Assembly: GCA_020723405.1 (NCBI GenBank)
Contig: DYIY01000003.1
Span: 62,001-126,000 of the forward strand
DNA: 64,000 nucleotides
Direction: 5' to 3'
From: Thiobacillus denitrificans
GTDB taxonomy: Bacteria; Pseudomonadota; Gammaproteobacteria; Burkholderiales; Thiobacillaceae
Shown here piece after piece: positions 1 through 64,000 of this stretch. The translations under genes were made by a program, and so were the position numbers. The notes below the pieces were generated by a model, which was not told the DNA's origin, did no database searches, and worked only from the letters and a program-made list of their open reading frames with translations. Positions within the stretch are counted from its first letter, which is position 1. Each line of letters opens with the position of its first letter.

Positions 1-673
1 TCTCTTCTTCCACGGTGGCCCGGTCGTTGGGGTCGGCGAAGACCTCGTTTTCCTTGAGGTGTTCGCCGGTTTCCCGGGCGTTCTCCAGGATTTCATCGCG
101 CATGGCTTCCAGCTTGGCCTTGAAGAAGGCCAGTTGGGCTTCGTTCATGTAGTCCTTGTCGGACATGGCCAGAACGTCGGTCTCGCTGAGGAGGTTGCCG
201 GGAGCTTTCTTGGGTGCCGCCTTGGCGGGTTTGCTGGCGGTGACTTTGGTTTCAGTGGCTTTCATGGCTTTCACGGGGGGTGAGGAGGCCGCCGGCTTGG
301 CCTGGGGCGCGGGTTTCGCGGGGGCCGGGGCGGCTTTTTTCACGGCCGCCTTCGCGGGAGCGGCGGCGGGCTTGGCAACGGGTTTCGGGGCGGCGGCCTT
401 GCTTGCCGGAGCAGGCTTGGCGGCCGGGGTCTTGGTGCTTGTAACGGGTTTCTTCGCGTCTTTCTTGAGGGGCGCGGCGGCCGGTTTCGCAGCTTTCGCT
501 GGAGCAGCCTTGGCGGGCGACGGCTTCACCGCCACGGCCTTGACGGGCTTGGCGGCGGGCTTGGCCACCGCTTTGGCGGGGGCGGCCTTGGTGGCTGCCT
601 TCGCCGGGGCGGCGGGCTTATTGGCGCTGCTCGTTACGGTCTTGCTTGCCGGTTTCTTGGCTGCTGTTGCCAC
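1..673 (-). CDS. dksA: DksA-family RNA polymerase-binding protein, Ala/Lys/Pro-rich N-terminal extension (3' end outside window)
   Basis: DksA binds the RNA polymerase secondary channel and works with ppGpp in the stringent response. The visible C-terminal part contains EAQLAFFKAKLEAMRDEI and ETGEHLKENEVFADPNDRAT, typical of the DksA coiled coil. The zinc finger lies beyond base 1. The first ~157 residues are low-complexity A/K/P sequence (AKPAAKP-type repeats) resembling histone H1-like tails, whereas classic DksA is about 150 aa in total and has no such tail. I chose the GTG at 673 because GGAGG lies eight bases upstream and no ATG fits. The gene may be monocistronic: metA ends 48 bases upstream on the same strand. 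The family call is firm; a role for the tail (DNA or polyanion binding) is inference. Confidence 0.85.
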   Translation of the reverse strand, partial: MATAAKKPASKTVTSSANKPAAPAKAATKAAPAKAVAKPAAKPVKAVAVKPSPAKAAPAKAAKPAAAPLKKDAKKPVTSTKTPAAKPAPASKAAAPKPVAKPAAAPAKAAVKKAAPAPAKPAPQAKPAASSPPVKAMKATETKVTASKPAKAAPKKAPGNLLSETDVLAMSDKDYMNEAQLAFFKAKLEAMRDEILENARETGEHLKENEVFADPNDRATVEEE

Positions 674-721
674 GATCGCTTCCTCCGTCGGTGAGACTGC
701 GAGCGAAAAATTAGCGGCGGA

Positions 722-1810
722 TTATGCCACGTTCGCGCCGGGGTAAAGCCCCAAGGGGTCGTCGGGGTCGATGCCGTCCATGAAGGGCTTGCTCCGCACC
801 GAATGGGTGACCTGATACATGCAGCCCATCCAGTTGCCGATGACGGCCTCGGCGGTGTCGTGCCAAGTGTTGTCCAAGTTGGGCGCCACCAGGTCTTCCG
901 GAAACTCCGGAGCGGGTTCTCCTCGGGCGAGGGCGGCCTTCAACCGCGCTTCCCATTCCTTAAGGATAGCCTGCTCGTGGGGCCGCAGGTAGTTGTCCGG
1001 GAAGGGCGGCCAGTGGGACAGCATGCCCTGGGCGGCCAGCAGGGCATCCCGCTTGTATTCCTTGAGCAGGGAGATGGTGTCGTATTCGGGATGGCCCTGG
1101 AAGAACACCATGCGCAGTCCGTCGTGGCTGGTGGCCAGATGCACGCCCACCTCGTCGCTTTCCGCCAGGACCCGCAGTCCCGCCGCCTCGAACTGGGCCC
1201 GGGACACGTCGTTCCAGCGGGAATGGGGCACGTCGAAACGGGTGTTCACGTCGGCCACCAGGGGGTGGCGCTTGTCCAGGACCCGGTGGGAGAACACGCC
1301 CCAGCGCTTGGTCTCCTGGCGCACCCGGTGCTGGCCATGGCGGAAGTGCAGCACGGCGTGGGTGGCCAGGCAGGAGAGGAGGGTGGTGGTGACGTTCTCC
1401 CAGGCCCAGTCGATGACTTCGCCGAGGGGCGCCCAGAAGGGCTCCTTGGACAGGTCCTCGCCGGTGACGTTGGCGCCGGTGATGATGAGGGCGTCCAGGC
1501 CTTCGGTGCGGATCCTGTCGAAGGGCTCGTAATAGCGGGCGATGTGTTCCCGGGCCTTGTCGCCCCGGGGCAGGGCGTCCAGGGTGAAGGGGTGCACGTA
1601 GAACTGGGCGATGGGGTTGCTCTCGCCCACCAGGCGGAAGAACTGCCGTTCGGTGGCCTCCAGGGCCGCGTCCGGCATCATGTTGAGCAGGCCCACGTGC
1701 AACTCCCGGATGTCCTGGCGGGCGGCCCGTTCCTCGGGTAGGACGATGGTGGTGCCGGCTTCCTTGAGCCGTTGCAGGGAGGGCAGGTCGTTGTGGGCGA
1801 CGATGGGCAT
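722..1810 (-). CDS. metA: Homoserine O-succinyltransferase/acetyltransferase (MetA family)
   Basis: Acylates homoserine in the first committed step of methionine synthesis; cytosolic. The 362-aa product matches the HTS (PF04204) family: ELHVGLLNMMPDAALEATERQ near the N-terminus, a nucleophile cysteine in LLSCLATHAVL and the catalytic His/Glu pair in FFQGHPEYD. The frame stays open upstream into the neighbouring gene. The ATG at 1810 is preferred because it has GGAGG six bases upstream and starts at the family's normal N-terminus. It lies 11 bp downstream of the P-loop ATPase gene and is probably cotranscribed with it. Whether the acyl donor is succinyl- or acetyl-CoA cannot be read by eye. 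Confidence 0.9.
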   Translation of the reverse strand: MPIVAHNDLPSLQRLKEAGTTIVLPEERAARQDIRELHVGLLNMMPDAALEATERQFFRLVGESNPIAQFYVHPFTLDALPRGDKAREHIARYYEPFDRIRTEGLDALIITGANVTGEDLSKEPFWAPLGEVIDWAWENVTTTLLSCLATHAVLHFRHGQHRVRQETKRWGVFSHRVLDKRHPLVADVNTRFDVPHSRWNDVSRAQFEAAGLRVLAESDEVGVHLATSHDGLRMVFFQGHPEYDTISLLKEYKRDALLAAQGMLSHWPPFPDNYLRPHEQAILKEWEARLKAALARGEPAPEFPEDLVAPNLDNTWHDTAEAVIGNWMGCMYQVTHSVRSKPFMDGIDPDDPLGLYPGANVA

Positions 1811-1821
1811 GGGGACCTCCG

Positions 1822-2670
1822 TCAGGGTTTCCTGGCGATGGCGGCTTCCACCAGGGCGAGGAAATCCGCTTCGTTCTTCACCTGGGCCACTTCCCGGGAG
1901 GTGACCGTGTAGCCGTGGGGCCCGGCGATGGCCTCGTAGCGGGGCACCCGGGAATGGAACAAGCGGGGGAAGACCCAGCGGGTGAAGTCGTTGGGCTCCA
2001 CCTGGGCGATGTAGTCCAGGCCCTTGTCGGCCATGTACAGGGGCAGGTGCTCGGCCAGGAAGGCAGGCCGGTAGTAGAGGGGCTTGGGGTCCGACTGGGC
2101 GCGGCGGATCAGGGTGTCCTCCTCGTCCCGGGTGGTCACCTGGATGTAGAGGATCAGGGTGTGTTCGGCCAGCAGGTCGATGACCGAATCGTCTTCCAGT
2201 TCGCACAGGCTGCCGCCCACGTCGTTGACGAAGTGTTCGTAGCCGTAGATCTCCCGGGCCTTGCGCACGAATTCCGGCACGTCCTTCATGGCGGCGATCT
2301 CCGCTTCCCGGTAGAGGGCCTGACGGCGGCTGAATTCGGGCAGGGACAGGCCGTCGTGGTCCGGGTTGCCCAGCTTGCCGACGAAGGACAGTACCGGGCC
2401 CAGGTCCTCGATCTTGATGTTGTTGCGGATGTCGATCCAGTCGTTGCGCAGCAATTCCTTGAGGAAGGGCACCTGCATGGCCTGCTGTTTGATCAGGTCC
2501 AGGATGGGCTCGTCCAGATAGCGGGTGCCGATGCGGTAGTCGCCCGAGTAATGGAACCAGTCGTGGCGGCGCAGCATGCCGGAAATGTAGGTCTTGCCCA
2601 CGCCGGACATGCCCAGCAGGGTGATGCGCTTGGTGGGCCAGGCGCGGAAGGATTCAGGGGTGAATTTCAT
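1822..2670 (-). CDS. P-loop ATPase/kinase-like protein upstream of metA
   Basis: 282-aa predicted cytosolic nucleotide-binding protein. A Walker A motif, GMSGVGKT, lies at about residues 20-27, in a context (ITLLGMSGVGKTYISGML) like small-molecule kinases or adenylate-kinase-like P-loop proteins. No membrane segment or signal peptide is seen. The gene ends 11 bp before metA and is transcribed in the same direction, so the two probably form an operon; similar ATPases next to metA are familiar in proteobacteria. The substrate is unknown. A link to methionine metabolism is only inferred from position. Confidence 0.7.
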   Translation of the reverse strand: MKFTPESFRAWPTKRITLLGMSGVGKTYISGMLRRHDWFHYSGDYRIGTRYLDEPILDLIKQQAMQVPFLKELLRNDWIDIRNNIKIEDLGPVLSFVGKLGNPDHDGLSLPEFSRRQALYREAEIAAMKDVPEFVRKAREIYGYEHFVNDVGGSLCELEDDSVIDLLAEHTLILYIQVTTRDEEDTLIRRAQSDPKPLYYRPAFLAEHLPLYMADKGLDYIAQVEPNDFTRWVFPRLFHSRVPRYEAIAGPHGYTVTSREVAQVKNEADFLALVEAAIARKP

Positions 2671-2795
2671 GGGGCCGGGGCGTTGGTACGGGCTTGATGG
2701 TCGGACAGCCCCGAAGTGTGCCCCAGGCAGGGCCGTGGTGAACAGGTGGCCAGCAGGAAGCGGACTTGGTCATCTTGATGTTTTTTCTTGTGTTT

Positions 2796-2814
2796 GATAA
2801 CCGTTCTCATTAAT
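2796..2814 (+). promoter_or_regulatory. Candidate Fur box upstream of hemP
   Basis: GATAACCGTTCTCATTAAT agrees with the 19-bp Fur consensus at about 12 of 19 positions, including the first GATAA and the second-half TCATTA-like block. It sits directly in front of a hemP gene and an imelysin/porin operon, which are classic Fur targets. The surrounding AT-rich stretch is the only one nearby. Inferred role: iron-dependent repression of the genes from about 2.8 to 9.7 kb. Confidence 0.55.
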
Positions 2815-2823
2815 ATGTGTCTC

Positions 2824-2997
2824 ATGACACCGGCTTCCCCCCCCTCTCCTGCCTGTTCCACCGTCCCCGCCCCCAAGGCCGGGGTCGTGCGGGCTCGGGA
2901 TCTGCTGGGGGAAAAGCAGGTGCTGGTGATCGAACATGCCGGAGAACGTTACCACCTGCGTCTGACGCGCAACGGCAAGCTCATCCTCACCAAGTAG
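2824..2997 (+). CDS. hemP: Hemin uptake protein HemP
   Basis: 57-aa small protein ending in the HemP signature: VLVIEHAGERYHLRLTRNGK followed by LILTK. HemP proteins accompany haem and iron uptake genes; in Burkholderia a homologue acts as a regulator of haem uptake. A variable Pro/Ala-rich N-terminus precedes the conserved half. Start choice is uncertain: ATG at 2815 adds three residues, and neither start has a strong ribosome-binding site. The Fur-box-like site ends immediately upstream. A paralogue lies at 4451-4624, on the other side of the porin gene. Confidence 0.8.
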   Translation: MTPASPPSPACSTVPAPKAGVVRARDLLGEKQVLVIEHAGERYHLRLTRNGKLILTK

Positions 2998-3093
2998 TAC
3001 AACCCGCGCCGCCTCCCGCGGTGCCCGCCAGCCATCGGGCCCTCCGCCCCAGTAGCCAGCCAGCCACTGAACCGTTACTGACCGGAGCCGTCC

Positions 3094-4434
3094 ATGACCT
3101 ATCCTCGTGGTGCCCTTTCCCGGGCTCTGCCCGTTGTTCTTGCCTTGGCCGCCCAGTTGGCCTTCTCAGCGCCGGCCCTGGCCGCCGACCCCTCCAACGC
3201 CGAACTCGCCGCCCTGGTGCAGCACCTCCAGGATCGCCTGAACCGCCTCGAAAGCCGCAACGCGGAGCTGGAGAAGCGTCTGGCCGAAGGCCCCGCGCCG
3301 GCCCTGGCTACCCGGGTGGAAGACCTGGAAAACGAGGTGGTGGCCCTGAGCCGCAAACCCGATCCCCTGGAACGCTTCGACGGCGTGAGCATCGGCGCCA
3401 GCCTGACCCTGGTGGGCCAGGCCGCCCACGGTGGGGTGGACCAGACCGAATTCACCTCCCGGGCCGACGTGGAAGTGGAACTGCCCATGGGCCGCATTGG
3501 CGCTGCGGAAGGCCGTCTGTTCGCCCATCTGCGCGCCGGGGATGGCGGCGGGGTGGGCATCGGCAGCTTTGCCGCCAACAACGCCGCCGCCTTCGGCGAC
3601 GAATCCCGCCTGGACCTGATGCAGGCCTGGTATCAACTGGACATTCCCGTGGGGGGGCAGACCGGCAACCTGGGCCGGGTGGAAGTCACCCTGGGCAAGA
3701 TCGATCCCTTCGGCTTCTTCGACGGCAACGCCATCGCCGACGACGAATCGGAACAGTTCCTCAACCTGGCCTTCATCCACAACCCCCTGCTGGATGCCGG
3801 CGGCGACATCGGCGTGGGGGACGATGGCGCCAGCCCCGGCCTGCGCATCGGTTACGTGAGCGACGTGAACGGCGCCGACAATTTCTCCGCCTCCCTGGCC
3901 GTGTTCGGTGCCGGCGCCGGCGCGGACTTTGCCGATTCCGTGGACAACCGCCTGTTCATCGGCCAGGTGGAATACAGCGGCAAGACCTTCGGCGGCCTCG
4001 CCGGTGCCTATCGGCTGTACGGCTGGTCCAACAACAGCGCCGAAAGCGTGGCCACCACCCTGGAACAACGCCACGACGGTTGGGGCATTTCCCTGGACCA
4101 GCAGGTGGCACAGCACGTGACTCTGTTCTCCCGCCTGGGCTTCTCCACCAAGGGCGACTTGGCCTTCGACAAGGCCTACACCCTGGGCGCCCAGTTCGAC
4201 GGCGGCCTGTGGGGTCGGGGCAACGACCGCATCGGCCTGGCGGTGGGCTGGCTGAAGGCCAGCAGGGAATCGGGCCTGGCCGGCACCGAGGTGCCGGTGG
4301 AGTTGTATTACGCCTGGCAGCTCAACGATCAGGTCCAGCTCACTCCCAGCCTCCAGTGGATCGGCGAGCCGGGCGGCGTAGCCGGCGCCGAGGACGTCAC
4401 CATCCTGGGCCTGCGCGCCAAGCTGGCCTACTGA
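3094..4434 (+). CDS. Outer-membrane porin with N-terminal coiled coil (OprB-like)
   Basis: 446-aa secreted beta-barrel protein. A signal peptide ends at about residue 30 (LAFSAPALAADP). A short coiled-coil region follows (LVQHLQDRLNRLESRNAELEKRL and the next ~30 residues), typical of porins that anchor to peptidoglycan or trimerise through the N-terminus. The rest alternates short beta strands, with RLDLMQAWYQLDIP and LGKIDPFGFFDGNAIADDES as in the carbohydrate-selective OprB family, and ends in a barrel strand terminating in an aromatic residue (GLRAKLAY). Lying between two hemP genes and before imelysins, it may pass an iron-related solute; this is inference from position. Confidence 0.75.
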   Translation: MTYPRGALSRALPVVLALAAQLAFSAPALAADPSNAELAALVQHLQDRLNRLESRNAELEKRLAEGPAPALATRVEDLENEVVALSRKPDPLERFDGVSIGASLTLVGQAAHGGVDQTEFTSRADVEVELPMGRIGAAEGRLFAHLRAGDGGGVGIGSFAANNAAAFGDESRLDLMQAWYQLDIPVGGQTGNLGRVEVTLGKIDPFGFFDGNAIADDESEQFLNLAFIHNPLLDAGGDIGVGDDGASPGLRIGYVSDVNGADNFSASLAVFGAGAGADFADSVDNRLFIGQVEYSGKTFGGLAGAYRLYGWSNNSAESVATTLEQRHDGWGISLDQQVAQHVTLFSRLGFSTKGDLAFDKAYTLGAQFDGGLWGRGNDRIGLAVGWLKASRESGLAGTEVPVELYYAWQLNDQVQLTPSLQWIGEPGGVAGAEDVTILGLRAKLAY

Positions 4435-4450
4435 TCCACCTTCCCGCGCC

Positions 4451-4624
4451 ATGAACGCAGACCGCTCCACTCCGCCCCCGGCCAAGCCCACCGGCGAGGC
4501 GCCGCCCCCCTCCTTCCGCAGCGAAGACCTGTTCCAGGGCGGCAAGGTGATCCTCATCGTCCACCAGGGACGGGAGTACGCCCTGCGCATCACCGGCGCC
4601 AACAAATTGATCCTCACCGCATGA
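4451..4624 (+). CDS. hemP: Second hemin uptake protein HemP
   Basis: 57-aa reading frame with the HemP C-terminal signature (KVILIVHQGREYALRITGAN then KLILTA) behind a Pro-rich head. It sits 16 bp after the porin stop and 10 bp before the imelysin ATG, so it is embedded in the operon. It is paralogous to 2824-2997 but clearly diverged outside the core. Two hemP copies flanking one porin is unusual. Function as for HemP in general: associated with iron/haem uptake, mechanism unsettled. Confidence 0.75.
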   Translation: MNADRSTPPPAKPTGEAPPPSFRSEDLFQGGKVILIVHQGREYALRITGANKLILTA

Positions 4625-4634
4625 AGGACATGCC

Positions 4635-5786
4635 ATGAACAAGCTGCTTTCCGCCCTTTTCCTCTCCGGGATGCTGATTGCCACCCCGCCCACCCTGGCC
4701 GCTGAAATCGCGGTGGCCCCGGTGCTGGAGCACTACGCCAGCCTGGTCCACGCCAACTACGAAGACACCCTGAACGGCGCCCTGGCCATGCAGAAGGCCA
4801 TCCACGCCTTCCTGGCCGCCCCTTCCGTCGAGACCCAGCAGGCCGCCCAGAAGGCCTGGCGGGCCGCCCGGGAGTTCTACGGCCAGACTGAAGCCTTTCG
4901 CTTCTACGGCGGCCCCATCGACGACGACAACGGCCCGGAAGGCCGCCTCAACGCCTGGCCCATGGACGAGTCCTACGTGGACAGCGTGGCAGGCCACCCG
5001 GGGGCGGGGCTCATCAACGACCCGGGTTTCGCCATCAGCAAGAAGTCCATCAGCGAGCAGAACGAGCGGGGCGGCGAGGAGAACATCGCCACCGGCTGGC
5101 ACGCCATCGAGTTTCTGTTGTGGGGCCAGGACCTGAGCGAGACCGGCCCCGGCGCCCGGCCCTGGACCGACTTCACCACCGCCCCCAACGCCGAACGGCG
5201 CAGGCAATACCTGGCCGTCACCACCGAACTGCTCATCGACGATCTGACCACCCTGGTGAAGGCCTGGCGGCCGGGCAGCAGGCTCAACTACCGCAGCCGC
5301 TTCGTGGACGGCGGCGAGGAATCCCTGCGCATGATCTTCGTGGCCATGGGCTCCCTGTCCCGGGGCGAACTGGCCGGCGAACGCCTGGAAGTGGCCCTCA
5401 ACAGCCAGGACCAGGAAGACGAGCACTCCTGCTTCTCCGACAACACCCACCGCGACGCCGTGCTCAACGCCACCGGCATCGAGAACGTCTGGCTGGGCCG
5501 CTACAAGCGGGCCGACGGCACGCTGATGCAAGGCCCTTCCCCCCGGGATCTGGTGGCCGCCAAGGACGCCGCCCTGGCCGACAAGACCAGCCGCCAACTG
5601 GCCAACTCGGTGGCCGCCGCCAGCGCCATCCAGGCCCCCTTCGACCGGGAGATCATCGGCGCCAGGGACGCCCCGGGCCGGCAGCGCATCCAGGCCACCG
5701 TCAACAGCCTGGTGCAACAGAGCAAGGATCTGGTAGCCGCCGCCAACGCCGTGGGCATCACCAGACTCACCCTGGTCCAGCCCTGA
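4635..5786 (+). CDS. Imelysin-family (peptidase M75-like) periplasmic protein
   Basis: 383 aa with a cleavable signal peptide (to about residue 22, TPPTLAAE). The imelysin GxHxxE motif is visible as GWHAIEFLLWG, with downstream GLND/INDP and DDLTTLVKAW segments typical of the two-helix-bundle fold. Imelysin/ICMP proteins are iron-regulated surface or periplasmic proteins implicated in iron handling; proteolytic activity is doubtful for the family. The gene is followed by a di-haem oxidoreductase and a second imelysin, a conserved operon order in proteobacteria. Regulation by the upstream Fur-like site is inferred. Confidence 0.85.
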   Translation: MNKLLSALFLSGMLIATPPTLAAEIAVAPVLEHYASLVHANYEDTLNGALAMQKAIHAFLAAPSVETQQAAQKAWRAAREFYGQTEAFRFYGGPIDDDNGPEGRLNAWPMDESYVDSVAGHPGAGLINDPGFAISKKSISEQNERGGEENIATGWHAIEFLLWGQDLSETGPGARPWTDFTTAPNAERRRQYLAVTTELLIDDLTTLVKAWRPGSRLNYRSRFVDGGEESLRMIFVAMGSLSRGELAGERLEVALNSQDQEDEHSCFSDNTHRDAVLNATGIENVWLGRYKRADGTLMQGPSPRDLVAAKDAALADKTSRQLANSVAAASAIQAPFDREIIGARDAPGRQRIQATVNSLVQQSKDLVAAANAVGITRLTLVQP

Positions 5787-5851
5787 TGCTCCCCTCCCCC
5801 GCCGGGGGAGGGCGCCAAGCCAGCCCCTCGCCAGCCACTCCGAGCCACACC

Positions 5852-7248
<1,397 letters not shown>

Positions 7249-7249
<1 letters not shown>

Positions 7250-8259
7250 TGGCCGCCAAGCCCTGGACCGACACCGTCCTGAAGCCCCTCGTCCGCAAGC
7301 GGGTGGGGGGTTGGCCTGAGTTCGCCCCCCTGGCCCTCGCGCTGTGCCTGATCCCCACCTTCGCCCCCGCCGCCGACTTCCACGCCGCCTGGTTCGCCCC
7401 CCGGGCCGCCGCCTTCGCCCAGGCCGTGGAATCCCTGCCCTCCACCCTGGACCGGCTCTGCGCCGCCACCCCGGAAACCACCCCGGCCGCCCTGGACCAG
7501 GCCCGCCAATCCTGGACAGCCGGCCTCCTGGCCTGGGAACGCCTCTCCGCCGTGGCCCTGGGCCCGGTGCTGGAACGGCGCAGCACCCGGCAGATCGACT
7601 TCAGCCCCACCCGTCCCAGGCTCATCGAAAAAGCCCTCAAGGCCGCCCCCGCCACCCTGGCGGACCTGGAACGCATCGGCACCCCCGCCAAGGGCTTCCC
7701 GGCCCTGGAATGGCTGCTCTGGGTGAAACCCCTGGCTCCCGCCTCGACGGAATGTCGCTACGCCCGCTTGCTGGCCGAGGAAATCCGCCAGGAAGCCCGG
7801 GCCCTGGCCGCCGCCCCCGCTCCCACCCAGGAGGCCCAAGCCGCCCTCGGCGAACGGGTCAACCAATGGGTGGGGGGCCTGGAACGCCTGCGCTGGGCCC
7901 AGATGGAAATGCCCGCCCGGGTGGCCGCCACCGCCGGCACCCCGCCGGACTTCCCCCGCCGCCCCGCCGGAGCCCATGCCATCGCCTGGGCCGCCCAGTG
8001 GGATGCCCTGAAGGGCGTGGCCGGCGGCCCCGCCGGTCTGGAAGACGAACTGCGCCAGCGGGGCCGTAGCGACCTGGCCGCCGCCCTGGCCGCTGCCCTG
8101 GCCCGGACCGACGCCCTGCTGGCCGGGGTGGATGGGGGCAACACGGACACACTGCTGGCCGCCACCCGGCAACTGGCCGACCTCAAGAGCCTGGTGGAAG
8201 ACCAGGTAGCCTCCGCCCTGGGGGTGAGCATCGGCTTCTCGGACGCGGACGGGGATTGA
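7249..8259 (+). CDS. Second imelysin-family protein
   Basis: 336 aa, with an N-terminal hydrophobic export signal (APLALALCLIPTFAPAADF). It shares the imelysin helical bundle pattern with the gene at 4635: PALEWLLW replaces the GxHxxE-type segment, so the canonical His/Glu motif is degenerate. This is the shorter, diverged second imelysin that normally follows the di-haem oxidoreductase in such operons. The start overlaps the upstream stop (TGATG). Inferred role: partner of the first imelysin in iron-dependent periplasmic chemistry. Confidence 0.75.
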
Positions 8260-8261
8260 GC

Positions 8262-9680
8262 ATGGAATGCGGGAATGCCGACGGGACCGGGAATGCCACG
8301 GCCTTGAATCCCCCCCCACCCCCCTTTTCCAAAGGGGGGAGTGAAGAAGGCGGCGAGGCTGGCACCCCCAAGCTTTTCCCCCCTTTCGTAAAGGGGGGCA
8401 GGGGGGATTTGGCACCGGCCCGCCAAGGCACCACGGCCTTGAATCCCCCCCCACCCCCCTTTTCCCAAGGGGGGAGTGCAGAAAGCGGCGCGGCTGGCGC
8501 CCCAAAGCTTTTCCCCCCTTTCGTAAAGGGGGGCAGGGGGGATTTGGCCCCGGCCCGCCAAGGCACCACGGTCTTGAATCCCCCCCCACCCCCCTTTTCC
8601 AAAGGGGGGAGTGAAGAAAGCGGCGAGGCCACCTACTCCGACCTTTCCCGCCGTCACTTCCTCTCTGCCCTGGGGGCCCTGTTCGGCACCCTGGCGCTTC
8701 CCGCCCGGGCCACTTCCCTCCAGCCTCGTCTGGCCGCCAGTTGGCAGCGGGGCAGCGCATACCAGGTGGGTTTGCTGGCCCTGGCTGGCGACAAGGTGGA
8801 AGTCGCCGCCGCCCTGGACCTGCCCACCCGGGCCCACGGCCTGTTGTGGGAGGCCGCCGGCACCCTGCTGGCGGTGGCCCGCCGTCCGGGCGACTGGCTG
8901 TTGCGCTGGAACGCGGCGGGTGAACCCCTGGCCTGGCGCTGGATCGAACCGGGCCGGGCCTTCACCGGCCACGTGGTCGCCAGCGCCGACGGCGCCACCC
9001 TGTACACCCCGGAAACGGATCTGGAGACCGGGGCCGGCCTCATCGGCGTGCGCGACGCCGCCAGTCTGGAGAAGCAGGCGGAATGGCCAACCCAGGGCAT
9101 CGACCCCCACCAGTTGCTCACCGATGCCCAGGGTCGTCTCTGGGTGGCCAACGGCGGCGTGCCCACCCGGCCCGAGACCGGCCGGGCCAAGGTGGATCTG
9201 CCGGCCATGGATGCCTCCCTGGCCTGCCTGGCTGGACGCGACGGCAGCCTGCTGGGCCAGTGGCACCTGGCCGACCGGCGCCTGTCCCTGCGCCACCTGG
9301 CCTGGAATGGCGGGCGCCTGGGCATCGCCCTGCAGGCGGAGCATGACGACCCCGCCCGCCGGGCTGCCGCGCCGGTGCTGGCGGTGTTCGATGGCCGCGA
9401 CCTGTTGACCGCCGGGGGCCCGCCCCTGGCCGGCTACGGCGGCGACGTGGCCCGGCTGGGCGACGGTTTCGCCGTGAGCTGCCCCCGGGCCCAGGGGGTG
9501 GCCTGCTTCGGTCCGGCGGGGGAATGGCGGGGCCTGTGGCCCTTGCCCGAAGCCTGCGCCCTGAGCCAGGAGGGTCCGGAGCCCTGGGCCGGGGGCCGGG
9601 ACGCCGTGCTGGCGGGCGCCACGGCCCTGGCGCTGCCTCCGGGATTGCGCCTGGACAACCACTGGTTGCGCCTGGGGTAG
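8262..9680 (+). CDS. DUF1513 Tat-exported protein with repeat-encoded N-terminal insertion
   Basis: The last ~345 residues form a DUF1513-type beta-propeller-like protein (GRLWVANGG, HQLLTDAQG, RHLAWNG) that closes imelysin operons. The export signal SRRHFLSALGALFGTLALPA has the Tat twin arginine, but it starts about 127 residues into the frame. Everything before it is encoded by 2.5 copies of a 135-bp palindromic repeat (P- and G-rich, NPPPPPFSKGG... and KLFPPFVKGGRGD). No ATG, GTG or TTG lies in frame between the repeat and the Tat motif. The only start is therefore ATG 8262 (three bases after the previous stop) or a TTG two codons earlier. Export may be impaired; function unknown. Confidence 0.65.
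   Translation: MECGNADGTGNATALNPPPPPFSKGGSEEGGEAGTPKLFPPFVKGGRGDLAPARQGTTALNPPPPPFSQGGSAESGAAGAPKLFPPFVKGGRGDLAPARQGTTVLNPPPPPFSKGGSEESGEATYSDLSRRHFLSALGALFGTLALPARATSLQPRLAASWQRGSAYQVGLLALAGDKVEVAAALDLPTRAHGLLWEAAGTLLAVARRPGDWLLRWNAAGEPLAWRWIEPGRAFTGHVVASADGATLYTPETDLETGAGLIGVRDAASLEKQAEWPTQGIDPHQLLTDAQGRLWVANGGVPTRPETGRAKVDLPAMDASLACLAGRDGSLLGQWHLADRRLSLRHLAWNGGRLGIALQAEHDDPARRAAAPVLAVFDGRDLLTAGGPPLAGYGGDVARLGDGFAVSCPRAQGVACFGPAGEWRGLWPLPEACALSQEGPEPWAGGRDAVLAGATALALPPGLRLDNHWLRLG
8296..8628 (+). repeat. 135-bp tandem palindromic repeat, 2.5 copies
   Basis: Copies begin at 8296, 8431 and 8566 (CCACGGCCTTGAATC / CCACGGTCTTGAATC), an exact 135-bp period and a multiple of three. Each unit holds two G/C-run hairpins: CCCCCCTTTTCCAAAGGGGGG and, about 45 bp later, CCCCCCTTTCGTAAAGGGGGG. 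The flanks (AATCCCCCCC and GGGGGGATTT) are also complementary, so a full unit is a REP/MITE-like palindrome. The third copy is truncated after its first hairpin. It lies wholly inside the DUF1513 reading frame. Confidence 0.9.
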
Positions 9681-9741
9681 CGCGGCGCCGGGCAATCAGC
9701 ACTGGCTCAAGGGTTGAAGGCTTCCAGGGGCGGGGCCCACA

Positions 9742-10773
9742 ATGTCTGGAAAGACCTTGTCACGAATCATGTCCACCCACGATCTCCGCCTCTGGCAACA
9801 CGCCCACGACTACGCCACCGCCGAACAACGCCAGGCGGAGCGGCGCACCCGCTGGGTGGTGGGCCTCACCTTCCTGACCATGCTGGTGGAACTGGCGGCG
9901 GGCTGGTTCACCGGTTCCATGGCCCTGCTGGCCGACGCCTGGCACATGGCCAGCCACGTGGGGGCCCTGGGCCTGGCGGCCTTTGCCTACGATTTCGCCC
10001 GGCGCCATGCGGGGGACACCCGCTACACCTTCGGCACCGGCAAGGTGTCGGCCCTGGCCGGCTACAGCAGCGCCCTGCTGCTGGGCGGCGTGGCGGCCTG
10101 GATGGTCTGGGAATCCCTGCAACGGCTCCTGGCCCCGCTGCCCATCCGCTATGGCGAAGCCATGGCCGTGGCGGTCCTGGGTCTGGCGGTGAACCTGGCC
10201 AGCGCCTGGCTGCTGGATCACGACCACCACCCTGGGCACGATCACCACGACGAGGATCACCATGCCCATGACCACGATCACCACGACCATGAACACCATC
10301 CCGGCCACCACCACGACCACGTGGACCACAACCTGCGCGCCGCCTACCTGCACGTGCTGGCCGATGCCCTGACCTCGGTGCTGGCCATCCTGGCCCTGGC
10401 CGGCGGCATGGTCTGGGGCTGGTCCTTCCTGGACCCCATGATGGGGTTCGTGGGGGCCGCCCTGGTGGGCCGCTGGGCCTGGGGCCTGGCCGGCGAAAGC
10501 GCCCGGGTGCTGCTGGACGCCGAAGACCACGGCGCCACCGCCGCCGAGATCCGCCGCCGCATCGCCGCCCTGCCCGACCACGAGGTGGCCGACCTGCACC
10601 TGTGGCGGGTGGGTCCCGCCAGCCGGGCCTGCATCGTCTCCCTGCTCACCCACGAACCCCGGCCCCTGGAGGAATACCGGGCCCTGCTGGCCCCGGTGCC
10701 GGGCCTGGACCACCTGACGGTGGAGGTCAACCAATGCCGGGACGCCCGCTGCCTGGCCCCGGCCCGGCCCTGA
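9742..10773 (+). CDS. Cation diffusion facilitator (DmeF-like divalent metal exporter)
   Basis: 343-aa inner-membrane metal/proton antiporter of the CDF family, predicted to export Zn2+, Co2+ or Ni2+ from the cytosol. Six membrane segments are visible. TM2 carries HMASHVGAL-type metal ligands (LADAWHMASH) and TM5 the second ligand set (HVLADALTSVL). Between TM4 and TM5 is a very His/Asp-rich cytoplasmic loop, residues about 157-197 (HDHHPGHDHHDEDHHAH and further HxHxD repeats), the DmeF hallmark. ATG 9769 (MSTHDLRLWQH) matches the family start and is an alternative; 9742 has a better G-rich upstream sequence. The gene downstream begins two bases after the stop. Confidence 0.88.
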   Translation: MSGKTLSRIMSTHDLRLWQHAHDYATAEQRQAERRTRWVVGLTFLTMLVELAAGWFTGSMALLADAWHMASHVGALGLAAFAYDFARRHAGDTRYTFGTGKVSALAGYSSALLLGGVAAWMVWESLQRLLAPLPIRYGEAMAVAVLGLAVNLASAWLLDHDHHPGHDHHDEDHHAHDHDHHDHEHHPGHHHDHVDHNLRAAYLHVLADALTSVLAILALAGGMVWGWSFLDPMMGFVGAALVGRWAWGLAGESARVLLDAEDHGATAAEIRRRIAALPDHEVADLHLWRVGPASRACIVSLLTHEPRPLEEYRALLAPVPGLDHLTVEVNQCRDARCLAPARP

Positions 10774-10774
10774 C

Positions 10775-11179
10775 ATGGCCAGCCAGCGGGAAAGCTTCGA
10801 GCGGGGCCCGGTGCTGGCCAGCATGGATTCGGCCCTGCCCGCCGCCACCTACAACCTGACCCGCATCCTCCTGGCCGACAACCCGGCCGGCTGCGTGTTC
10901 GTGCCCATCCGGTCCATGCAGTACCTGGCGGTCATCGACCGGGAGGAGATCATCTTCGTGGACAGCCAGTACCGGCGCTGGGTGGAAGTGGCCTGGCAGG
11001 CCTTCCAGCCCCAGGCCCGCAGTGCCCTGGACCAACCGGTGGCCTACCGGGCGGCATTCCACACCCCCGACGGCCGGGAGACCCAGCGCCGGCTCCAGAC
11101 CGAGTTCCACCGGGCCCTGGCCCTGCTGGATCTGCGCCGGCCGGCGCCCGGCGAGGCCCGCGTTCTGCCCCTGCGCTAG
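10775..11179 (+). CDS. Conserved-looking cytosolic protein of unknown function
   Basis: 134 aa, no signal peptide or membrane helix. Notable segments are LTRILLADNPAGCVFVPIRSMQYLAVIDREEIIFVD and GRRWVEVAWQAFQP-like sequence (RRWVEVAWQAFQPQARSAL). It starts two bases after the CDF exporter stop and so is probably cotranscribed. It ends convergent with terC, overlapping it by four bases. Base use matches its neighbours, supporting a real gene. I do not recognise the family; a link to metal homeostasis is only positional. Confidence 0.6.
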   Translation: MASQRESFERGPVLASMDSALPAATYNLTRILLADNPAGCVFVPIRSMQYLAVIDREEIIFVDSQYRRWVEVAWQAFQPQARSALDQPVAYRAAFHTPDGRETQRRLQTEFHRALALLDLRRPAPGEARVLPLR

Positions 11180-12141
11180 TCCCGATGTCCCTGCTTGCGG
11201 CTGGCCGCCAGGCTGGCCACCACCGAACTGGCGATGATCAGGCCCACCACGCCCAGGGCCAGGCCGATGGGAATCTTGTAGACGTCCACCAGCAGCATCT
11301 TGGCCCCCACGAACACCAGCACCAGGGCCAGGCCGTACTTGAGCAGGTGGAAGCGGCCGGCCATGTCGGCCAGCAGGAAGTAGAGGGCCCGCAGGCCCAG
11401 GATGGCGAAGATGTTGGAGGTGAAGACGATGAACGGGTCCGTGGTGATGGCGAAAATGGCCGGAATGGAATCCACCGCGAAGATCAGATCGGTGACCTCG
11501 ATGAGCACCAGCACCAGGAACAGGGGCGTGAACCAGCGTACCCCGTCCTTCATCACGGTGAAGCGCTCGCCGTGGTATTCGCTGGTAACCCGCAGGTGGC
11601 CGCGCATCCAGCGCAGGGCCGGGTTCTTCTCCAGGTCCGGTTCCTGGTCGGCGAACACCAGCATCTTGATGCCGGTGAGCACCAGGAAGGCGCCGAACAG
11701 GTAGATGACCCAATGGAACTGGGATACCACCCAGGCGCCCGCCAGGATCATCACGGCGCGCATGACGATGGCCCCCAGGACCCCGTAGATCAGCACCCGG
11801 CGCTGGAATTCGGGGGGTACGGCGAAATAGGAGAAGACCATGAGGAAGACGAAGATGTTGTCCACCGACAGGGATTTCTCGATGAGGTAGCCGGTGAAGA
11901 ATTCCAGGGCCTTGGCGTTGGCCACCTCCCGGCCCAGGCTGCCGTCCAGGTGCCACCAGAGCAGGCCGTTGAAGGCGAAGGCCAGGCTGACCCAGGCCAG
12001 GCTCCAGCCCGCCGCCTCCTTCACCGAGACCTTGTGGGCCTGGCGCCCGCCCAGCACGAACAGGTCCAGGGCCAGCATGGCGATGACGAAGACGATGAAC
12101 CCGGCCCACAGGGCCGGGGTACCGATGGTGATGGTGTCCAT
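11176..12141 (-). CDS. TerC family membrane protein (Alx/TerC)
   Basis: 321-aa integral membrane protein with about nine hydrophobic helices. TerC signatures are clear: SLSVDNIFVF in the first half, and LVLIEVTDLIFAVDSIPAIF in the second, with buried acidic residues typical of the LysE/TerC superfamily. Family members move Mn2+/Ca2+ across the inner membrane or secretory route (Alx, MeeF/MeeY-type); older links are to tellurite resistance. It starts 14 bases after dgkA ends, so it is likely in one transcript with dgkA and the PAP2 gene; no manganese riboswitch space exists in front of it. Confidence 0.9.
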   Translation of the reverse strand: MDTITIGTPALWAGFIVFVIAMLALDLFVLGGRQAHKVSVKEAAGWSLAWVSLAFAFNGLLWWHLDGSLGREVANAKALEFFTGYLIEKSLSVDNIFVFLMVFSYFAVPPEFQRRVLIYGVLGAIVMRAVMILAGAWVVSQFHWVIYLFGAFLVLTGIKMLVFADQEPDLEKNPALRWMRGHLRVTSEYHGERFTVMKDGVRWFTPLFLVLVLIEVTDLIFAVDSIPAIFAITTDPFIVFTSNIFAILGLRALYFLLADMAGRFHLLKYGLALVLVFVGAKMLLVDVYKIPIGLALGVVGLIIASSVVASLAASRKQGHRD

Positions 12142-12155
12142 GGACGGTCTTCCTC

Positions 12156-12539
12156 TCAGCGCGAACGCAACATCTCTTCCACTTCGAAGCCCAGCACCAG
12201 CAGCCAGGCCAGCATGGCCAGGCCCACGGCGGCCGCGGCGATGTCCTTGATCACCGCGATCTTCTCGCTATATCGGGGCTCGACGAAATCGCACAAGGCC
12301 TCGATGGCGCTGTTGAACATCTCCGCCACCAGCACGAACACGGTCACCACCAGCAGAAGGAGGCTGTCCAGGCTGTCGCGCAGGAGCAGGGTGGCGATGA
12401 GGACGGGCACCGTGGCCACCAGCTTCCAGGTCACGCTCAGGTCGTAGAACACGGCGTAGCGCAGGCCGGAGACCACGGTGCGCAGCTTGCGCAGGGGGTG
12501 GTAACCCGGTTCCCCGGTGCCCAGGAATTTGTTGCGCAT
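12156..12539 (-). CDS. dgkA: Diacylglycerol kinase
   Basis: 127-aa integral membrane kinase that recycles diacylglycerol to phosphatidic acid. Length and layout match DgkA: a short cytosolic N-terminus and three membrane helices. The catalytic stretch FVLVAEMFNSAIEALCDFVE holds the conserved E...N...E residues. A downstream K-D segment (IAVIKDIAAAAV) follows, as in the family. It is three bases from the PAP2 phosphatase gene, which would act on phosphatidate or undecaprenyl pyrophosphate, so the pair probably shares lipid-phosphate recycling. Confidence 0.93.
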   Translation of the reverse strand: MRNKFLGTGEPGYHPLRKLRTVVSGLRYAVFYDLSVTWKLVATVPVLIATLLLRDSLDSLLLLVVTVFVLVAEMFNSAIEALCDFVEPRYSEKIAVIKDIAAAAVGLAMLAWLLVLGFEVEEMLRSR

Positions 12540-12542
12540 GGC

Positions 12543-13157
12543 TCATCCCCTCCTTTCCGAAAGGCTGCCCAGCAGCCGGTGCAGGCCCGCCACCCACAGA
12601 CCGGCGGCCAGGGCCCCGGCCAGCACGTCGGTGGGGAAATGGACCTGGAGATGGATGCGCGACCAGCCCACCAGGGCGGCCGCCAGGGCCAGCAGGGGCC
12701 AGGCCCAGGCCCGGCGGCGGCCGGCCAGCAGGGCCAGGGCCAGGGCCACGGCCACCGCCTGCATGGTGTGGGCGCTGGGATAGGCGGCGTCGGCGGGCAG
12801 ACCGGCCAGGGCCGGGAACAGGTCCGGCCGGGGGCGGGCCACCCAGGCCTTGAACAGTTGCGCCAGGGCCGTGGCGCCCAGCAGGCCCCCCGCCAGCAGC
12901 AGGGCCGGCCGGGAACGGCCTGCCCGCCAGTGGATGAACGCCAGTCCCAGGCACACCGGCAGCAGCAGCCAGAGGGAGCCCAGCCAGGTCACCGCTGCCA
13001 TCGCCGGGTCCAGGGCCGGGGCGCGCAGGGCGTCGGCCAGGCGCAGGCCTTCCCGGTCCAGGAGCGGAACGGCGCAGTCCCCGTCCGGGCAGAGCAGCCA
13101 GCCACCCCCGGCCAGCACGGCCAGGGCGGAAGTCCAGAGCAACAGCACCAGCGGCAT
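12543..13157 (-). CDS. PAP2-family membrane phosphatase
   Basis: 204-aa polytopic protein with the three phosphatidic-acid-phosphatase motifs: KAWVARPRP, YPSAHTM and SRIHLQVHFPTDVLAG (catalytic His in the last two). Likely substrates are phosphatidate, phosphatidylglycerol phosphate or undecaprenyl pyrophosphate, dephosphorylated on the periplasmic face. It is directly upstream of dgkA. The length is about that of PgpB/BcrC-type enzymes; the exact substrate cannot be assigned. Confidence 0.88.
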   Translation of the reverse strand: MPLVLLLWTSALAVLAGGGWLLCPDGDCAVPLLDREGLRLADALRAPALDPAMAAVTWLGSLWLLLPVCLGLAFIHWRAGRSRPALLLAGGLLGATALAQLFKAWVARPRPDLFPALAGLPADAAYPSAHTMQAVAVALALALLAGRRRAWAWPLLALAAALVGWSRIHLQVHFPTDVLAGALAAGLWVAGLHRLLGSLSERRG

Positions 13158-13242
13158 CGAAGTTTCCTTTTACGCCCGGAGGCGGGATCCGTCCGGACTT
13201 AGTCAGAACCCCGGCCCGGCGGGTTCCGCGGACCAGGATGGC

Positions 13243-13431
13243 ATGTCCCGGACTGCCGGACCAGCCCTGCCCCGCTGCAACTACGACACCGCCGCCGCCA
13301 TCGCCCACACCCACGCCACCAAGGCCCGGGTGGAGGACGTGTTCGGAGGTGAATTCCCCGCCCTGGCCGACAAGATGCACAGCCGCACCGCGGTGCAGAA
13401 CTGGCAGTCCCGGGCGCTGGAGCAGGTGTGA
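13243..13431 (+). CDS. Possible small protein, unrecognised (62 aa)
   Basis: ATG-initiated frame with G/C-biased third positions, ending QNWQSRALEQV. The middle, HTHATKARVEDVFGGEFPAL, reads like real protein, but no family is recognised and no clear ribosome-binding site is present. It lies alone between the divergent PAP2 gene and the GGDEF-EAL gene. It could be a remnant of a larger gene. Low confidence. Confidence 0.3.
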   Translation: MSRTAGPALPRCNYDTAAAIAHTHATKARVEDVFGGEFPALADKMHSRTAVQNWQSRALEQV

Positions 13432-13848
13432 GACGGTGCCGCGGGCGTGTGCCGAAGCCCGTAGAGCCCCATGGGTGGGCAAGCGGACCAGGGACATGCA
13501 GCGGCTGGCGGGGCCGGGCGCCTCCGCGCGTCTTTCCCCGGAACACCGGCCGGCGCTCCCGGTGCCCGGAACCCAGGCATTCCCTTCAGTGACAAGCGCA
13601 GGCGACTTTGCTTCAATAGGCCCCCGACCCTTCACCCGGCCGGGCCGCTGGACTGGCCGGTGCGGTTCCCTCCAGTAGCACCGGGGTCCCCGGAGCTGGC
13701 AAGGCGCCCGGCGTCGCCCTGCAACCCCGGGGCGTACGGGTCCCCGGCAGCGGGGTCTGCCTGCGGCGGGTACCTGTCCCCACGGCCGGGGTGGTTTTCA
13801 GGGCCCGGGTTTGCATGACGCTGCCGATTCGACATTGAAAGGGTTTCA
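13432..13848. other. Intergenic stretch without a supported gene
   Basis: About 417 GC-rich bases before the GGDEF-EAL start. Open frames here lack convincing starts or protein-like composition. No terminator or repeat is obvious. It presumably holds the promoter for the gene at 13849, which I cannot define by eye. Confidence 0.5.
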
Positions 13849-16362
13849 GTGAGCCTGGACACCCCCAGCCTGCGCAACAGGTACATCCTGCTGACGATCG
13901 TGATCGCCGTCTCCGCTGCGGTCGTGGTGTGGTTGTTCTATCGCGACCTGACCCACACCCAGGAGGAGGTGATCGCGCGCCTGGAGCAGTCGCGGGCGTG
14001 GGCCAGGCAGCTCGACGAAATCCGCAACGACTACACCCGGCTCTACCAGGACATCGACCTGTTCCTGCTCGATCCCCTGCGCGGACGGCGGCCCCGGGAA
14101 ATCCAGGCCAGCGTCGACCTGGCCGTGGGCAAGATCGCCGCCTTTCACGCCACGCTGGAGCAGGCCCGGAGTGACATGCAATACCCCGTGCAGCACCTGC
14201 ACGATGACCTGCTGGTGCTGCGCGGCCTCAGTGACGACCTCTTCAAGTCGCGCATGGACGTGCGCAGGCAGTATCCGGGCATGGCCATCTCCGCCTTCGA
14301 CATGGTGCCATTCCAGCAGAACGTGTCGAACGGCTTCGGCATCCTGATCAACGAGATCGAGAGCGGGAGCCTGAAGCCCGCCAGCCCGCAGATCTATCCC
14401 ACCCTGCTGAAGGCGCACGGCATCTGGTCGAACGTGGTCTCCCAGATGCGCATCTACCTGGCCAACCGGTTTGCCTCGTTCTCCAATTCGATCCTGGTGG
14501 AGCAGTCCCGTTCCCTGGATGACCTGTACGCCCAGCTCCTGGAAAAGATCGAGATCATCAAGCAGGCCTACGCCAGGGAGGACAGTTTCGAGGGGGCCGA
14601 AGTCATCAGGGGGATCCAGAGCGATGCGGCCAGGTGGCACGCCCTGTTCCAGTCGGTTCGCCGCGTCTCCGAATCCGAGAAGTGGCGGGGCGACACCCTG
14701 CTCATGAAGACCGAGATCATCCCCCTGATCAACGACATCACCGAGGACTTCCTGGATGCCGAGGGCGAATTGCAGTCATATGAGAAGCAGGTGGCCCAGC
14801 GGCTCCAGGAAAGCAAACGGACCCTGACCCTCTTTCTCGCGACCATGGTCGGACTCTTCCTGGCGTTCATCATGGCGATCCTCGTCTCCCTGGACTGGCT
14901 GGTGTTCCGGCCGCTGGGCGTGGTGGTGGAGGCGCTCAAGGCGCGCACCTTCGACAAGGTCGCCCCCCAGGCCCTGCGGGCCAGCACCCGGGAAATCGGG
15001 CAGTTGATCGAGGCCTACCAGGAAATGGATCGCCAGGTCAGCCAGCGCCAGCATGATCTCGAGCACCAGGCCCTGCATGATGCCCTGACCAGCCTGCCCA
15101 ACCGCTTCCTGCTCAACCAGCGCCTGGAATACCAGTTCCTGTCGGCCGACCGCAACGCCAAGGGCTTCGTCCTGGTGCTGATGGACCTCAACAATTTCAA
15201 GGACATCAACGACGCCCTCGGCCACCTGGCCGGCGACGCCCTGCTGATCGAAGTCGCCCGGCGTCTCGCCGGCCAGGTCCGCAAGAGCGACACCCTCGCC
15301 CGCCTGGGGGGGGATGAATTCGCCCTCCTGCTGCAGGGCGTCTCCCTCGAGGAAGCCCAGCCCCTCGCGCAAGCCATGCATGACGCCCTCACGGCGCCGT
15401 TCAGCATCAACGGCCATGCCATCAACATCGGCATCAGCATCGGCATCGCCGGCTATCCGGACGATGCCGGCGACGCCACCACGTTGCTGCAGCATGCCGA
15501 CATCGCCATGTACTACTCGAAACGGAACCGGCAGCCGTTCGCCTATTACAACGCCAGCCAGGATTTCTTCAGCCAGAACCGCCTGACCCTGAGCAACGAC
15601 CTGCGCCAGGCCATCGAGCACGATCACCTGGAACTGCACTTCCAGCCCCAGGTCGACATGGCCAGCGGCCGTCTGGCCGGGGCGGAGGCGCTGCTGCGCT
15701 GGAAGCATCCCGAACACGGCCACATCCGGCCGGACAAGGTGGTCGAACTGGCCGAGTACATGGGCAGCATCTACACCCTCTCGGCCTGGGTGCTGGACAG
15801 GGCCCTCAGGGAATGCGCGGCCTGGCATGCCCAGGGGCATCGCCTGTCGGTGTCCGTCAACCTGTCGGTGCACGACCTGACGAACACCGGCCTGGGCGAG
15901 CAGATCGACCGCATGCTCGAACGCCATGGCTTGCCCGGCGAGTGCCTCATCCTCGAAATCACCGAAAGCGGGATGATGGACAACCCGGGGCGTTCCATCG
16001 AGATGCTGCGCTCCCTGAGCGCCCGGGGCATCAAGCTGTCCATCGACGATTTCGGCACGGGCTTCTCGTCCCTGGCCTACCTCAAGCTGTTGCCGGTGGA
16101 TGAACTCAAGATCGACAAGTCCTTCGTGCTGGACATGGAGAACAACCCCAGCGACGCCATGATCGTGCAGTCCACCATCGCCCTCGGCCACAACCTGGGC
16201 CTCAAGGTCGTGGCCGAAGGGGTGGAAACCCCGGCGAGCATGGAGCTGATCAAGGTTTACGGCTGTGACCTCACCCAGGGCTATTACATCAGCAAGCCCC
16301 TGCCGGCGAAGGCGTTCGCCGAATTCGCCCGGGACTGGCGGGCACCGTTTCCGGCGCCCTGA
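13849..16362 (+). CDS. Membrane-bound GGDEF-EAL sensor (c-di-GMP turnover)
   Basis: 837 aa. TM1 is at about residues 9-30 and TM2 at about 328-352; the ~300-residue periplasmic part between is helical and unassigned. A GGDEF domain follows with an intact RLGGDEFALLL (about residue 485) and an EAL domain with FQPQVDMASGRLAGAEALLR (about 602-621), so both diguanylate cyclase and phosphodiesterase motifs look complete. Other EAL residues are present (ILEITESGMM, DDFGTGFSSLAYLK, DKSF). GTG 13849 is used; there is no in-frame ATG before the first helix. The stimulus is unknown. It faces the end of the carboxysome operon tail to tail. Confidence 0.9.
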   Translation: MSLDTPSLRNRYILLTIVIAVSAAVVVWLFYRDLTHTQEEVIARLEQSRAWARQLDEIRNDYTRLYQDIDLFLLDPLRGRRPREIQASVDLAVGKIAAFHATLEQARSDMQYPVQHLHDDLLVLRGLSDDLFKSRMDVRRQYPGMAISAFDMVPFQQNVSNGFGILINEIESGSLKPASPQIYPTLLKAHGIWSNVVSQMRIYLANRFASFSNSILVEQSRSLDDLYAQLLEKIEIIKQAYAREDSFEGAEVIRGIQSDAARWHALFQSVRRVSESEKWRGDTLLMKTEIIPLINDITEDFLDAEGELQSYEKQVAQRLQESKRTLTLFLATMVGLFLAFIMAILVSLDWLVFRPLGVVVEALKARTFDKVAPQALRASTREIGQLIEAYQEMDRQVSQRQHDLEHQALHDALTSLPNRFLLNQRLEYQFLSADRNAKGFVLVLMDLNNFKDINDALGHLAGDALLIEVARRLAGQVRKSDTLARLGGDEFALLLQGVSLEEAQPLAQAMHDALTAPFSINGHAINIGISIGIAGYPDDAGDATTLLQHADIAMYYSKRNRQPFAYYNASQDFFSQNRLTLSNDLRQAIEHDHLELHFQPQVDMASGRLAGAEALLRWKHPEHGHIRPDKVVELAEYMGSIYTLSAWVLDRALRECAAWHAQGHRLSVSVNLSVHDLTNTGLGEQIDRMLERHGLPGECLILEITESGMMDNPGRSIEMLRSLSARGIKLSIDDFGTGFSSLAYLKLLPVDELKIDKSFVLDMENNPSDAMIVQSTIALGHNLGLKVVAEGVETPASMELIKVYGCDLTQGYYISKPLPAKAFAEFARDWRAPFPAP

Positions 16363-16427
16363 ACCTGTCGCGACGCCGCGGCCAGGGTGCCGATGGTGAA
16401 AGCCGGCCGGGCACGGACCGGGCCCGG

Positions 16428-16454
16428 AAAAAATCGCCCCCGACCTGCGGGGGC
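16428..16454 (-). terminator. Rho-independent terminator of the cso/sbt operon
   Basis: On the minus strand an 8-bp G/C stem (CGCCCCCG, 5-nt loop CAGGT, CGGGGGCG) is followed by A and a run of six T. It lies 39 bases past the sbtB-like stop, in the right orientation to end the long minus-strand operon. It may also work partly in the plus direction for the GGDEF-EAL gene. Confidence 0.85.
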
Positions 16455-16492
16455 GTGAAACGAGGCCGTGCCTCGGGCTGTGAAGACCGGGT

Positions 16493-16786
16493 TCAGGCGC
16501 TGTGCACTTCCACGGGGCTGGAGAAGATGAGCAGGCCGTAATGGGCCTCGTACTCGCGGCGCAGGTGCTCGGCCACCCGCTCGGCCAGGGCCGGGTCGCA
16601 CAGGATGTCGACGCGGATGTTGCCCTCCTTGCGCCAGGCGCCGCTGCGCCGGCCGTGGGTGCCCAGGCCCCGGGCGTCGGTGATGGTGTAGCCGGTCACG
16701 CCGAGGGGGGGCAGCTCCGCTTCCAGCAGGGGTTCCAGCACGGCCTCGCAGACGATGGTGAGCAGCAGTCGGTTGGGGGTGTTCAT
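16493..16786 (-). CDS. sbtB: SbtB-like PII signalling protein
   Basis: 97-aa GlnB-fold protein (LLLTIVCEAVLEPLLEAELP; GVTGYTITDARGLGTHGRR; GNIRVDILCDPALAERVAEH; C-terminal IFSSPVEVHS). Such PII-like proteins pair with SbtA and gate it according to adenine nucleotide state. It starts two bases after the sbtA stop. Compared with cyanobacterial SbtB it ends without a C-terminal cysteine loop. The nucleotide-binding G-x-G-x-x-G-R-R T-loop base is present. It is the last gene of the operon, before the terminator. Confidence 0.82.
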   Translation of the reverse strand: MNTPNRLLLTIVCEAVLEPLLEAELPPLGVTGYTITDARGLGTHGRRSGAWRKEGNIRVDILCDPALAERVAEHLRREYEAHYGLLIFSSPVEVHSA

Positions 16787-16788
16787 GT

Positions 16789-17733
16789 TCAGGCTCCGAA
16801 TCGGTACAGGGTTTGCGCCATCCAGTAATACACCGGAATGCCCACGAACAGATTGAAGGGGAAGGTGACCCCCAGGGCGGCGCCGATGGACAGGCCCGGG
16901 TTGGCCTCCGGCACGGCGATGCGCATGGCCGCCGGGGCGGCGATGTAGGAGGCGCTGGCGTAGAGGGTGGCGAGCAGCAGGGCGCCGCCCAGGGTGAGGT
17001 CCAGGGCCCAGGCGGTCAGCACGCCGATGAAGCCGGAGATCAGGGGCATGACCATGGCGAAGCCGATGAGGAAGGGCCCCCGGGCCAGCAGGTCCGCCCC
17101 CCGGCCGGCGGCCACCAGGCCCATTTCCAGGAGGAACAGGGCCAGCACCCCCTTGAACAGGTCGAAGAACAGCTTGTCCAGGGGCTGGATGCCCTGGGGA
17201 CCGGCCAGGTAGCCGATCACCAGGCCGCCCACCAGCAGGAAGATGCTCTTGCCGAAGAACACTTCGTGCAGCAATTTGCCCCATTTCACCGTGCCCTGGC
17301 CGTGGCGGGCCAGCAGCACGCCGATCACCAGGGCAGGGATTTCCAGCAGCACCAGGAAGACGATCATGTGGCCCTCGTAGGCCTGGGCCTCCTGGGCCAG
17401 GAAGGTGACGCCGACGGAGAAGGTGACCACGCTGACCGAGCCGTAGTGGGCGGCGATGGAGGCGGAATCGGCGCGGTTCAGCCGCCCCGCCCAGCGCAGC
17501 AGGGGGAAGGCGATGAGGGGGATCAGCGCCCCGGCCAGGACGATGAAGGCCCCATCCAGCAGCATGCCGCCGTCCGCGTGCTCGGCCAGCTTCACCCCAC
17601 CCTTCAGGCCGATGGCCAGCAGCAGGAAGATGGACAGGGCGTCGTAGATGCTGGACGGGATCTTCAGGTCCGAGCGGGCCAGGCCGGCGGCCACGCCGAG
17701 CAGGAAGAACAGCACCACTGGTTCGAAGCTCAT
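16789..17733 (-). CDS. sbtA: Sodium-dependent bicarbonate transporter SbtA
   Basis: 314-aa inner-membrane protein with about ten helices in two inverted halves; SbtA (DUF897) hallmarks include LLLAIGLKGGVKLAE, AAHYGSVSVVTFSVGVTF and YASASYIAAPAAMRIAVPEA. It imports HCO3- with Na+, building the cytosolic bicarbonate pool that the carboxysome uses. Its place between a SulP gene and a PII-like gene is diagnostic. Three bases separate it from the SulP stop. It is expected to be controlled post-translationally by the sbtB product. Confidence 0.9.
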   Translation of the reverse strand: MSFEPVVLFFLLGVAAGLARSDLKIPSSIYDALSIFLLLAIGLKGGVKLAEHADGGMLLDGAFIVLAGALIPLIAFPLLRWAGRLNRADSASIAAHYGSVSVVTFSVGVTFLAQEAQAYEGHMIVFLVLLEIPALVIGVLLARHGQGTVKWGKLLHEVFFGKSIFLLVGGLVIGYLAGPQGIQPLDKLFFDLFKGVLALFLLEMGLVAAGRGADLLARGPFLIGFAMVMPLISGFIGVLTAWALDLTLGGALLLATLYASASYIAAPAAMRIAVPEANPGLSIGAALGVTFPFNLFVGIPVYYWMAQTLYRFGA

Positions 17734-17736
17734 GGC

Positions 17737-19803
17737 TTATCCGTATTGTTCCAGCAGGGTTTTCAGGGCCTGTTCCTTGGAACGGAAGATGCGCTCCGGC
17801 GGCAGGGTCTTGTGGATGTCGGCCCGCTCCAGCACTTCCAGCACCTGCTTCTTCAGGCCGCTCAGATACAGCTTCACCCCGCCCTGCTCCAGCCGCCGGG
17901 CGATCTCTACCAGCTTTTCCTCACCGGAGACGTCGATCTCGTTGATGCTGCTGCCGATGAGCAGGATGGCCCTGGCCTCCGGGAAGCGCCGCCCCGCCTC
18001 CAGCATCATGTCCTCGAAGTAGGACACGTTGACGAAGGTGAGTTCGCCGTCGAAGCGCACCGGCACCACGTTGCGGCTGATGGGTTCCAGGCCGTGGGTG
18101 TCCAGGCCGCCCAGCACGCCGTCCGGGTGCTGGCCGAGGATTTCGCCCCGGGGCCGCATGCGCCGGTGCAGGAACAGGGCGATGGCCACCACCGCGCCTG
18201 ACAGGATGCCCATGTCCAGGTGGGGCGCGAAGGCCAGGGTGGCGACGAAGGTGATGCTGGCGGCCAGGCCGTCGTGCCGGTGGGTATGCCAGGCGTGGCG
18301 CATGGCGCCCGGGTTGATGAGGCCCACCACCGCCAGCATGATCACCGCCGCCAGCACCGCCTGGGGCAGGTGGTAGAGCAGGCTGGTGAGGAACAGCAGG
18401 GTGAGCAGCACCAGCAGGCCGGCGAACACGGAGGACAGCCCGGTGACCGCGCCGGCGTTCAGGTTCACGGCGGAACGGGAGAAGGAGCCGCTCACGGGAA
18501 AGGACTGGGATGCCGCGCCGACCATGTTGGCCAGGCCCTGGCCCACCAGTTCCTGGTTGGGGTCGATGCGGGCCCGGGTCTTGGCGGCCATGGCCTTGGC
18601 GATGGAGATGGCCTCCATGAAGGCCACCAGGGAGATGACCAATGCGGCGGACAGCAGGGCGGTGAAGTCGGACCAGCCCACCTTGGGCACGGACAGGCTG
18701 GGCAGGCCGGGGGGGATGGCGCCCACCACCTCGCCGCCGCCGGACAGGCGCAGGCCCTTCTCGTCCAGCTTCTTCAGGCGCCAGACGGTATCCCGGTCGG
18801 CCTGGGCGGGGGCGCTGGCCTCGGCGTAGAGGAGCGGGCCGGTGGGGGTGTCCACGGCAACAAAGCGCTGCTGCGCCAGGGACTTGAAGCGGGCCTGGTT
18901 CTCCCGGACGGCATCGTCCCGGTGCACTTCGGCCAGCTCCAACTGGTAGGAGAGTTCCGCCAGACGGGCGCGACTCGCAGTTGCTCCTTCGGCCCGTCGC
19001 GCCGCCTCGCGCAGGGCGGCCAATTGCTTGTCAGCCACGGCGATGCGTTGCTGACCGGCCTGGTATTCGGCCAAAAGGGCCTGTACCACGGGGTCGCGCA
19101 CCGCTTCGGGCCGGACGGTGAGCAGGCGCTCGAAGCCCAGTTGCCAGCTCAGCACGGTGGCCAGGGCCACCGCCACCAGCACGTTGGGCCAGCGCGGCAG
19201 GAAACGCTTCATGAGCAGCATCAGCGCCAGGGCGCCCAGGCCCATGGCCAGGGTGGGCCAGTGGCTGTCGCCCACCTGCAGCAGCACGCCGTGGATGTCG
19301 TTGAGAAAGTTGTCGCTGCGGCTCATGGGCACGCCCAGCAGCTTGTTGAGCTGGGACAGGGCGATGATGATGGCCGCCGCGTTGGTGAAGCCGATGATGA
19401 CCGGGTGGGACAGCAGGTTGACGATGGCGCCCAGGCGGAACAGGCCCAGGGCCAGCTGGATGACGCCCACCATCAGGGCCAGCAGGATGGCCAGGGCGAT
19501 GTACTGCTCGGAGCCGCTGGCCGCCAGGGGCGCCAGGGCCGACGCGGACAGCAGGGCGACGATGGCCACCGGCCCGGTGGACAGCTGCCGCGACGAGCCC
19601 CACAGGGCGCCCACCATCACCGGCAGGAAGGCCGCGTAGAGCCCGTAGTAGGAAGGCATGCCGGCCAGCTGGGCATAGGCCATGGACTGGGGTATGAGGA
19701 TCAGGGCCACGGTGAGGCCCGCCAGCAGGTCGGCGCGGACCTGTATGCCGCTCAGGGGAAACCAGCCCAGGAAGGGCAGCCAGGCCCGGGTGCCGGAGGT
19801 CAT
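17737..19803 (-). CDS. SulP-family anion (probably bicarbonate) transporter with long internal insertion
   Basis: 688 aa. N-terminal SulP permease (LTVALILIPQSMAYAQLAGMP, GSSRQLSTGPVA, HPVIIGFTNAAAI), second permease half from about residue 370 and a C-terminal STAS domain (VPVRFDGELTFVNVSYFED; SSINEIDVSGEE). Between helices, residues about 230-360 form a hydrophilic insertion rich in A/E/R/Q with a coiled-coil pattern (QRIAVADKQLAALREAARRA...), absent from ordinary SulP proteins. ATG 19803 overlaps the upstream stop by four bases. Being inside the cso-sbtA operon it probably carries HCO3- (BicA-like), though sulfate is possible. Confidence 0.85.
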   Translation of the reverse strand: MTSGTRAWLPFLGWFPLSGIQVRADLLAGLTVALILIPQSMAYAQLAGMPSYYGLYAAFLPVMVGALWGSSRQLSTGPVAIVALLSASALAPLAASGSEQYIALAILLALMVGVIQLALGLFRLGAIVNLLSHPVIIGFTNAAAIIIALSQLNKLLGVPMSRSDNFLNDIHGVLLQVGDSHWPTLAMGLGALALMLLMKRFLPRWPNVLVAVALATVLSWQLGFERLLTVRPEAVRDPVVQALLAEYQAGQQRIAVADKQLAALREAARRAEGATASRARLAELSYQLELAEVHRDDAVRENQARFKSLAQQRFVAVDTPTGPLLYAEASAPAQADRDTVWRLKKLDEKGLRLSGGGEVVGAIPPGLPSLSVPKVGWSDFTALLSAALVISLVAFMEAISIAKAMAAKTRARIDPNQELVGQGLANMVGAASQSFPVSGSFSRSAVNLNAGAVTGLSSVFAGLLVLLTLLFLTSLLYHLPQAVLAAVIMLAVVGLINPGAMRHAWHTHRHDGLAASITFVATLAFAPHLDMGILSGAVVAIALFLHRRMRPRGEILGQHPDGVLGGLDTHGLEPISRNVVPVRFDGELTFVNVSYFEDMMLEAGRRFPEARAILLIGSSINEIDVSGEEKLVEIARRLEQGGVKLYLSGLKKQVLEVLERADIHKTLPPERIFRSKEQALKTLLEQYG

Positions 19804-20054
19804 GGCTGCCCTTCGTCCGCGTCGGTGGCCCGTCCTTCGCCGCGCAACTGCCCCCACAGCAGGGTACGGGCCAGGATGGCCACCAGAACCGCCCCCAGCA
19901 TGGGCCACAGTACGCTGTCGGACAGGGCGAGCATGCCCAGCACGCAGACCAGGACCATTACCAGCAGCAGCCAGGGCTCATCGCCCAACAGTCGCCGCAT
20001 GAGGGATGACCGCGCCGGGCGGAGCACGCTCGTGTCCATGGGGTCGGGCTTCAT
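19800..20054 (-). CDS. Small two-helix membrane protein of the carboxysome/transporter operon
   Basis: 84 aa from ATG 20054, which has GGGAG about eight bases upstream and lies after the mcdB stop; earlier in-frame ATG 20105 would overlap mcdB. Two adjacent hydrophobic segments (WLLLVMVLVCVLGMLALSDS and VLWPMLGAVLVAILARTLLW) predict a helical hairpin, with a charged tail. The stop overlaps the SulP start (ATGA), suggesting coupled translation. No family recognised. An accessory subunit of the neighbouring transporter is a reasonable guess only. Confidence 0.6.
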   Translation of the reverse strand: MKPDPMDTSVLRPARSSLMRRLLGDEPWLLLVMVLVCVLGMLALSDSVLWPMLGAVLVAILARTLLWGQLRGEGRATDADEGQP

Positions 20055-20070
20055 GGGGCCGCTCCCGGCA

Positions 20071-20280
20071 TCAGTCCGGCCAGACCCGCCGGGGGTGGAG
20101 GGCACGCGCCGGTTCCCCGGCGGCGACGGGTTGCGGGTCGGCCGCTTTTGGGGTGGCCGGCGGGACGGGCTTGGCTCCGCGCGGGGGCCTGGGGCCCCTG
20201 GCCGTCTTCCCGGCCGCGGAGGCGGTCCCGGCCTTGGCCGGCTTGATGCTGGCGCTCAGCTTGTCTTCCAGTTTGCTCAT
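20071..20280 (-). CDS. mcdB: McdB-like carboxysome positioning protein
   Basis: 69 aa, low-complexity, Lys/Pro/Ala-rich and presumably disordered: MSKLEDKLSASIKPAKAGT at the start and LHPRRVWPD at the end. Alpha-McdB proteins are short, disordered, encoded next to a ParA-type mcdA in cso operons, and have a key tryptophan at or near the C-terminus; the only Trp here is third from the end. It starts seven bases after mcdA. Expected role: link carboxysomes to McdA on the nucleoid so that they are spaced through the cell. The assignment rests on position, size and the Trp, not on overall similarity. Confidence 0.68.
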   Translation of the reverse strand: MSKLEDKLSASIKPAKAGTASAAGKTARGPRPPRGAKPVPPATPKAADPQPVAAGEPARALHPRRVWPD

Positions 20281-20287
20281 GGTCCCC

Positions 20288-20938
20288 TCATTCCTTTCCT
20301 GCGATGTCCGCGATCACTCGATCCATTTCCCGGGCCGCCTCGCGGCCGCGGAAGCCCATCTGGTACACGCTGCGCCCCTCCAGGGCGGCGTTGCGGTAGG
20401 CCGCCCGGCGGCGCACCACGCTGCCCAGGACAGGCAATTCCAGGCCGGCCAGGGTGGCGCCCATGGCCCGGGTCAGGGCGCTGCCCGGCTCCGCCTGGTT
20501 CAGCAGCAGCCAGGCCCTGAGGGCCGGGTTGGCCCGCCGGGCCTGGTGCACCACGGCCACGGTCTCGGCACTGGCCCACAGGTCCAGGGGCGAGGGCAGC
20601 ACCGGGATCAGCAGCGCGTCGGCCTGCTCCAGGACCTGGCGGGTGACGGCCATGTCCAGGGAGGGCGGGCAGTCCACCACCACCCGGTCATGGTGCCGGG
20701 ACGCCCGGGCAATGGCGGCCAGGGGGTCGGTCCCGGCGGCCAGCACCCGGGGGAGTCCGGCGCCTTCCGCCGTTTCCTGGCCACCCCACGCCACCCAGTG
20801 GCCCATGGCCCCCTGGGGGTCCGCGTCCACCAGGCCGACGCTGCCGCGCCGGGCCAGGCCGGCGGCCAGGTTCAGGGCCAGGGTGGTCTTGCCGCAGCCG
20901 CCCTTGAGGTTGGCCAGGGCCAGCACCCAGGCGGCCAT
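20288..20938 (-). CDS. mcdA: ParA-type ATPase McdA (carboxysome positioning)
   Basis: 216-aa ParA/MinD-family ATPase. Deviant Walker A KGGCGKTT begins at residue 12, with the signature lysine K12 present; Walker A' is VGLVDADPQG and Walker B VVVDCPPSLDM. Within a cso operon such a ParA is McdA, which coats the nucleoid with ATP bound and is released by McdB to distribute carboxysomes. It follows the acRAF gene by four bases. The protein is short and lacks the N-terminal helix-turn-helix of plasmid ParA proteins, as expected for cargo-positioning members. Confidence 0.85.
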   Translation of the reverse strand: MAAWVLALANLKGGCGKTTLALNLAAGLARRGSVGLVDADPQGAMGHWVAWGGQETAEGAGLPRVLAAGTDPLAAIARASRHHDRVVVDCPPSLDMAVTRQVLEQADALLIPVLPSPLDLWASAETVAVVHQARRANPALRAWLLLNQAEPGSALTRAMGATLAGLELPVLGSVVRRRAAYRNAALEGRSVYQMGFRGREAAREMDRVIADIAGKE

Positions 20939-20942
20939 GGCC

Positions 20943-21212
20943 TCAGTCCCCGCGCTTGCCCGAGGCCAGGTCGTCCACCCGGCCGGCGAAGGTGTATTCC
21001 TCCGGGCCCAGGGCCGCGTCCCGGGCCGCCACGCTGACGCTCACGTGGGTCTTGGCGAAGTTGAGGTCCGGGTAATAACCGCTCTTTTCCGAGAGCCTGG
21101 CCAAACCGTCGAGGAAACCCCGGGTGGCGGCGTAGTCGGGAAAATCGAAACGGCGGGTCATCACCGGGGGCTTGGATTGCACTTGCCAGCCGGCAGGGGC
21201 GGTTTCAGACAT
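20943..21212 (-). CDS. acRAF: pterin-4a-carbinolamine dehydratase-like RuBisCO assembly factor
   Basis: 89 aa from ATG 21212 (MSETAPAGWQVQSKPPVMTR). The PCD fold shows in RRFDFPDYAATRGFLDGLARLSEKSGYYPDL and KTHVSVSVAARD, but the catalytic HHP-type motif of true dehydratases is not intact (YYPDLNF in its place). That is the mark of the carboxysomal acRAF proteins, which assist form I RuBisCO assembly. The start overlaps the ferritin-like gene by eight bases; the stop is four bases before mcdA. Function is assigned from fold plus operon position. Confidence 0.78.
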   Translation of the reverse strand: MSETAPAGWQVQSKPPVMTRRFDFPDYAATRGFLDGLARLSEKSGYYPDLNFAKTHVSVSVAARDAALGPEEYTFAGRVDDLASGKRGD

Positions 21213-21690
21213 GACAGACCTCCTCCAGAAAACGGGCCGGGTCGCAGCCCTTCTCGGCCAAATCGGCCAACATCCGGTCCAGTTCCGCCAGGTGCCCCTG
21301 CTCGTCGGCCAGCAATTCGGCGAACAGGGCGGCCGCCCCCGGGTCACGACACCGTTCGGCGTAGTGCAGGGCGTCCTGGTAGAGCAGCACCGCGTCCAGT
21401 TCCAGCACCCGGTCCAGCAGCAACATCTCGCGCAGGTCCCGGCCCGGGCGCACCGGCCGCAGCCGGGTGCCGTTGGGCGCCTGGCCCAGGCTGAGCAGGT
21501 GGCAGATCAGTTTCGCCGCGTGGCCTTGCTCCTCGTTGGCCTCGCGGCGGAAGTAGGCCGCCAGGCCCCCTTCTCCCCCCTCGCCCCAGAGTTCGCACAG
21601 GCAGGCCTGGGTCAGGTACTGCTGCACCACGGAAAACTCATGGTCCAGGGCCTGGGTCAGGTAACCGGCTAGTCTAGGGTTGGCATACAT
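21205..21690 (-). CDS. Bacterioferritin-like protein of the cso operon
   Basis: 161-aa four-helix ferritin-like protein. Metal-site residues appear as E18 (LDHEFSVVQQYL), E51xxxH (REANEEQGHAAKL) and a second E...ExxH set (LELDAVLLYQDAL; ELLADEQGHLAELDRML). Ferritin-like proteins of this type follow csoS1 genes in many sulfur-oxidiser cso operons; their job there is unknown, perhaps redox or iron control at the carboxysome. It starts ten bases after the csoS1B-like stop. Five to six cysteines near the N- and C-termini are notable. Confidence 0.8.
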   Translation of the reverse strand: MYANPRLAGYLTQALDHEFSVVQQYLTQACLCELWGEGGEGGLAAYFRREANEEQGHAAKLICHLLSLGQAPNGTRLRPVRPGRDLREMLLLDRVLELDAVLLYQDALHYAERCRDPGAAALFAELLADEQGHLAELDRMLADLAEKGCDPARFLEEVCHV

Positions 21691-21700
21691 GGCTCAGCCC

Positions 21701-22033
21701 TCAGCTGCGGGTGACCTCGGCGTCCCGGCCGCCACCGGCGGCGCTGGGGGAGCCGGGCAGGACGCCTTCCACTTCCGAATGGACGCGGGCGATGATGTGG
21801 GCGGCCACCAGGCCGTCGCCGACCCGCTCGCAGGCGTCGGCGCCGGCCCGCACGGCCGCGTTCACCGCGCCGGTCTCGCCGCGCACCATGACGGTGACGT
21901 AGCCGCCACCGACGAATTCACGGCCCACCAGGCGCACTTCGGCGGCCTTGGTCATGGCGTCAGCCGCCTCGATGGCGGGCACCAGGCCACGGGTTTCGAT
22001 CATTCCAAGGGCAATTCCAGACACAGCAGCCAT
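21701..22033 (-). CDS. csoS1B: Carboxysome shell hexamer CsoS1B-like
   Basis: 110-aa BMC-H shell protein; hexamers tile the facets of the carboxysome. BMC core [40 protein letters not shown] and [14 protein letters not shown]. It is the longest of three tandem copies: a ~12-residue C-terminal tail ([13 protein letters not shown] region) matches the extra length of CsoS1B in Halothiobacillus. The central pore loop is GGG. It lies 72 bases past the previous csoS1 stop. Confidence 0.93.
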
Positions 22034-22105
22034 TTCAGTTCTCCTTCAATTCGGGTTGCTACCGTGGGCGGGCGGACTGCCCGGCCCACGGTCCATGTCC
22101 CCGCC

Positions 22106-22402
22106 TCACGCGCCGGGCGCCTTGGGCAGGATGCCTTCCACCTCGCTATGGACGCGGGCGATGATGTGGGCGGCCACCAGGCCGTCGCCGACCCGCTCGC
22201 AGGCGTCGGCGCCGGCCCGCACGGCCGCGTTCACCGCGCCGGTCTCGCCGCGCACCAGCACGGTGACGTAGCCGCCGCCGACGAACTGGCGGCCGATCAG
22301 ACGCACTTCGGCGGCCTTGGTCATGGCGTCGGCCGCCTCGATGGCGGGCACCAGGCCACGGGTTTCGATCATGCCCAGGGCAATTCCAGTCACTTCAGCC
22401 AT
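22106..22402 (-). CDS. csoS1A: Carboxysome shell hexamer CsoS1A-like
   Basis: 98-aa BMC-H protein, nearly identical to its two neighbours. Small differences mark it: [16 protein letters not shown] instead of [16 protein letters not shown], and a C-terminus EGILPKAPGA. The usual CsoS1A/C length is 98 aa. Paralogue letter assignment is by order and length only. It is preceded by a good GGAG-type ribosome-binding site, and the 72-bp gap to the next copy allows independent translation at high level. Confidence 0.93.
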   Translation of the reverse strand: MAEVTGIALGMIETRGLVPAIEAADAMTKAAEVRLIGRQFVGGGYVTVLVRGETGAVNAAVRAGADACERVGDGLVAAHIIARVHSEVEGILPKAPGA

Positions 22403-22439
22403 TTCGCTTCTCCTTCAGGTCTTCAGGTTCGGGTTCGGT

Positions 22440-22730
22440 TCAGGCGGCCTGGGGCAGGACGCCTTCCACTTCGGAATGGACGCGGGCGATGATGTGGGCG
22501 GCCACCAGGCCGTCGCCGACCCGCTCGCAGGCGTCGGCGCCGGCCCGCACGGCCGCGTTCACCGCGCCGGTCTCGCCGCGCACCATGACGGTGACGTAGC
22601 CGCCCCCGACGAATTCGCGGCCCACCAGGCGCACCTCGGCGGCCTTGGTCATGGCGTCGGCCGCCTCGATGGCGGGCACCAGGCCGCGGGTTTCAATCAT
22701 TCCAAGCGCAATACCGGTCACAGCTGCCAT
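22440..22730 (-). CDS. csoS1C: Carboxysome shell hexamer CsoS1C-like
   Basis: 96-aa BMC-H protein, first of three tandem shell genes. Core identical to the CsoS1B-like copy ([20 protein letters not shown]), ending EGVLPQAA. Near-identity at DNA level among the three copies suggests recent duplication or gene conversion. A 61-bp gap separates it from csoS4B, with an A-rich, unusually AT-rich leader (GTTTAAAAAACACGG region on the complementary strand) just upstream of the start. Confidence 0.93.
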   Translation of the reverse strand: MAAVTGIALGMIETRGLVPAIEAADAMTKAAEVRLVGREFVGGGYVTVMVRGETGAVNAAVRAGADACERVGDGLVAAHIIARVHSEVEGVLPQAA

Positions 22731-22791
22731 TTCAGTTCTCCTTACGGTTTAAAAAACACGGTTAAAACAGTCAGTTGAAAAACACCGGCGG

Positions 22792-23043
22792 TCAGGTTGC
22801 CGGATCCCATTGGTCGATGATCCCGGCGATGGTCAGGTCGGTGAGGACCTTGGTATCGCCGGCCGCGATCCGGGCGGCGGAGCCGCTCACGGTGAACACC
22901 CACTTGCCCGGCGGCACGCCCACCGGATCGCAGGCCACGGAGAGGCCACCCTTGCTGTCCGCCAGCACGCGCAGGGACATGTGCTTCAGCCCCGGCACCC
23001 GGCGGGTGGCCACCAGCTCGGAACGCACTTGCAGGATGTCCAT
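22792..23043 (-). CDS. csoS4B: Carboxysome vertex pentamer CsoS4B
   Basis: 83-aa BMV-family (CcmL/EutN) protein that caps shell vertices. Signature segments: MDILQVRSELVATRRVPGLKH, VGVPPGKWVFTVSGSAARIA and TDLTIAGIIDQWD. It directly follows and overlaps csoS4A by one base. The order csoSCA-csoS4A-csoS4B is the standard cso arrangement. Confidence 0.95.
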   Translation of the reverse strand: MDILQVRSELVATRRVPGLKHMSLRVLADSKGGLSVACDPVGVPPGKWVFTVSGSAARIAAGDTKVLTDLTIAGIIDQWDPAT

Positions 23044-23315
23044 CAGCTTTTCTCCCCCTTGGCTTCTTCCGCGTTCCAGTGGTCGATGATCCCGACGATG
23101 GTCAGGTCGGACGGGAACTCCTTGCTGCCGGCCGCTTCCCGGGCGGCGGAGGAGCCGACGCAGATGACCCAGTCGCCGGGGATGCAGCCGATGGCGTCCA
23201 CCGCCACCTGGCGGGCGCCGCCCACCTTCTCGCGCACCACCAGCAGGGGCCGGTGGCCCAGGTCGGCGATGCGGTTGGTGGACACCAGGGTCTTTTCCAC
23301 CTGCATGATCTTCAT
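23043..23315 (-). CDS. csoS4A: Carboxysome vertex pentamer CsoS4A
   Basis: 90-aa BMV-family pentamer. MKIMQVEKTLVSTNRIADLG, VDAIGCIPGDWVICVGSSAA and SDLTIVGIIDHWN are the family core; a short charged tail EEAKGEKS follows. It overlaps csoSCA by four bases and csoS4B by one base, so the three are probably translationally coupled, giving low vertex protein levels relative to shell hexamers. Confidence 0.95.
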   Translation of the reverse strand: MKIMQVEKTLVSTNRIADLGHRPLLVVREKVGGARQVAVDAIGCIPGDWVICVGSSAAREAAGSKEFPSDLTIVGIIDHWNAEEAKGEKS

Positions 23316-24856
23316 TTCCCGTCCCCCGCCAGTTCTTCGATGGGGCTGCCCGTGGGCAGGTCCTGGACCGACAGCCAGCAGGCCAGCAGGCCTTGCGCGG
23401 TCAGGTCCGGATAGCGGGCCTCGATGGCCTCGCGCACCCGGCGGGCCTTGGCCGCGCTGCGTTCCCGGGCGCCGGGCACCTTGGCGTCGTAGCGGTAATG
23501 GATGGCGATGGGGATGGGCAGGCCGTGCTTCACGTTCAGGCCCTTGAAGATCCTGATGCCCACGTCCATGTCCCCGGCGCCTTCCTCCACCGTGTGCAGG
23601 TGGGCGTAATAGGCCACGTTGCGCATCTGCACTTCCTCGAAGCCGTCGCCCACGCTGATGTAGCGCTCGGCGTGGCCGATGTCCGGATAGCGCCCGTCGT
23701 AGAGGTCGTTGACGTACTCGATCTGGGAGAAGTTGTTCACCAGCAGGTTGCCGATCAGGCGGCGCATGCCGTCGTGGGGCTCGCCCTGGCCGGCACCCCA
23801 GCCGTCCTTGCGGCTGGCCGTGCGGACGGCCTCGTAGACGGCGGCCCGGGCGGCGTCGGCGGACAGGTGGGCGGTGTCGCGATACAGGGCGGCGTTGTCC
23901 ACGTAGCGGTAGGCGGACAGCTCCCCCTTGCCGTCGGGGATATGCACCTTGATGGCATCGGTGTCCGTGTCCACCCCGATGAGCAGGATGTCGGTGCTGG
24001 CGCCGCAGCAGAAGGTGTTCTGGATGGCCTGGCGGAACTGGTTGAGGCGCTCCAGGGCGGCCTCGATGGCCTTCGTCTCGTTGCTGCCGTGGGCCGCGCA
24101 GCCCTCGTGGCAGGGATCGGAGGAACTGGTGTGGTACACCGCGATCTTCAGGTAGCGGGTGCCGGCGTCCGCCGTGGTGGGCACGCCCTCCCGGTAGCGG
24201 CGCAGCTCGATGGCGCTCCAGTGGCGCACGTCGGTCTCCACGTCGAACAGGGCGCCGGCATAGGCCTTGCGCCGCGCCAGGGAGGTGAGGGGCAGGCGCA
24301 GGATGTAGCGGGACAGGCCCTTCAGGCGGCCGTCGGCGCAGGGGCTGATGTCCACTGCGTGGAAGCCGCAGTCGAGGAAGAAGTTGCGGGTGTCCTGCAC
24401 CACCTCCAGTTGGGCCTTGATGTCCCGGGCGAACTGGTCCACCGCCGCCTTGAGGGACTGGAAGGCGCAGTGGGCGTACAGGGCCTTGAGGTCCAGGCCG
24501 GCCACCCAGGCGTCGTCCAGGATGCCCTGGGGCAGTTCGTAGCCCAGTTGTTCCCGCGCCATCCTCCGGGCCCGCTCCGGGAAGTCCGCCAGGTGCTGCT
24601 GGGCCGAGAGGGCCTTGAGGGCGGGCACGATGGCGTCGAAGCGACCCTTCACCGAATCCTCGCAGTGGGCCAGGCGGGCGTTCATGGCCCGGTTGGCCAG
24701 GGGATGGCGCCAGCCCGGCTGGTCGGCGCCGGCCGGTTGTTCCACCGGCCGGGCCGGCAGGGTGGCCGCCGGCGTGCCCAGGCCATAGGGGCCGGGGGCA
24801 TGGCGGTGGCCGCGTTGGGCCTGGGCGCGCAGGGCGTAAGCGTTACGGGTGTTCAT
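23312..24856 (-). CDS. csoSCA: Carboxysomal epsilon-type carbonic anhydrase CsoSCA
   Basis: 514 aa. Converts HCO3- to CO2 inside the carboxysome. Active-site residues fall at the same numbers as in the Halothiobacillus enzyme: zinc ligands C173, H242 and C253, with the D175/R177 dyad in SPCADGRLKG. HGSNE follows at about 256-260. The Arg/Pro-rich first ~50 residues (RHAPGPYG...) fit the disordered N-terminal peptide that tethers CsoSCA to RuBisCO. The start is 12 bases after csoS2. Confidence 0.95.
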   Translation of the reverse strand: MNTRNAYALRAQAQRGHRHAPGPYGLGTPAATLPARPVEQPAGADQPGWRHPLANRAMNARLAHCEDSVKGRFDAIVPALKALSAQQHLADFPERARRMAREQLGYELPQGILDDAWVAGLDLKALYAHCAFQSLKAAVDQFARDIKAQLEVVQDTRNFFLDCGFHAVDISPCADGRLKGLSRYILRLPLTSLARRKAYAGALFDVETDVRHWSAIELRRYREGVPTTADAGTRYLKIAVYHTSSSDPCHEGCAAHGSNETKAIEAALERLNQFRQAIQNTFCCGASTDILLIGVDTDTDAIKVHIPDGKGELSAYRYVDNAALYRDTAHLSADAARAAVYEAVRTASRKDGWGAGQGEPHDGMRRLIGNLLVNNFSQIEYVNDLYDGRYPDIGHAERYISVGDGFEEVQMRNVAYYAHLHTVEEGAGDMDVGIRIFKGLNVKHGLPIPIAIHYRYDAKVPGARERSAAKARRVREAIEARYPDLTAQGLLACWLSVQDLPTGSPIEELAGDGK

Positions 24857-24868
24857 GGACAGCCCTCC

Positions 24869-27277
24869 TTAGCCCCGAGCCCCGCCGGACACGGTGATCA
24901 CCGCGCCCTTGCCGGCGTTGCCGCTGCTGCCCGTGACCTTGGCCAGGGGCATTTCCGGCTTCTCGATACCCTTGTTGGCCCAGGCGCTGGCGCCCATGCT
25001 CCGGCCCTCGCCCCGCAGGGTGACATTGCGGCCCTGGGCCCAGCGGCCCTCGGTGCCGGTGACCCGGCCACTGCGGGCCCAGTCGTCACCGGTGATGCGG
25101 GCGCCATCGTCCCGGCCTTCGCCGGTGATGCCGCGGGCCGGCGGTTCCGGAACCGGCGCGGCAGCCGGGGCGGGGAAGGCGCCGAAACCGATGCGGCTGT
25201 CGTTGTACCCCTCATCGCGGTAACGGAACTCGGGGGTGCCGGACACCAGGCCGGAGGCCATGTTCACCGGACCGGTGATCCGTCCGGCGCCGCCGTAGCC
25301 GGTGCCAGTGATGCGGCCGAAGGATTCCCGCGCCGGAGAAGAGACGCTGAAGGCTTCTGGCCGGGGTTCGGCAGCCCGCATGCTCATGGCCATGGCCCGG
25401 GGACGCGCAGTTGGCGCTGTGTGAGGCTGGAAACGGGGATGGGCCTGGAGGGGGCTGGCCTGGACTGCTGTGGCTTCGAGCTGGTAGGCGCCCATCACCT
25501 GCTCGCTGGCAGCGTAGGGCGTGCCACTGATGGCCAGGTGGCTGCCCGGTTCGTCGCCGGTCACCCGCCCACCCCGACCCAGGGGCGTACCGGACACGGT
25601 CTGACCGAAGAGGGTATGCGTCACATCCACCTTGGCGACGGCAGGCACGGGTGCGCTGGTGCAGACGGCGCTGCCGACCTGCTCGATCCCGGTGACGCGC
25701 TGGCACCCGCCGTGCTCGTCACCGGTCAATTTTGGGAGTGTTGTGCCCCCGGCTCGGGATGAACCACCGAGCCGCCCCCCGAGGGGGCCAAGCCGTTCTT
25801 GGGGCGGCCCGGCGAACGGCTTGTCAGCCCCCGCCATGACGCCGGTCATTCGGCTACCGGCCAGGGTACGGGCTTCCCGCACCTTGGCCGGCGCTTCGCC
25901 CCGGGTTGCACCCCGCTCGTATTGGGAACCGGTGATCCGCCCTTCGGCCCGGGGCTCGTTGCCCGTGACCTTGCCGGTGCGCTCCACCAGGTTGCCGGTG
26001 ATGCGCTGGCCCGCCTGGCTGGCGGCCTCGCCCACCTTGGCCGGCCCCGCTTCCGGGCGGGTGCTGCACACGCTCTGGAACTGCTCGGTGGACAGGTATT
26101 CGGTGCCGGAGATGGCACGGCAGGAGCCGGCCTCGTCGCCCGTCACCTTGATGGAGCGGCCCACCTCGATGCCGGACACGGGACGGCCGGCAATCGTATG
26201 GGTGAGGGCCACCTTGCTGGGACCGTTGATGGTCAGGCGGGACACGCCGGCATCGTTGTATTGCGAGCCGGTGATGCCCCGCGCCGCGCCGGCTTCACCG
26301 CCGGTGACGGCCACGGGCCGGGCTTCGTCGCTGCCGGTGACAGACAATCCCTTGCGGGCGGTCATGCCCATGGGGGCTTTTTCCGGACGATCCGTCATGC
26401 CCTTGCCGGCGCAGAACTCGGCGAAGTTTTCGCTGCCCAGGTATTCGGTGCCGGTGACCGGCTTGCAGGTGCCCGCCTCGCCGCCGGTGACCGTGACGCT
26501 GCGTCGCACCTCGGTGCCGCTGACGATCTGGCCCCGGCCGGTGGCGCTGGCGCCCACCTTGGCCGGCGCGGGGGCCGGCTTGGCGGCGCAGAAGCCCTCG
26601 AACTGCTCGCTGCCGATGTACTCGGTGCCGGTGATGGCGCGGCAGGTGCCGGACTCGTTGCCGGTGACCTTCACCGTGCGTTCCACCTGGGTGCCGGTCA
26701 CGGTCTGGCCGGACAGGGTGGTACCGGTTTCCACCTTGGCGGGGGCCTCCGCCTCTGGGCGCACCCGGCCCGAGGGACGGGCGGGAGGCGCGTCGCCCCG
26801 GCCCTTCAGGCTTTGCTCCAGGCGGCGCTGGCGGGCTTCGGCCTGGCCGTTGCCGTTGGCCCCCTGGGGCGCGCTGCCGGGGCGGGCCGTCGGCTTCATG
26901 GCGGCCTTGCCCTGGGAAGAGAGGGCCTGGCGGCGCTGGCGGCAGTAGTCCCGCATGCTGGTTTCGTTGGCCTCCGCCAGGGCCAGGGCCGGGGCCTGCT
27001 CCACCACGGCACAGGCGATGTTCATGGCAACATCCTCCAGGGCCACTTCCTCGACAATGGCCGGCGCAGCCTGGGGCGCAGCGGCGGCAGGCATGGCCAT
27101 GGCAGTGGACCCCGACGAAGTGGGCACAGCGGCGCGCTGGCTGGCGGCCACACTCTGCCGGGTCACCAGGCCGATGCCCTTCTTCCCGGTCTGGGACAGC
27201 ATGGCCCGCCGGGCCCGGGCCAGTTCCTTGCCACTCAAGCCCGCCAGGGCATCGGGTTCCGCAGTCAGATCAGACAT
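24869..27277 (-). CDS. csoS2: Carboxysome scaffold CsoS2 (full-length form CsoS2B; frameshift form predicted)
   Basis: 802-aa disordered scaffold joining RuBisCO to the shell. N-domain (1-~165): three basic helical motifs (KELARARRAMLSQTGK, CRQRRQALSSQGK, ARQRRLEQSLKGRG) of the RuBisCO-binding type. Middle region (~170-560): repeats with VTGTxV...VTGxExGxC...TGTEYxxxEQF. C-domain with VTGT/ITGD pairs, ending KVTGSSGNAGKGAVITVSGG, the shell-binding peptide. A palindromic element is inserted in frame at about residues 485-510. A -1 slippery site at codons 515-516 predicts a 519-aa CsoS2A. It is the first gene of the operon; normally cbbL and cbbS precede it, but here they are absent. Confidence 0.95.
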   Translation of the reverse strand: MSDLTAEPDALAGLSGKELARARRAMLSQTGKKGIGLVTRQSVAASQRAAVPTSSGSTAMAMPAAAAPQAAPAIVEEVALEDVAMNIACAVVEQAPALALAEANETSMRDYCRQRRQALSSQGKAAMKPTARPGSAPQGANGNGQAEARQRRLEQSLKGRGDAPPARPSGRVRPEAEAPAKVETGTTLSGQTVTGTQVERTVKVTGNESGTCRAITGTEYIGSEQFEGFCAAKPAPAPAKVGASATGRGQIVSGTEVRRSVTVTGGEAGTCKPVTGTEYLGSENFAEFCAGKGMTDRPEKAPMGMTARKGLSVTGSDEARPVAVTGGEAGAARGITGSQYNDAGVSRLTINGPSKVALTHTIAGRPVSGIEVGRSIKVTGDEAGSCRAISGTEYLSTEQFQSVCSTRPEAGPAKVGEAASQAGQRITGNLVERTGKVTGNEPRAEGRITGSQYERGATRGEAPAKVREARTLAGSRMTGVMAGADKPFAGPPQERLGPLGGRLGGSSRAGGTTLPKLTGDEHGGCQRVTGIEQVGSAVCTSAPVPAVAKVDVTHTLFGQTVSGTPLGRGGRVTGDEPGSHLAISGTPYAASEQVMGAYQLEATAVQASPLQAHPRFQPHTAPTARPRAMAMSMRAAEPRPEAFSVSSPARESFGRITGTGYGGAGRITGPVNMASGLVSGTPEFRYRDEGYNDSRIGFGAFPAPAAAPVPEPPARGITGEGRDDGARITGDDWARSGRVTGTEGRWAQGRNVTLRGEGRSMGASAWANKGIEKPEMPLAKVTGSSGNAGKGAVITVSGGARG
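25689..25736 (-). promoter_or_regulatory. Candidate -1 programmed ribosomal frameshift site in csoS2
   Basis: On the coding (minus) strand the heptamer C CCA AAA (25736-25730) is in the canonical X XXY YYZ phase, codons P515-K516. Four bases later a 9-bp stem CCGGTGACG / CGTCACCGG (25725-25717 and 25697-25689) encloses an inner GCAC/GTGC stem. Slipping back one base reads ATT GAC CGG TGA, so translation stops after three extra residues. This would make CsoS2A of 519 aa without the C-domain, as known for csoS2 in Halothiobacillus. Confidence 0.75.
25750..25822 (-). repeat. REP-like palindromic element inserted in frame in csoS2
   Basis: Contains two hairpins: GCCCCC-CGA-GGGGGC (25774-25788) and GCCGTTC...GAACGGC (25792-25798 with 25814-25820). 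The style matches G/C-run dispersed repeats of betaproteobacteria. It encodes about 25-30 residues (KPFAGPPQERLGPLGGRLGG) with none of the VTG/TGTE pattern and splits what would otherwise be a normal CsoS2 middle repeat. It ends just upstream, in translation order, of the slippery heptamer. Confidence 0.65.
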
Positions 27278-27357
27278 GATGTTTCCTCTTGCGTGGTTTG
27301 TTCCGAAGGCGGCTCGGCCAAGGGGCCGGTCGCCACACGGTTCAAACTCTATTGAGG

Positions 27358-27387
27358 AACAACAATGAACAAAAGTTAATTGTTGTT
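27358..27387. promoter_or_regulatory. 30-bp palindrome between csoS2 and cbbR (candidate CbbR operator)
   Basis: Perfect 9-bp arms AACAACAAT and ATTGTTGTT surround GAAC-AAAA-GTTA, in which AAC/GTT also pair, giving 12 of 13 matched positions per arm around an AAAA centre. It lies 41 bp before the cbbR ATG and 81 bp before the csoS2 ATG on the other strand. The segment is AT-rich in a very GC-rich genome. LysR-type T-N11-A spacing fits inside. Predicted role: autoregulation of cbbR and control of the cso operon. Confidence 0.6.
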
Positions 27388-27427
27388 ATAAGATGCATAT
27401 ACAAATGTAAATGCACTGGATACCGCC

Positions 27428-28399
27428 ATGCGCCTGCGCAATGTCACCCTCCACCAGTTGCGCCTGTTCCGCAGCCTGGGCACCCACCTCTCCTTCACCC
27501 GGGTGGCGGAAGAGCTGCACCTGACCCAGCCCGCCGTCTCCATCCAGATCAAGCGCCTGGAGGAAAGCGTGGGCCTGCCCCTGGTGGAACACATGGGCAA
27601 GAAGCTCTACCTCACCGACGCGGGGCGGGAACTGTTCGAGGCCAGCCGGGACGTGCTGGAACGCATGCGGGTCCTGGGGGAAGACATGACCGGCCTGGAG
27701 GAAGGGGTGCGGGGCCCCCTGCACCTGGCGGCCATCACCACGGCGAAATACTTCATGCCCCATCTCCTGGGCCATTTCCTGCGCGACTACCCGGCGGTGG
27801 AGCCGCGTCTGACCATCACCAACCAGGCCCGGGTGGTGGAGCGGCTGGAGAGCAACCTGGACGACCTGGTGATCATGGGCACGGTGCCGGAGAACATGGA
27901 CCTGGAGGCGGAGTTTTTCCTGGACAACCCCCTGGTGGTGGTGGCGCCGCCGGACCACTCGCTGGTGGGACAAAAGCACATCCCCCTGGCGCGCATCGCC
28001 GAGGAACGCTTCCTCTCCCGGGAACCCGGTTCCGGCACCCGCCAGGCCCGCACCCGGCTGTTCGCCCAGCACGGCCTGACGGCCAACACCTACATGGAAC
28101 TGGGCAGCAGCGAAGCCATCAAGCAGGCGGTGATGGCGGGCCTGGGTATCTCCGTGCTGTCCCGCCACAACCTGGCCCTGGAGCTGGAATCCGGCCGCCT
28201 GGCCATCCTGGACGTGGAGCACTTTCCCCTCATGCGCCAGTGGTATGCCGTGCACCTGAAAGGCAAGAAGTTGTCGCAAACCACCCGACGCTTCCTGGAC
28301 TTCCTGCTCCAGGACGGGGCCCGCATCTGGCAGGAGAGCCAGCCCCATTTCCGGGTCGCTGTGCCCAAGAGCGGGAGGAAAGCGGGGGGCAAGGGATGA
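27428..28399 (+). CDS. cbbR: LysR-type regulator CbbR of the carboxysome operon
   Basis: 323 aa. N-terminal winged helix-turn-helix (LHQLRLFRSLGTHLSFTRVAEELHLTQPAVSIQIKRLEE) and a C-terminal substrate-binding-type effector domain (ITTAKYFMPHLLG, DDLVIMGTVPEN, GSGTRQARTRLF, LGISVLSRHNLALELESG), the usual CbbR layout. CbbR activates Calvin-cycle genes in response to metabolites such as RuBP or NADPH. It is divergent from csoS2 across a 150-bp region containing a 30-bp palindrome. A paralogue is encoded at 48933. Confidence 0.9.
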   Translation: MRLRNVTLHQLRLFRSLGTHLSFTRVAEELHLTQPAVSIQIKRLEESVGLPLVEHMGKKLYLTDAGRELFEASRDVLERMRVLGEDMTGLEEGVRGPLHLAAITTAKYFMPHLLGHFLRDYPAVEPRLTITNQARVVERLESNLDDLVIMGTVPENMDLEAEFFLDNPLVVVAPPDHSLVGQKHIPLARIAEERFLSREPGSGTRQARTRLFAQHGLTANTYMELGSSEAIKQAVMAGLGISVLSRHNLALELESGRLAILDVEHFPLMRQWYAVHLKGKKLSQTTRRFLDFLLQDGARIWQESQPHFRVAVPKSGRKAGGKG

Positions 28400-28595
28400 G
28401 GGCTACTCGGCCTGATCTGTCACGTGCAAGCGCCTGCCAGGTGATGGCGAACTGGGCCAGGCCCGGCAGTCGTGGTGGCCCCATGGCCGCCCATTGATCC
28501 GGCAGGCCCGCCCCGGCGTCGCTGACCGGGATGGCGTCCCCATTCCCCGGCCGCCCTGGCCCCCTTGATAGACGGTGTCATAGACGGGGCGAAGG

Positions 28596-29051
28596 TCACC
28601 TGACTGGTGATCCGGGCCTCACCACCGGCTGGCCGTCGGCCAGCCAGCCGGTGATGCCCCGGGTGACGTTGTAGACGCGGGTGTAGCCGTGCTTCTCCAT
28701 GAGTTCCCGGGCGAGCTGGTCCGTGCGGTTGCCGGTGCGGCAGATCACCGCCACCGGCTGGTCCCGGGGCACGTCACGCAGGAAGGTGGCGTAGAACTCG
28801 GCCGTCGGGCGTCCCGCGCCATCCACCCAGGTGAGGGGCCTGCTGCCGCCCACCAGGCCGGTCTGCCGCCACTCCTCGGGCCGGCGCACGTCGTAGAGGG
28901 GGACGCCGTCCTGCAGCAATTGCCTCAGGCCGGCGTTATCCACATCGGTGTAGGGCGGCGGGGAGCAGGCGGCCAGCAGGAAAGCGGCGCACAGCAGCAG
29001 GATGCGGAGGGGGAGGCTCGGGGATAGGGGGGGGCGTGGCTTGGGATGCAT
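28596..29051 (-). CDS. Rhodanese-domain lipoprotein
   Basis: 151 aa. Type II signal peptide with lipobox LLAAC (Cys about residue 29). A single rhodanese domain follows: LYDVRRPEEW early, and catalytic loop CRTGNRTDQLA with the active cysteine. Predicted envelope sulfurtransferase or sulfur carrier, plausible in a sulfur oxidiser; redox or stress roles are equally possible. It is 47 bp from the membrane protein gene 29099-29788 on the same strand. Confidence 0.82.
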   Translation of the reverse strand: MHPKPRPPLSPSLPLRILLLCAAFLLAACSPPPYTDVDNAGLRQLLQDGVPLYDVRRPEEWRQTGLVGGSRPLTWVDGAGRPTAEFYATFLRDVPRDQPVAVICRTGNRTDQLARELMEKHGYTRVYNVTRGITGWLADGQPVVRPGSPVR

Positions 29052-29098
29052 CGTGGGGGTTCCTTCAGATTCTGGAGATTAACAGGCCCATGGCGGAC

Positions 29099-29788
29099 TC
29101 AACCGCCGCGCAGCATGTCGCCCAGACCCAGCCCGGTCAGGCGTTTGACGCCGCCGGACAGGTAAAGGAGCACCGCGAACAGCATCAGGGTGGAGGGCAG
29201 GGCGATCACCGGATAGCTGAGCAGGGCGAGGCGGCCGAGCTCCTCGTTGAAGGCGGTGCTGCCGGCGGGGCTGGTGACGATCCAGGTGGCCAGCAGGTAG
29301 TTCATCACCGCCGAAAAGGCGAAGGAGCCGGACAGCATCCAGGTGGCGGTGCGCAGGCGGGCGTCGAAGGCGGCCAGGTTGCCGCGCTCGGCCAGGGCTG
29401 CATCGATCCGGTCGGTATCGAGCAGGACGGGGGTGTAGAGCAGCGCCCTGACCAGGGGCCGGGCGGTGAGGGCGGACCCGGCCACGATGAGCCCCAGCAC
29501 GGCGGGAATCGCGGCTTCCTTCACCGCCAGCCAGCGGGTGTCCAGTTCCAGCAGGCCGATGCCGCCGGTGAGCAGCAGGCTCACCACACCCAATCCGGCG
29601 AACAAGCCGAACGTGCGGCCCCGGGCCAGTTCCCGCAGCCCCCAACCGACGGGAAAGGCCAGTGCCAGGACCAGTGCCGCCGCCGGGCCCAGGTGCTCCG
29701 GCTGCGACAACTGCATGAGGATCAGGGAAGGGACGAGCAGGGTGACGGCGATTTCCAGCAAGGGGGACGGTCTTGGCGGGGGCGGCAT
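29099..29788 (-). CDS. Polytopic membrane protein, VC0807-like
   Basis: 229 aa with about six hydrophobic helices (LEIAVTLLVPSLILMQLS, ALVLALAFPVGWGLRELA, FAGLGVVSLLLTGGIGLLEL and others). The DARLRTATWMLSGSFAFSAVMNYLLA segment with ...FNEELGRL is typical of the VC0807-type family of unknown function, sometimes confused with septation protein A. The product has no assigned substrate. It is transcribed together with the rhodanese lipoprotein downstream and the gene at 29829 upstream. Confidence 0.65.
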   Translation of the reverse strand: MPPPPRPSPLLEIAVTLLVPSLILMQLSQPEHLGPAAALVLALAFPVGWGLRELARGRTFGLFAGLGVVSLLLTGGIGLLELDTRWLAVKEAAIPAVLGLIVAGSALTARPLVRALLYTPVLLDTDRIDAALAERGNLAAFDARLRTATWMLSGSFAFSAVMNYLLATWIVTSPAGSTAFNEELGRLALLSYPVIALPSTLMLFAVLLYLSGGVKRLTGLGLGDMLRGG

Positions 29789-29828
29789 GGGGATTCCGGC
29801 AGGGGGCTCGTGGTGGTGACCGAAGGGC

Positions 29829-30419
29829 TCAAGGCAAGGGCAGTTCGATGTGGGCGCTGACCTCGCCCCGGGGCAGGGTCCTGACCGTCAGGCTCAACTG
29901 TTCACCCTGCCTGGCGTAGAGGTGGGTTTCGGCGCCGGGCGAGGCCGTGCTCACGGTCCGGGTGAAGCCCTGGGCGGCGAAGCCCTGCCCGTAATGAGCG
30001 AGGACGGCGGCGTAGTCCGCTTCTCCTTCGTATTCGATGGTGACCATCTTGCCCTCACGATGCCAGAAGGTGCGCGCCATGCCCGGGTAGCGCGGCACCG
30101 GCCCCAGGTCCGAGCCGGATACGTCGCGCCGGGCCGGCTTGAGGACGGGCATCAGATCGCCCAGATGTTCTCCCAGGCTCGTGCCGGGGCCGGGGATGAC
30201 CCGCTGCGCCTGTTCCAGGACGCCCCGGGTGGCGGCCGGGGTGTCCTCCATCCAGCCCCGTGCCTGGCCGAAAAACCAGCCGGTGAAGGCCAGGGCGGCC
30301 CAGGCCAGCAGGACGGTGAGCGCCAGCAGTCCCAGGCCCAGGCCGATCCAGGTGCCGCGACGGACCTGGATGAGCCGGGGGGCAAAGCGGGCCACGGCCA
30401 GCAGGGCGGCTTTGTTCAT
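29829..30419 (-). CDS. Single-pass membrane protein of unknown function
   Basis: 196 aa. One transmembrane helix at about residues 25-50 (TWIGLGLGLLALTVLLAWAA), then a soluble domain. It has GPVPRYPGMARTFWHREGKMV and a C-terminal beta-rich half (VTIEYEGEADYAAVLAHYGQGF, THLYARQGEQLSLTVRTL) resembling small-lipoprotein-like ligand domains. Not recognised. Probably cotranscribed with sua5 and the 45-aa membrane peptide upstream. Confidence 0.55.
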   Translation of the reverse strand: MNKAALLAVARFAPRLIQVRRGTWIGLGLGLLALTVLLAWAALAFTGWFFGQARGWMEDTPAATRGVLEQAQRVIPGPGTSLGEHLGDLMPVLKPARRDVSGSDLGPVPRYPGMARTFWHREGKMVTIEYEGEADYAAVLAHYGQGFAAQGFTRTVSTASPGAETHLYARQGEQLSLTVRTLPRGEVSAHIELPLP

Positions 30420-30445
30420 GGTGCATTTCCTTCACGCATGGGGTT

Positions 30446-30583
30446 TCAACGGGGCCAGAGCAGGACCGGGCGGCCCTTGCGACGCCGTCGGCGGGCCAGG
30501 GCCCGCTTGAGCAGAATCCCGATGCCGATGAGCAGCAGCAGGGCCAGCGGTGCCAACATGGCCCAGAGGGAAGCCGCGCTCAT
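30446..30583 (-). CDS. Small single-helix membrane protein (45 aa)
   Basis: MSAASLWAMLAPLALLLLIG followed by a strongly basic tail (KRALARRRRRKGRP). ATG 30583 overlaps the sua5 stop (ATGA), a good sign of a coupled real gene. One helix, positive-inside tail in the cytosol. Not recognised. Confidence 0.5.
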   Translation of the reverse strand: MSAASLWAMLAPLALLLLIGIGILLKRALARRRRRKGRPVLLWPR

Positions 30584-31587
30584 GGCCGCCCGTCCTCCGC
30601 GTTGCCGGCCGCCGCCCGGGCCAATCGGTCGTTGACTGCCCACCAGGCCTCGTCGGCGGGGGGCGATTCCACCAGTACCCGGTCGAAGGCGAAGCGATCC
30701 AGTTCCCGCAGGCGCGCATACAGGCTTCTTCCGTAGCGCTCCGCCCGGGCCGGCAAGAGAAACTGGGGCAGGGACTGGGGCAGGGGCATGCCGCGCAGGC
30801 TGCGGTTGCGGCGCAGCACCGCGACGCGCAGGCCCCGTTCCTGCAAGGCCAGGGCGCGGGCGGTCAAGGCCTCGGTAGCGTGGATCTCCAGGGGCGTGGC
30901 CGGCGCGTAATGGGCCGGCAGGCTGCCCGGCACCCGGGGTGTCTCGACGCCGGCGGCGGCGGTCGGGGTACCGTGTTCGATGCCGTCATCCCCCAGGGCG
31001 TCCCGCAGGGCCTGCACGGGCAGCGCGCCGAAGCGCAGGACCCGGGGCCTGGGGCCCAGCAGGGAGACGATGGTGGATTCCAGGCCATAACGACAGGATC
31101 CGCCATCCAGGACCATGTCCACCTGGTTGCCGAAATCCGCGCGCACCTGCCAGGCGGCGGTGGGGCTTACCGCGCCGAAGCGGTTCGCCGATGGCGCCGC
31201 GAGGCCGCCGCCGAAGGCGCGTAGCAAGGCCAGGGCCATGGGGTGATTGGGCATGCGCAGCGCCACGCTGTCCTGTCCGCCCGTCACCACCCGGGAAACC
31301 TGGTCCCGCGCCGGCAAGACCAGGGTCAGGGGCCCCGGCCAGAAGCGTGCCATCAAGGACTGTGCGGCTTGCGGAATATCCCGGGCCCAGGCGTCTGCCT
31401 GGGCCGCGTCGGCGAGATGCACGATCAGGGGATGGTTTGCCGGACGTCCCTTGATGGCGAACACCCGCCGCATGGCGTCTTCGTTGCGGGCATCGGCGCC
31501 CAGGCCATAGACCGTTTCGGTGGGAAAGGCCACCAGGCCGCCGGCGCGAAGCCGCTCGGCGGCCAGTTGGATCAGTTTGTTGGGCAT
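30580..31587 (-). CDS. L-threonylcarbamoyladenylate synthase, Sua5 type
   Basis: 335 aa. Makes threonylcarbamoyl-AMP from Thr, bicarbonate and ATP for t6A37 of tRNA. The N-terminal YrdC domain is clear (GGLVAFPTETVYGLGADARN, IKGRPANHPLIVHL, FWPGPLTLVLP, APSANRFGAVSPT, STIVSL). A linker PRVPGSLPAHYAPATPLEI leads into the C-terminal Sua5 domain, so this is the long form rather than TsaC. It overlaps the HPF-like gene by 16 bases and is coupled to the 45-aa gene downstream. Confidence 0.92.
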   Translation of the reverse strand: MPNKLIQLAAERLRAGGLVAFPTETVYGLGADARNEDAMRRVFAIKGRPANHPLIVHLADAAQADAWARDIPQAAQSLMARFWPGPLTLVLPARDQVSRVVTGGQDSVALRMPNHPMALALLRAFGGGLAAPSANRFGAVSPTAAWQVRADFGNQVDMVLDGGSCRYGLESTIVSLLGPRPRVLRFGALPVQALRDALGDDGIEHGTPTAAAGVETPRVPGSLPAHYAPATPLEIHATEALTARALALQERGLRVAVLRRNRSLRGMPLPQSLPQFLLPARAERYGRSLYARLRELDRFAFDRVLVESPPADEAWWAVNDRLARAAAGNAEDGRP

Positions 31588-31934
31588 GGCTGTAAGGCCG
31601 CTTCCGGATCAGCCGGCATGACCGGGGCGAATACCCGCTGCCGCGCCAGGCGCCGTGCCATCGTGCGCCTGGCGCGATCTGCGGCGCGGTCGATGGCCAC
31701 GTAGAGATCGGCTTCCACGTCCTCGATCACCACGGCGGGCGCCTGCTTCAGGCGCAACTCGATCAGGCATCGCTTGTCGTCGCCGCCTTTCGGACCGTTG
31801 ATGTCGGACAGGCGCACGGTGAGACGCAGGATGCTGTCGCCGATATGGCTCAAGGCATAGCCCAGGCGTTTTTCCACATGTTCGCGCAGCCCCGTCGTGG
31901 GGCTGAAACCGTGGGTGTGAATGTCGATGTGCAT
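31572..31934 (-). CDS. HPF/RaiA-like ribosome-associated protein
   Basis: 120 aa. Short HPF/YfiA fold: MHIDIHTHGFSPTTGLREHV, LTVRLSDINGPKGGDDKRCL, IEDVEADLYVAIDRAADRAR and a basic helix RRTMARRLARQRV. Short HPF-type proteins bind the 30S subunit and inhibit translation in stress or stationary phase. The extended dimerisation domain of long HPF is absent. Divergent from nhaR, whose product may regulate it. Confidence 0.78.
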   Translation of the reverse strand: MHIDIHTHGFSPTTGLREHVEKRLGYALSHIGDSILRLTVRLSDINGPKGGDDKRCLIELRLKQAPAVVIEDVEADLYVAIDRAADRARRTMARRLARQRVFAPVMPADPEAALQPCPTN

Positions 31935-32052
31935 GGGGGGTCTCCTGGGGAACGAAGCGGATGGGGCCAGTATGGGGGCTGGAAGAAATTCGAATCAAAC
32001 CGATAATTCTTTATGTTTAATTCGAAAATCACGAACCAGGAGATGAACCGTC

Positions 32053-32952
32053 ATGCTCAACTTCAAGCACCTGCATTACTTTTTTGCTGCTGCGAAATTC
32101 GGTGGCGTCAACCGGGCGGCGGAACGGCTGCACCTGACGCCCCAGACCCTTTCCGGGCAGATCAGCCAGTTCGAGGAACGGCTGGGCGTGGCCCTGTTCA
32201 ACCGCGATGGGCGGCGCATGGAGTTGACCGAGAACGGCAAGCTGGCTTTGTCCTACGCCGAGGAGATTTTTCAGGTCAGCGCGGAACTGGAAGCCCTGCT
32301 CAGCGGCGGGCCCCATGATCTCGCCATTCCCTTCAGGGTCGGCATCGCCGACGTGGTGCCGAAATCCATCGCCCACCAGTTGCTTGTCCCCGTGCTGGCC
32401 CTGGCCGAACCGGTCCGGCTGATCTGCCACGAGGACCGGCTGGAACGGCTGCTGGCGGATCTCGCCATCCACCGTCTGGACATGGTGCTGGCCGACCGGC
32501 CCATGCCACCGGGCCTGGACGTGAAGGGCTACAGCCACCCCCTGGGCGAATGCGGCGTCGCCTTCTTCGCCACGCCCGATCTCGCCGCGCGTCTGGGCGA
32601 GGACTTCCCTGCCTGTCTCGACGGCGCGCCCATGTTGGTTCCCGGAGAGGACAGCGCCCTGCGCGCCCCGCTCATGCGCTGGCTGGAGCGGCGGGGATTG
32701 CGGCCCCACGTGATCGCCGAATTCGACGATTCGGCGCTGATGAAGGCCTTCGGTCAGTCAGGCTCCGGTGTCTTCCCGGCGCCTGCGGCCATGGCGCTGG
32801 AAATCGAAGCCCACTATGGCGTCGTCCCGCTGGGCCAGACGGAAGACATGCAGGAGCGTTTCTTCGCCATATCAGCGGAGCGTCGCCTGTCGCATCCGGC
32901 CGTCGTCGCGGTCAGCGACGCAGCGCGTGCCGGACTGTTCAGAAAGCAGTAG
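32053..32952 (+). CDS. nhaR: LysR-type regulator NhaR
   Basis: 299 aa. HTH: LHYFFAAAKFGGVNRAAERLHLTPQTLSGQISQFEERLG. The effector domain contains GIADVVPKSIAHQLL and MVLADRPMPPGLDVKGYSH, characteristic of NhaR, activator of Na+/H+ antiporter and other envelope stress genes. Its RBS GGAG lies 10-14 bases upstream. No nhaA is adjacent; the divergent neighbour is the HPF-like gene. The 118-bp intergenic region is AT-rich and carries two ATTCGAA blocks (about 31990 and 32022), a possible binding site. Confidence 0.82.
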   Translation: MLNFKHLHYFFAAAKFGGVNRAAERLHLTPQTLSGQISQFEERLGVALFNRDGRRMELTENGKLALSYAEEIFQVSAELEALLSGGPHDLAIPFRVGIADVVPKSIAHQLLVPVLALAEPVRLICHEDRLERLLADLAIHRLDMVLADRPMPPGLDVKGYSHPLGECGVAFFATPDLAARLGEDFPACLDGAPMLVPGEDSALRAPLMRWLERRGLRPHVIAEFDDSALMKAFGQSGSGVFPAPAAMALEIEAHYGVVPLGQTEDMQERFFAISAERRLSHPAVVAVSDAARAGLFRKQ

Positions 32953-33364
32953 AAGCGCCGCCGCCGCACCACCCGCCGGTGGAAATCAAATCAGGACAAA
33001 CCATCACCCCCCGATTGCATCAAGGCCGGCCAGAAAGCCGGAAGGATCGCAGGGGAGGAGACGCTGGCCCCCTGGCTCATTCACGGCGGGAGCGATGCCT
33101 ACGAGCGCAGTGGTGTCAGGGTTACCCGTGGCGAGCGCTTGGCCGGTCGGAGGCCCTTTTCCAGGGCGCGGCACCCATGAGGGGGAGGAGAACAGGGGGC
33201 AAGGGGTGACTGCTGTTCGGGCATTGCGGACATACATATCTCCCCTGAAGAGCAGCCAAAATATGCCGATAGGCCGACATAGCTAAGATCAGCTAGGATT
33301 CAAAGCCAATCATCTCCCTGTTAGGGCAATCAACCCATTGTCCAATCAACTGTGGATTCACTTG
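32953..33364. other. Intergenic boundary of the decayed restriction island
   Basis: About 410 bases with no supported gene. Composition shifts from GC-rich to more balanced around 33200-33340 (ATATGCCGATAGGCCGACATAGC), marking the left edge of the acquired segment. Part of the stretch could be remnant coding sequence, but I recognise nothing. Confidence 0.45.
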
Positions 33365-34162
33365 ATGGATGGCAACGAGAAGAAAAAACTCAGCGAGTCC
33401 GACATCTGCGATCTGTTCATCACGCCGGCGATCAATAAAGCAGGTTGGGAGCCAATGACGCAAATCCGGCGCGAGGTAACGCTTACCCCCGGCCCGGTCG
33501 TCGTGCGCGGCAACATGTCGTCGCGTAACAAGAAGAAAAAGAAGTTCGCCGACTACGTCCTGTCCTGGGAGCCGGGCGTGCCCGTCACCGTGGTTGAAGC
33601 CAAAGACAAAAATCACACCGTCAGCCACGGCATCCAGCAAGCGCTTGGCTATGCGGAAATCCTCGATGTGCCCAGCGCCTTCAGTTCAAACGGCGACGCC
33701 TTTGCCATCATCAAGCTGCTCAAGGATCAAGGCCGCGCCGCCGTGGTGCTGCCCAACGGCGTATTCGCGCCCTACACCGGCATCAAGACCAATTTGCTGT
33801 TCTTCACCCAGGGCCAGCCCACCGAACACGTCTGGTACTACGAACACCCTTACCCGGAAGGCGTGAAGAGCTACAACAAGGCCAAGCCCATGCGCTTCGA
33901 GGAATTCGCAACCGAGATCGCCTGGTGGGGCAACGAGGCGGATGGCTTCAAGGCCCGCGAGCAGACCGAACAGGCCTGGAAGGTGCCGGTGGCCGACATC
34001 GTCGCCCGCAACTACAACCTGGACATCAAGAACCCCCACGTCGGCGAACAGATCAGCCACGACCCGGACGAACTGCTGGCCCAATACCAGCGGCTGATGA
34101 ACGAGGTCACCGACATCCGCAGTGCCCTCAAGCGTGAACTGGCAGCAGCCCTGGGCCGGTAA
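33365..34162 (+). pseudogene. HsdR N-terminus fused in frame to HsdM C-terminus (type I R-M remnant)
   Basis: 265 aa from ATG 33365 (TTG 33338 possible). Residues ~1-113 are the nuclease domain of a type I restriction subunit, with the PD-(D/E)xK elements ADYVL and VVEAKDKNH intact and ending at PSAFSSNGDAF. Residues ~115-265 are the C-terminal part of a type I methyltransferase (LLKDQGRAAVVLPNGVFAPY, YYEHPYPEGVKSYNK, RNYNLDIKNPH). The helicase of HsdR and the SAM-binding and NPPF motifs of HsdM are missing. The simplest reading is one large deletion from hsdR into hsdM that kept the frame. Confidence 0.8.
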
Positions 34163-34167
34163 ACACC

Positions 34168-35142
34168 ATGAGCGACGTCGTCATCTACGAGGCCGAGGGC
34201 GGCCAATCCCAGCTCCAGGTGCGGCTGGACCACGAAACCGTGTGGTTGACCCAAGAGCAGATGGCAAACCTGTTCGGACGTGAGCGGTCGGTGGTGACCA
34301 AACACATCCGCAACCTCTTCCAGGAAGGCGAACTGGCCGAAGATTCAGTGTGTGCAAAATTTGCACTCACTGCCGCCGACGGCAAAACCTACGACACCGC
34401 CCACTACAACCTGGACGTCATCATCTCCGTCGGCTACCGGGTCAAGTCCCGCCAGGGCACCCGCTTCCGCCAGTGGGCGACGAGGGTGCTGCGCCAGCAC
34501 ATCGTCTCCGGCTACACGCTCAACGAACAACGGCTGCGCGAGGAGGGCGCGAAGTTGCGGGAGATGCAGCGCACCGTAGCCCTGCTGGCCCGCACCCTTA
34601 CCCACCAGGAACTGGTCACCGAGGCGGGCCGGGATGTCCTGGCGGTCATCACCGACTACGCCTACGCCCTCACCCTGCTCGACCGCTACGACCACGGCAG
34701 CCTGGCCATCGAAGGCACCACCGGCGAGCTGCGCCAAAGTATCGGCTACGAAGAAGGCATCGCCATCGTCGCCGGCATGAAGGGCCAGTTCGACGGCCTG
34801 TTCGGCCTGGAAAAGGACCAGGGCTTCAAGAGCGCCCTGGCCACCATCCACCAGACCTTCGACGGCCGCGAGCTCTATCCCAGCGTCGAGGAAAAGGCCG
34901 CCCATCTGCTCTACTTCATCGTCAAGAACCACGCCTTCAGCGACGGCAACAAGCGCATCGCCGCCGCCCTGTTCATCGCCTTCCTGGCCCGCAACGACAT
35001 CCTCTACCGCCCCGACGGCGGCAAGCGCCTGGCCGACAACGCCCTGGTGGCCCTCACCCTGCTCATCGCCGAAAGCCGCCCGGACGAGCGTGACACCATC
35101 GTCAAGGTGATCGTCAACCTCATCAACCGGAGCAACGACTGA
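34168..35142 (+). CDS. RhuM-type protein with C-terminal Fic/Doc domain
   Basis: 324 aa, full length. RhuM N-terminal half: VWLTQEQMANLFGRERSVVTKHIRNLF, GKTYDTAHYNLDVIISVGYRV, FRQWATRVLRQHIVSGY. The Fic/Doc C-terminal half has the motif HAFSDGNKRIAAALF (HxFxDGNKR), so AMP-transfer or related nucleotidyl chemistry is possible. Such genes are very often embedded in type I R-M operons. No antitoxin with an inhibitory (S/T)xxxE(G/N) motif was noted nearby. It is the only intact gene in the island and ends one base into hsdS (TGATGG overlap). Confidence 0.85.
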   Translation: MSDVVIYEAEGGQSQLQVRLDHETVWLTQEQMANLFGRERSVVTKHIRNLFQEGELAEDSVCAKFALTAADGKTYDTAHYNLDVIISVGYRVKSRQGTRFRQWATRVLRQHIVSGYTLNEQRLREEGAKLREMQRTVALLARTLTHQELVTEAGRDVLAVITDYAYALTLLDRYDHGSLAIEGTTGELRQSIGYEEGIAIVAGMKGQFDGLFGLEKDQGFKSALATIHQTFDGRELYPSVEEKAAHLLYFIVKNHAFSDGNKRIAAALFIAFLARNDILYRPDGGKRLADNALVALTLLIAESRPDERDTIVKVIVNLINRSND

Positions 35143-35759
35143 TGGCGATGATGGATAGCCCGCAGGCGCTGACCGGCACCGCCGGCCAAAAACGAATCAC
35201 GCGCGACTACTTTTCTGGCAACCATTTTCCTTTGCCACCTTTCACCGAACAACACCGCATCGTCGCCAAAATCGATGAACTCATGGCCCTGTGCGACCGA
35301 CTGGAGCAACAGCAAACCGACAGCCTCGCTGCCCACCAAGCCCTGGTCGAAACCCTGCTCGGCACGCTCACCCGCGTCGAGTCGCAACAGAAATTCAGCG
35401 CAGCCTGGACGCGCATCGCCAGCCACTTCGACACCCTGTTCACCACCGAAGCCAGCATCGACCAACTCAAACAAACCCTCCTCCAACTCGCCGTCATGGG
35501 CAAACTCGTCGCCCAAGACCCCAACGACGAACCGGCAGATGTGCCACTTGAGATAGAAGAGAAGGAAAAAACGTTCAACTTGCCGAACGGTTGGCAGTGG
35601 ACTCGCTTGAATAGCCTACTGCCCGAGTTTCAAAATGGCGCGTCTAGTCGCGGTGACATGAACGGAAAGGATGTTGTCGTCCTGCGACTAGCGGGTAAGC
35701 CCATCGATCTCGGTTTTTTTGAGCGCGCAAGATCTGCGGCTGCCGTATTTTTCAAGTAG
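35142..35759 (+). pseudogene. hsdS fragment (type I specificity subunit)
   Basis: 205 aa. It contains the end of target domain 1, the central conserved spacer (PLPPFTEQHRIVAKIDELMA, LKQTLLQLAVMGKLVAQDP) and the beginning of target domain 2 (LPNGWQWTRLNSLLPEFQNG), then stops. Normal HsdS proteins are about 400-450 aa with two target domains and a second conserved repeat. The first target domain and everything past the start of the second are missing. It therefore cannot specify a normal bipartite site; probably non-functional. Confidence 0.8.
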
Positions 35760-35918
35760 GAATGGCAGAAACCGGCAAGTGGCACTTCAACGGAATTTGC
35801 CGTTGAGCGGCAGGCGAACGCCACACTTCCGACCGAGGACAAGTGAAAGCTCAAGGTCTGGATTGGCTGACCAGCGGCCCGTCCCCTCGCAAGCGTGGTT
35901 ACCCCATTGCCGCCCGGC

Positions 35919-36317
35919 TCAATCGTCCTCGCCCAGCTCCGGGTTCCAGCCCTTGTTCTTGGCCAGGGCCATGGCCTTTTCATAGAGCTCCACGTGGCGC
36001 TGGCGCAGGTCGTCCGGCAGGCGGCTGGGCAGGTTGCCGTATTTGTCCCATTCGTCCTGGACCTTGTCCATGAGCATCTGCATGCGGCCCATTTCCCAGC
36101 CGGTGCAATCCTCGGTTTCGGGGATGAAGCCGAACAGCCAGCCGTCCAGGACGATGCGGCCCAGTTGGGTCATGCCGTGTTTGTCGTTCTTGAAGCCGAC
36201 GTATTTGTTGTCGCTCATGCTTTCATCCAGGTGGAGGGCGGTTGGGGGGGTATTGTGCACGATCTCCTGCACCAGGCCGGCCCGTTCCAGGGCGGTCATG
36301 AGGCCGCAGGTGTTCAT
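35919..36317 (-). CDS. Small protein translationally coupled to cbbO, function unknown
   Basis: 132 aa. ATG 36317 overlaps the cbbO stop (ATGA). It has no membrane segment; Trp/Met/Asp-rich sequence such as LDGWLFGFIPETEDCTGWEM and MQMLMDKVQDEWDKYGNL. The C-terminal part (RLPDDLRQRHVELYEKAMAL) is helical. Being last in the cbbLSQO operon suggests a part in RuBisCO activation or quality control. I do not recognise the family. Confidence 0.65.
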   Translation of the reverse strand: MNTCGLMTALERAGLVQEIVHNTPPTALHLDESMSDNKYVGFKNDKHGMTQLGRIVLDGWLFGFIPETEDCTGWEMGRMQMLMDKVQDEWDKYGNLPSRLPDDLRQRHVELYEKAMALAKNKGWNPELGEDD

Positions 36318-38659
36318 CGCGTCAGACCCGCATACAACAGGGGAAGCTTCTCCGGCAGCCGCTGCACGTGGTCCACCACCATGTAGTTCTTCTGCCCGAA
36401 GATGCGGCTGACGTAGTTGTCGGCCCGGGGGTCGAGGCTCATGCAGTAGGTGGTGACGCCGAACTTGGCCACTTCCTCCACCGCCTTCTTGGTGTCGTAG
36501 CGCAGGTATTGGGGGTCGCGCACGTCGATGTCGGCGGGCTCGCCGTCGGTAATGACGATGAGCAGCTTCTTGGCCGAGCGCTGCAACTTCAGGTGGTGGC
36601 CGGCGTGGCGGATGGCGGAGCCCATGCGGGTGGAGAGCTGGCCGGTCATGCCGGCCAGCCGGGCCTTGGGCGCCTCGTCCCAGGCCTGGTCGAAGTCCTT
36701 GAAGCGGTAGTACTCCACGTCGTGGCGGCCGTCGGAGCAGAAGCCATGGATGGCGAAGGGATCGCCCACCTTGCTGATGGCGTCGGAGAGCAGCACGCAG
36801 GCCCGGCGGGTGAGGTCCAGCACCGAGTATTCCTGGCCGTGGACGATGTCGTTGGTGGATTCGGACAGGTCCAGCAGCACCAGGATGGAGAAGTCCCGGG
36901 TCTTGCGCACGCTGCGCATCATGATGCGCGGGTCCGGCTGGTTGCCCAGGCGGATGTCGGTGAAGCTGGCGATGGCGGCGTTGATGTCGATCTCGTCGCC
37001 GTCCTCCAGCTTGCGGATGCGCTGCACGCCCTGGGGCTGCATGGCGTCCAGCAGGAACTTCATGCGGTGGATTTCCCGCTTGTACTGGCTGGTGATGTCG
37101 TTGATGAGCTGGATGTCGCCCAGCTTGCCGCGCTTTTCCAGCACCGTGGTCCAGGCCGGGCGCTCCAGCTGGATCTGGTAGTCCCACTCGGAATAGTGGA
37201 AGGGGTCGGAGACGGGTTCCTTGCCCTCCAGGGAGTTGATGCTGACGCCTTCCTGGTCCAGGTAGAACTCGGTGGGCAGCACCCAGATTTCCTGGGCGTC
37301 GTCGGTGGCCAGTTCGTTGTCCACCTCGTTCACCATCTCCATGAGGCTGACGTACTTGCGCACCTGCTTCACCGACTCGTAGCCGGCTGCGGCGGCCTTG
37401 TCGAAGTCGAATTCCTCGAATTCCCAGAAGTAGCGGTTGTCGTCCCGGTAAGGGGCGGTGAGCACGTCCTTGCGCGGGTTGAAGGGGATGTTCTTGTCCT
37501 TGAAGCTGTGCGCCAGGGTGACGCCGATGTCCCAGGACACCGCGTTGTCGGCCAGCCGGTTGTCGGCCACGGCCTGGGCGAAGAGGGCGCGGCCCTGGAC
37601 GATCCAGGCGTCGTCGTCCCGGTAGGTCTCGTCCAGCAGGGCCCGGGCCAGGCGGTCCAGGTAATCGCCCATGCTGGCGCCCTGGCCCGGGGTGGCGGTG
37701 TGGAGCTTGGCCCACATGGCCTTGAGGCCGGGGAAGCGGCGGATCGACAAGGTTTCCACCCGGGCGTCCTCGATCACCGAGATGACCGCCATCTGCATGG
37801 GGTTCAGGGCCTCGGCGGAGATGGGCTGGCGGGTTTCCACCACATGGGCGGCACAGTGGGCGGCGGCGGCCCGGTAGAGTTCCAGGCCGGTAACCGGCTC
37901 ATGGCCTTCCGGGGCGAAGTCGTCGAAGGCGTCCGGCAGATGCAGCAGGTAATCCTCGATGTAGGGCTTCAGGCCCTCCCGGGTCTCGTAGTCGCCGGCG
38001 GTGGGGCGCATGAAGAAATCCCGTGCCCAGAGGGCGCGCAGGTACATGTTGATGCGCCGCTGCACGTCCACCAGCAGGGTGCCCTTGCGCTCCTTCTGGA
38101 GCATGGCCAGGGATTCCTTGCTCTCCAGGGCGAAGTACTTGATCTGTTCCTCATAGTTGGTGCGGTGGGCATGGGCCCCCCACAGGGCCCAGCGGCGCAG
38201 GCCGCCCAGGGTGAGGTTCTGGAAAAGCACTTCCAGCTTGTCCAGCATGGGGCGCACGCCCCGGGGCGCCTGGGCGATGAGGGTGTTGAGGAATTGCAGG
38301 TACTTGCGGAACAGTTCCGCGTCCCCCAGCCGGTTGGCGGCGGTGGGGGCGGTGGCCAGCAGCAGTTCGATCACCGAGCCCGAGGTCTTGGAAGCCAGCA
38401 TCAGGGAAGCGGTGGCCAGGTCGCTCACCACGTCCTCGCCCACTTCCTTGGCCACCTGGGGCGCCTGCTCGATCCAGGTCTCCACCAGGGAATCCCCCCG
38501 GCCCAGGCCGCGGATGGCGGAGACCCCCTTGAGATAGTTGTCCAGGCCGCGGGGGGACAGCACCTTGGTGGCTTCGTGCCAGTTGGCGTTGAGGGCCGTG
38601 CGGCTGTGCTCGGAGAGGGATTCGAGCAGTTCGGCGTAGTCTTCGAGTTGGATGGACAT
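36314..38659 (-). CDS. cbbO: RuBisCO activase subunit CbbO
   Basis: 781 aa. Works with the AAA+ motor CbbQ to remove inhibitory sugar phosphates from form I RuBisCO. The C-terminal ~190 residues form a von Willebrand A domain with MIDAS residues (ILVLLDLSESTND; later ITDGEPADIDV); the MIDAS Asp contacts the RuBisCO surface in the family. The helical N-terminal ~550 residues bind the CbbQ hexamer. It starts after a 102-bp repeat-containing gap behind cbbQ. Confidence 0.93.
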   Translation of the reverse strand: MSIQLEDYAELLESLSEHSRTALNANWHEATKVLSPRGLDNYLKGVSAIRGLGRGDSLVETWIEQAPQVAKEVGEDVVSDLATASLMLASKTSGSVIELLLATAPTAANRLGDAELFRKYLQFLNTLIAQAPRGVRPMLDKLEVLFQNLTLGGLRRWALWGAHAHRTNYEEQIKYFALESKESLAMLQKERKGTLLVDVQRRINMYLRALWARDFFMRPTAGDYETREGLKPYIEDYLLHLPDAFDDFAPEGHEPVTGLELYRAAAAHCAAHVVETRQPISAEALNPMQMAVISVIEDARVETLSIRRFPGLKAMWAKLHTATPGQGASMGDYLDRLARALLDETYRDDDAWIVQGRALFAQAVADNRLADNAVSWDIGVTLAHSFKDKNIPFNPRKDVLTAPYRDDNRYFWEFEEFDFDKAAAAGYESVKQVRKYVSLMEMVNEVDNELATDDAQEIWVLPTEFYLDQEGVSINSLEGKEPVSDPFHYSEWDYQIQLERPAWTTVLEKRGKLGDIQLINDITSQYKREIHRMKFLLDAMQPQGVQRIRKLEDGDEIDINAAIASFTDIRLGNQPDPRIMMRSVRKTRDFSILVLLDLSESTNDIVHGQEYSVLDLTRRACVLLSDAISKVGDPFAIHGFCSDGRHDVEYYRFKDFDQAWDEAPKARLAGMTGQLSTRMGSAIRHAGHHLKLQRSAKKLLIVITDGEPADIDVRDPQYLRYDTKKAVEEVAKFGVTTYCMSLDPRADNYVSRIFGQKNYMVVDHVQRLPEKLPLLYAGLTR

Positions 38660-38761
38660 GATAGACCCCAGCTTGTAGCCAGTAGCCGGTGGCTTGTAGC
38701 TCTGATCGGCGCGCCGCAGGCGCGGAATCGGGCTACGAGCTACCCGCTACCGACCACCCGC
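38660..38761 (-). repeat. GTAGC-rich palindromic repeat between cbbQ and cbbO
   Basis: Two blocks (CTTGTAGCCAGTAGCCGGTG and complementary GCTACGAGCTACCCGCTACC) flank a GC centre (GCGCGCCGCAGGCGCG) and form an imperfect hairpin. The same kind of sequence fills 40105-40197 between cbbL and cbbS. It is a dispersed REP-like family that could tune mRNA stability of cbbO. Confidence 0.7.
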
Positions 38762-39565
38762 TCAAAAGAATGTACTCACTGCCGCATCCAGGGCATCCCG
38801 CATGTCCGGATCGTCGGTGATGGGCCGCACCAGGGCCACGCGGCAGGCGGCCATGGGGGCGACGCCCTTGGCGATCAGGCTGCCGGCGTAGATCAGCATG
38901 CGGGTGGACAGGCCCTCGTCCAGGCCGTGGCCCTTCAGGTTGCGGCTGCGTTCGGCGATGGAAACCAGCTTGCCGGCAATGCCCGTGTCCACGCCTGATT
39001 CGTGGGCCACGATCTCGGTCTCGATGGCATGGTCCGGGTAGGTGAAGTCCAGGCCACCGAAACGCTGCTTGGTGGATTGCTTCAGATCCTTCATCAGGGA
39101 CTGGTAGCCGGGGTTATAGCTGATGACGATCTGGAAGTCCGGATGGGCGTTGACCAATTCACCCTTCTTTTCCAGGGGCAGGACGCGGCGGTTGTCGGTC
39201 AGGGGGTGGATCACCACGGTAGTGTCCTGGCGGGCTTCCACCACTTCATCCAGGTAGCAGATGGCGCCGTGGCGGGCGGCGATGGCCAGGGGGCCGTCCT
39301 GCCACTCGGTGCCGGAGGCAGACAGCAGGAAGCGGCCCACCAGGTCGGAGGCGGTCATGTCCTCGTTGCAGGCGACGGTGATCAGGGGCTTGCCCAGCTT
39401 GTGGGCCATGTATTCCACGAAGCGGGTCTTGCCGCAGCCGGTGGGACCCTTGAGCATCATGGGCATGCGCACGGAATAGGCGGCTTCGAACAGCTGAACC
39501 TCGTCGGCGACGGCGCGGTAGTAGGGTTCCTTGGTGATGCGGTACTGGTCAACGATGTGGCTCAT
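38762..39565 (-). CDS. cbbQ: RuBisCO activase AAA+ motor CbbQ
   Basis: 267 aa, MoxR-type AAA+ ATPase. ATG 39565 ([19 protein letters not shown]) is the family start; an upstream in-frame ATG adds eight atypical residues. Walker A GPTGCGKT at residues 40-47, Walker [11 protein letters not shown], sensor region [10 protein letters not shown] and arginine-finger region in the STRMLIYAG segment. It forms hexamers that power CbbO. Separated from cbbS by a terminator and an inverted repeat, so cbbQO expression is probably reduced relative to cbbLS. Confidence 0.95.
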
Positions 39566-39589
39566 ATCAAACCTCGAATCGGTATACAT

Positions 39590-39653
39590 GTAGGTCGGCC
39601 TTCAGGCCGACAGGGAAACAGTCTCAGCCGCGTCGGCCTGAAGGCCGACCTAC
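39590..39653. repeat. 22-bp perfect inverted repeat between cbbQ and cbbS
   Basis: Arms at 39590-39611 and 39632-39653 are exact complements around a 20-base loop. Each arm is itself palindromic around GGCCTTCAGGCC (TCGGCCTTCAGGCCGA). This resembles the widespread TAGGTCGGCCTTCAGGCCGAC-type repeat of proteobacteria. It adds a strong RNA hairpin directly upstream of cbbQ. Confidence 0.88.
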
Positions 39654-39660
39654 ACAAACA

Positions 39661-39692
39661 AAAAGCCCCGCCACCTTGCAGCGGCGGGGCCT
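39661..39692 (-). terminator. Rho-independent terminator after cbbS
   Basis: On the minus strand GCCCCGCC pairs with GGCGGGGC across a 10-base loop, followed by a T-run. It lies 23 bases past the cbbS stop, before cbbQ. Partial read-through would give the expected excess of cbbLS over cbbQO transcript. Confidence 0.85.
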
Positions 39693-39714
39693 TCGCAGGT
39701 TGCCCCGCCGCGAC

Positions 39715-40071
39715 TTAAACGGTCTTGCCGCGGTAGATCACCATGGCAGCGCCCTGGGACTGGGCGAAGTTGTCGTAGCCGACCAGGCGAACGTGGTTGT
39801 TCGGGTTGGCTTTGTGACAGGCTTCGGCTTCGCCGAGGATGCGGTCGATGTCGGTCTCGCCGAACATGGGCAGTTTCCACATGTACCAGTAGTTGTCCAT
39901 CAGGTGCTCGGGCTCGGTGTGCTCGATGGCGGGATTCCAGCCCTTCTTCACGATGTACTCCACCTGCTGCTTGATCTGGTCCCCGGTCATGGCGGGCAGG
40001 TAGGAGAAGGTTTCGAACTTGCGGCTGGAAGGATCGTTCAGCCGGCTCTTGTAATCCATCATTTCAGACAT
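39715..40071 (-). CDS. cbbS: Form I RuBisCO small subunit
   Basis: 118 aa from ATG 40071 ([20 protein letters not shown]), preceded by AAGGAAA. Core: [31 protein letters not shown] and [22 protein letters not shown]. The six-residue longer N-terminus ([18 protein letters not shown]) is as in CbbQ-linked (IAq) enzymes; carboxysomal IAc small subunits such as Halothiobacillus are shorter there. D100 (YDNFAQS) equals the residue that contacts CsoS2 in carboxysomal enzyme (D94 there), but it is common to both classes. Confidence 0.95.
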
Positions 40072-40104
40072 TTCGTTTCCTTTCGATTGGTTAGCACGTA
40101 GCAC

Positions 40105-40197
40105 GTAGCCTGTGGCTCATAGCGGGTAGCCTGACTTTTCCGCGCATCAGGCGCGCAGGAAAAGCTGCGAGCTACCCACCACCAGCTACTCGCTGAA
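40105..40197 (-). repeat. GTAGC-rich palindromic repeat between cbbL and cbbS
   Basis: Blocks like GCACGTAGCACGTAGCC and GAGCTACCCACCACCAGCTA flank a GCGCATCAGGCGCGC centre. It is the same family as 38660-38761. It sits in the 127-bp gap between cbbL and cbbS; imperfect dyad symmetry suggests an RNA hairpin that might stabilise the two flanking messages. Confidence 0.7.
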
Positions 40198-41619
40198 TTA
40201 CTTGTGGGCCACGTCCAGCTTGTCGACGGTGTCGAACTCGAACTTGATCTCCTTCCAGGTTTCCATGGCGATCTTCAGTTCGGGGCTGTTCTTGGCAGCG
40301 GCTTCCAGGACGGCCTTGCCTTCCTTCTCGATGGCCACGCCGCGGTTGCGGGCTTCCACGCAGGCTTCCAGGGCGACCCGGTTGGCGGCGGCGCCGGCGG
40401 CGTTGCCCCAGGGGTGGCCCAGAGTGCCACCACCGAATTGCAGCACGGAGTCGTCACCGAAGATGGTCACCAGGGCGGGCATGTGCCAGACGTGGATACC
40501 ACCGGAAGCGACGGCGAAGGCGCCGGGCATGGAGCCCCAGTCCTGGTCGAAGAAGATGCCGCGGCTACGGTCTTCCTTGATGTAGGACTCGCGCAGCAGG
40601 TCGATCCAGCCCAGGGTGGAGGCCCGGTCGCCTTCCAGCTTGCCGACGACGGTGCCGGTGTGCAGGTGGTCGCCGCCGGACAGGCGCAGGATCTTGGTCA
40701 GCACGCGGAAGTGGATGCCGTGGTGGGGGTTGCGGTCCAGCACGGCGTGCATGGCGCGGTGGATGTGCAGCAGCATGCCGTTGTCGCGACACCAGTTGGC
40801 CAGGCCCGTGTTGGCGCAGAAACCGCCGGTGATGTAGTCGTGCATGATGATGGGGGCGCCGATTTCCTTGGCGTATTCGGCCCGCTTGTACATCTCTTCC
40901 GGGGTGGGGGCGGTCACGTTCAGGTAGTGGCCCTTGCGCTCGCCGGTTTCACGTTCGGCCTTGTTGATGGCTTCCATCACAAAGTCGAAACGCTGGCGCC
41001 AACGCATGAAGGGCTGGCTGTTGACGTTCTCGTCGTCCTTGGTGAAGTCCAGGCCGCCGCGCAGGCACTCGTACACGGCGCGGCCGTAGTTCTTGGCGGA
41101 CAGGCCCAGCTTGGGCTTGATGGTGCAGCCCAGCAGGGGCCGGCCGTACTTGTTCATGATGTCGCGCTCGACCTGGATACCCATGGGCGGGCCGCCGCAG
41201 GTCTTCACGTAGGCGATGGGGAAGCGCACGTCTTCCAGGCGCAGGGCACGCACGGCCTTGAAGCCGAACACGTTGCCCACCAGGGAGGTGAACACGTTCA
41301 CCACGGAGCCTTCTTCGAACAGGTCGATGGGGTAGGCGATGAAGGCGTAGAAGCAGGTGTCGTCGCCAGGCACGTCCTCGATGGCGTAGGCGCGGCCCTT
41401 GTAGTAGTCCAGGTCGGTCAGCAGGTCGGTCCACACCGTGGTCCAGGTGCCGGTGGAGGACTCGGCGGCCACGGCGGCGGCGGCTTCTTCCCGGTCCACG
41501 CCGGGCTGGGGGGTGATCTTGAAGCAGGCCAGGATGTCGGTATCCAGGGGGGTGTATTCGGGCATCCAGTAGGTCTGGCGGTATTCCTTCACACCAGCGT
41601 TGTAGGTCTTCACGGCCAT
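40198..41619 (-). CDS. cbbL: Form I RuBisCO large subunit
   Basis: 473 aa. Fixes CO2 onto RuBP. Active-site elements: [25 protein letters not shown] with the carbamylated lysine K194, [27 protein letters not shown] with loop-6 K327, and [14 protein letters not shown] 41619 has AAGGAG upstream. Sequence is form IA. Y72, one CsoS2 contact in the carboxysomal enzyme, is present; position 346, Phe in Halothiobacillus, is Tyr here. This is the only RuBisCO in the window, though a carboxysome operon without cbbLS lies 13 kb away. Confidence 0.97.
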
Positions 41620-41726
41620 GGGTTCACTCCTTGTAGGAAATGGGTCGATACGCCGGATCAAGCGAGAGGCGATCCGAGGTGGGGCGTATGGTGGCCGGGG
41701 TAATACATAAATAACAGTCACGAATT

Positions 41727-41752
41727 TCTATCAAAACGATAGATAAATATCT
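41727..41752. promoter_or_regulatory. Overlapping palindromes upstream of cbbL
   Basis: TCTATC-AAAAC-GATAGA (41727-41743) is a perfect 6-bp dyad overlapping AGATA-AA-TATCT (41741-41752). They lie about 110-130 bp upstream of the cbbL ATG in an AT-rich block. LysR-type (CbbR) sites with TnA-n7-TnA features are expected here, but the divergent gene is a FixJ-type regulator that could also use them. The rest of the 318-bp intergenic region (41620-41937) shows nothing else clear. Confidence 0.5.
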
Positions 41753-41937
41753 ATTTTCTTCAACAAGGGTGATGCCAGCGTCGTGTGCCGGCTCAACCCA
41801 TTTTTTCCTAGGGTTCGGGCCGGGGTCTGGCCTCGGATCATCGGGCCGATTGTTGAGTCCGGTGAGCCACCGGAATATGCATTAGGTGCTACCCTGCACC
41901 CGTTATTCATTGCGCTGACCTGCCCAGAACTGATCCC

Positions 41938-42561
41938 ATGAACGCCCATTGCGTCCACATCCTCGATGACGACGATGCCATCCTGGCGGGACTGAGCGCC
42001 TTGCTCAGCACTGTCTCCATTCCGGCCCGGACCTATCGTTCGGCGGCGGAATTCCTGGCCGTCGCCACGCCGGACATGGGCGGCTGCCTGGTGCTCGATG
42101 TGCGCATGCCCGGCATCAGCGGTCTGGAACTCCAACAGATCCTGGTGGAGCGGGGCATCCGCATCCCCGTCCTGATCGTCAGTGGCCATGGCGATGTGCC
42201 CATGGCGGTACGGGCCATGAAGGCCGGTGCCATGGATTTCCTCGTCAAACCCTTCAACGAGCAGGATCTGCTGGACCGCATCAATGCGGCCCTCGACTCC
42301 GGCCGGGCCGCCCGGGAAAGCGAGCAGGCCAAACGGGACGCCGTTGCCCGATTCAGCCTGTTGACCGCCCGGGAGCGGGAAGTGCTGGCTCTGATCATGG
42401 CCTGCCGCCACAGCAAGCAAATCGCGGCCCAGCTGGACATCAGCGAACGGACGGTGGACGTGCATCGCTTCAACATCATGCGCAAGTCCGGAGCCCGGAA
42501 CCTGACAGAACTGGTGCAGTTGCGCTTGTTGGCCGGAGAAGGGCCTCGGGAAACCGGTTAG
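41938..42561 (+). CDS. FixJ/NarL-type response regulator divergent from cbbL
   Basis: 207 aa. Receiver domain with HILDDDDAILAG, phospho-acceptor D54 (LVLDVRMPGISG), SGHGDV and KPF lysine. Then a LuxR-type HTH: LTAREREVLALIMACRHSKQIAAQLDISERTVDVHRFNIMRK. The FixJ-like layout (V-D-V-R-M-P-G, SGHGDVPMAVRAMKAGAMDFLVKPF) is clear. Its divergent position suggests a role in RuBisCO control; the large hybrid kinase 0.7 kb downstream could be a partner. Neither is shown by sequence alone. Confidence 0.88.
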   Translation: MNAHCVHILDDDDAILAGLSALLSTVSIPARTYRSAAEFLAVATPDMGGCLVLDVRMPGISGLELQQILVERGIRIPVLIVSGHGDVPMAVRAMKAGAMDFLVKPFNEQDLLDRINAALDSGRAARESEQAKRDAVARFSLLTAREREVLALIMACRHSKQIAAQLDISERTVDVHRFNIMRKSGARNLTELVQLRLLAGEGPRETG

Positions 42562-42641
42562 CGAAATAAAGATGCCTTTAGTCTGCTAATCCAACGGCGG
42601 ATTTCCCCCCGCTGCATTCATGCCTAATCTTTTACTCCGGT

Positions 42642-42932
42642 GTGGCAATGCGGGAGAGGTTCGTGGGCGGTGAATTTATTGTGGATTGGCAGGTATCTGA
42701 GGAAACCCGTGTCCCCGTCGCGTGGGTGGCCGTGCGCATGCAGGGCAGAAAAGCCGGACTCCATCGCGTCAGGCCGGCCGGCCGTGATGGCTTAATGTTG
42801 TCCTGTGGGGCCATCTCCTTCCCCGTGGGCACCCAGCTGGAAATCGAGGAATTCCAGCACTTGGTTCCCCATGCGGGCCACCCCCTGCGGGTAGTCAGCA
42901 ATGCTCAGCGAGAACGGTGTCTGGCCTGGTAG
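42642..42932 (+). CDS. Small unrecognised protein, weak PilZ-like ending
   Basis: 96 aa from GTG 42642 (ATG 42648 possible). Contains FIVDWQVSEETRVPVAWVAV and ends LRVVSNAQRERCLAW. The closing segment recalls the end of PilZ domains, but the RxxxR and (D/N)xSxxG motifs are not seen, so c-di-GMP binding is not supported. It lies between a response regulator and GGDEF/PAS genes. Confidence 0.45.
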   Translation: MAMRERFVGGEFIVDWQVSEETRVPVAWVAVRMQGRKAGLHRVRPAGRDGLMLSCGAISFPVGTQLEIEEFQHLVPHAGHPLRVVSNAQRERCLAW

Positions 42933-43011
42933 CTCAGGTGAGGCATGAACTGCCTGGCAGTGATCTGCATCGTCTGGAAACCTTCATTCTCCTCGGTAAA
43001 TCAACATTTCC

Positions 43012-43359
43012 ATGGCCCATCCCCGTTTGCTCTCCCATGTCACCCGGATTTTCAGCGGTTTGCTGGTCCTGCAGTTATGGGCCCAGGCGCCCTGGGCGCA
43101 GGCGCTTCAGGAGGGTGTGGGGTGTTCCGAATTTCTGCTTGAAAACGAGTGTGTCGAGTACCGTCAACGCCGGTCCGACGCGGTAGGGGAAGAAGCCATT
43201 GGCCGCATCGTGGCTGAATACCAGCTTCTGGTGGCGCAGAGAAAACGGGATTGCCATTGTGCCGATCATGTTGAACAGTCCACCCCTGCCATCTCCGCCG
43301 CCTCCGGGGGCCGGGCAACCCTTCAGTCCGTCCGGGCAAAAAGTCGTGGAGGCCATTAA
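43012..43359 (+). CDS. Small secreted Cys-containing protein, unknown
   Basis: 115 aa. Signal peptide ending near AQAPWAQA. The mature part EGVGCSEFLLENECVEYRQRR and VAQRKRDCHCADHVEQ has five cysteines and charged helices. The last part overlaps the possible 5' end of the hybrid kinase gene in another frame, so one of the two boundaries is wrong. No family recognised. Confidence 0.5.
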   Translation: MAHPRLLSHVTRIFSGLLVLQLWAQAPWAQALQEGVGCSEFLLENECVEYRQRRSDAVGEEAIGRIVAEYQLLVAQRKRDCHCADHVEQSTPAISAASGGRATLQSVRAKSRGGH

Positions 43360-46300
43360 GGCACACAGCAACTTACCTGTCATTGCGAGGGAGGGCGTCA
43401 TCCCGCCAGAACAGGATTTCCCAGCGCGGAGTGGGTGTGCGTCTGATATCGGCCTCCAACCCTGGCATGGTCGGGACAGGGTGGCCGAACCCCAACGACT
43501 TCCCCCAGCGCTGATTGCGCTGTTCATTGGTCTGCTCCTGGTCGTGCCACTGCTCGCCCTGAGTGTGGTCAGCATCGAGGGTCCACGCATCCGTGCCGAG
43601 GCCCTGGCTGATCTGAACGCCATTGGCCGGCTGAAGGCAGAACAGATTGGTGGCTGGCTGGACGAACGGCGAAACAACGCCGAGTCCCTCATGGCCAGTC
43701 CGTCGTTTGTGGCTGATGCACAGCGCTGGTTACAGCATCGGGATACCTTGGCCGAGACCCGCATGGCAGCCCACCAGGCCCTGTTGCTGCGCACCCATGG
43801 CTATCGGCTGGAATTGGCGCACAGCCGGGATCTGGCCGATTCCCCATCCCTGGCCAAAGCCCTGGCGACCGGCCAACCCCAGTTCAGGGCACTGTATCGG
43901 GACGCCACCGGCCTGGTCTGGCTGGACATGCTGCTCCCCTTGAGAGAACCCGGACCCCGGGGGGGACGGCCCCTCGGAGTGGCGCTGCTACGCTCCATGG
44001 CTGGGGATTTCCTGTTTCCTTTCATCCGCTCCTGGCCCACCCACAGTCCCAGTGCCGAGACCTTGCTGGTCCGCCAGGACGGGGACCACGTCCTGTTCCT
44101 CAATGCCTTGCGCCATCGCAAGGATGGTCCCCTCAGTCTGCGCTTGCCCCTGGATTCGCCCGATCTCCCGGCCGCCATGGCGGTGCGGGGGCCGTCCCCC
44201 GCCACTCTGGAAGGACGGGATTACCGGGGTGTTCCGGTTCTGGCCGTCAGCCACCCGGTGCCGGGCACCGATTGGGTCCTGGTGGCCAAGCTGGATCGGG
44301 ATGAGGTGTTCAACCCCCTTTACACCCTGGTGACCTGGGTGGCGGTGGTGGCCCTGCTGGCTGTGCTCCTGGCCTTTGTCTTTCTGCACAGGCTGTGGCG
44401 CCAGCATCTGCACGCCCAACATCTCCAGCAACGGGCCAGTCAGGACGAGGCACTGCGGGCCAGCGAGGCCCATTTCCGCCTGTTGGCCTCGGCCACTTTC
44501 GAGGGTATCGCCCTGACCCGGCAGGGGCGCTTCGTGGATGCCAACCAGCAGTTGCTGGACATGATCGGCTATCCCCGGGAAGAACTGATCGGCAAGGCGG
44601 TGGCGGACCTGTTGCCGGAAGTGGATCGGGAGCGGGTGCTGGACAACATCCTCAATAATCGGGAAAGCCGTATCGAGCACGCCATGATCTGCAAGGATGG
44701 CCACCTCATCCAGATCGAGGCCCATGGCAAGCCCGTCCAGGGCGATGCTCCGGATCTGCGCATCACCGCTCTGCGCGACGTGAGCGAGCGGCAGGCCGCC
44801 GAAGCCGCCCTGCGTTTCCAGTTGGATCTGAATCGAGGCATTACTGAAAAATCCACCGATTCGATCTTCATCAACGATGCCGAAGGGCGGGTGACCGCCG
44901 TCAACCCTGAAGCGGAGCGGACCTTCGGCTATCCGGCTGCTGAATTGCTGGGCCGTCGGCTCCACGATGTCATCCACCACCGTCACGATGACGGCCGGCA
45001 TTTCCCCATGGATGAGTGCCCCCTGTGCGACGTCTATGTGACCGGCGAAGCCGTGCGCGACCACGAGACCACGGTGTATCGCCGGGATGGCACGCCTCTG
45101 GTCGTCACCATGTCCAACGCCGCCCTGGAATCGGGGGGGCGGGTCGTTGGCGCTGCCCTGGTGGTCCACGACATCACCGGCATCCGTCAGGCGGAACAAT
45201 CCCTGCGGGATCGGGAGGACGACCTGAACCGGGCCCAGGCAGTGGGCCACATCGGCAGCTGGCGTCTGGACGTTCGGCGTAACCTGCTCACCTGGTCCCG
45301 GGAGAACCACCGCATATTCGGGATTCCGGAGGGCACGCCCCTGACCTACGAAACCTTCCTGTCCTGCGTCCATCCCGATGACCGGGAGCGGGTGGACCAG
45401 GCCTGGCAGGACGGCCTGCAGGGTTTGCCCTACGACGTGGAACACCGCCTGCTGGTGGGGGCTGAAGTGATCTGGGTCCGGGAGAAGGCGGAGCTGGAGA
45501 TCGATGAGCGGGGCAACCTGCTGGGCGGTTTCGGCACCACCCAGGACATCAGCGGACGCAAGGCCGCCGAACAGGCTCTGGAGGCGGCGCGGGTGTCAGC
45601 CATCAAGGAAAAGAACCTGCTGGAAACGGTCATGCAGGCCCTGCCCGTAGGCTTGGCCATCGTCGATGCCCGGGGGGGCTGCGTCCGCCACAATGCCGAC
45701 TACGACCGGATCTGGCGGGGTCCCCGCCCGGAAGTTCGCCAGGTGGCGGATTACATCGATTTCAAGGCCTGGTGGGTGGACAGCGGCGAACCGGTGCAAC
45801 CCGAGGAATGGGCGTCCGCCCAGGCCCTGCGTAGCGGGGAACCGGTGCCCAACCAGATGTTGCGCATCCAGCGCTTCGACGGCTCTTGTGCCTTCGTCCT
45901 GAACAGCGCCGCGCCCATCCGCGATGCCCATGGGGAGATCATCGGCAGCGCCGTGGTCATCCAGGACATCACCGAGTTGAAACAGGCCGAGCAGGCCCTG
46001 CGCGACAGCGATGAACGCTTCCAGCTCGCCACCGAGATCGGCCGCTCCGGCACCTGGGACTGGAACGTGATGACCGATGAGGTGATCTGGTCCCGGGGCC
46101 ACTTCGAAATTCTGGGCTACGCACCCGGCGAGGTCACGGCTTCCTACCAGGCCTGGTTGGAACGGGTTCATCCCGACGACCAGACGCCCATCGCCAACCA
46201 GATTCAGCGCTGCATGCGTGAGCGGACCGATTACATCGCCGAATTCCGGGTCATCTGGCCAGATAGCACCTTGCACTGGATGAGTGCCCGGGGCCGCTAC

Positions 46301-47521
46301 TTCTATGACGCGGATGGAAGCTGCCTGCGCATGCTGGGGGCCATGGCCGACATCACCAGTTTCAAACTGGCCGAACAGGCCCTGCGGGAAGCGGATCAGC
46401 GCAAGGATGAATTTCTTGCCATGCTGGCCCACGAACTGCGCAATCCCCTGGCGCCCATTCGTAACGCAGCCCACGTGCTGGGCCGGCTAGATCTGAATGA
46501 ACCCCGCCTGGTGTGGGCCAAGGACATCATTGAAAACCAGGTGAGCCACCTGACCAGGCTGGTGGACGAGTTGCTCGATGTGTCGCGGATCGCCCGGGGC
46601 AAGGTCAGCCTGCACAAGGCGCCCATTGACCTGGCCGATCTGCTCCGCCAGGCCCGTGACTCGGTACAGCCCCTCATGAACGCCCGGGGTCACCGCTTCG
46701 TGGTGCATATGCCTATGCCCGGTATCGTCTTCGAAGGGGATATGGTTCGCCTGATCCAGGTATTGCAGAACCTGCTCAACAACGCGGCCAAGTACACCCC
46801 GGATGGCGGTCAGATCGAGCTTTCCGCCGGCGTACTGGGGGGGCAGCTGGAATTCCAGGTGCACGACAACGGCATGGGCATTCCCGCAGACCTGCTGCCC
46901 GGCGTCTTCGATCTGTTCCGTCAGGGTGAACGCACTCTGGATCGCGCCCAGGGGGGGCTCGGCCTGGGCCTGAACCTGGTGCAGAGGCTGGTGGAATTGC
47001 ACGACGGCCGGGTGGAGGCCCGCAGCCCGGGACCCGGCCAGGGTTCCACTTTTACGGTCCGTCTGCCGGTCGGCATGCCCGTCCCGCCACCCACCTCCAC
47101 TGCGCCCGCCCAGGGGATGGGCGATGACGCCCCGGCCCTGCGCATCCTGTTGGTGGACGACGACCCCGCCGTGGCAGAAAGCATGATCGTGTTCCTGGAA
47201 GTGGCCGGCTACCAAGTGCGCGGTGCCAGTTCCGGCAGCGAAGCCCTGGACCTGATCGGCACCTTCCGCCCCGCTGTCGTGCTGCTCGACATCGGTTTGC
47301 CGGGGCAAAGTGGCTACGATGTGGCTCGCCAGATACGGCAACAGGGCGCAGGCCGGAACATGGTTCTGGTGGCGGTCACCGGCTATGGCCACGAAGAAGC
47401 GGTGGCTTTGGGACGGAGCGCCGGGTTTGACCATCATCTGGTCAAACCGGTGGACCCGGACATCCTGGAAGCCCTGCTCGCCGGCCTTGCCGCCGGGCTG
47501 GGCGAGGCCGGCCAAGGTTAA
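43268..47521 (+). CDS. Membrane-bound multi-PAS hybrid sensor histidine kinase
   Basis: Up to 1417 aa. Two helices (ALIALFIGLLLVVPLLALSV; VTWVAVVALLAVLLAFVFL) bracket a ~260-residue Cache-like periplasmic domain. About five PAS/PAC units follow (e.g. FVDANQQLLDMIGYPREELIG, VNPEAERTFGYPAAELLG), then the HisKA H-box MLAHELRNPLAPIRNAAHVL, HATPase (NLLNNAAKYTP, DNGMGIP, GGLGLGLNLV) and a receiver (LLVDDDPAVAE; VVLLDIGLPGQSG). The start is uncertain: ATG 43268 overlaps the small secreted gene, and GTG near 43481, just before TM1, is attractive. Confidence 0.85.
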   Translation: MLNSPPLPSPPPPGAGQPFSPSGQKVVEAIKAHSNLPVIAREGVIPPEQDFPARSGCASDIGLQPWHGRDRVAEPQRLPPALIALFIGLLLVVPLLALSVVSIEGPRIRAEALADLNAIGRLKAEQIGGWLDERRNNAESLMASPSFVADAQRWLQHRDTLAETRMAAHQALLLRTHGYRLELAHSRDLADSPSLAKALATGQPQFRALYRDATGLVWLDMLLPLREPGPRGGRPLGVALLRSMAGDFLFPFIRSWPTHSPSAETLLVRQDGDHVLFLNALRHRKDGPLSLRLPLDSPDLPAAMAVRGPSPATLEGRDYRGVPVLAVSHPVPGTDWVLVAKLDRDEVFNPLYTLVTWVAVVALLAVLLAFVFLHRLWRQHLHAQHLQQRASQDEALRASEAHFRLLASATFEGIALTRQGRFVDANQQLLDMIGYPREELIGKAVADLLPEVDRERVLDNILNNRESRIEHAMICKDGHLIQIEAHGKPVQGDAPDLRITALRDVSERQAAEAALRFQLDLNRGITEKSTDSIFINDAEGRVTAVNPEAERTFGYPAAELLGRRLHDVIHHRHDDGRHFPMDECPLCDVYVTGEAVRDHETTVYRRDGTPLVVTMSNAALESGGRVVGAALVVHDITGIRQAEQSLRDREDDLNRAQAVGHIGSWRLDVRRNLLTWSRENHRIFGIPEGTPLTYETFLSCVHPDDRERVDQAWQDGLQGLPYDVEHRLLVGAEVIWVREKAELEIDERGNLLGGFGTTQDISGRKAAEQALEAARVSAIKEKNLLETVMQALPVGLAIVDARGGCVRHNADYDRIWRGPRPEVRQVADYIDFKAWWVDSGEPVQPEEWASAQALRSGEPVPNQMLRIQRFDGSCAFVLNSAAPIRDAHGEIIGSAVVIQDITELKQAEQALRDSDERFQLATEIGRSGTWDWNVMTDEVIWSRGHFEILGYAPGEVTASYQAWLERVHPDDQTPIANQIQRCMRERTDYIAEFRVIWPDSTLHWMSARGRYFYDADGSCLRMLGAMADITSFKLAEQALREADQRKDEFLAMLAHELRNPLAPIRNAAHVLGRLDLNEPRLVWAKDIIENQVSHLTRLVDELLDVSRIARGKVSLHKAPIDLADLLRQARDSVQPLMNARGHRFVVHMPMPGIVFEGDMVRLIQVLQNLLNNAAKYTPDGGQIELSAGVLGGQLEFQVHDNGMGIPADLLPGVFDLFRQGERTLDRAQGGLGLGLNLVQRLVELHDGRVEARSPGPGQGSTFTVRLPVGMPVPPPTSTAPAQGMGDDAPALRILLVDDDPAVAESMIVFLEVAGYQVRGASSGSEALDLIGTFRPAVVLLDIGLPGQSGYDVARQIRQQGAGRNMVLVAVTGYGHEEAVALGRSAGFDHHLVKPVDPDILEALLAGLAAGLGEAGQG

Positions 47522-47621
47522 AGACAACTTTATCTTTCCTAAACCAAGGTCTGATTTCGGCGCCCGGGCCCGTTGCATAACATCGTCACGACATGACCGC
47601 GACGAGCCGAAAGGGGACTGT

Positions 47622-48383
47622 ATGAACAGCACCGCATCCCAGCGGATCTTCTCCATTTTACGGCCGGTAAAACGCCCCACGCCGGGCCAGGACCTCGGGA
47701 AGGAGGCCTCCGCCCTGCTGGCAGCTGTTTCCCTGTTGTCCACGGAGAACCGGCAATTGCAACAAACCCTGGAGGAAGAACGGCGATGCAGCGCCGCACT
47801 GCGGGCCGCCCTGGAAAAACTCAACCAGGCAGCCATCACCGATCCCTTGACCGGCCTCTATAACCGGCGTGCCATGGACATGCACCTGGCCTCCCTGTGC
47901 AATGTCCGGCGGACCAATGCCCTATCGGTCCTCATGCTGGATATCGACCACCTGAAGACCATCAACGACACCCTGGGCCACTACCGGGGCGACGCTGTGA
48001 TCCGCCAGGTGGGGGACACCCTGCGCCTTTGTCTGCGGGCCCAAGACAGCGCCTTCCGCTATGGTGGCGAGGAATTCCTGGTTCTGCTGCCCGGTACCCC
48101 GCTGGATGGAGCCCTGGCTTTGGCCGAGTCCATTCGCGACCGGATCGAATTGCTCCACGAGCGCCAGGAAGAAGGTCTTCAGACGCCGTGCACAGTCTCC
48201 CTGGGTGTGGCCTGCCGCCCTGGCGACAGTGATGAGTATCCCGACAGCCTGTGCCAGCGCGCGGACCGGGCCCTCTACGAGGCCAAACGCCGGGGCCGTA
48301 ATCGGGTGGTCCACGATCCCGGCCCGGACCCACGACGGAAGCCACTCCCCTCCGATCCGTCTGATTGGGCTGGGAACGCCTGA
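47622..48383 (+). CDS. Diguanylate cyclase (GGDEF protein)
   Basis: 253 aa from ATG 47622 preceded by AAGGGGA. A coiled-coil lead (LLSTENRQLQQTLEEERRCSAALRAALEKL) joins a GGDEF domain starting at DPLTGLYNRRAM, with LMLDIDHLKTINDTLGH and the active site RYGGEEFLVLLPG. No membrane segment, so soluble. It makes c-di-GMP. It follows the hybrid kinase by about 100 bases and may belong to the same output circuit. Confidence 0.88.
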   Translation: MNSTASQRIFSILRPVKRPTPGQDLGKEASALLAAVSLLSTENRQLQQTLEEERRCSAALRAALEKLNQAAITDPLTGLYNRRAMDMHLASLCNVRRTNALSVLMLDIDHLKTINDTLGHYRGDAVIRQVGDTLRLCLRAQDSAFRYGGEEFLVLLPGTPLDGALALAESIRDRIELLHERQEEGLQTPCTVSLGVACRPGDSDEYPDSLCQRADRALYEAKRRGRNRVVHDPGPDPRRKPLPSDPSDWAGNA

Positions 48384-48384
48384 G

Positions 48385-48810
48385 ATGAAATGGCATGGGG
48401 ACTCCACGACACAACTTCCTGTCACTCATGGGCCCAGCAACCGGACGCCGGCCAAAGTCGGACAGGCCCTCCTTGTCCTGGATGGTCCCCGGATCACCCC
48501 GGAATCCTTGAGCCTCGCCCTGGCCGGGTGTCTCCGGAACACACACCGCCTGGATATTCTTCTGGTCAATCCGCCCATCGCCCCAACCACCCTGTTACGG
48601 GCTTTGCTGCTCCGCCTTGAGCATGCCGGCATCGACTACAGGCTGACCAGCGTCGAGGGCGATCTGCAGGAACAACTCGTGCTCTACCTGAAACGCTTTC
48701 TCGCCATCACAACCGTTCTGGTGGAAAACCTGGTGCCCTTGGAAGACCGCATGGGCTGCGCCCTGGTGGCAGACTTGCGCAGCCGGGGCTACCGCTTCCT
48801 GTCTTACTGA
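48385..48810 (+). CDS. Unrecognised cytosolic protein in the c-di-GMP cluster
   Basis: 141 aa beginning two bases after the GGDEF stop region (TGAG-ATG). Alternating strands and helices (QALLVLDGPRI, HRLDILLVNPPI, LVENLVPLEDRMGCALVAD LRSRGYRFLSY) suggest an alpha/beta, USP-like or receiver-like fold. No catalytic motif seen. Likely cotranscribed with the GGDEF gene. Confidence 0.55.
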   Translation: MKWHGDSTTQLPVTHGPSNRTPAKVGQALLVLDGPRITPESLSLALAGCLRNTHRLDILLVNPPIAPTTLLRALLLRLEHAGIDYRLTSVEGDLQEQLVLYLKRFLAITTVLVENLVPLEDRMGCALVADLRSRGYRFLSY

Positions 48811-48932
48811 GGGGGGAAGGGAAGCTGGCGGAAGCGTGATCCGGAGCGTGACAATCCATAAGCGGAAACCACGATTGCCGTATGAATGGATAGACTGAAG
48901 CCTATTGCTTCCCCCTCTCTCCATCACCCTCC

Positions 48933-49883
48933 ATGCGCCACCACACCACCTTCCGCCAACTGGAAATCTTCGAGGCCATCGCCCGCCTGTCCAGCTTCAC
49001 CCGGGCTTCCGAGGAGCTGTACCTCACCCAGCCCACGGTCTCCATGCAGATGAAGAAGCTCACCGATACCGTGGGCGCGCCCCTGGTGGAACAGGTGGGC
49101 AAGAAGGTCTTCCTCACCGAGGAAGGACGGGAACTGGCCCAGGCCAGCCGGGACATCTTCGCCATTCTCGACCGCTTCACCATGTCGGTGGCCCAGCGCC
49201 GGGGCCTGGAGAAGGGGCGCCTGAAGCTCATGGCCATCACCACCGCCTCCTACTTCGCGCCGCGCCTGCTGGGGGAGTTCGCCCATCTCCATCCGGGCAT
49301 CGAGGTTTCGTTGCGGGTCACCAACAAGGAACAGGTGCTGGCCAGCATGGCCGACAACCTGGACGACCTGTACCTGCTGGGCACCCCGCCGGAGGAATTC
49401 GACGTGGTAGCCACCCCCATCATGGACAACCCCATCGTGGTGCTGGCGGCCCCCGACCATCCCCTGGCCGGCGAGAAGCAGCTTTCCCTGGAGCGCCTGG
49501 CCCGGGAACCCTGGATCATGCGCGAGGCGGGTTCGGGCACCCGGCGGGCCATCGAACGCCTGTTCCAGTCCCACGGACTGGAGATCCGCCCCCGCCTGGA
49601 ACTGGGCAGCAACGAGGCCATCAAGCAGGCCATCCTGGCCGACCTGGGTATCTCCGCCCTGTCCTGTCACGCCCTGACCCTGCACCAGCCGGGCCAGTTC
49701 GCTGTGCTGGAGGGGGAGGGCTTTCCCATCCAGCGCCACTGGTATGCGGTCTATCCCGCCGGCCGGCAGATATCGGTAGTGGCCCGGGCCTTCCTGGACT
49801 TTCTGCTGGCCAAGCGGGGCAGTTCCGTATGCTCCCCGGCGGGCGGACTCAGTTGTTGCGGGGCGGAGTGCGGCAATACCTGA
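48933..49883 (+). CDS. Second CbbR-like LysR-type regulator
   Basis: 316 aa. HTH FRQLEIFEAIARLSSFTRASEELYLTQPTVSMQMKKL; effector domain with ITTASYFAPRLLGEFAHLHP, DDLYLLGTPPEE, GSGTRRAIERLF and LGISALSCHALTL. It is clearly paralogous to the cbbR at 27428 over its length. It has an unusual Cys-rich end (SVCSPAGGLSCCGAECG), absent from the first copy, that could sense redox or metal. Whether it controls the cbbLSQO operon (7 kb away) or something else is unknown. Confidence 0.8.
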   Translation: MRHHTTFRQLEIFEAIARLSSFTRASEELYLTQPTVSMQMKKLTDTVGAPLVEQVGKKVFLTEEGRELAQASRDIFAILDRFTMSVAQRRGLEKGRLKLMAITTASYFAPRLLGEFAHLHPGIEVSLRVTNKEQVLASMADNLDDLYLLGTPPEEFDVVATPIMDNPIVVLAAPDHPLAGEKQLSLERLAREPWIMREAGSGTRRAIERLFQSHGLEIRPRLELGSNEAIKQAILADLGISALSCHALTLHQPGQFAVLEGEGFPIQRHWYAVYPAGRQISVVARAFLDFLLAKRGSSVCSPAGGLSCCGAECGNT

Positions 49884-49914
49884 TGCCGAAGCCCGCCCCG
49901 GCAGCGGTGGGGCG

Positions 49915-50448
49915 TCAGAAATCCCGCTCCACCTTGAAGGCGTTGATGAGGATGTCGCCGGCCACCATGCCGGCCCCGTGGCTCAGGCCGTCCAGGATGT
50001 CGCCGTCGCTCCAGCCCAGGGCTCGCAGGGCGTCCAGGTCGGCTGCCTGGATGGCATGGGCATCGGCCACCCCCTTCAGCACGAAAGCCAGCATGGCCTT
50101 GTCCTTCTCCGGCAGCGGGGCAGCCTGCACGTCAGCCCGGGTGGCTGCCACCTGCTCGGGTGTCCACCCCAGCATGTTGATGAGCAGACCAGCGTTGAAG
50201 TCGATGCAGTAGTCGCAGCGCCCCCGCTGGGAGACCAGCATGCGTATGCAGGCCAGCAGGGCCATGGACAGGCGGGGGTGCTGCATGTAGTAGCCCAGGT
50301 TGGCCATCTGCTGGCGCAGCAGGAAGGGGCTGGCGCTGCGCATCTGGAAGGGGGCGGGTACCCGGCCCAGTTGCCGTTGCATCTGCCCGTACAGTTCGGC
50401 GATCTCGCCCTGGGCGGTTTCGGGGGAGATGGTGTGGATGAGGGTCAT
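49915..50448 (-). CDS. AhpD / carboxymuconolactone decarboxylase-like protein
   Basis: 177 aa from ATG 50448 (MTLIHTISPETAQGEIAEL). The AhpD-type active site is GRCDYCIDFNAGLLI (CxxC plus downstream helix with His replaced by Asn/Ala region). Such proteins are thiol-based peroxidase partners or stress proteins. It follows the nitroreductase gene, and both likely answer to the TetR repressor encoded beyond them. Confidence 0.8.
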   Translation of the reverse strand: MTLIHTISPETAQGEIAELYGQMQRQLGRVPAPFQMRSASPFLLRQQMANLGYYMQHPRLSMALLACIRMLVSQRGRCDYCIDFNAGLLINMLGWTPEQVAATRADVQAAPLPEKDKAMLAFVLKGVADAHAIQAADLDALRALGWSDGDILDGLSHGAGMVAGDILINAFKVERDF

Positions 50449-50481
50449 GACAAGCTCCTGATGGTGGTGGAAAGGCACAAC

Positions 50482-51084
50482 TCAGAAATGGTCACGGATG
50501 ACCACGTCATCCATGGCCAGGGGGCCGCTGCGCGGGTAGGGGGGCTGGAGGGGTTTGCCGATGGCCACCATGAGGCTTATCACGTGGTCGTCAGGCAGGT
50601 GGATGAGCCGCCCCACGGCGTCGAAATCGAAGCCGTCCATGGGACAGGATCCATAGCCCATCTCCGTGGCGGCCAGCATGAGACTCTGGGCGGCCATGCC
50701 GCAGGAGCGCATGGCCTCGTCCCGCTGCACCGCTTCCCGGCCCCGGTAATAGCCGTCGATGGCCGGCAACAGGCGGGCCTGGGTGTCCCGGTCCGCCAGC
50801 CGCCAGTAGCGCAGGGGGGCCTTTTCCCAGGCTTTCAGGTCGGCGGCCAGCACCAGCAGCAGGGAGGCATCGGTGACCTGGGCCTGGTCCCAGGCCACTG
50901 CCCGGACCTGCCGGCGCAGGGCCGGGTCTCGCAGCAGCACGAAGCGCCAGTTCTGGATGTTGAAGGCCGTGGGGGAGAGCATGGCCAGGCCCAGCAGCCG
51001 TTCCACTTCGCTTTCCGTCATGATGTGGCCGGGATCGAAGGCGCGGATGGAGCGGCGGGTTTCGATGGCTTCTGCGACTTTCAT
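50482..51084 (-). CDS. Nitroreductase-family FMN flavoprotein
   Basis: 200 aa from ATG 51084. MKVAEAIETRRSIRAFDPGH and the FMN-site residues in AMLSPTAFNIQNWRFVLL are the classic nitroreductase N-terminus; later AAQSLMLAATEMGYGSCPM. Uses NAD(P)H and FMN to reduce nitro- or quinone compounds. It starts 62 bases after the tetR stop, with a 16-bp TetR operator in between. Confidence 0.87.
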   Translation of the reverse strand: MKVAEAIETRRSIRAFDPGHIMTESEVERLLGLAMLSPTAFNIQNWRFVLLRDPALRRQVRAVAWDQAQVTDASLLLVLAADLKAWEKAPLRYWRLADRDTQARLLPAIDGYYRGREAVQRDEAMRSCGMAAQSLMLAATEMGYGSCPMDGFDFDAVGRLIHLPDDHVISLMVAIGKPLQPPYPRSGPLAMDDVVIRDHF

Positions 51085-51113
51085 GGGGGTTCCTTTCCGT
51101 GTCATAAAAAATG

Positions 51114-51129
51114 CATACCGGTCGGTATG
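51114..51129. promoter_or_regulatory. TetR operator in front of the nitroreductase operon
   Basis: CATACCG-GT-CGGTATG, perfect 7-bp arms. The same palindrome (central dinucleotide AC) lies at 51763-51778 in front of tetR. It is 30 bases upstream of the nitroreductase ATG, a position suited to repression. Confidence 0.8.
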
Positions 51130-51146
51130 GTCGTGGACAAAAAAAT

Positions 51147-51752
51147 TCAGCGGGGTGGCGCCAGCAGGCCCGCCACGTAGGCGCGCAACTGGGACAGGCA
51201 GGCCCGGTAGGTTTCCACCGATTGCATGTTCTTGGCCACGCCGACGCAGCCCTCCCAGGCGGAGACGATGAACAGGGCGGCGGCGTGGCAGTTCAGGTCG
51301 GGGCGCACTTCGCCGGCTTCCTGGGCCCGCCTGAGGGCGTCCTCGAAGGCGTCCTGCCAGCGGGACAGGATGCGGTTCAGGCGCAGGCGGAAATCCTCGT
51401 CCACCGGGCTCATCTCCTGCATCAGGTTGTTGAGGGGGCAGCCCAGGCGCACCTGCTCCTCGTCCAGGGACTGCTTGGCGTCGATGAGGGCCAGCAGGGC
51501 CCGGGCCGGTTGCGCGGCGCTGCGGACCGGCTGCACCAGCCGCTCCTCCAGGCCGGTGGCGATGATTTCCACCACCACCGCCAGGCCCAGGTCCTTCTTG
51601 CTGGGGAAGTGGTGGTACAGGGCTCCCTTGGTCAGGCCGGTGGCTCCCAGGATGTTGGCGATGCTGGCGGACTGGTAGCCCTGCCGGTGGATTTCGGCAA
51701 AGCCGGCTTCCAGGATGCGCTGGCGGGTCAGGTCGGAGGGGCGATGTTCCAT
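51147..51752 (-). CDS. TetR-family repressor
   Basis: 201 aa from ATG 51752. HTH: ILEAGFAEIHRQGYQSASIANILGATGLTKGALYHHFPSKK. The ligand domain is AcuR/NemR-like in length and contains one cysteine, GCPLNNL, at a position similar to redox-sensing members. It controls the nitroreductase/AhpD genes and itself, through the two 16-bp palindromes flanking it. Electrophile or quinone sensing is inference. Confidence 0.87.
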   Translation of the reverse strand: MEHRPSDLTRQRILEAGFAEIHRQGYQSASIANILGATGLTKGALYHHFPSKKDLGLAVVVEIIATGLEERLVQPVRSAAQPARALLALIDAKQSLDEEQVRLGCPLNNLMQEMSPVDEDFRLRLNRILSRWQDAFEDALRRAQEAGEVRPDLNCHAAALFIVSAWEGCVGVAKNMQSVETYRACLSQLRAYVAGLLAPPR

Positions 51753-51762
51753 GGCCGAATTG

Positions 51763-51778
51763 CATACCGACCGGTATG
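51763..51778. promoter_or_regulatory. TetR operator in front of tetR
   Basis: CATACCG-AC-CGGTATG, identical arms to the site at 51114-51129. It begins 11 bases upstream of the tetR ATG, consistent with autorepression. Confidence 0.8.
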
Positions 51779-51940
51779 GCTCGTCAAGGGATTTTTTTCC
51801 GTCGGCACGTTGAACCTGAAAACGGCGTAAGCATTTGTCCTGAGGAAGTAAAAGCACTATCTTCCACGCGGTGAATGATGCACCCCCTCCCGGCCGATGG
51901 CGGACGGGGGGATGCGGGGCACAGGAAAGAGGAGACACGC

Positions 51941-52495
51941 ATGCTCAAGGCATTGCTCGGATTCGTCGCGGGCGCCGTGGTGGTGGCCCTGGTCGGCTGG
52001 TTGATGATGCCCAGCCTCATGTTCACGGAACGGGTGAGCCCCTTCGGCATGGAGGAGACCATCGCCCGCATCCAGCACAACATCGAGGACAACCCCGCGC
52101 TCAAGGCCAAGGGCTGGGCCCTGTCCGGACTGCGCAACCCGGCCCGGGCGGTGCAGACCGATGGCGGCAACGTGCTGCCGGTGATGATGATCGAGGTGTG
52201 CAGCACCAAGTATTCCAAGCCCATCCTCAAGGAGGACACGGTGCGCTTCCTGTCCATCCTCATGCCCTGCAAGGTGTCGGTGTACAAGAAGCAGGACGGC
52301 AAGGTGTACATCGGCACCATGAACGCCGGCCTCATGGGCAAGCTGTTCGGGTCCCTGGTGGGCGACGTGATGAGCCAGGTGGCCGAGGACCAGAAGCTGT
52401 TCCTGGTGATGGACCCCAGCACGCCGGCACCCGAGATGATCCTGCCCCAGGCCGCGCCGGCAGCCGGTGGCGGTGGTCCCGGCGGCGGTTGCTGA
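51941..52495 (+). CDS. DUF302 domain protein with membrane anchor
   Basis: 184 aa. An N-terminal helix (MLKALLGFVAGAVVVALVGW) acts as anchor or uncleaved signal. The DUF302 domain follows (SPFGMEETIARIQHNIEDNP, KGWALSGLRNPA, VLPVMMIEVCSTKYSKPI, LMPCKVSVYKKQDGKVYIGT). A Gly-rich tail ends in Cys. GGAGA lies 6-10 bases upstream of ATG. DUF302 proteins accompany periplasmic sulfur or cytochrome systems; function unknown. It precedes the octaheme cytochrome by 28 bases. Confidence 0.75.
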   Translation: MLKALLGFVAGAVVVALVGWLMMPSLMFTERVSPFGMEETIARIQHNIEDNPALKAKGWALSGLRNPARAVQTDGGNVLPVMMIEVCSTKYSKPILKEDTVRFLSILMPCKVSVYKKQDGKVYIGTMNAGLMGKLFGSLVGDVMSQVAEDQKLFLVMDPSTPAPEMILPQAAPAAGGGGPGGGC

Positions 52496-52523
52496 GTCCG
52501 GCCGGTCCTGCGAGGAGGTCAAC

Positions 52524-54176
52524 ATGAACAACTTCGAACGCTTCGCCGGTCTGGTCGTGGCGGCCGTGTTTGCCGCCACCGCCCTGGGCCCGGCCCGGGC
52601 CAGCAGCGACCCGTCTCCCGCCCCGCCCGCCAAGGCCGCCGCCGCTGCGCCGGGCAAACCGTCCACTTCCACTGCCGACCACGGCAAGTTCAAGGTGTTG
52701 CAGCAAGGTTTCAAGAGCGGCCCGGAAGTCACCAAAGCCTGTCTCACCTGCCATACCGAAGCCGCGCACCAGGTCCAGGGCACCCAGCATTGGAACTGGG
52801 AGTTCATGAACCCCAAGACCAACCAGCGGCTGGGCAAGAAGCACGTGATCAACAATTTCTGCACGGCCATTCCCTCCAACTACGAGTTCTGCACCGCCTG
52901 CCACGTGGGTTACGGCTGGAAGGACGAGAATTTCGACTTCACCGCCCAGGAGAACGTGGACTGCCTGGTCTGCCACGACACCACCGGCACCTACCGCAAG
53001 CTGCCCGGCTGGGCCGGCCACCCGGTGTACCAGGACACGGAGTTCCCGCCCAAATCGGGCAAGATGGTCAAGGCGGTGAATCTGGCCGACGTGGCGCAGA
53101 AAGTGGGCAAGACCGGCCGCAACAACTGCGGCGCCTGCCACTTCTATGGTGGCGGTGGCGACGCGGTGAAGCACGGCGACATCGACAGTTCGTTGCGGGA
53201 GCCGGCCCGGTATCTGGACGTGCACATGGCCAAGGACGGTCTCAACTTCACCTGCGGCGACTGCCACAAGACCACCGGCCACGCCGTGTCGGGCAGCCGC
53301 TACAACCCCACGGCGGTGGACACGGCCAAGCACATCCGCGGCAAGGAGGACGGCAACGCGGCCGCCTGCCAGGCCTGCCATGGCCATGCCCCCCACAAGG
53401 AGAAGACCCGGCTCAACGTCCACGCCGAGAAGATCGCCTGCCAGACCTGCCACGTTCCCGAATTCGCCCGGGGCGGCAAGCCCACCAAGATGCTCTGGGA
53501 CTGGTCCACCGCCGGCAAGCTGAAGGACGGCAAGCCCTTCAAGACCAAGGACAGCGGCGGCCACGACGCCTACGACAGCCGCAAGGGGGACTTCAAATAC
53601 GAGACCAACGTGATCCCCGAATACATCTGGTTCAACGGCCAGGTGGACTACACCCTGCGGGAGACCAAGCTGGACCCCACCCAGGTGGTGCACATCAACA
53701 AGTTCAACGGCAGCCCCGACGACGGCCGGTCGAAGATCTGGCCCATCAAGCTGTTCAAGGGCAAGCAGCCCTATGACGTGGGCAGCAACCAGTTGATCGT
53801 GTTCCACACCTATGGCCAGGACGACAGCGCCCTGTGGAGCAACTTCAACTGGGACAAGGCCATCGAGTTCGGCATGAAGGAGATCGGCGCCCAGTACAGC
53901 GGCAAGTACGCCTTCGTGGAAACCGACATGGCCTGGCCCATCACCCACATGGTGGCGCCCAAGGAAGACGCCCTGGCCTGCAAGCAATGCCACACCGCCC
54001 CGGGTCGCCTGGACAAGGTGCCCGGCATCTACATGCCCGGCCGCAGCGGCAACGAACTGCTGGACATGGCCGGCTGGAGCATCGCCGGCCTCACCCTCCT
54101 GGGGGTGCTGGGCCACGGTGCCGGCCGCATCGTCGCCAGCCGGCGCAGCAAGGGACATCAAGGAGGACACCCATGA
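52524..54176 (+). CDS. Octaheme c-type cytochrome, tetrathionate-reductase (OTR) family
   Basis: 550 aa with signal peptide (VVAAVFAATALGPARA). Eight CxxCH motifs are counted: CLTCH, CTACH, CLVCH, CGACH, CGDCH, CQACH, CQTCH and CKQCH. Size and spacing fit the octahaem tetrathionate reductase group, whose members reduce tetrathionate, nitrite or hydroxylamine in vitro. An unusual C-terminal membrane helix (AGWSIAGLTLLGVLGHGAG) followed by RRSKGH anchors it. ATG 52524 has GAGGAGG upstream. It overlaps the next gene by four bases, so the pair is likely a quinone-linked redox unit. Confidence 0.85.
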   Translation: MNNFERFAGLVVAAVFAATALGPARASSDPSPAPPAKAAAAAPGKPSTSTADHGKFKVLQQGFKSGPEVTKACLTCHTEAAHQVQGTQHWNWEFMNPKTNQRLGKKHVINNFCTAIPSNYEFCTACHVGYGWKDENFDFTAQENVDCLVCHDTTGTYRKLPGWAGHPVYQDTEFPPKSGKMVKAVNLADVAQKVGKTGRNNCGACHFYGGGGDAVKHGDIDSSLREPARYLDVHMAKDGLNFTCGDCHKTTGHAVSGSRYNPTAVDTAKHIRGKEDGNAAACQACHGHAPHKEKTRLNVHAEKIACQTCHVPEFARGGKPTKMLWDWSTAGKLKDGKPFKTKDSGGHDAYDSRKGDFKYETNVIPEYIWFNGQVDYTLRETKLDPTQVVHINKFNGSPDDGRSKIWPIKLFKGKQPYDVGSNQLIVFHTYGQDDSALWSNFNWDKAIEFGMKEIGAQYSGKYAFVETDMAWPITHMVAPKEDALACKQCHTAPGRLDKVPGIYMPGRSGNELLDMAGWSIAGLTLLGVLGHGAGRIVASRRSKGHQGGHP

Positions 54177-54772
54177 GCCAGCGCATCTACATCTTCAAGG
54201 GCTTCGAGCGGTTCTGGCACTGGTCCCAGGCCTTCCTGATCATCTTCATGCTGATCACCGGCTTCGAGGTGCATGGCTCCTATAGCCTGATGGGCTTTGA
54301 AAGGGCGGTGGACACCCACACGTTCGCCGCCTGGACCCTGGTGGGCCTGTGGTGCTTCGCCATCTTCTGGCACTTCACCACGGGGGAGTGGAAGCAGTAC
54401 ATCCCCACCTTCGACAAGATCACCGACATGGTGAAGTTCTACGCCATCGGCATCTTCACCCAGGCCCCCCACCCCTACAAGGTGAACCCCAACCGCAAGC
54501 ACAACCCCCTGCAACGCCTCACCTATCTGGGCATCCTGGCCTTCGTGGGGCCCCTGATCTGGGTCACCGGCTGGTTCTACATCTTCCACGACCAGTGGCA
54601 CGCCTGGGGCTGGGACGCCTTTCTCTCCCTGGAATGGGTGGCCTTCTTCCACACCCTGGCGGCCTTCATCTTCCTGGCCTTCGTCATCGCCCACGTGTAC
54701 CTGACCACCACGGGCCACACGCCCCTGGCCCACATCAAGGCCATGATCACCGGTTGGGAGGATGTGGACTGA
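54173..54772 (+). CDS. Cytochrome b (b561 / Ni-Fe hydrogenase type), partner of the octaheme cytochrome
   Basis: 199 aa with four transmembrane helices. Haem-ligand histidines sit in FERFWHWSQAFLIIFMLITG, VDTHTFAAW, CFAIFWHFTTGEW and FFHTLAAFIFLAFVIAHVYL. It starts at ATG 54173 inside the previous stop. Likely it passes electrons between the quinone pool and the octaheme subunit; direction cannot be told from sequence. Confidence 0.87.
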   Translation: MSQRIYIFKGFERFWHWSQAFLIIFMLITGFEVHGSYSLMGFERAVDTHTFAAWTLVGLWCFAIFWHFTTGEWKQYIPTFDKITDMVKFYAIGIFTQAPHPYKVNPNRKHNPLQRLTYLGILAFVGPLIWVTGWFYIFHDQWHAWGWDAFLSLEWVAFFHTLAAFIFLAFVIAHVYLTTTGHTPLAHIKAMITGWEDVD

Positions 54773-54795
54773 CGGCCTCCCGCCCGGGCCGGCGC

Positions 54796-55758
54796 CTACT
54801 GGCTGGTGAGCTGGTCTGAGCGGGTGAAGGTCCAGGTGCGGGTGATGCAGAACACGTCCATGCGCATCTTGGCCATCTGGGCGCGCATCTCCCCGGAGAA
54901 GCCCGGGAAGGGGGCGGACATGCGCACGATCTTCATGGCCGCCGCGTCCAGTACCCGGGAGCCGGAGGTCTTCACCACGGTGGGCGTGTTGTCGTCCTCC
55001 TCGTAGAGGGTGCCGTCGGGCTTGATGCAGGACTCCATGATGAGGCTGCCGTACATGCGTTCCCGGCGGGCCGCCTCCGGGTAGTTCAGGTTGCCGATGC
55101 GTTCCACCTTGATGCGCCAGTCCTCCACGTACTGGGCGAAGGTGAAGCCCTGGGCGTTGATGCCGTACTGGGCCCGGCGGGGGCGTTTCTGGTATTCGTC
55201 CATCTGCTGGTCGATGCGCGCCTGGAGCTTGGCCATCTCCAGGCTGCGGGCGGCCAGGTCCACGGGGGCCGGGGTGGGGGTGGGCGGGCGTTGTTCAGCC
55301 GGGGTGGCGGGCTTCTGGTCCGGTGTCCGGTAGTCGGACTTGAGCTGTTTCATCAGGGCCTGGGTCTGCTGTTCCAGAGCCTGGACCCGGGCGTTGAACT
55401 CCGCCTCGGCGGTCATGGGCTGCTCCCGGTCCGAGGCGGGCAGGGGCGATTTGGCCATGCGCTCCTCTTCCACGTTGCCGCCTCCCTCCAGGTCATACTG
55501 GGCCAGCACGTCGGCGTGGAGGGGCTTGCTCTTGCTCTTGGCGTTGACCAGCACCACGTCCAGGGGCGGGGTGTTGCGGGTGAACAGGTCCGGATTGGCG
55601 GCCTTGAACTGCATGCCGAAGATGACCACCACGTGGAGGATGGCCGACACCAGGATGGCCTTGGTGAACCGGTCGTCCCAGTCCGCCGAGGTGAGCGGCA
55701 GATAGGGATAGGGCTCGAAGGCTTCCTTCAGGCGTTCAACGGGGCCTGGTAGCGGCAT
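54796..55758 (-). CDS. TonB-like energy transducer
   Basis: 320 aa. N-terminal helix about residues 34-50 (AILVSAILHVVVIFGMQF), a long Pro/Gln-rich spacer with coiled coil (FNARVQALEQQTQALMKQLK), and a TonB C-terminal domain (LNYPEAARRERMYGSLIMESCIKPDG; AAAMKIVRMSAPFPGF). Spans the periplasm to energise outer-membrane receptors. ATG 55758 overlaps the preceding RNase gene by 31 bases, an unusually long overlap. No exbB/exbD is adjacent. Confidence 0.82.
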   Translation of the reverse strand: MPLPGPVERLKEAFEPYPYLPLTSADWDDRFTKAILVSAILHVVVIFGMQFKAANPDLFTRNTPPLDVVLVNAKSKSKPLHADVLAQYDLEGGGNVEEERMAKSPLPASDREQPMTAEAEFNARVQALEQQTQALMKQLKSDYRTPDQKPATPAEQRPPTPTPAPVDLAARSLEMAKLQARIDQQMDEYQKRPRRAQYGINAQGFTFAQYVEDWRIKVERIGNLNYPEAARRERMYGSLIMESCIKPDGTLYEEDDNTPTVVKTSGSRVLDAAAMKIVRMSAPFPGFSGEMRAQMAKMRMDVFCITRTWTFTRSDQLTSQ

Positions 55759-57566
55759 GTCAATTCGATGTCCAGCAGGTCGATGCGTTCCACCGTCAGG
55801 CGCACCCGGTCGCCGGGATTGAGGGTGGGGGCGCCATTCACCTTGGCGATGTAGGGCAGGTTGTCCAGACGGACCAGATTTTCCCGCCAGACCGTGGCAT
55901 CGAGTTCCTCCTTGTTTTCCTGTTGCAGCCAGCGCAGGCACCAGTAGCGTTCCATGCCCCGCTGGAATTCGGCGTAGGCATCATAAGCCAGTTCGAAGTC
56001 CCGCACGGCGGCGAACAGCAGCGGGTCGTTGCCGGTGTGGGGCGGGGTCTCCCCCGCCACCGCCGCCAGGATCTGCCGCTGGTTGAGCAGGTCCACGTAG
56101 CGGCGCAGGGGGGAGGTGCTCCAGGCGTAGCAGGCCACCCCCAGGCCTTCGTGGGGCGCGGGCTTCAGGGTCATGCGTACCTTGCCGGCGGTCTGGGCCC
56201 GGTACACCCCGGCCACGTTCTTTTCCCCCAGCAGTTCGCCCCAGCGGCTGTTGGCCAGGATCATCAGCTCGGACACCACCTTGTCGATGGGGTTGCCCCG
56301 GGTGCGGGGCAGGATGTCCACCCGCTCGCCGTCGATGCGGAACAGGTAGTCCTGGCGCTGGACCTGGTCGGCCTTGCCCCGGGCCTTTTCCAGGCTGACG
56401 GCAAAGCCGAACAGCCATTCCAGTTCCCGGCGGAAGGGATAGTCGGGCCCGGGCTGGCCCATGCTGGCCTCGTTGAACAGGGGCTCCAGGGTCTCGTGGC
56501 GCAGGTTGGCGGCGATGCGCACCCGGTCGGCCTGGGTGGACAGGCTGCGGATGGCCAGGTCCGGCCCCACCTCCACGTAGAGGGACAGGGCCGGGCATTC
56601 CCGGTTTTCCGCCAGGGTGTACTGGGCGATCAGGTCCTCCGGCAGCATGGTGATCTTGTCGCCGGGCATGTACACCGTGGACAGCCGGGTGGCCGCCACC
56701 CGGTCCAGGTCCGAGCCGGGGGTGATCCCCAGGGCCGGGGCGGCGATGTGGATGCCCAGGCGCACGCAGCCGTCGTCCCGGAAGATGACCGAGAAGGCGT
56801 CGTCGATCTCCGTGGTGGCCGCGTCGTCGATGCTGAAGGCCGGGGCGTCGCCGGCCGGCAGATCCGGGGGCGCCGCCGGGGGGGCCAGGCCGGCGAAACC
56901 CCGGCCCCGGGGGAAGTGGTTGAGCAGGAAGGCCTGCATGTGGAATTCGTGGCTGGATTCGATGGCGCCGCAACGGTCCAGCAGACGCACCACCGACAGG
57001 CCCGAGGCGGCGCAGGCGTCGGCCAGGGCCTTGTATTCCAGGCTATTCTTGTCCGGCTTGTGGGCCAGTTCGAAGACCTTGCCGGCCAGGGCCGGGGGCA
57101 GCCGGCCGGCCACCAGTTCGGCGGTCCATTCCGCCTTCTGGGCGGTCTCCCGGGCCTTGCGCTCCACGGCGGCCTTGGCGGCGGCCAGCACGTCGGCGGG
57201 GGCGGCCCGGTAGCGGCCCTTGCCCTTCTTGTGGAAGTAGATGGGGGCGCTGTGCAGGGCCAGCAGGATGGCCGTGGCCTCCGGCGCGGTGGGGGGGTGG
57301 CCGTGGTATTCCCGGGCCAGGTCCTCGAAGCCGAACTCATCGCCGCCGGCCACTTCCCAGAGGAAGTCCAGGTCCAGTTCCTCCCGGGCGGCCCGGGCGG
57401 CGTCCATCACCTGGGCCGGCGTGGGGGCGGCGTACTTGAGCAGCACGTGGGCGGCTTTCACCTTGGTGCGCTTGCCGTGCTGGGATTCCACCTGGAAGGA
57501 GCTGTCGTTGTCCGCCAGGATGGTGCCGGCCTTGATGTCGCCGTCTTCTTCATACAGAACGTACAT
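55728..57566 (-). CDS. RNase II/R-family 3'-5' exoribonuclease
   Basis: 612 aa from ATG 57566 (MYVLYEEDGDIKAGTIL). The RNB catalytic domain is clear: AFSIDDAATTEIDDAFSV (metal-binding aspartates), RLGIHIAAP, VYMPGDKITMLPE and SPLRRYVDLLNQRQI, followed by an S1-like tail (NPGDRVRLTVERIDLL). It degrades RNA 3' to 5'. Shorter than RNase R and close to RNase II size. Operonic with yqiA-like and tonB-like genes. Confidence 0.9.
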   Translation of the reverse strand: MYVLYEEDGDIKAGTILADNDSSFQVESQHGKRTKVKAAHVLLKYAAPTPAQVMDAARAAREELDLDFLWEVAGGDEFGFEDLAREYHGHPPTAPEATAILLALHSAPIYFHKKGKGRYRAAPADVLAAAKAAVERKARETAQKAEWTAELVAGRLPPALAGKVFELAHKPDKNSLEYKALADACAASGLSVVRLLDRCGAIESSHEFHMQAFLLNHFPRGRGFAGLAPPAAPPDLPAGDAPAFSIDDAATTEIDDAFSVIFRDDGCVRLGIHIAAPALGITPGSDLDRVAATRLSTVYMPGDKITMLPEDLIAQYTLAENRECPALSLYVEVGPDLAIRSLSTQADRVRIAANLRHETLEPLFNEASMGQPGPDYPFRRELEWLFGFAVSLEKARGKADQVQRQDYLFRIDGERVDILPRTRGNPIDKVVSELMILANSRWGELLGEKNVAGVYRAQTAGKVRMTLKPAPHEGLGVACYAWSTSPLRRYVDLLNQRQILAAVAGETPPHTGNDPLLFAAVRDFELAYDAYAEFQRGMERYWCLRWLQQENKEELDATVWRENLVRLDNLPYIAKVNGAPTLNPGDRVRLTVERIDLLDIELTCRYQAPLNA

Positions 57567-57584
57567 GGGGAATACCAATCAATG

Positions 57585-58142
57585 TCAGAAGGCCAGGATG
57601 GCGGGCAGGTATTCCTGGAAGCGGGTGAAGCCGTGGTCGCCGCCCTCCAGCACGTCCTGGCGGGCATCCTTGAAATAGGCCACGGCTTCCCGGTAGTCGA
57701 GCACTGCGTCGCCGGTCTCGGCCAGCAGCCAGTAGCGTTCCGGGCGGCTGATGGCGGGCACCGCCAGGGCATCCAGCTCGTCAGCGTGGGCGGCGGTGAA
57801 CAGCCATTCCCGGCCACTGTGCCAGTGCTTCTGGGTCGTGCCCACCTGGTCCCGCAGTTTCACGTTGCAGCCCACGCAGGGGTTGATGAGCACCGCCGGC
57901 AGTCCGTGCCTTTCAGCGAGCCAGGTGGCGTAGAAGCCCCCCAGGGAACTGCCCACCAGCTTGGCCCGGCCCCGGCTGCGGGCCAGCAGGCCGTCCAGCA
58001 GGCGGATGGCCGCCGCCGGGGAATCGGGCAGGTCGGGGCAGGCGTAGGCTTCAGCCAGGCCCCGCTCGGCCATCCAGGCGGCCATCTCCCGGGCCTTGCC
58101 GGACTGGGCAGAGCTGTTGAATCCGTGGATGTAGAGAATCAT
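57585..58142 (-). CDS. YqiA-type alpha/beta-hydrolase esterase
   Basis: 185 aa. MILYIHGFNSSAQSGKAREM at the start, nucleophile elbow LVGSSLGGFYATWLAE (GSSLGG), acid residue in LAETGDAVLDYREA and the terminal GGDHGFTRF histidine. UPF0227/YqiA esterases hydrolyse short acyl esters in vitro; physiological substrate unknown. It lies 18 bp upstream of the RNase gene. Confidence 0.88.
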   Translation of the reverse strand: MILYIHGFNSSAQSGKAREMAAWMAERGLAEAYACPDLPDSPAAAIRLLDGLLARSRGRAKLVGSSLGGFYATWLAERHGLPAVLINPCVGCNVKLRDQVGTTQKHWHSGREWLFTAAHADELDALAVPAISRPERYWLLAETGDAVLDYREAVAYFKDARQDVLEGGDHGFTRFQEYLPAILAF

Positions 58143-58181
58143 GGCGGCAAGGGGCAGGGCGGGGCGCGGAAACCCGGCATT

Positions 58182-58790
58182 CTACCGGGCCTCGGCGGGA
58201 CGTACCCGGGCCAGCCAGGTGGCCAGGTCGTCCAGGGCCCGGCCGCTGGCCTCCCCCAGGGCCCGGGCAGCGCCGGCCGCGTCGAAGCTGGGGGCCGGCG
58301 CTTCGGCACGGAATACCCGGCGGTCCACCAGGCGGCCGTCCCGGCGGTCCACCAGTTCCGCGTCCAGCACCACCCGGCCGTTGCCCGGCGGGGTGGCGGC
58401 GTCGTGGTGGAATTCCGCCAGCCGGACGTTGAGTTGCCAGTCGCCGCGCACGCCGGCCCCCAGGCCGGCCACTGCCTGGAACTGGCCGGACTCGGCCAGG
58501 CGTTGGCGCAACAGGGCGGCGAAGGCCCGAGGGGGCAGGTCGCTCCAGCGGGCATATTGGTACTGGGCCAGGGTACCCGGGCTGCGGCTGTAGATGAGAT
58601 TCAGGGCCTGATGCACGTCGGGGGCGTCCACCGGCGCCAGGATCAGGCTGCCCCGGCCGGCGCCGGCCGGGGCAGCCGGCGCCGGCGGCAGCGTGAGCAC
58701 ATGGGTGACCACGGGCTGGGGCCGGCCTGCCAGGGGGGAACAGCCGGCCAGGGCGAGCAGGACAAGGATGAGCAGGGCGTTGCGCTTCAT
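58182..58790 (-). CDS. ABC-transport auxiliary lipoprotein (PqiC/YmbA-like) of the Mla-type system
   Basis: 202 aa. Lipoprotein signal with lipobox LALAGC. The ABC-transport auxiliary domain is visible: VTHVLTLPPAPAAPAGAGRG-type start, LIYSRSPGTLAQYQYARW, and PPRAFAALLRQRLAES with the strand GDWQLNVRLAEFHHD. Overlaps the MlaD-like gene by four bases. Probable outer-membrane or periplasmic partner of the lipid transporter. Confidence 0.8.
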   Translation of the reverse strand: MKRNALLILVLLALAGCSPLAGRPQPVVTHVLTLPPAPAAPAGAGRGSLILAPVDAPDVHQALNLIYSRSPGTLAQYQYARWSDLPPRAFAALLRQRLAESGQFQAVAGLGAGVRGDWQLNVRLAEFHHDAATPPGNGRVVLDAELVDRRDGRLVDRRVFRAEAPAPSFDAAGAARALGEASGRALDDLATWLARVRPAEAR

Positions 58791-59749
58791 GGCTTTTCTC
58801 CCGGTCCCAGTTCTTGCGCATGGGGCCCGTAGAGCAGCAGGCCCGGGTCGGCGAATTGCCGGCTGGAGATCTCGAAGGACTCGCTGGCGTCCTTCACCGC
58901 AGTGACGCCCCGCTGCATTTCCTGGAGGCCCAGGTCGGCGGTCAGGCGCAACTGCATGCGGATGTCGTGGAGGCTGGTATCCAGGCCCGCCAGGCTGGCC
59001 CGGGTGGCGCGCAGGGTGGTCTCTGCCTCGCCGGCCAGGCTGTCCAGGCGTTGGCCGGTCTGGCGCACCAGGGTGCCCGTGTCCTGGAGCAGGGGCCCCA
59101 CCTCGGCCAGGGTGCCGTCCAGGCGGGTGGCCATCTGCCGGGCGGCGGCCAGGGTGTCGGACAGTTCCGGAACCAGTTGCCGGGCTTCGGCGCTCAGGCC
59201 GGCCAGGTTGTCCAGGGACGCGGCGATGGCCCGCTGGTTGTCGTCGGAGAGCAGGGTGTTGACCCGGCCCAGGACCTCGGTGCCGGCCGTGCCCAGGCCC
59301 TCCAGGCTCTTGGCGAAGCGGGCGATCTCCGGCACCCCCTCGCCGATCACCGGGTACTCCTCCCCCTTGGCCACCTGGGTGTGGGCCTGGCCGCCCTTCC
59401 AGGTGTTGTTCAGATCGATGGCCGCCAGGCCGGTCACCAGGTTGCGGCTGACCACCGCCTCCACCCCTTCCAGCACCGGCGTGCGGGCGTCCACTTCCAG
59501 CACCACCCGCACGGTCTTGGCCTGCTTGGGCAGGATCACGTAGTCCACCACCTTGCCCACCTTGATGCCCTGCATGCGCACGTCGCTGTTGATCTGCAAT
59601 CCCTCCAGGGACTGGTTCTGGAAATACACCAGGTAGCGTTTCACCTCCTGGCCCTCCCCTCCCTGGAGCCACCATACGGCGGTGGCCAGCAGCCCGGCCA
59701 GGGCCAGGATGGCCGCACCCACCCAGGCATAGCGCGCGTCGGATTCCAT
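58787..59749 (-). CDS. MCE-domain (MlaD-like) protein
   Basis: 320 aa from ATG 59749 (MESDARYAWVGAAILALAGL). One N-terminal helix, then an MCE domain (YLVYFQNQSLEGLQINSDVRMQG, IKVGKVVDYVIL; VSRNLVTGLAAIDLNN). The long C-terminal part is helical/coiled coil (SLDNLAGLSAEARQLVPELS...). Forms a hexameric lipid channel in the periplasm. Operon partner of the ATPase and permease upstream. Confidence 0.88.
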   Translation of the reverse strand: MESDARYAWVGAAILALAGLLATAVWWLQGGEGQEVKRYLVYFQNQSLEGLQINSDVRMQGIKVGKVVDYVILPKQAKTVRVVLEVDARTPVLEGVEAVVSRNLVTGLAAIDLNNTWKGGQAHTQVAKGEEYPVIGEGVPEIARFAKSLEGLGTAGTEVLGRVNTLLSDDNQRAIAASLDNLAGLSAEARQLVPELSDTLAAARQMATRLDGTLAEVGPLLQDTGTLVRQTGQRLDSLAGEAETTLRATRASLAGLDTSLHDIRMQLRLTADLGLQEMQRGVTAVKDASESFEISSRQFADPGLLLYGPHAQELGPGEKP

Positions 59750-59751
59750 CG

Positions 59752-60513
59752 TCAAGTCGTCCTTTCGCCCGAATGGGCGCTGAAATAGGATCGTATCCAC
59801 TCATGGTCGGTGGCCGCCACTTCGTCCACCGGCCCGTCGGCGATGACCCGGCCGCCGTGCAGCACGATGACCCGGTCCACCATGCCCCACAGGGTGTCCA
59901 GGTCGTGGGTGGCCAGCAGGGCGGTGAGGCCCAGACTGTCGCAGAGTACCCGCAGGAGATGGTCGAATTCCCGGGCGCTGATGGGGTCCAGGCCGGACGT
60001 GGGCTCGTCCAGGAACAGCAGTTCCGGTTCCAGGGCCAGGGCCCGGGCCAGACCGGCCCGCTTCTTCATGCCGCCGGACAATTCGCTGGGGCGCTTGCCC
60101 GCCGCGTCCATGGGCAGGCCCACCAGACGGATCTTCATGGCCACCAGTTCGTTGAGCAGGCGGTCGGGCAGGCGGGTGTGCTCCTTGAGGGGCACGGCCA
60201 CGTTCTCGGCGACGGTGAGGGAGGAGAACAGGGCCCCTTCCTGGAACAGCACCCCGAAGCGGCCCCGCACCTGGTTGAGGCGGCGCAGCCCCACGGACCA
60301 GATGTCCTCGCCGAACAGGCGCACCTGGCCCTCGTCGGGACGCAGCAGGCCGATGCACTCGCGCAACAGCACGCTCTTGCCGGTGCCGCTGCCGCCGATC
60401 AAGGCCACCACCTGGCCCCGGGGCACGGAGAAGCTCACCCCCCGGTGCAGCCAATGGCCCCCCAGGCGGGTGTGGATGCCCCGGGTTTCCAGGACGTAGT
60501 TGGGGTGGCTCAA
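59752..60513 (-). CDS. MlaF-like ABC ATPase
   Basis: 253 aa. Walker A GGSGTGKS, signature ELSGGMKKRAGLARALA, Walker B LLFLDEPTSGLDP and switch HD in LLATHDLDT. Typical MlaF order: lipid import/export ATPase at the inner membrane. Overlaps the permease by four bases; MlaD start is two bases past its stop. Confidence 0.92.
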   Translation of the reverse strand: MSHPNYVLETRGIHTRLGGHWLHRGVSFSVPRGQVVALIGGSGTGKSVLLRECIGLLRPDEGQVRLFGEDIWSVGLRRLNQVRGRFGVLFQEGALFSSLTVAENVAVPLKEHTRLPDRLLNELVAMKIRLVGLPMDAAGKRPSELSGGMKKRAGLARALALEPELLFLDEPTSGLDPISAREFDHLLRVLCDSLGLTALLATHDLDTLWGMVDRVIVLHGGRVIADGPVDEVAATDHEWIRSYFSAHSGERTT

Positions 60514-61628
60514 TCCGGAATCTCCGGATGGGTGACGGCGAACACCGCGTTGATGAGGATCACCGCCACCAGGCTCTGCACCACGGTGGTGGTGGTGTAG
60601 GCCCCCACGCTGCGGGCGTCCCGGCTCACCGCGAAGCCGTTGCGGCAGGCGATGAAGGCGATGGCGGCGGCGAACACCGGGGCCTTGTAGAGGCCGAACA
60701 GCACGGTGTTGAGGGGCAGCACCGACTTCAGCCGCTCGAAGAAGGTGTAATAGGTCACGTCCAACTGGCTGGCGGCCACCAGGGAAGCCCCCAGGACGCC
60801 CATCACGTCACCGACGAAGGTGAGCAGGGGCAGGGTGATGACCAGGGCCAGCAGGCGGGGCAGCACCAGCACCTGGATGGGGGACAGGCCCAGGGTGGCA
60901 ATGGCGTCGATCTCTTCGGTGACCTTCATGGCGCCGATCTGGGCGGTGAAGGCGGCCCCGGAGCGGCCGGCCACCAGGATGGCGGTGAGCAGGGGCGAGA
61001 GTTCCCGGGCCACGGCCAGGCCGATGCCGTCCACCACGAAAATGTTGGCGCCGAACTTCTGGACCTGGATGCCCAGCAGGAAGGCGAACACCACGCCCAC
61101 CAGGAAGGTCATCATGGCGATGATGGGCAAGGCCCCCAGCCCCACGGTCTGCAACTGCACGGTCAGTTCCCGGTGGCGCAGCAGGCCGGGCCGGCGCAGC
61201 AGATCCCAGCCGGCCTGGACGATCTGGCCCAGGAAGGCCATCTGGGCCAGGAAGCGGCGCAACAGATCCACGCTCCACTGGCCCAGGAAGCGCAGGGGGT
61301 GGCGCTTCCTGTGGCGGGGCCGGCCCCGGGCGTCGAGCCGGTCGGCCACCAGATGGATCAGGGTGAGCTGGGCCGGCTGGAAATGGTGCAGGCTCACGTT
61401 GGACCACACCACCCCCAGGGCCCGCAGCCGGTTCACCACCAGCATGACCCCGGCGCTGTCCAGGCGGGTCAGTTCCCGGGCGTCCACCCGCACCGGCTGG
61501 TCGTGGGGCACCTTCAGTCCGGCCAGTTGCTCCTCGGCCGCCTCCAGGTGGCGGATGCACCAGGCACCCGACAGGCGCAGGTCACAACCCGATTCATCGG
61601 TGCTGCAGCGCAGGCCGGGCGTGTCCAT
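60510..61628 (-). CDS. MlaE-like permease with N-terminal STAS domain
   Basis: 372 aa. Residues ~1-95 form a STAS (MlaB-like) domain (VRVDARELTRLDSAGVMLVV), fused to an MlaE permease (MAFLGQIVQAGWDLLRRP; QVQKFGANIFVVDGIGLAVARELSPLL; AGRSGAAFTAQIGAMKVTEEIDAI). ATG 61628 is used. In E. coli MlaB is separate; here it is covalently attached. Forms the membrane core of the phospholipid ABC system. Confidence 0.9.
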   Translation of the reverse strand: MDTPGLRCSTDESGCDLRLSGAWCIRHLEAAEEQLAGLKVPHDQPVRVDARELTRLDSAGVMLVVNRLRALGVVWSNVSLHHFQPAQLTLIHLVADRLDARGRPRHRKRHPLRFLGQWSVDLLRRFLAQMAFLGQIVQAGWDLLRRPGLLRHRELTVQLQTVGLGALPIIAMMTFLVGVVFAFLLGIQVQKFGANIFVVDGIGLAVARELSPLLTAILVAGRSGAAFTAQIGAMKVTEEIDAIATLGLSPIQVLVLPRLLALVITLPLLTFVGDVMGVLGASLVAASQLDVTYYTFFERLKSVLPLNTVLFGLYKAPVFAAAIAFIACRNGFAVSRDARSVGAYTTTTVVQSLVAVILINAVFAVTHPEIPD

Positions 61629-61633
61629 GGACC

Positions 61634-63010
61634 TCAGCCGCCGCCCCGCTCCAGGCGGTCCAGGAGCCTGCCGTGGATGCCGCCGAAGCCGCCGTTGGAC
61701 ATGATCAGCACCTGGTCCCCGGGCCGGCACTCGCCGGCGATGGCCTCCACCAGGGCGTCCAGGTCGGCCAGCACGCTGAGTTTGCCGCCCAGGGGGGCCA
61801 GGGCCCCCGCCGCGTCCCAGTCGATGCCGCCGCTGTAGCAGAACACCCGGTCCGCGCTGCCCAGGCTGGCCGGCAGGGCGGCCTTCATCACCCCCAGCTT
61901 CATGGTGTTGGAACGGGGCTCCAGCACCGCCAGGATGCGCGCCGGTCCCACCTTGGCGCGCAGGCCTTCCAGGGTGGTGGCGATGGCCGTGGGATGGTGG
62001 GCGAAGTCGTCGTAGACCGTGACCCCCCGGGCCTGGCCCTTCACCTCCAGGCGCCGCTTCACGTTCTCGAAGCGGGACAGGGCGGCCATGCCGTCCCGGG
62101 GCGGCACTCCGGCATGGCGGGCGGCGGCCAGGGCAGCCAGGGCGTTGTGCCGGTTGTGTTCGCCGAGCAGGGCCCAGTCCACCCGGCCCAAAGGCGCATC
62201 GTCCAGGCTCACTGCGAAGGCCTCGGCATCCAGCGCCTGGGCCTGCCAGCCGAAGCCTGGGCCGGCGAAGTACTCCACCGGGCTCCAGCAGCCGCGGCCC
62301 AGCACCCGCAGGATGTTCGGATCGCCGCCATTGGCGACGATGAGGCCATTGCCGGGCACGCTGCGCACCAGATGATGGAACTGGGTCTCGATGGCCGCCA
62401 AATCGGGAAAGATGTCGGCGTGGTCGTATTCCAGGTTGTTGAGCACCGCCGTGCGGGGGCGGTAGTGGACGAATTTGGAGCGCTTGTCGAAGAAGGCCGT
62501 GTCGTACTCGTCCGCCTCGATGACGAAGAAGGGGCTGTCGGTGAGCCGGGCCGACACGCCGAAGTTCATGGGCACCCCGCCGATCAGGAAGCCGGGGTTG
62601 AGGCCGCAGTCCTCCAGGATCCAGGCCAGCATGGAAGAGGTGGTGGTCTTGCCGTGGGTGCCGGCCACGGCCAGGACCCACTTGTCCGTCCCCGGGCCGC
62701 CGCCGCGCAGGACGTTTTCCGCCAGCCACTGGGGCCCGGAAACGTAGGGCAGGCCCCGGTTGAGAATCTCCTCCATGAGGGGCTGTTTGCCCCGGGCCAC
62801 CACGTTGCCCACCACCCAGACGTCGGGTTGCAGGTCCAGTTGCTCCACGCCGAAGCCCTCGATGAGGCGGATGCCGAGGGCCTCCAACTGGGTGCTCATG
62901 GGCGGATAGACGTTGGCGTCGCAGCCGGTGACGGTGTGGCCCGCCTGTTGGGCGATGGCGGCGATCCCTCCCATGAAGGTGCCGCAGATGCCGAGGATAT
63001 GGATGTGCAT
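61634..63010 (-). CDS. mpl: UDP-N-acetylmuramate:L-Ala-gamma-D-Glu-meso-DAP ligase
   Basis: 458 aa. Recycles murein tripeptide by ligating it to UDP-MurNAc. Begins MHIHILGICGTFMGGIAAIA (Rossmann-like motif of Mur ligases); ATP site AVAGTHGKTTTSSM; central LNNLEYDHADIFPDL; C-terminal ligase domain (DDFAHHPTAIATTL, EPRSNTMKLG). Length and motif spacing match Mpl rather than MurC. It is six bases upstream of the MlaE start region. Confidence 0.93.
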   Translation of the reverse strand: MHIHILGICGTFMGGIAAIAQQAGHTVTGCDANVYPPMSTQLEALGIRLIEGFGVEQLDLQPDVWVVGNVVARGKQPLMEEILNRGLPYVSGPQWLAENVLRGGGPGTDKWVLAVAGTHGKTTTSSMLAWILEDCGLNPGFLIGGVPMNFGVSARLTDSPFFVIEADEYDTAFFDKRSKFVHYRPRTAVLNNLEYDHADIFPDLAAIETQFHHLVRSVPGNGLIVANGGDPNILRVLGRGCWSPVEYFAGPGFGWQAQALDAEAFAVSLDDAPLGRVDWALLGEHNRHNALAALAAARHAGVPPRDGMAALSRFENVKRRLEVKGQARGVTVYDDFAHHPTAIATTLEGLRAKVGPARILAVLEPRSNTMKLGVMKAALPASLGSADRVFCYSGGIDWDAAGALAPLGGKLSVLADLDALVEAIAGECRPGDQVLIMSNGGFGGIHGRLLDRLERGGG

Positions 63011-63108
63011 GGTTCTGGTCGGTTGGCGTGCGGGGGATTATCCGATGGCTTAAAGAATGCCGCCACTTGGCCGATAATCGACTTCCCTAAGCAGAAGAAC
63101 CCAGATTC

Positions 63109-64000
63109 ATGGCGCAGACCCCCAATGTCATCGGCATCACGGTGATGCAACGGCTCAAGGAGACCGGGGACGCCGCCACGCCGGAAAACTACGAGCGCCT
63201 GTATTACGAATTGTCCGGTCTGCCCCGGCCGGACAAGGGGGCTGCGCCGGACAGCGCCCCGGCCTGCGTGCCGGATCCGGCCGGGGTCAGTCCCGCCTTC
63301 TGTGCCGAATTGCTGCTGGCCCTGCGCCAGATGCTGGTGGACGTCACCTCCAAGACCGAAGTGCTGGCCCGGGATCTGGGTGAGAAGAACAAGGATCTGG
63401 CCGGCAACGTGGATACCCTGAAAGGCAGCCGGGACAAGAATGAAATCCTGCGCCTCCTGTCCATGGTGGTCATCCAGGCCGGGGGCATCCAGCACACCGT
63501 GGAGGCCAGCCACAAGGACCTCCTGGAAACCCGTCATGCCCTCACCGCCATGCAGGAGGAATTGGCCGAGACCCGCCAGCTCCTCAACGAAGATGCCCTT
63601 ACCGGGGCCCTGAACCGGCGGGGTCTGGACCAGACCCTCATGCGCGAGATCGCCCGGGCCCAGCGGGGCGACGGTCGTCTGGTGCTGGCCATGGTGGACC
63701 TGGACCACTTCAAGAAGGTCAACGACACCCACGGCCACGAGGCCGGCGACCACCTGCTCATGCACTTCACCAGCCTCATCAAGTCGGTGCTGCGCAAGTC
63801 GGACGCCCTGGTGCGCTACGGCGGCGAGGAATTCACCCTGATCCTGCCGGACACCGACGCCCGGGGGGCCCAGTTCGTCCTGGGTCGCCTGCAGATGATC
63901 ATGCAGAAATCGCCCCTCACCTACGACGGCAAGCTGATCAACACCACCTTCAGCGCCGGCCTGGCCGCCCTGCGCGGGGACGAGAACGGCCACGCCCTGC
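63109..64000 (+). CDS. Diguanylate cyclase with helical N-terminal region (3' end outside window)
   Basis: 297 residues visible from ATG 63109 (MAQTPNVIGITVMQRLKE), running off the window. The N-terminal ~150 residues are helical with a pattern of coiled coil (KNKDLAGNVDTLKGSRDKNE). The GGDEF domain starts at DALTGALNRRGLDQ and has VDLDHFKKVNDTHGH and YGGEEFTLILPDT, so it is probably active. Divergent from mpl. Confidence 0.88.
   Translation, partial: MAQTPNVIGITVMQRLKETGDAATPENYERLYYELSGLPRPDKGAAPDSAPACVPDPAGVSPAFCAELLLALRQMLVDVTSKTEVLARDLGEKNKDLAGNVDTLKGSRDKNEILRLLSMVVIQAGGIQHTVEASHKDLLETRHALTAMQEELAETRQLLNEDALTGALNRRGLDQTLMREIARAQRGDGRLVLAMVDLDHFKKVNDTHGHEAGDHLLMHFTSLIKSVLRKSDALVRYGGEEFTLILPDTDARGAQFVLGRLQMIMQKSPLTYDGKLINTTFSAGLAALRGDENGHAL

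Follow-up and report, generated by a model that had tools for sequence, protein, structure and literature searches.

A probable Halothiobacillus-type csoS2 frameshift site in a betaproteobacterial gene and a putative second site, A AAA AAG with a conserved -1 tail, in its sister clade

The window, i.e., the whole 64,000-nt stretch of contig DYIY01000003.1 that was analysed, carries on its minus strand a gene of 2409 nt that starts with ATG, ends with TAA and was identified as csoS2 by PF12288 and the C-terminal residues SGGARG (Table 1). In a late M repeat, this gene contains an X XXY YYZ heptamer in the zero-frame phase, which is followed at a short distance by a 3' stem-loop and, after about three codons of the -1 frame, by a stop, with a truncated CsoS2A as the predicted product. 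An earlier note on this DNA had claimed that C CCA AAA lies in phase at codons 515-516, that four bases separate it from a 9-bp hairpin and that the -1 frame reads Ile-Asp-Arg-stop, giving 519 beside 802 aa. The heptamer, the gap and both arms were found as described, and the -1 reading (PKIDR and a stop) was reproduced from the sequence, the predicted product being 514 + 5 = 519 aa.

Table 1. Coordinates, within the window, of csoS2 and of the elements around its slippery heptamer.
Feature	Position	Strand	Remarks
csoS2, 802-aa zero-frame product (CsoS2B)	24869..27277	-	ORF; PF12288 in three stretches, best E 3e-68
In-frame insertion of 84 nt (28 codons), palindromic GC-rich repeat	25739..25822	-	alignment with L070
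Slippery heptamer C CCA AAA	25730..25736	-	zero-frame phase; CCA = codon 515, AAA = codon 516
Spacer of the window stem, 4 nt (conserved 7-bp core: 6 nt)	25726..25729	-	
Stimulatory stem, 5' arm CCGGTGACG	25717..25725	-	9-bp stem, in minimum-energy fold
-1 frame stop TGA	25719..25721	-	after Pro-Lys-Ile-Asp-Arg; within the stem 5' arm
Stimulatory stem, 3' arm CGTCACCGG	25689..25697	-	9-bp stem, in minimum-energy fold

A programmed -1 frameshift of the Halothiobacillus neapolitanus csoS2 was reportedly described by Chaijarasphong et al. in the Journal of Molecular Biology in 2016. Three papers place the slip in the sixth M repeat, with a 3' stem-loop and three residues read in the -1 frame, which gives 570 beside 869 aa (PMC5009743, PMC12918739, PMC11365436), and the literature puts its efficiency at about half. 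In the Halothiobacillus locus among our sequences (L096), C CCA AAG falls on codon 567 of the open frame and is accompanied by the same stem; counted from the Met at position 2 of the frame, this also gives 570 of 869 aa. As in H. neapolitanus, the window site lies in a late M repeat, has a 3' stem-loop and would add three -1 residues, but its heptamer is C CCA AAA instead of C CCA AAG, and a repeat of 84 nt is inserted directly upstream of it. Judged by these features, it is one more predicted case of the known Halothiobacillus-type csoS2 frameshift, and sequence comparison supports its earlier reading as a programmed -1 frameshift signal. The earlier note had also stressed that each element can be read in a betaproteobacterial copy. 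All of them are indeed present, but this is not special evidence because csoS2 frameshifting has already been published for many species: PMC5009743 predicts it in 79 of 162 csoS2 species, and PMC12312397 ascribes a slippery sequence to most proteobacterial csoS2 genes.

The 99 loci with the classic site were scored by the heptamer and a -1 stop after exactly three further -1 codons, which makes their count circular for those features. The non-circular test was the codon comparison at the motif PKx[TSH]G[DN], which is defined by the protein only and for which 146 csoS2 loci yielded 100 distinct places. C CCA AA[A/G] was used in 76/76 of the distinct places at the slip-site repeat versus 0/24 at other repeats, where CCA was likewise found in 0/24 and the glycine codon GGT, which the -1 TGA needs, in 4/24. 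Across the 37 family genes that have the classic site, CCA accounts for 5.3% of 2018 other proline codons and GGT for 20.5% of 3920 other glycine codons. No synonymous codon window was lower than the classic site either in 39 other named sequences (O/E 0.40) or in six Halothiobacillaceae/Guyparkeria sequences (0.08). Its O/E was 0.45 in the 37 family genes, in which lower values (0.17, 0.39) were found only over the insertion of the window gene, and 0.22 in 16 Acidithiobacillus-type genes, in which three lower windows lie at the N-terminal end. The sequence elements of the window site and the selection on them are thus shown.

The heptamer and hairpin of the window could also be a chance outcome of TG-repeat codons and have no function, and the stem gives this idea some room. 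The minimum-energy fold of 87 nt holds the window stem (-39.2 kcal/mol vs -32.6 +/- 3.1 for shuffles), though with a z of just -2.1 and with 7/200 shuffles folding equally well. Among relatives, the 45 nt 3' of the classic heptamer have a folding energy of -20.6 +/- 2.5 kcal/mol (n = 75), compared with -16.5 +/- 3.7 kcal/mol for similar repeats elsewhere in the same genes (n = 308), 44 of which reach the site mean. The heptamer is also found at 1/53 of the remaining PK dipeptides of the 37 family genes and hence can arise elsewhere. The caveat of the earlier note that TG-repeat codons pair by chance was thus fair for the stem alone; for the site as a whole, the matter is settled by codon choice, 76/76 against 0/24, which shows that the window heptamer is not due to chance. 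Moreover, the stem and GGT are retained across alpha-, beta- and gammaproteobacteria. After L062 and L147, whose loop is 3 nt longer, had been dropped and 75 rows reduced to 68 distinct relatives, the stem pairs were retained in 67-68/68; the near-invariant stem is only 7 bp (GGTGACG/CGTCACC, 6 nt past the heptamer), and the outer 2 bp of the 9-bp window stem are less conserved. A functionless coincidence is, on this evidence, exceedingly unlikely.

The classic site was present in 12/12 csoS2-bearing genomes of the window's genus (its own genome included) and in 62/80 named loci. The latter are the best 80 of 557, picked by likeness to the window protein; they cover alpha-, beta- and gammaproteobacteria and acidithiobacilli, and some are the same records as family genomes. 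The 64 family genomes with csoS2 divide into 36 with the classic site, 27 with A AAA AAG and one with neither. The comparison with related Thiobacillaceae that the earlier note had proposed for the heptamer, spacing and -1 stop consequently came out in favour of the window's type of gene, but does not extend to the 27 family genomes, which have another csoS2 with another putative site. Four named relatives (L081, L083, L084 and L102) have the repeat without the canonical heptamer, which indicates that two isoforms are not always needed. In a phylum-wide sample, csoS2 was found in 2/398 genomes, the window's own and one family member.

In 27/27 genomes of the sister clade, the classic site is absent and A AAA AAG was found in the zero-frame phase about 300 codons into the gene. 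The -1 frame past it runs for 26 codons and then stops in 27/27 (28 residues with KK; TGA in 26, TAA in one), and the predicted short isoforms of the three genes that were computed have 330, 332 and 337 aa. The heptamer is part of CCA AAA AAG in all 27, in genes in which CCA makes up 4.4% of proline and AAA 21% of lysine codons. After the 27 loci had been reduced to 24 distinct sequences, GGG was present in 24/24 with a gap of 9 nt upstream of the heptamer, although this amounts to only three G in a GC-rich gene. No stem-loop was found a few nucleotides past A AAA AAG in these 24 sequences, only a 3-bp GGT/ACC helix near it; a strong 13-bp hairpin starts 31 nt past the heptamer, with each pair in 21-24/24. 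This distance is more than is usual for a stimulator. In the tree, L043 and the tail-bearing genes fall into a single clade, and the conservation therefore reflects one origin with many descendants and not independent gains; the clade apparently includes Thiobacillus denitrificans. L043, the clade member without the heptamer, has CCG AAA AAR and near-identical zero-frame residues but neither the tail nor the stop.

The short-form alignment comprised 25 sequences, L022 and L031 having been left out because of incomplete frames. The synonymous O/E of the 28 codons from A AAA AAG on was 0.255, the lowest of 643 windows, whereas windows not starting at codons 278-334 had a mean of 1.05 +/- 0.13 and a minimum of 0.745. 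The trough begins with the heptamer and extends as far as the -1 stop, which is retained over a differing zero-frame residue (Asp, Ala or Val), and third-position diversity was 0.104 in the region versus 0.34 and 0.39 on its two sides. In a frame comparison that covered the tail region and ten control stretches, the -1 frame of the region had no stop and the most conservative replacements of all frames (mean BLOSUM +0.47 vs -0.30 in the zero frame, -0.54 in +1 and -0.90 or lower in the antisense frames). Its synonymous excess was 1.21, compared with 0.33-0.67 in the ten other stretches; one antisense frame showed a small excess of 1.10 but contains stops. Mean pairwise identity was only slightly higher in the -1 frame (0.77-0.80) than in the others (0.74-0.77). 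The open -1 frame is weak evidence by itself because random synonymous codons would leave it open that far with a chance of 0.61; a stop exactly there has a chance of 0.13 per gene. A search with the tail peptide gave matches in 27/117 family genomes (E <= 5.1e-11; the next at 0.01), and a search against the PDB returned one match only (E 0.95), nothing informative. By sequence comparison, the predicted frameshifted product of the A AAA AAG site is under selection, and the conserved -1 peptide would imply two CsoS2 isoforms in the sister clade.

RNA structure could account for some of the constraint, since the arms of the 13-bp hairpin lie inside the constrained region, and the fold z was -2.8 in L007, though only -1.6 in L024. 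An RNA structure or regulatory element with no translated -1 peptide is nevertheless an unlikely source of the whole trough, which extends past the hairpin at both sides; a -1 stop (TGA or TAA) is retained even though the zero frame has any of three residues there, and conservative changes were seen in the -1 frame and not in the five others. The homopolymer run CC AAAAAA G, present in 27/27, might suggest that the -1 frame is reached through slippage of the RNA polymerase and not of the ribosome. However, six A is short for polymerase slippage, and A AAA AAG has the exact phase of the E. coli dnaX site. The GGG, moreover, falls within the 9-14 nt that PMC5009743 gives for -1 Shine-Dalgarno stimulators, and polymerase slippage is accordingly judged improbable. 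A small gene that overlaps csoS2 and is independently initiated would fit a -1 frame that is open far upstream (26-294 codons) in 7/8 genes checked, but in 7/8 this stretch has no ATG, GTG or TTG, and in the eighth a TTG lies 64 codons upstream. In L006, the -1 frame opens just 4 codons before the heptamer, and the trough stops short of the region upstream of it; such a gene is hardly credible.

Slippage at the window site, and its efficiency, we infer. With their P- and A-site tRNAs on CCA AAA, ribosomes would be held up by the GGTGACG/CGTCACC hairpin; in a fraction of these ribosomes, the tRNAs would re-pair on CCC AAA and three more codons would be read before the stop, giving a CsoS2A of 519 aa without the C-terminal shell anchor alongside the CsoS2B of 802 aa. 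In the sister clade, GGG 9 nt upstream and A AAA AAG would lead to another 26 codons of the -1 frame before a stop, and the tail at the end of the short isoform would be basic, contain Trp and be under selection. Tryptic peptides predicted from the -1 tail of L006 are GGNPSHGGWR and NPTGTLVETFR, and a window-type CsoS2A would have a peptide that ends in LPKIDR. It is very probable that the window holds a working Halothiobacillus-type csoS2 -1 frameshift and the sister clade a dnaX-type A AAA AAG site that makes a short isoform with a selected tail. It is also likely, if a little less so, that in Thiobacillus and its kin csoS2 genes without the classic-site repeat use a second, unrelated A AAA AAG -1 frameshift about 300 codons in, that the resulting, much shorter isoform bears a 26-residue basic tail overprinted on an M-repeat and selected at the protein level, that seemingly single-product proteobacterial csoS2 genes may make two by another route, and that the tail constitutes a novel binding motif in carboxysomes. 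What the tail does can be conjectured: most simply, it might provide one more motif for binding Rubisco or the shell. A Rubisco-binding likeness to the N-terminus of CsoSCA, whose bound stretch is given as PRLDLIEQA in PMC10614612, was considered, and no resemblance was seen by eye.

Both sites have counterparts in known systems. The hairpin of E. coli dnaX lies close to its heptamer, unlike the strong sister-clade hairpin 31 nt downstream, and the conserved 26-residue tail encoded in the -1 frame is a further difference. The two are alike in A AAA AAG, and the sister-clade GGG lies far enough upstream to be a possible stimulator (PMC5009743). CcmM and CsoS2 both yield two scaffold isoforms per gene, the shorter of which lacks one binding end. 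The CcmM short form arises by internal initiation and has lost the N-terminus, whereas CsoS2A would lose its C-terminus by frameshifting. CsoS2 has been likened to the long and short CcmM forms of beta-carboxysomes in PMC12312397 and PMC4499774.

The window site is a further well-supported example of an established mechanism, and csoS2 frameshift prediction becomes reliable with the matched control, in which the amino acids are the same and the codons differ. Of the two, the sister-clade site is the more important: should a clade that lacks the classic site indeed have another, the short isoform is likely to be useful there, and the conserved tail offers a direct handle on its role. It is also a compact bacterial example of an overprinted, selected peptide that a putative frameshift would expose, and L043 offers a natural absence for comparison. 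No report of an A AAA AAG site in csoS2 was found in the literature searched, the species list of the 2016 paper lying outside that search, and this site and its conserved 26-residue tail are apparently new, the window site being of the known type. Synonymous forms of the slip sites are CCGAAG for the window type and CCGAAGAAG for the A AAA AAG type.

Two other candidates were rejected. Nine Thioalkalivibrio-type csoS2 genes lack the canonical site, and six close relatives among them have G GGA AAG at codons 510-521 with 17 open -1 codons; the O/E of its 15-codon window (0.72) is only mildly low (mean 1.00, sd 0.17), and lower windows occur elsewhere. A AAA AAG was also found at a PKKV repeat of L092-L095 and L118 (Halothiobacillaceae/Guyparkeria), with 10 open -1 codons and within a low window (0.38 in a set of six close sequences); it was set aside as L096 has A AAA AAA there and a -1 stop after one codon. 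The 84-nt insertion of the window gene ends 2 nt before the heptamer and is missing from the two nearest homologues; its edges were taken from the alignment with L070, and the alignment with L066 places them differently. An hflX-like ORF of the same genome contains a stretch that resembles this insertion (83% over 44 nt).

Re-reading csoS2 in the window confirmed exactly what the earlier note had described, namely the heptamer with its phase, the spacing, the 9-bp stem, the reading in the -1 frame and the 519-aa product. Judged by eye, the ORFs downstream of the gene resemble csoSCA, csoS4 (two ORFs) and csoS1 (three ORFs). The caution that TG-repeat codons tend to pair by chance was justified as well, as the stem alone is not decisive: its fold had a z of -2.1, and 44 of 308 similar repeats elsewhere in the csoS2 genes folded as well as the mean site.

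Features of the csoS2 region, in window coordinates
Feature	Coordinates	Strand	Remarks
csoS2	27277-24869	minus	802 aa; PF12288
LysR-type regulator	27428-28399		divergent, csoS2 downstream of it; PF00126/PF03466
84-nt palindromic GC-rich repeat	25739-25822		in-frame insertion in csoS2; ends 2 nt before heptamer
Heptamer C CCA AAA	25736-25730	minus	csoS2 codons 515-516
9-bp stem	25725-25717 paired with 25697-25689	minus	4 nt after heptamer
-1 stop	25721-25719	minus	after PKIDR; product 519 aa

It is codon choice, and not the stem, that makes the site more than a chance occurrence. The 146 csoS2 genes that were read comprise 80 named loci and 66 Thiobacillaceae family genes (L006-L070 and the window), and together they contain 100 distinct occurrences of the protein pattern PKx[TSH]G[DN]. 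In the late M repeat, which lies 312 +/- 18 residues from the C-terminus, all 76 occurrences carried the heptamer as C CCA AAA (47) or C CCA AAG (29), while the 24 places outside it had neither the heptamer nor a CCA codon (0/24 each). In the 37 family genes with this canonical site, the heptamer was found at 1 of 53 other PK dipeptides, and CCA made up 5.3% of the 2018 other Pro codons. The 7-bp core of the stem, GGTGACG/CGTCACC, was paired in 67-68 of the 68 different sequences compared. Among 39 other named sequences, the site was the codon window with the lowest observed/expected synonymous change (O/E 0.40); the value was 0.45 in the 37 family sequences, in which two lower windows sit over the insertion in the window's csoS2, and 0.22 in 16 Acidithiobacillus-type genes, in which three lower windows lie at the N-terminal end. 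Each base of the hairpin loop codons GGG TGC (25703-25708) was kept in 61-68 of the 68 sequences; GGG accounts for only 7.6% of other Gly codons, yet the loop GGG is nearly invariant. Because this invariance goes beyond a simple stem, a more complex fold or a pseudoknot is possible.

The comparison shows the elements and the selection on them; the site is real and, with high probability, functional, and slippage in the organism itself is inferred. Both tRNAs would slip from CCA AAA to CCC AAA ahead of the stem as in H. neapolitanus, for whose csoS2 PMC5009743 reports a frameshifting rate of 50% and a -1 end three residues long. The site is a further case of a known phenomenon, as the two csoS2 isoforms produced through frameshifting are described in PMC12918739, PMC12312397 and PMC11365436, and frameshifting was predicted in 79 of 162 species (PMC5009743). 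According to PMC4499774, two CsoS2 forms were observed in carboxysomes of H. neapolitanus and Thiomonas intermedia and one form in Thiomicrospira crunogena and Prochlorococcus MED4. According to PMC9164163, T. denitrificans and other Thiobacillaceae have csoS2 in atypical loci, separate from cbbLS; that text does not contain the word 'frameshift'.

The comparison with related Thiobacillaceae that the earlier note had proposed was borne out in part. A profile search found PF12288 matches in 64 of 117 family genomes; the canonical site was present in 36 of the 64 (37 loci, two in one genome), among them all 12 genomes of the window's genus that have csoS2, but not in the other 28. The named loci, which are the best 80 of 557 and partly overlap the family genomes (L148 is G111), had the site in 62 cases and lacked it in 18, including L148, Thioalkalivibrio, Methylonatrum and some others. 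The repeat is present without the heptamer in four of these 18 (L081, L083, L084 and L102). The Chromatiaceae MAG locus L084 reads CGA AAA where its close Lamprocystis relatives L085 and L086 have CCA AAA, which is either a recent loss or a sequence error. One genome, G089, has two csoS2 genes (L032 and L053), one canonical and the other, a 696-aa open frame, without either type of site.

An unexpected result, which comes from sequence comparison, is that a sister clade appears to have a frameshift site of another kind, whose trans-frame tail is under selection. In 27 family genomes, csoS2 lacks the canonical site and is shorter (641-722 aa when counting starts at the frame's first Met, leaving aside two incomplete copies). 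About 300 codons into the gene, a PKKV repeat contains CCA AAA AAG in all 27, which places A AAA AAG in phase, even though CCA accounts for 4.4% of Pro codons and AAA for 21% of Lys codons in these genes. The -1 frame is then open for 26 codons past Lys-Lys in 27/27, ending in TGA (26) or TAA (1), and encodes a conserved peptide (for example, KKGGNPSHERWRNGERHPTGSLIETFRR). A search with this peptide matched 27 of the 117 family genomes, all at E <= 5.1e-11, and the next hit had an E of 0.01; 23 of the 27 tail-bearing genomes belong to one genus. In one of them, csoS2 adjoins csoSCA, a CcmL-type pentamer gene and two BMC genes. Two short-form genes are defective, with an in-frame TAG in G083 (L022) and a split over two frames in G070 (L031); these are sequencing errors or broken genes. 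No report of an A AAA AAG site in csoS2 was found in the accessible portions of the literature on csoS2 or carboxysome frameshifting.

The openness of the -1 frame is by itself weak evidence, because under a codon-resampling null the chance per gene was 0.61 for a frame open at least that far and 0.13 for a stop exactly there. The case for the tail rests on the pattern of substitution. In a codon alignment of 25 sequences, O/E over the 28 codons from the heptamer was 0.255, the lowest of 643 windows, the others having a mean of 1.05 +/- 0.13 and a minimum of 0.745 (starts at codons 278-334 left out). Third-position diversity in the tail region was 0.104, whereas the two flanks had 0.34 and 0.39; the second/third-position ratio in the region was 1.2, compared with 0.34 on average and at most 0.68 elsewhere. 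Within the tail region, the -1 frame was free of stops, its changes were conservative (mean BLOSUM +0.47) and its synonymous excess was 1.21; for the zero frame these values were -0.30 and 0.93, and the +1 and antisense frames had stops, BLOSUM of -0.54 to -1.11 and excesses between 0.90 and 1.10. Ten other stretches gave synonymous scores of 0.33-0.67 for the -1 frame and 1.50-2.57 for the zero frame. The -1 stop was kept across zero-frame Asp, Ala and Val. A natural control is G111 (L043), which belongs to the tail-bearing clade and has two PKKV repeats with nearly the same zero-frame residues, encoded as CCG AAA AAG and CCG AAA AAA; its -1 frame lacks both the conserved peptide and the stop, so the -1 peptide does not follow from the zero-frame protein. 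Heptamer and tail are missing together. In a 121-row tree made by a quick method, with an arbitrary root and uncertain forks beside the tail clade, the 25 tail-bearing rows and L043 formed one clade (SH-aLRT 100), so the site looks like it had a single origin.

How the -1 frame is reached may be considered from the signal. Slippage of the transcript on the six A would also give access to it, which we regard as improbable. A ribosomal shift would take place at a heptamer identical to the E. coli dnaX site, described in PMC5009743 as very shift-prone. GGG, a run of only three G in a GC-rich gene, lies 9 nt upstream of it in 24/24 distinct sequences, inside the 9-14 nt upstream that the same paper gives for -1 stimulators; the strong hairpin starts 31 nt downstream, an unusual distance. 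With computed pI values of 10.8 and 11.4 for two of its variants, the tail is basic; it has Trp in every sequence shown, and our guess is that it binds Rubisco or the shell.

The repeat inserted beside the window's heptamer resembles (83% over 44 nt) a stretch at about 1501-1546 of L005 in the same genome, inside an open ORF named by eye as an hflX-like GTPase. Its 15-base core is exact only at csoS2 and this ORF, and occurs with one mismatch at eight more places, the reversed-core control giving 4; the repeat looks to be tolerated within genes as coding sequence.
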